11,664 nucleotides of DNA from a bacterium (GTDB taxonomy: Bacteria; CAIWAD01). Both the position numbers and the translations under genes were made by a program. Under the pieces are notes generated by a model. It was not told the origin of the DNA. It ran no database searches and saw nothing but the letters and a program-made list of their open reading frames with translations. This document shows positions 1 through 11,664 of this stretch, in pieces; position 1 is the first letter of the stretch; the number at the start of each line of letters is the position of its first letter. The DNA lies in NCBI GenBank assembly GCA_030685015.1, contig JAUXWS010000066.1, forward strand, positions 1 through 11,664. Direction: 5' to 3'.

Positions 1-349
1 GGACTGCGCCACCTGCCACAGCACGGCCGCCTGGCAGCCGGCCACCTTCGACCACGACCTGACGGACTTCCCGCTCACCGGCGCCCACGTCGCCGTCAGC
101 TGCGCGGCCTGCCACGTGGGCGGCCAGTACACGGACATCGATGGGGCCTGCTGGGCCTGCCACGAGCCGGACTACCAGCAGGCGGGCAATCCCGACCACG
201 CCGCCAACCAGTTCTCCCAGGACTGCGCCACCTGCCACAGCACGGCCGCCTGGCAGCCGGCCACCTTCGACCACGACCTGACGGACTTCCCGCTCACCGG
301 CGCCCACGTCGCCGTCAGCTGCGCGGCCTGCCACGTGGACGGCCAGTAC
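1..349 (+). repeat. Near-identical 219-bp tandem repeat inside the first cytochrome gene
   Basis: Bases 1-130 match bases 220-349 with one difference (G at 120, A at 339), a period of 219 bp or 73 codons. The copy after that (440-658) keeps the protein pattern but is clearly diverged in DNA. The copies encode the unit DCATCH...FDHD...FPLTGAH...CAACH...CWACH or CFFCH...PDH. Since the first copy begins at the window edge, more identical copies may lie to the left. Confidence 0.95.
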
Positions 350-982
350 GAGAACACACCCAGCGCCTGCTTCTTCTGCCACGAAGATGACTTCAGCTCG
401 GCCGACGATCCCGACCACCTTGCCGCCCAGTTCCCCCAGGATTGCGCGCTGTGCCACAGCACGACCCAGTGGCAGGGAGCCGTGTTCAACCACAACGACA
501 CCGGCTTCCCGCTGACCGGAGCCCACACTTCTGTCAATTGCGCCGCCTGCCACCTGGGCGGCCAGTACGAGAACACGCCGACGGACTGCCACGCCTGCCA
601 TGCGGCGGACTACCAGTCGGCCGACAGCCCCGACCATGCGGATGAGGGCTATCCCACGGACTGCGCCATGTGCCACGGCTCGCAAGCCGGTTGGCCCTCC
701 GCCTGGAACCACGCCATCTACTTCCCCATCTACACGGGCCGCCATCGCGACGAGTGGGAGACCTGCGCCAGCTGCCACCTGGGCAACGACCTGGGCGACT
801 TCAGTTGCACGCATTGCCATGAACATCGCCAGTCCGAGATGGACGAGGAGCATGACGAGGTGGCTGGCTACACGTGGGAAAGCCACGCCTGCCTGCAGTG
901 CCATCCCGACGGCAGCGATCTGCGGGGACGCGGGCACCAGCGCCGCGGTCCGGATCTGCGCAAATGGGAGCCCCTGCGATGA
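2..982 (+). CDS. Multihaem cytochrome c, 5' end outside window (13 haems visible)
   Basis: Predicted secreted electron-transfer protein; the start and signal peptide lie left of the window, and the frame is open from base 2. The visible 326 residues carry 13 CXXCH haem c sites: three 73-residue units (residues 1-73, 74-146, 147-219), each with three sites, then a C-terminal cap (220-326) with four. Each unit also has three other conserved histidines (FDH or FNH, GAH, PDH), enough to give every haem a second axial ligand, so bis-His low-potential haems are inferred. The tail after the last CLQCH is arginine-rich. The stop overlaps the next gene as ATGA, so the genes are coupled. The third gene downstream is a paralogue with the same unit and cap. 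A GTG at 116 is an internal codon, not the start. The haem protein call is certain; its partner and exact cell location are inferred. Confidence 0.93.
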   Translation, partial: DCATCHSTAAWQPATFDHDLTDFPLTGAHVAVSCAACHVGGQYTDIDGACWACHEPDYQQAGNPDHAANQFSQDCATCHSTAAWQPATFDHDLTDFPLTGAHVAVSCAACHVDGQYENTPSACFFCHEDDFSSADDPDHLAAQFPQDCALCHSTTQWQGAVFNHNDTGFPLTGAHTSVNCAACHLGGQYENTPTDCHACHAADYQSADSPDHADEGYPTDCAMCHGSQAGWPSAWNHAIYFPIYTGRHRDEWETCASCHLGNDLGDFSCTHCHEHRQSEMDEEHDEVAGYTWESHACLQCHPDGSDLRGRGHQRRGPDLRKWEPLR

Positions 983-2532
983 GTCACGGCCGCTTCCATC
1001 CCACGCGACGGCTCCTTCCGCCCCTGGTCCTGCTTCTCCTGTGGACCGCCGGCCAGGGGGCCGAAAGCCTGGCCGTCCGCGTCAACAGCGTGGCGACGGA
1101 CGTGGTTTACCTCGCCGCAGGCTCCGCCAACGGACTGGTGGCGGGCATGCGCGGGACCCTGTGCCGGCCCGATGGCCGTCAGGTTGAGGTGGAAGTGCTT
1201 TTTGTCAGCAGCGGACGGGCTTCGGGCCGCGTCCATCCGGCTGGCGTCGAGCTGCGCGTGGGGGACGAGATCTGCTTCGAGCCGGTCGGGACGGCGCCCG
1301 CGCCCGCCGCCGCCAAGCCTCTGCCGCCCGCCGGAGTGGCCGCCCTGGAGCGCCGGGCCGCCGCCACGGGCATCCGTGCCCAGGGCTGGTGGCGTGCCGA
1401 AGCCAGCCGCTGGTCCGGCGGCGACCAGGATCGCAGCATGGGGCGGGGCGCCCTCGGCCTCCGGGCCGGACCGGCGCCGGGCCAGGGCTGGGGCTTGTCC
1501 CTGCAGATGCGCCATCAGGCCGGCTGGGGCGGGACGGGCCGGCAGGATGGCCGCCTGGATGAGTTGGCCCTGAGCGGGCCCGCCCTGGCCAAGCGACTGA
1601 CTTGGCAGGTCGGGCGCCTGGCCGACGGGCGGGGCGCCCTGGGCGGACCCCTCGACGGCCTGTCCGTGGAGCGTGCCGGATCGGCCCCTCTGCTGTGGGG
1701 CATCTCGACGGGCAGCCGGCCCACCGCCGGTGAGCGGTCCATGGGGGCGGGGCTGCGCCTGCGCTGGCGCGACAGGACCAGTCCCTGGGACAGCGACCTC
1801 AAACTTCGCCTGGAGCGGACCGGGGAGGAGGACAGGCGCGGCCTGTCCTGGAACAACCAATGGCGCTTCCTGTCCCGGGGCCGCTTCGAGCATTGGTTGC
1901 GCGCCGAAGACCGGGGAGCGGACACAGGCACCGGCCTGCTGCGCATCTCGTCCACCCGCCTGCGCTGGCTGGGTGGGGAGTGGCAGGCGGAAGCCGGCCA
2001 TCAATTGACGGAGTGGCCCCGTCCGGAGACAGGGCTGCCGGCGGTGGTCACGCCACTGGTCGAGCCGCGTCGCCAGCAGCTGACGCTGGCCCTGGGGCAC
2101 CGGGTGGGCGGCCTGCAGGCCCGCCTGCAGGGGAGGGCCCGCGGCGTGCGCCTGGACAGCGGGATGGAGCGCCTGGTCGGGCTGGGCCTCTCGCATCACC
2201 GCACGCAGGGCTTGCTCAACCGGGCCGATCTGGATGTTCAGCTGCTGCTGGGGCCGCGTGATCGGGGCGGTGAAGCCGGCCTGAATCTGGGGCTGGCCCC
2301 GCCGCGCCTGCCGGGGATCGAACTGGGCCTGCGCGGCTGGAGGGTGGTGCGGCAGCTCGACCGGGAGGCGGGCGCCGCCGCCCGACTTTTCCTGCACGGC
2401 CGCCTGCCCGCTTCCCTGCGCTGGGAGGCGGGAACCCAATGGCACAGGCTGGAGCAGGACTGGCAGCGGGAATGGCGCCTGGGCCTGCGCGGAGATCTTC
2501 GGCTCAGGCCGGGCCGGGAGAGGGCGGGATGA
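979..2532 (+). CDS. Secreted beta-domain plus predicted outer-membrane beta-barrel protein
   Basis: A 517-residue protein, start chosen at 979 because it gives a good signal peptide (RR followed by LLPPLVLLLLW, cleavage near residue 28), an ATGA overlap with the cytochrome stop, and a GGGAG ribosome site at 966-970. Residues 31-100 form a small beta-rich domain (VYLAAGSANGL...GMRG...LRVGDEI) resembling SH3-like or FlgT-C-type modules. An Ala/Pro linker follows (about 101-125). Residues 131-517 are alternating short strands ending in aromatic or arginine residues and separated by charged turns (for example WWRAEASRW, LSLQMRHQ, LRLRWRD), as in outer-membrane barrels. No CXXCH is present. Between two multihaem cytochromes this fits the porin of a porin-cytochrome conduit, analogous in role to MtrB or Geobacter OmbB, though I see no clear homology to either. 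The barrel is probable; the conduit role is inferred. Confidence 0.75.
   Translation: MSHGRFHPTRRLLPPLVLLLLWTAGQGAESLAVRVNSVATDVVYLAAGSANGLVAGMRGTLCRPDGRQVEVEVLFVSSGRASGRVHPAGVELRVGDEICFEPVGTAPAPAAAKPLPPAGVAALERRAAATGIRAQGWWRAEASRWSGGDQDRSMGRGALGLRAGPAPGQGWGLSLQMRHQAGWGGTGRQDGRLDELALSGPALAKRLTWQVGRLADGRGALGGPLDGLSVERAGSAPLLWGISTGSRPTAGERSMGAGLRLRWRDRTSPWDSDLKLRLERTGEEDRRGLSWNNQWRFLSRGRFEHWLRAEDRGADTGTGLLRISSTRLRWLGGEWQAEAGHQLTEWPRPETGLPAVVTPLVEPRRQQLTLALGHRVGGLQARLQGRARGVRLDSGMERLVGLGLSHHRTQGLLNRADLDVQLLLGPRDRGGEAGLNLGLAPPRLPGIELGLRGWRVVRQLDREAGAAARLFLHGRLPASLRWEAGTQWHRLEQDWQREWRLGLRGDLRLRPGRERAG
2517..2523 (+). promoter_or_regulatory. Ribosome binding site of the third operon gene
   Basis: GGAGAGG lies 5 bases before the ATG at 2529 and inside the end of the barrel gene. 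It decides for 2529 over the upstream in-frame ATGs at 2439 and 2472. Confidence 0.6.
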
Positions 2533-3605
2533 GCGCCTGTCTCCTGCTGCTCTTGTGGGCGGGCGTCACGGCGGGCGCCGTCGAGAGTCCCCATGGACCC
2601 TTGGCGTACACATGCGCGGCCTGCCACACCACCAGCGACTGGACCCTGCGCCGCGATCCGGCCTTCCGGCACGACCGCGACAGCTCCTGGCCCTTGGCCG
2701 GCGCCCACGCCGGGGTGGCCTGCGCCGCCTGCCACCGGGACCTGCGCTTCCGTGGCACGGCCGCGTCCTGCCAGGACTGCCATCTGGACATCCACCAGGG
2801 CAGCCTGGGCGACGGCTGCACGGACTGCCACCGTCCGGCCCGCTGGTTCGACCAGGAACTGCTGCGGCGCCGCCACGAACGCAGCCTCTTCCCGCTGAGC
2901 GGGGCGCATGGGGCGCTCGACTGCGCCCAGTGCCACCAGGGAGGCAGCGCCGATCGTTTCGCCACCGCCTCCCCCGCCTGCGCCGCCTGTCACCTGGGGC
3001 AGTACCAGGCTGCGGCCGAGCCGGATCATGGGGCGGGCGGCTTTCCCCTGACCTGCGGTGACTGCCACGGCAGCGCCGCCTGGCGGCCGGCGCGCTTTGA
3101 TCACGGCTGGACGGCCTTTCCCCTGAGCGGCGCCCACCGCGGCACGGCCTGCGCCGCCTGCCACCAGGGCGGGCAATACGCCGGCACGCCGCAGGAATGC
3201 CAGGCCTGCCATCTGGGGGACTACCAGGCCGCGCAGAATCCCAACCACCTGACGGCGGGCTTCCCCACCGATTGCGCCGCCTGCCACAGCACGGCGGGCT
3301 GGCAGGGCGCCAGCTTCGACCACGACCGCCGCTTCTTCCCCATCTACTCCGGCGAGCACCGCGGCCAATGGACCTCTTGCGCCGATTGCCACATCAATGG
3401 CGCCGACCTGGCGGAGTTCTCCTGCCTGGGCTGTCATGCCCACCGGCGCTCAGCCATGGACAACGAGCACGAGGACGTGGCCGGCTACCTCTACGACAGT
3501 CCCGCCTGCCTGCAATGCCATCCGGACGGGCGGGAGAGCAGAGTCCGGCCCGCGCCCCGACTGCAAATCCGGCGGGAGGCCGGACCGCGGAGGCCCCTGC
3601 GCTGA
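2529..3605 (+). CDS. Secreted 13-haem cytochrome c
   Basis: A 358-residue protein with a short signal peptide (LLLLLWAG, AGA cleavage after residue 17; the n-region lacks positive charge). CXXCH sites begin at C29, 65, 81, 97, 132, 151, 176, 208, 224, 249, 284, 299 and 327. Fourteen other histidines (22, 48, 60, 89, 116, 127, 167, 192, 203, 240, 265, 277, 305, 314) can serve as distal ligands for 13 haems. Residues 176-248 form one 73-residue unit like those of the first gene, and 249-358 the same four-haem cap with conserved FPIY, MDxEH, VAGY and CLQCHPDG. The first 175 residues are a more diverged, shorter-spaced arrangement. Start 2529 overlaps the barrel gene stop (ATGA) and follows GGAGAGG; an earlier ATG at 2472 would bury the signal peptide. 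Likely the haem partner of the barrel on one membrane face. Confidence 0.92.
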   Translation: MSACLLLLLWAGVTAGAVESPHGPLAYTCAACHTTSDWTLRRDPAFRHDRDSSWPLAGAHAGVACAACHRDLRFRGTAASCQDCHLDIHQGSLGDGCTDCHRPARWFDQELLRRRHERSLFPLSGAHGALDCAQCHQGGSADRFATASPACAACHLGQYQAAAEPDHGAGGFPLTCGDCHGSAAWRPARFDHGWTAFPLSGAHRGTACAACHQGGQYAGTPQECQACHLGDYQAAQNPNHLTAGFPTDCAACHSTAGWQGASFDHDRRFFPIYSGEHRGQWTSCADCHINGADLAEFSCLGCHAHRRSAMDNEHEDVAGYLYDSPACLQCHPDGRESRVRPAPRLQIRREAGPRRPLR

Positions 3606-3626
3606 CAGTCGGGCTGGAACATGAAG

Positions 3627-3648
3627 GAGCCTGCCGCCAAGCAGGCTC
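3627..3648. terminator. Hairpin between the converging cytochrome operon and tRNA-Glu
   Basis: Perfect 8-bp stem GAGCCTGC / GCAGGCTC with a six-base loop, 21 bases after the cytochrome stop and 15 bases past the tRNA 3' end on the other strand. Neither side has a strong T run (minus side reads CTTCATGTTCC), so termination in either direction is likely but not assured. Confidence 0.5.
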
Positions 3649-3663
3649 GCAGCGGGTTGGCAG

Positions 3664-3736
3664 TACCGCGTACGGGATTCGAACCCGTGTTACCGGCGTG
3701 AGAGGCCAGCGTCCTGAACCACTAGACGAACGCGGC
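3664..3736 (-). tRNA. tRNA-Glu, anticodon CTC
   Basis: The minus strand folds as a full cloverleaf of 73 nt. The acceptor stem is GCCGCGT with ACGCGGT (first pair G-U) and the discriminator is A. The D arm GTCTAGTGGTTCAGGAC, the anticodon stem CTGGC / GCCGG with loop CTCTCAC, and the T arm ACGGG-TTCGAAT-CCCGT all match the bacterial tRNA-Glu layout. The anticodon CTC occupies 3700-3702 and reads GAG. CCA is not encoded (CTG follows the discriminator), so it is added after transcription. It stands alone here, with no other tRNA nearby. Confidence 0.95.
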
Positions 3737-3747
3737 GGAAGGCCCAC

Positions 3748-3776
3748 AGAGTAGCAAAGGGAGCATCGGGGCGCAA
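3748..3776 (-). promoter_or_regulatory. Possible promoter of tRNA-Glu
   Basis: On the minus strand TTGCGC (3771-3776) and TACTCT (3748-3753) are 17 bases apart, and the mature tRNA begins 12 bases after the second box starts to end. Each box matches only three of six sigma-70 consensus bases, so position rather than sequence is the main support. Confidence 0.3.
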
Positions 3777-3796
3777 GCCAGGGCGGTCTCGCTCCG

Positions 3797-3830
3797 CCAC
3801 GGGGCGGGGGGGACCGCCCCCCGCCCGTGG
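3797..3830. terminator. Very GC-rich hairpin after the small secreted protein gene
   Basis: CCACGGGGCGGGGGG pairs with GCCCCCCGCCCGTGG around a five-base loop, with one bulged G. It starts 14 bases after the TAG of the small minus-strand gene and lies between that gene and the tRNA promoter region. No T run follows, so it may stop transcription with Rho, protect the 3' end, or do both. Confidence 0.45.
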
Positions 3831-3844
3831 CCGTGGACAAGACT

Positions 3845-4255
3845 CTATCTGACGCGCTGGAAGTCCTGGCTGCCGGCGGCGATCTGGCCGTCCGGGGCCT
3901 GGTTGCTCCAGGTGGCGGCCAGGCGCTCTCCCTCCACGCCAATGAACACGATCTCCACCAGGTAGCCCGAGGAGGGCACCTGATAGGTGAAGGTCAGGGT
4001 GCGGCCGTCCCAGTGCTGCTGCGTGATGGGGAAGTTCTCGCCATCGCCGTCCACCACCGACTGGACGACGGGCCGGCCCTCACGCAGCGCGACGATGGTG
4101 AGGGATCCCGTCTCCAGGTCCTCCCAGGTGCCCACCAGGGCGGCGCCCTCCGGCGAGAGGCCGCCACCGCCCCTGCCGTGCAGGGAGCAGGCGGCCTGAG
4201 CCAGCAGCAGCAGGGCGCACAGCAGGGCCAGGCCGCGACGCGTGCTCTTCTTCAT
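3845..4255 (-). CDS. Small secreted or lipoprotein-like protein with lipocalin-like fold hints
   Basis: A 136-residue protein. The signal sequence is typical of export (MKKSTRRG, then LALLCALLLLAQAAC). Cys23 could be lipidated, but the residue at -3 is Gln, not the usual Leu, so signal peptidase I cleavage is the alternative. A Gly-rich spacer is followed by about 95 residues of beta-strand pattern starting LVGTWE and ending ATWSNQ...DFQRV, reminiscent of small lipocalin-like or copper-resistance-type beta sheets; I do not recognise a specific family. GGAAGGA sits 7 bases before the ATG. It is transcribed in the same direction as sppA, and the 203-base gap between them is mostly a mobile-element-like repeat, so the two may once have been closely linked. 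Function unknown. Confidence 0.8.
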   Translation of the reverse strand: MKKSTRRGLALLCALLLLAQAACSLHGRGGGGLSPEGAALVGTWEDLETGSLTIVALREGRPVVQSVVDGDGENFPITQQHWDGRTLTFTYQVPSSGYLVEIVFIGVEGERLAATWSNQAPDGQIAAGSQDFQRVR

Positions 4256-4292
4256 GGATCAGTCCTTCCAGATTGATGACTTCACGTCCCGG

Positions 4293-4463
4293 GCTAGCAG
4301 CCTGTCGGGCTTGGGCTTTGGATGGGATTCGCGTCCAAATCGAGGCCGGTTTTTCGGAAGTTTCGCAGGGCATACTGGTGGTCTGTTCAAGAAACTTGCG
4401 GAAAATCCGGACGGATTGGGGCGATGAAGGCCGCCAAGTGGCCAAGTCCGACAGGCTGCTAGC
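4293..4463. mobile_element. 171-bp MITE-like element with 22-bp terminal inverted repeats
   Basis: The ends are inverted copies: GCTAGCAGCCTGTCGG at 4293-4308 matches the reverse complement of 4448-4463, and the match continues CTTGG after one mismatch (21 of 22 bases). Inside, GGTTTTTC...AAGTTTC (about 4348-4374) pairs loosely with GGAAAATCC and GAAACTTG on the right, so the whole segment can fold as a long imperfect hairpin. It encodes no transposase. TA or CTAG borders both ends at the GCTAGC tips, consistent with a TA or CTAG target duplication, though the tips are palindromic and the exact border is ambiguous. It separates sppA from the small downstream gene. A dispersed hairpin repeat of REP type is the alternative. 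Confidence 0.65.
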
Positions 4464-7104
4464 GCTGCGGGAAGGCGAGCAGGTCCTCGTCCACCAGCAT
4501 CTCGGGCCGCCCCGAACCCAGGATCTGATAGCGGGCGTCGCGGGCCAGGCCCATCTGCTCGGCCACCAGGCTCTCCTGCGCCGCCGTCAGGCCGCCGCCC
4601 TGCCCCAGCAGGCGCAGCAGGTTGAGGAGGTCGGCCAGATTCAGTTCCGGGTGGATCTCCCGCAACTTGACGTCGTCCTTGCGCAGGCCGGCGCGCTCGA
4701 TGGCCAGGTCGATGCCGTCCTGCAGGCCGCCCTGGCCGTCCACCAGCCCCAGCCGCTGGGCCTCGCGGCCGGACCAGATCCGGCCTTCGGCGATGGCGTC
4801 GATCTCTTCCCAGCTCTTGCCGCGGTCATCGGCCACCTTCTGCACGAAATCATTGTAGAAATCGCGGACCATGGCCTGCACCTCCAGCGACTGACCCTCC
4901 GTCAGCTCGCGGCCGAACACAGGCAAGGCGGGGAGGCGGAACTGGGCGCTGCCGGCGTCGACGTTGAGCGGCGCCATGACCATGGCCCCGCCGAAGCTCT
5001 CCTTCTTGCCCGCCCAGACGCCGTCCTGGCGCAGGCGCGAGTTCTCCATCAGGCCCTTGTCGATGAAGAGGCCGGCCGCCACGCCGAGGGAGCCGGTGAT
5101 GGTGAGCGGCGTGGAGAGGATGGTGTCCGCGGCCATGGACAGGTAGTAGCCGCCCGAGGCCGCCACGAAGCCCTGCACCACGATGAGGGGCTTCTTCTTC
5201 TTGAGGCGCTCCATCTCGCGCCAGATCAGGTCGGAGGCGTAGCCGCTGCCGCCGGGGCTGTCGATGTGGAAGACGACGGCCTTGACGTTGTCGTCCTCGC
5301 GGGCCGCCTTGAACTGCTTGACCAGGGTCTCGTCGCCGATGAGGAAGGGACCCAGGCTGCGGCCCGACATGATGGGGCCGGCGGCGTAGATGACGGCCAC
5401 CTCGGGCTGCACGCCCCAGCGCCGCTTCGCCGGCTTCTCCTGCAGGGAGGCCAGAGAGACGACCCGGTCCTCCTTCAGCTTCTTCAGCTTGGCCGCATCG
5501 AAGCCCAGGGAGATGGTGATGCCGTGGCTGTCCTTCTTCCCGTCGTCATCGTCGCTCGATTCGCGGCGACAGACCCAGTCCTCCACTTGATCGTCGTAGA
5601 GCAGGGTGTCCACCAGCCCCAGTTCCAACATGTCGTCCTTGGAGAAGAACCAGCGCTCCAGCACGCGCTCCATCTGGGCGTCGCTGAAGCCATAACCCTG
5701 CTGGATCCCGCTTGTCATGTGCTGGTAGATGTCGTTGAAGCAGCGGCCCACGTTCTCCCGCACCTCGGGGGACATGGAGGCGCGGTCCAGGTCTTCGCCC
5801 GCGCCCTTCCAGGCCCCCACGTTGAAGCGGACGAAATCGATCCCCGCCTCCTCCAGGACGTCGGCCAGGTAGAGGCGCTCCCGCCCCAAGTTGTCCAGCT
5901 GGGCGCCGCCCACAGGCAGCAGGGCGCGGCGGTCGGCCACGGAGGCTACGTAAAGCGTGGACAGGCTGTACATGTGGCTGAAGACAGCCACCTCGCCGCC
6001 CGTCCGGCGCTTGTAGTCCTCGATGCGCGTGCGGATCTCCCGCAGCAGGGCCAGGTCCGCCTGGAAGTCCGGCTTGATGTTGATGAACAGGCCCTTCAGG
6101 CGGGGGTTGGCCTCGGCGTCCTTCATCTGGCGCAGGAACTTGGACAACTGGAACTTCTGGCCCGAGACCAGCCAGGGATACTCGCCGGCCATGCCGGCCA
6201 GCTCGATGCGGGCGAAGAGGTGCTTCTTGTGGCCCAGGGGCAGGCCCTGGTTGAAGGTGCGGTCGCTTACGTGGATGGAGTAGCGCCGGCCCGGATCCAG
6301 GTTGTCGTTGTCGGCCTGGGGCAGGATGGTGCTGAAGCCCAGGCCGCGCAGCTGCACGCCCGCCTGCACCGTCCAGCCCGGCTCGAAGCCGGCATGGCCG
6401 CCCAGGTTGACCGCCTGGCGGGCGCTGAGGCGCAGGTAATCCACCGGCTCCAGCTCCACGCCCAGCCAGTACTGGTCCGTCTTCTTCACGTAGGCGTCCC
6501 TGTCGAAGCGCCAGGCGCCGTCCAGGGAGAGGGTGGCGCGGTCCCAGAAGGGCCGCAGGGCCAAGCCCGCCTCGTAGAGGTAGCGGGGCAACTGATAGGT
6601 GCGCCCCAGGGCGATGGTGCCGGTCATGCCCAGGCTGGCATAGCGATGGAGGTGGTTGAGGCTGGAGACGATGAACTGGTCCGGTTCCTGGGCGGCATCC
6701 CAGGTGCCGTTGCTCCAGCCATAGGCCAGACCCGTGTAGTTGCCCTTGTCGCCGAATCCCACGCCCAGGCGGTACTGGTTCATGGAGTGCCGGCCGGTGG
6801 GATCCTCCTCGTGGACGAGGCCGAAGCCCAGTCCCCCCAGATTGGTGAAGAAGGCCAACTCGCTCTGCTGGGGATGGTCGTCCCCCTCCCCCGAGAAGAT
6901 GAATTCCATCTCCGCCGTGTTGTCGTAGTACCCCCACAGGGCCGGATTCCAATAACCGGCGGCCGGACCACGGCCGGCGGCGACCGAGCCCACGCTCCAG
7001 GCGCCCAGATCGCCGCGGGTGCGGAGCGGGGAGAGGGGCGCGGCCAGCAGGTGGGTGGATATCAGGCAGAGGGGCAGAACAAGGGAGATCCGTCCAGGCT
7101 TCAT
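4459..7104 (-). CDS. sppA: SppA-type S49 signal peptide peptidase with N-terminal outer-membrane barrel-like domain
   Basis: An 881-residue secreted protein, signal peptide about 1-22. Residues 30-290 look like a PorV/FadL-type barrel: GRGPAAGYWNPALWG early on, then alternating aromatic strands. Two S49 domains follow: about 295-510, with the likely general base Lys433 (VGAWKGAGE, aligning with VGTYKSAVE around Lys209 of E. coli SppA), and about 565-815, with DSPGGS (615-620) and the nucleophile Ser650 in AASGGYY. The Lys-Ser distance of 217 is close to the 200 of E. coli SppA. An acidic insert (SSDDDDGKK) lies between the domains. SppA degrades leftover signal peptides in membranes; the barrel implies a different site, possibly the outer membrane. 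The ATG at 7104 is chosen over 7227 because of GGAGG and the signal peptide. The TAG lies in the end of the 171-bp repeat. Confidence 0.9.
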   Translation of the reverse strand: MKPGRISLVLPLCLISTHLLAAPLSPLRTRGDLGAWSVGSVAAGRGPAAGYWNPALWGYYDNTAEMEFIFSGEGDDHPQQSELAFFTNLGGLGFGLVHEEDPTGRHSMNQYRLGVGFGDKGNYTGLAYGWSNGTWDAAQEPDQFIVSSLNHLHRYASLGMTGTIALGRTYQLPRYLYEAGLALRPFWDRATLSLDGAWRFDRDAYVKKTDQYWLGVELEPVDYLRLSARQAVNLGGHAGFEPGWTVQAGVQLRGLGFSTILPQADNDNLDPGRRYSIHVSDRTFNQGLPLGHKKHLFARIELAGMAGEYPWLVSGQKFQLSKFLRQMKDAEANPRLKGLFINIKPDFQADLALLREIRTRIEDYKRRTGGEVAVFSHMYSLSTLYVASVADRRALLPVGGAQLDNLGRERLYLADVLEEAGIDFVRFNVGAWKGAGEDLDRASMSPEVRENVGRCFNDIYQHMTSGIQQGYGFSDAQMERVLERWFFSKDDMLELGLVDTLLYDDQVEDWVCRRESSDDDDGKKDSHGITISLGFDAAKLKKLKEDRVVSLASLQEKPAKRRWGVQPEVAVIYAAGPIMSGRSLGPFLIGDETLVKQFKAAREDDNVKAVVFHIDSPGGSGYASDLIWREMERLKKKKPLIVVQGFVAASGGYYLSMAADTILSTPLTITGSLGVAAGLFIDKGLMENSRLRQDGVWAGKKESFGGAMVMAPLNVDAGSAQFRLPALPVFGRELTEGQSLEVQAMVRDFYNDFVQKVADDRGKSWEEIDAIAEGRIWSGREAQRLGLVDGQGGLQDGIDLAIERAGLRKDDVKLREIHPELNLADLLNLLRLLGQGGGLTAAQESLVAEQMGLARDARYQILGSGRPEMLVDEDLLAFPQR

Positions 7105-7108
7105 GATT

Positions 7109-7113
7109 CCTCC
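7109..7113 (-). promoter_or_regulatory. Ribosome binding site of sppA
   Basis: GGAGG on the minus strand, 4 bases before the ATG at 7104. The frame stays open 41 codons farther upstream, but no comparable site or signal peptide exists there. Confidence 0.75.
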
Positions 7114-7161
7114 ATGGTTGCGAAGTGGCTCCGACCGCCGCCTGGCCCAAGTGTTTCGTGG

Positions 7162-7190
7162 AAAATCGAGATTGGGCGAAGGGAATGCAA
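7162..7190 (-). promoter_or_regulatory. Weak candidate promoter of sppA
   Basis: Minus-strand TTGCAT (7185-7190) and GATTTT (7162-7167) are 17 bases apart, about 58 bases before the sppA start and just past the terminator at 7233-7264. Only the spacing and the TTG are convincing. The terminator upstream implies that sppA needs its own promoter in this interval. Confidence 0.2.
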
Positions 7191-7232
7191 TCCGCCGCCG
7201 GGAAGCAGGTCGGGCGGATCTCGTCATGTGTA

Positions 7233-7264
7233 GAAAAAGGAACGCCCGGCCGATGAGCCGGGCG
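7233..7264 (-). terminator. Rho-independent terminator after the small membrane protein gene
   Basis: On the minus strand CGCCCGGC - TCATCG - GCCGGGCG forms an 8-bp GC stem (7243-7264) followed directly by TTCCTTTTTC. It begins 28 bases past the TAG of the 36-codon gene and insulates sppA from it. Confidence 0.85.
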
Positions 7265-7291
7265 CGGAAACTCGATGTAGCCTGAAGAATT

Positions 7292-7402
7292 CTACATCAG
7301 CATGAAGGCCGCCACGAGCAGGAGCAAGAAGAGAGGCGAGGAGAAGTAAAGATCCACCCGCTTCCTGAAATCCGTCACGCGCCTTTTCATGACCTTCGAC
7401 AT
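7292..7402 (-). CDS. 36-residue single-span membrane microprotein
   Basis: A short open frame, ATG at 7402 to TAG at 7292. The first half is basic (MSKVMKRRVTDFRKRVDL), the second a hydrophobic segment of about 18 residues (YFSSPLFLLLLVAAFMLM), the pattern of a bitopic inner-membrane microprotein with the N-terminus in the cytoplasm. GGGGGAT lies about 5 bases before the ATG, a mediocre ribosome site. A clear terminator follows the stop by 28 bases, which supports a real transcription unit ending here. A 63-codon frame in another phase covers the same bases but has a less protein-like composition. I recognise no family; it could regulate a membrane partner or be a leader peptide. The alternative is a chance frame in an untranslated transcript. 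Confidence 0.5.
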   Translation of the reverse strand: MSKVMKRRVTDFRKRVDLYFSSPLFLLLLVAAFMLM

Positions 7403-7561
7403 GCCGATCCCCCATTCATTTCTGGAAACCGCCCCACCGTTTGATCACCGCGACCCCCATCGGGCGACCCCTCAGCGGATTCCGTACGGCTGCATCGTAC
7501 TTCCGATTTTGCTGATTCCGACATGAGCAAGCTCTGTGCCAACGATCCTTCAAGATGGAAG

Positions 7562-7575
7562 TTGCTGATCAGCAA
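7562..7575. promoter_or_regulatory. Perfect 14-bp palindrome, possible operator
   Basis: TTGCTGATCAGCAA equals its own reverse complement. It lies about 160 bases upstream of the small membrane protein gene in the less G+C-rich intergenic stretch, as a dimeric repressor site might. No matching second copy is seen in the window. Confidence 0.3.
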
Positions 7576-7692
7576 ACAATTCAAATCGTGGAATGCCGCC
7601 GCCTCAGCTTTGCGCCTGTGCAAGATCGGGCGCTTCGGGCGATTATCCGTCCCCCTGACGGCATCCCATCCGTCGCCCATCTTTGCCGTCTG

Positions 7693-7709
7693 TCAACCGA
7701 ATTGGTTGA
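7693..7709 (-). terminator. Weak hairpin after the YfhO-family gene
   Basis: TCAACC and GGTTGA pair perfectly around GAATT, 20 bases past the stop of the minus-strand glycan operon. The stem is short and A+T-rich and no T run follows, so termination is uncertain. Confidence 0.25.
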
Positions 7710-7729
7710 ATTAACGAGCATGCGGTCGC

Positions 7730-10186
7730 TCAGGCCGCCGCCGTCTCCTCCCGGGCCGGGGCCGGGTGGTGGCGGTGCAAGCCGAAGCGTCCCAACAGCA
7801 GGGCGGCCAGGGTCAGCAGTGTGATCCAGCGACCCCAGATCCAGGCTGCCGGCCGGTACTCCAGGATGAGGTGGTGATCGCCCGCCTCGCTGACAGCCAC
7901 CGCCCGCAGCAGGTGGTCGGCGCGCAGGATGGGCACCTCCCGTCCATCCAGGGTGGCCCTCCAACCGCGGGGCAGCCAGATCTCCGAGAGGAGGGCGAGA
8001 GTGGGGCCCGCCGTGGTGAGGCGCAGTTCGATGCGGTCGGGCTCATAGCGGACAATGCGCCCCTCGCCGGTGGAAAGGCCCGCCGGCAAGGGCGGCGCGG
8101 GATCCACCAGGGCCAGGGCGCGCGGGTCCAGGCCCGCCATCACCCGCTCGAAATGCTCCTCGCCGGGCAGGGCCTCCCAGGTCGCCGGGAAGGAGAGGCG
8201 GGGCAGGGCGCCCGGATTGCGCAGCAGGAAGCCGTCGGGGTGCTGTCCCGCCACTTCCAGCCAGGGCGGCGGTGACTGGCGGCTGATCACCCATTGCACA
8301 TTGAGCAGGTCCAGCCAGGCGGGATGCAAGGTGGAGCCGCCTCCGGGCAGGGCCACCCGCCCCTCGCCCAACACGCGCTGGATCCCCGCCGGCTTGGCGC
8401 CGTGGTAGCCTTCGATGCTGTGCAGGCCGTGCCAGACGGCCTCGTTGGTTCCGTAGACGCCGTCCGGCCAGACACGGAAACTGTGCTTGTCGGGCAGGGC
8501 GGCCAACTGGGCCAGAGCGCCGCGCGCCCGGAAAAGGGCCTGGGGATCCCGCCGCGCCTCGAAGGCCAGGGTGCGCCGGCCCATGGGGAGCAGGTCCGCC
8601 GCGACGAGCAGGCCCAGCAAGACGGCCAAGGCGGGCAGGGGCAGCACCCCGGCCAGGAGCAGCCACAGGGCCAAGCTGGCCAGCCCGGCGAAGAGCAGGG
8701 TACGTGCCGCGTCGCCGCGCAGTTCGGCCGCGCGCGTGGCCCGCAGCTGGCCCACCACCTGCTCCACCCGCTCGGTCCGCGGTTGGACGCCCTGCTGCTG
8801 GAGGTAATAGGCGACGCGCTGCTCGTCCAGCTCGTGGCGATAGGAATCGCCGGGGGACAGGCCTTTCTGCGGATCCGGTTTCGCCAAATGGAACAGGCCG
8901 GCCATCAGGAGGGCCCCCAGCGCGGCGCCCAGCGCCCAGCGGGTGGGTGGGGCGGTGAAGGCGCGGGTCTTGGCCTCGGGTCCGGCCCCGCCTCGCAGGC
9001 CGGCGGCCAAGCTGAGCAACCGGTCCAGGCCCAGCGCCGCGATGAAGATGAGGCCCATCTGGGCGGGGGCCAGGGCCCACATGTGGGCGCGCAGCTTGGC
9101 GTAGCCGGGCAGCCAGTCCACCAGCGCGCCGAAGAGGGGGGTGAAGCGGCCCAGGCCAAGCAGCAGCATGAGGAGGACGGGCACGAGCCAGGGCCACAGC
9201 CGCCGCCGGTCCTCCTTCGCCAGGAAGGCCACGACCAGCAATGGCAGCCAGAGGGCCCCGGCGTAGAGCGGGAAAGCCGTGTATTCCAGCGCGCCCCAGT
9301 AGGTGCCGCCCCCGAAGCCGCGCGCGCCGGGGATCCACCAGGTCAGCAGGTCGGCGGGCGGGAAGGAGTAGGAGCCGGCGTAGGCGCCCCCCGCCACCGC
9401 CGCCTCGGTGCCGGCCCGCATGCTGAGTGAGGAGTATTCGAGCACGGGCAACAGGAAGAAGGCGGCCAGGCCCAGTGCCAGCGCCACCCAGGCCAGGGCG
9501 CGCAGACCCGCCCCCAGCCAGGGCCGGCCCTCCCCGCCGCGCATCTGCCACAGACGAAGCAGCGTGTAGAGGCCGGCGAAGAGGAGGAAGTACCAGCTCA
9601 TCTGCACATGCTTGACAGTGAAAAGCATGCCCAGGACCAGGGCCGCCGGCGCCAGGTTGCGCCTGCTGCGCTCCTCCAGCAGGCGGTCCAGCCAGTAGAG
9701 GGCGAGCGGCATCCAGCACACGGTCCAGAGCTTGATGGTGTGGCCGGCCCCCATCAGGCCGACCAGGGTCGTGCTGAAGGTGAGGGTCAGCGCCCCGAAG
9801 CCCGCCGCCAGCCAGCCCAGGCGCCGGCGCCGCAGGTAGAGGAAAGAGCCGGCCCCCAGCAGCAGCAGGTGCAGGAAATGCAGGACGATGGGATCCTTCA
9901 TGACGGGCAGCACGCTGCCCAGACCCCAGGTGGCGATGGCGGAGACCAGGTAGGCGGGCGTCACCATCACGCTGGCGTAGCAGGGCATGCCGCCGAAGAG
10001 GTAGGGGATCCACTGCGCCACATGGCCGTGGCGGAAGATCTGCGCGCGCCCGAACTCGGAGAAGGGCAGGCTCTTCACCGTGTCCGCGGGCAGCAGCGTC
10101 AGGCCGCTGAAGAAGGGGGCCAGCAGCACGGCGAGCAGCACGAGGACGATGCCGCCCAGCAGCAGGACCTGGGTCTTCCTCTTCAT
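7730..10186 (-). CDS. YfhO-family multi-spanning membrane protein (GT-C glycosyltransferase-like)
   Basis: An 818-residue integral membrane protein of the YfhO family, which is linked to transfer of sugars onto lipid-linked or wall polymers outside the inner membrane. After a first helix (residues 6-28) comes the extracytoplasmic loop typical of the family (LPFSEFGRAQIF...IPYLFGGMPCYAS), then many Leu/Ala-rich helices to about residue 570. A long soluble section follows, and near the C-terminus is the family's beta-domain: YEPDRIELRL, GWRATLDG (741-748), HLLRAVAV, GDHHLILEYRP, then a final helix (about 786-801) and a short charged tail. The ATG at 10186 lies 7 bases after the flippase stop, with GAGG ahead; earlier in-frame ATGs would overlap the flippase deeply. 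The sugar donor and acceptor cannot be read from sequence. Confidence 0.88.
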   Translation of the reverse strand: MKRKTQVLLLGGIVLVLLAVLLAPFFSGLTLLPADTVKSLPFSEFGRAQIFRHGHVAQWIPYLFGGMPCYASVMVTPAYLVSAIATWGLGSVLPVMKDPIVLHFLHLLLLGAGSFLYLRRRRLGWLAAGFGALTLTFSTTLVGLMGAGHTIKLWTVCWMPLALYWLDRLLEERSRRNLAPAALVLGMLFTVKHVQMSWYFLLFAGLYTLLRLWQMRGGEGRPWLGAGLRALAWVALALGLAAFFLLPVLEYSSLSMRAGTEAAVAGGAYAGSYSFPPADLLTWWIPGARGFGGGTYWGALEYTAFPLYAGALWLPLLVVAFLAKEDRRRLWPWLVPVLLMLLLGLGRFTPLFGALVDWLPGYAKLRAHMWALAPAQMGLIFIAALGLDRLLSLAAGLRGGAGPEAKTRAFTAPPTRWALGAALGALLMAGLFHLAKPDPQKGLSPGDSYRHELDEQRVAYYLQQQGVQPRTERVEQVVGQLRATRAAELRGDAARTLLFAGLASLALWLLLAGVLPLPALAVLLGLLVAADLLPMGRRTLAFEARRDPQALFRARGALAQLAALPDKHSFRVWPDGVYGTNEAVWHGLHSIEGYHGAKPAGIQRVLGEGRVALPGGGSTLHPAWLDLLNVQWVISRQSPPPWLEVAGQHPDGFLLRNPGALPRLSFPATWEALPGEEHFERVMAGLDPRALALVDPAPPLPAGLSTGEGRIVRYEPDRIELRLTTAGPTLALLSEIWLPRGWRATLDGREVPILRADHLLRAVAVSEAGDHHLILEYRPAAWIWGRWITLLTLAALLLGRFGLHRHHPAPAREETAAA

Positions 10187-10193
10187 CTTCGCC

Positions 10194-11664
10194 TCATCGC
10201 TTGGGGGCGCGGCGGGCCCGCCACACCTTGGACAATTGGCCACTGCGCGTCTCATAGGCGCCCAGCAACAGGGCGGCGGCCGCCAGGGCCGCCAGGTTGA
10301 CCCACGGGTTCCATTCCTGCAGCCAGCCCTCTCCCAGGCCCAGGAGGCCGACGGCGCCCAGGGCCAGGGAGGGCGCCAACCAGCCCAGGACGCGGCGCAG
10401 AGGCAAGTCCAGGCGGCGCGCCGATCCCAGCAGCACGACCAGGCTGTAGCTCCAGAAGCCGGCGAAGGCGACCAGGGCCCCCCACAGCGCGCGGTCCAGG
10501 CCCGCGGCGGGGGCACCCTTCGCCGCTCCGGCCAGCCAAGGCTCCAGCCAGGCGGGGGGCGGCAGCAGGTCCAGGCCCAGCATGAGGGCGAGGCAGGCGG
10601 CGGCGAGGAGGCCCACCCGCGCGGCACGGCCCTCGCTCATGAGCAAGCTGACCAGAATGTAGGAGAGAAAGAGGGGGCAGACCCCCAGGGCGGCCAATTG
10701 GAAGAGGGGCACGCCCGGGAGGAATCGGGGCAGGAGCAGGCTGATCAGCCAGGGCAGTTGCAATAGGCCAAGGCCGAGCAGGACGGGCGCCCCCACCGCC
10801 ACCAAACCGCTCTGGCGGGCCACATCGGCCAGCAGACCCGGCCGCCGGGCGGGATCCCCCTGGCGCGCCGTGTAGTCCGGGATGAGCACAGTGAGCAGCA
10901 CGGCGGGCAGGAGCAGCAGCGCGTCGCGCAAGAGCACGCCCTGCTCGTAGAGCCCCAGGACCGGCAGGGGCAGCAGGCGGCTCATCACCAGGCGGTCCCC
11001 CGCCACGAGGAGCAGCAGGGCGAGGGAGGCGAGGGCCAGGGGGGGGCCGGAGCGCCAGAGCAGCCGCATGGCCGGGAGATCGAAGCGCGGCGCCGCCACA
11101 CCGCCGTGCCGGGCGGCCCAGCCGATGCCGGCAAGCAGGGAAATGGAGACGCCGGCATGCAGGGCGTAGACCTGGGCCGACTCGGGCAGGGTGAAGAGAA
11201 GCAGGAGGACGACCGCGCCGCGCAGCGCCCCCTGGATGAATTGCAGCAGGGCCAGGTCGCGGATGCGCCGGCTGCCGTTGAGATCGCAGTAGCTGACCTT
11301 GAAAGCGGCGTGGCAGACGCCGGAGAGGATGGCCAGCCGCAGCAGGAGGGGATCGGCGAACCAGCCGCCCAGCCAGGGCTGCAAGGCAAGAAACAGGACC
11401 GCCAATCCCAGGGCGAGGAGCAGGGTCATGAACCAGGCGCCGCCCCGCAGGCGCTGGGCCAGGCCGTCCGGGCCGCCGCGGGCCAGGGGCAGCTCGCGCA
11501 CCAAGGCGTCGGGGAAGCCCATCGTGAGGAAGGGCAGGGCCACCAGCACGAGGTTGGGCATGCTCAGCTGTCCCAGGCCTTCCGGCCCCAGCACGCGTGC
11601 CACCACCCAGCCCACCAGCAGGCCAAGGACCCGGATGCCCAGCCGCGCGGCCGCCAGTCCCCCC
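10194..11664 (-). CDS. Wzx/MATE-type polysaccharide flippase, 5' end outside window
   Basis: An inner-membrane lipid-linked oligosaccharide exporter of the polysaccharide biosynthesis (MOP) superfamily. The visible 489 residues are almost all hydrophobic helices split by short basic loops, about twelve in total. The first visible stretch (RLGIRVLGLLVGWVVARVLG, then PEGLGQ) is the family's first helix and conserved LGPEGxG loop. The GTG at 11615 falls within that helix, so the real start is beyond the right edge. Other family-like signs are MGFPDALVRELP, YEQGVLLRDALLLLP in the middle and a basic C-terminal end (KVWRARRAPKR). The gene ends 7 bases before the YfhO-family gene, so the two are almost certainly co-transcribed and work on the same surface glycan. 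The exact substrate is unknown. Confidence 0.88.
   Translation of the reverse strand, partial: GGLAAARLGIRVLGLLVGWVVARVLGPEGLGQLSMPNLVLVALPFLTMGFPDALVRELPLARGGPDGLAQRLRGGAWFMTLLLALGLAVLFLALQPWLGGWFADPLLLRLAILSGVCHAAFKVSYCDLNGSRRIRDLALLQFIQGALRGAVVLLLLFTLPESAQVYALHAGVSISLLAGIGWAARHGGVAAPRFDLPAMRLLWRSGPPLALASLALLLLVAGDRLVMSRLLPLPVLGLYEQGVLLRDALLLLPAVLLTVLIPDYTARQGDPARRPGLLADVARQSGLVAVGAPVLLGLGLLQLPWLISLLLPRFLPGVPLFQLAALGVCPLFLSYILVSLLMSEGRAARVGLLAAACLALMLGLDLLPPPAWLEPWLAGAAKGAPAAGLDRALWGALVAFAGFWSYSLVVLLGSARRLDLPLRRVLGWLAPSLALGAVGLLGLGEGWLQEWNPWVNLAALAAAALLLGAYETRSGQLSKVWRARRAPKR

Follow-up and report, generated by a model that had tools for sequence, protein, structure and literature searches.

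A PCC3-type porin-cytochrome cluster with a compact predicted barrel and a linked flavoprotein in bacteria of the FCB superphylum

We analyzed a window of 11,664 nucleotides, the entire contig C66 of a bacterial genome of 3.6 Mb in 105 contigs, and find that it probably encodes the part of a PCC3-type porin-cytochrome conduit that lies at the outer membrane. Judged from its protein sequences, the complete cluster is a distinct FCB variant of PCC3, set apart by its compact barrel and a consistently linked flavoprotein, and not a new kind of conduit. PCC3 was reported by He et al. (PMC5566968) from Alpha-, Beta- and Gammaproteobacteria as a set made up of a porin, cytochromes very rich in haem (both extracellular and periplasmic), and an inner-membrane protein of about 300 residues with two WX3HX13H motifs and an SGXXG motif; it is the predicted conduit of iron-oxidising Proteobacteria (PMC5566968; also PMC10734462). 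The FCB cluster links five families, predicted to be an inner-membrane protein with two haem-b motifs (IMP), an FAD/NAD(P) protein with two 4Fe-4S motifs, a 20-23-haem cytochrome (P), a cytochrome of 13+3n haems (E) and a 22-strand barrel. An earlier description of a PCC3-like cluster in FCB phyla was not found in the open-licence literature.

The genes in the window lie on the forward strand and are joined by two ATGA overlaps, at 979-982 (cytochrome/barrel) and 2529-2532 (barrel/cytochrome). The first cytochrome (2..982) is the 3' part of a long, variable, probably outer, E-type multihaem protein; since the window is a whole contig and the gene is cut by the contig end, its reading frame is open at the edge and the protein is truncated here. 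It includes two full 73-residue three-haem repeat units (68..505; 68-286 and 287-505), delimited by FPLTGAH boundaries in the translation, and a conserved four-haem C-terminal cap with its tail (662..982). The barrel protein (979..2532; ATG at 979, stop at 2532, 517 aa) is predicted to be a secreted N-terminal domain followed by an outer-membrane barrel, and the second cytochrome (2529..3605; ATG at 2529, stop at 3605, 358 aa) is a minimal, 13-haem paralogue of the first. Each cytochrome shows 13 CXXCH motifs in the window, while in 2000 shuffles of the 358-aa protein the count averaged 0.14 and never exceeded 3. The open reading frames and motif counts thus confirm what had been read from the sequence alone, namely two multihaem cytochromes flanking a barrel protein with two overlaps. 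Directly past the operon, on the opposite strand, lies a tRNA-Glu (CTC; 3663-3736), followed on the same minus strand by an SppA-type S49 peptidase of 922 aa (4459-7227), which has an N-terminal extension of about 330 aa ahead of the peptidase match and a 950-aa counterpart at the equivalent position of another locus (L016).

The operon extends beyond positions 2-3605. A second contig of the genome, C70, ends in the same three-haem repeat, with a 19-base overlap to C66, and it supplies the N-terminal part of the first cytochrome (L015:18091-19746, 22 haem motifs). Once joined, the protein is 872 aa long and carries 34 haem motifs; because the break falls within near-identical repeats, the join is inferential and 34 haems is a lower bound. 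Three further genes lie 5' of the first cytochrome on C70, placing the operon start outside the window: a 20-haem cytochrome, P (L015:16410-18089, 20 CXXCH), a putative membrane protein, IMP (L015:14003-15064), which matches the IMP profile at 7e-67 and carries HX13H and SGxxG motifs, and a flavoprotein with two 4Fe-4S and two Rossmann motifs. The genes of C70 and of the window are one cluster, of which the window holds the last part only. Elsewhere in the same genome, a weak extra cytochrome match (L014; G000:C67:83755-84105) has one TAA within the matched frame.

Scanning a species-genome collection with an alignment of the 20-haem cytochrome revealed the five-gene set in Calditrichota, Zixibacteria, Krumholzibacteria, Ignavibacteria and many Bacteroidota, where the usual order is IMP, flavoprotein, 20/23-haem P, variable E, barrel. 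The gene-neighbourhood comparison therefore finds the set to which the trio belongs in distant genomes, in agreement with the sequence-only reading; a single-sequence barrel query against the genome contigs gave no matches. Of 22 loci that extend far enough on either side, a script found all five genes in 20, and in the other two (L026 and L069) E is visible, with its ORF call overlapping or fused with a neighbour. Among 28 loci that continue for 8 kb downstream, 27 have the barrel (the exception is L055); the loci obtained through barrel searches, five in all, are left out of this count. Within the window's own family, G003 (L161) encodes a flavoprotein, P, a 34-haem E, a barrel and IMP, with no second E, and a genome of the same genus, G002 (91% complete), gave no barrel match. 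Several loci show additional features. A 250-aa lipoprotein-like gene stands immediately 3' of the barrel in L041, L043, L046, L047, L048, L057 and L063, followed in L046 by a 1033-aa ResB/CcsA-type cytochrome c maturation protein (Pfam) with look-alikes in the other loci. A two-gene form, in which a 26-haem P-like cytochrome overlaps a 448-aa barrel that has no N-terminal domain, occurs at L166:6467-10215 (G471), and the genome of L054 has two barrel genes of the PCC3-like FCB family, one locus being L106 (G063).

The haem number of E follows the rule 13+3n, ranging among relatives from 13 (n=0) to 76 (n=21). Its haem spacings are fixed, running 36-16-16-35-19-25, then a repeated 32-16-25, then the four-haem cap; the 73-residue unit has this same 32-16-25 spacing, so that the three-haem units and shared cap noted earlier are real features. 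Four apparent misfits return to the rule with one CX3CH or CX4CH motif each, which leaves a 26-haem E (L021) as the sole exception. Large proteins include 67-76-haem cytochromes of about 1700-1900 aa in Saprospiraceae-type loci (L048, L053, L054, L056, L060) and 62-haem cytochromes of about 1680 aa in Burkholderiales PCC3 loci (L129, L133, L136). AlphaFold2 gave no credible fold for the 13-haem cytochrome (pLDDT 41), and PDB matches of the cytochromes were weak. No lipobox was found in E, which we count against the conduit reading and which leaves surface attachment without explanation.

The symmetrical layout in the window had been taken to place one cytochrome on each side of the membrane, and gene order within the window, together with the unequal length of the two copies (at least 34 haems in the long form, 13 in the minimal form), would fit periplasmic and extracellular halves of a conduit. 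The phylogeny makes this improbable. In a tree of 38 E cores, both copies of the window genome and of G001 form one clade (support 100/99), within which first copies group together (98/91) and second copies group together (98/92). The two flanking cytochromes are therefore sister copies from one duplication within the genus, and the cytochrome-barrel-cytochrome symmetry is a local duplication. The recent copies share their N-terminal part, three-haem unit and cap, and most relatives have a single E-type gene plus a 20-haem P, the constant partner elsewhere being a cytochrome of 20-23 haems. A second E copy near the barrel was also seen in L054 and in the betaproteobacterial PCC3 locus L131. 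The periplasmic partner is thus likely the 20-haem protein encoded outside the window.

The barrel protein was modelled by AlphaFold2 with 32 relatives at a mean pLDDT of 81, giving a signal region, a small beta domain at residues 31-100 (1069..1278) that is kept in relatives, a helix and 22 long strands at residues 133-509 (1375..2505). This bears out the earlier proposal of a barrel-like C-terminal part with a separate N-terminal domain; for the latter, just one of the 32 members has a Pfam match (FlgT_C, E 0.012), which we did not rely on. An aromatic C-terminal residue is usual in outer-membrane proteins, and most barrel relatives have one, often as -RF, with the two proteins of the window's genus as exceptions. 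By sequence, the barrel has no match among solved structures. Its top hits in Foldseek are FimD and PapC, pilus ushers whose 22-24-strand barrels serve protein export, and the barrel gene stands directly 3' of the very long E gene; both points would suit a pore that exports or anchors outer cytochromes in place of a conducting sheath, the cytochromes outside then being electron stores or links that are otherwise supplied. We consider this unlikely. The usher matches tie in Foldseek and VIA with OprD-type porins, siderophore receptors and MtrB (for MtrB of 6r2q, Z 16.8 and rmsd 5.2 over 336 residues), no neighbouring gene is usher-like, and the barrel accompanies P and IMP just as regularly as it does E, which is what a conduit requires. 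Since the structural matches hit large barrels in general and tie, they were not used for naming the family. That the cluster is a diverged member of the Mtr/Pio or Geobacter Omb-Oma-Omc conduits, which follow the same general logic, is more improbable still, despite weak MtrC-domain matches in the cytochromes: MtrB_PioB (PF11854) has no Pfam match in the 32 barrel relatives or in the window's genome, profile comparison (hhalign) against MtrB reached 2%, in agreement with the absence of MtrB/PioB homology noted before, and P has 20 haems against 8 or 10. Membership in MtrB/PioB was rejected on these grounds, P not being a decahaem protein.

Profile comparison instead favors PCC3. Against Burkholderiales PCC3 porins, hhalign gave 93.5% (E 2e-7, 320 columns), with a reversed control at 0.2%, and family profiles matched Burkholderiales PCC3 proteins at 1e-167 to 1e-179 for the flavoprotein, 1e-110 to 1e-142 for P (24-haem proteins) and 1e-37 to 1e-49 for IMP. 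The cluster thus combines a modelled 22-strand outer-membrane barrel homologous to PCC3 porins, a neighbouring cytochrome of about 20 or more haems (20 CXXCH) with a predicted periplasmic site, a second cytochrome whose haem count, read from sequence motifs, varies widely (13-76 among relatives), and IMP with SGXXG and HX13H motifs. Of the earlier proposal of a new porin-cytochrome conduit, the conduit probably stands and the novelty does not, as every gene has a homologue in the published PCC3 cluster. Both PCC3 clusters of Sideroxydans ES-1 showed lower expression on Fe(II), which counts against the conduit reading, and in strain CL21 an inner-membrane component rose with iron oxidation.

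The inner-membrane end is suggested by IMP and the flavoprotein. IMP carries two haem-b ligand motifs, having two HX13H motifs and SGxxG as described for PCC3, with W at both sites in most relatives, and He et al. (PMC5566968) proposed that it exchanges electrons with quinones. The flavoprotein lacks CxxC between its FAD and NAD motifs in 60 of 60 sequences and is therefore not a thioredoxin reductase. It adjoins 9 of the 10 Burkholderiales PCC3 loci fetched, and the parts of He et al. (PMC5566968) used here do not name it among PCC3 components. Given its constant presence, IMP may exchange electrons with NAD(P)H or ferredoxin in place of quinones.

Under the PCC3-type conduit reading, NAD(P)H, ferredoxin or quinol would exchange electrons with the flavoprotein/IMP pair at the inner membrane, the flavoprotein feeding or draining IMP. 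P would carry electrons from IMP across the periplasm and they would pass through the barrel into E, whose three-haem repeats may set the reach outside the cell, to a redox site on a mineral, humic substance, electrode or partner cell. Flow could run either way. A Chloroflexi contig with IMP and a 21-haem P-type cytochrome and without a barrel agrees with a place for P at the inner membrane and for the barrel in the outer membrane. We further raise, tentatively and as the less probable option, that the FCB branch connects with cytosolic NAD(P)H or ferredoxin and not with quinones: a thioredoxin-reductase-like flavoprotein without the thioredoxin CxxC and with two 4Fe-4S motifs would exchange electrons with a ferric-reductase-like two-haem-b protein, and onward via the 20-haem cytochrome and barrel with a repeat-tuned outer wire. 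If true, many FCB bacteria, including some genera known as aerobic, would have a direct NAD(P)H-to-outside line.

With this conduit, the range of large-haem outer-membrane conduits would reach beyond Proteobacteria into much of the FCB superphylum, where some groups are not generally counted as electroactive. Its outer cytochrome changes in length by exact three-haem increments around a constant 13-haem core. Since the flavoprotein is a constant linked partner, the inner-membrane entry point becomes testable, and since the MtrB profile misses the FCB barrel entirely, surveys relying on it undercount such bacteria.

Among known systems, MtrCAB, MtoAB and PioAB share a barrel flanked by multihaem cytochromes and the same inferred task, and differ in that barrel homology is undetectable and P has 20 haems here against 10. 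Porin-less clusters of IMP plus cytochrome (proteobacterial with 8-12 haems, Chloroflexi with 21) have a homologous IMP directly 5' of a multihaem cytochrome, yet no barrel and mostly no outer cytochrome, and probably provide periplasmic electron supply only. With PCC3 the cluster shares four homologous parts, namely a porin, a variable multihaem outer cytochrome, a periplasmic cytochrome of at least 20 haems and an IMP that carries the PCC3 motifs, and an extra cytochrome beside the porin is found also in L131 and in some Leptothrix-group genomes. The PCC3 porins fetched measure 720-1002 aa, whereas the FCB barrel has 517-560 aa, 22 strands and a different N-terminal domain; the PCC3 P has 24 haems and the FCB P 20 or 23; the FCB E, unlike that of PCC3, follows 13+3n; the flavoprotein is usually in the same operon in FCB loci and divergent in PCC3; and the hosts are FCB phyla here and Proteobacteria for PCC3.
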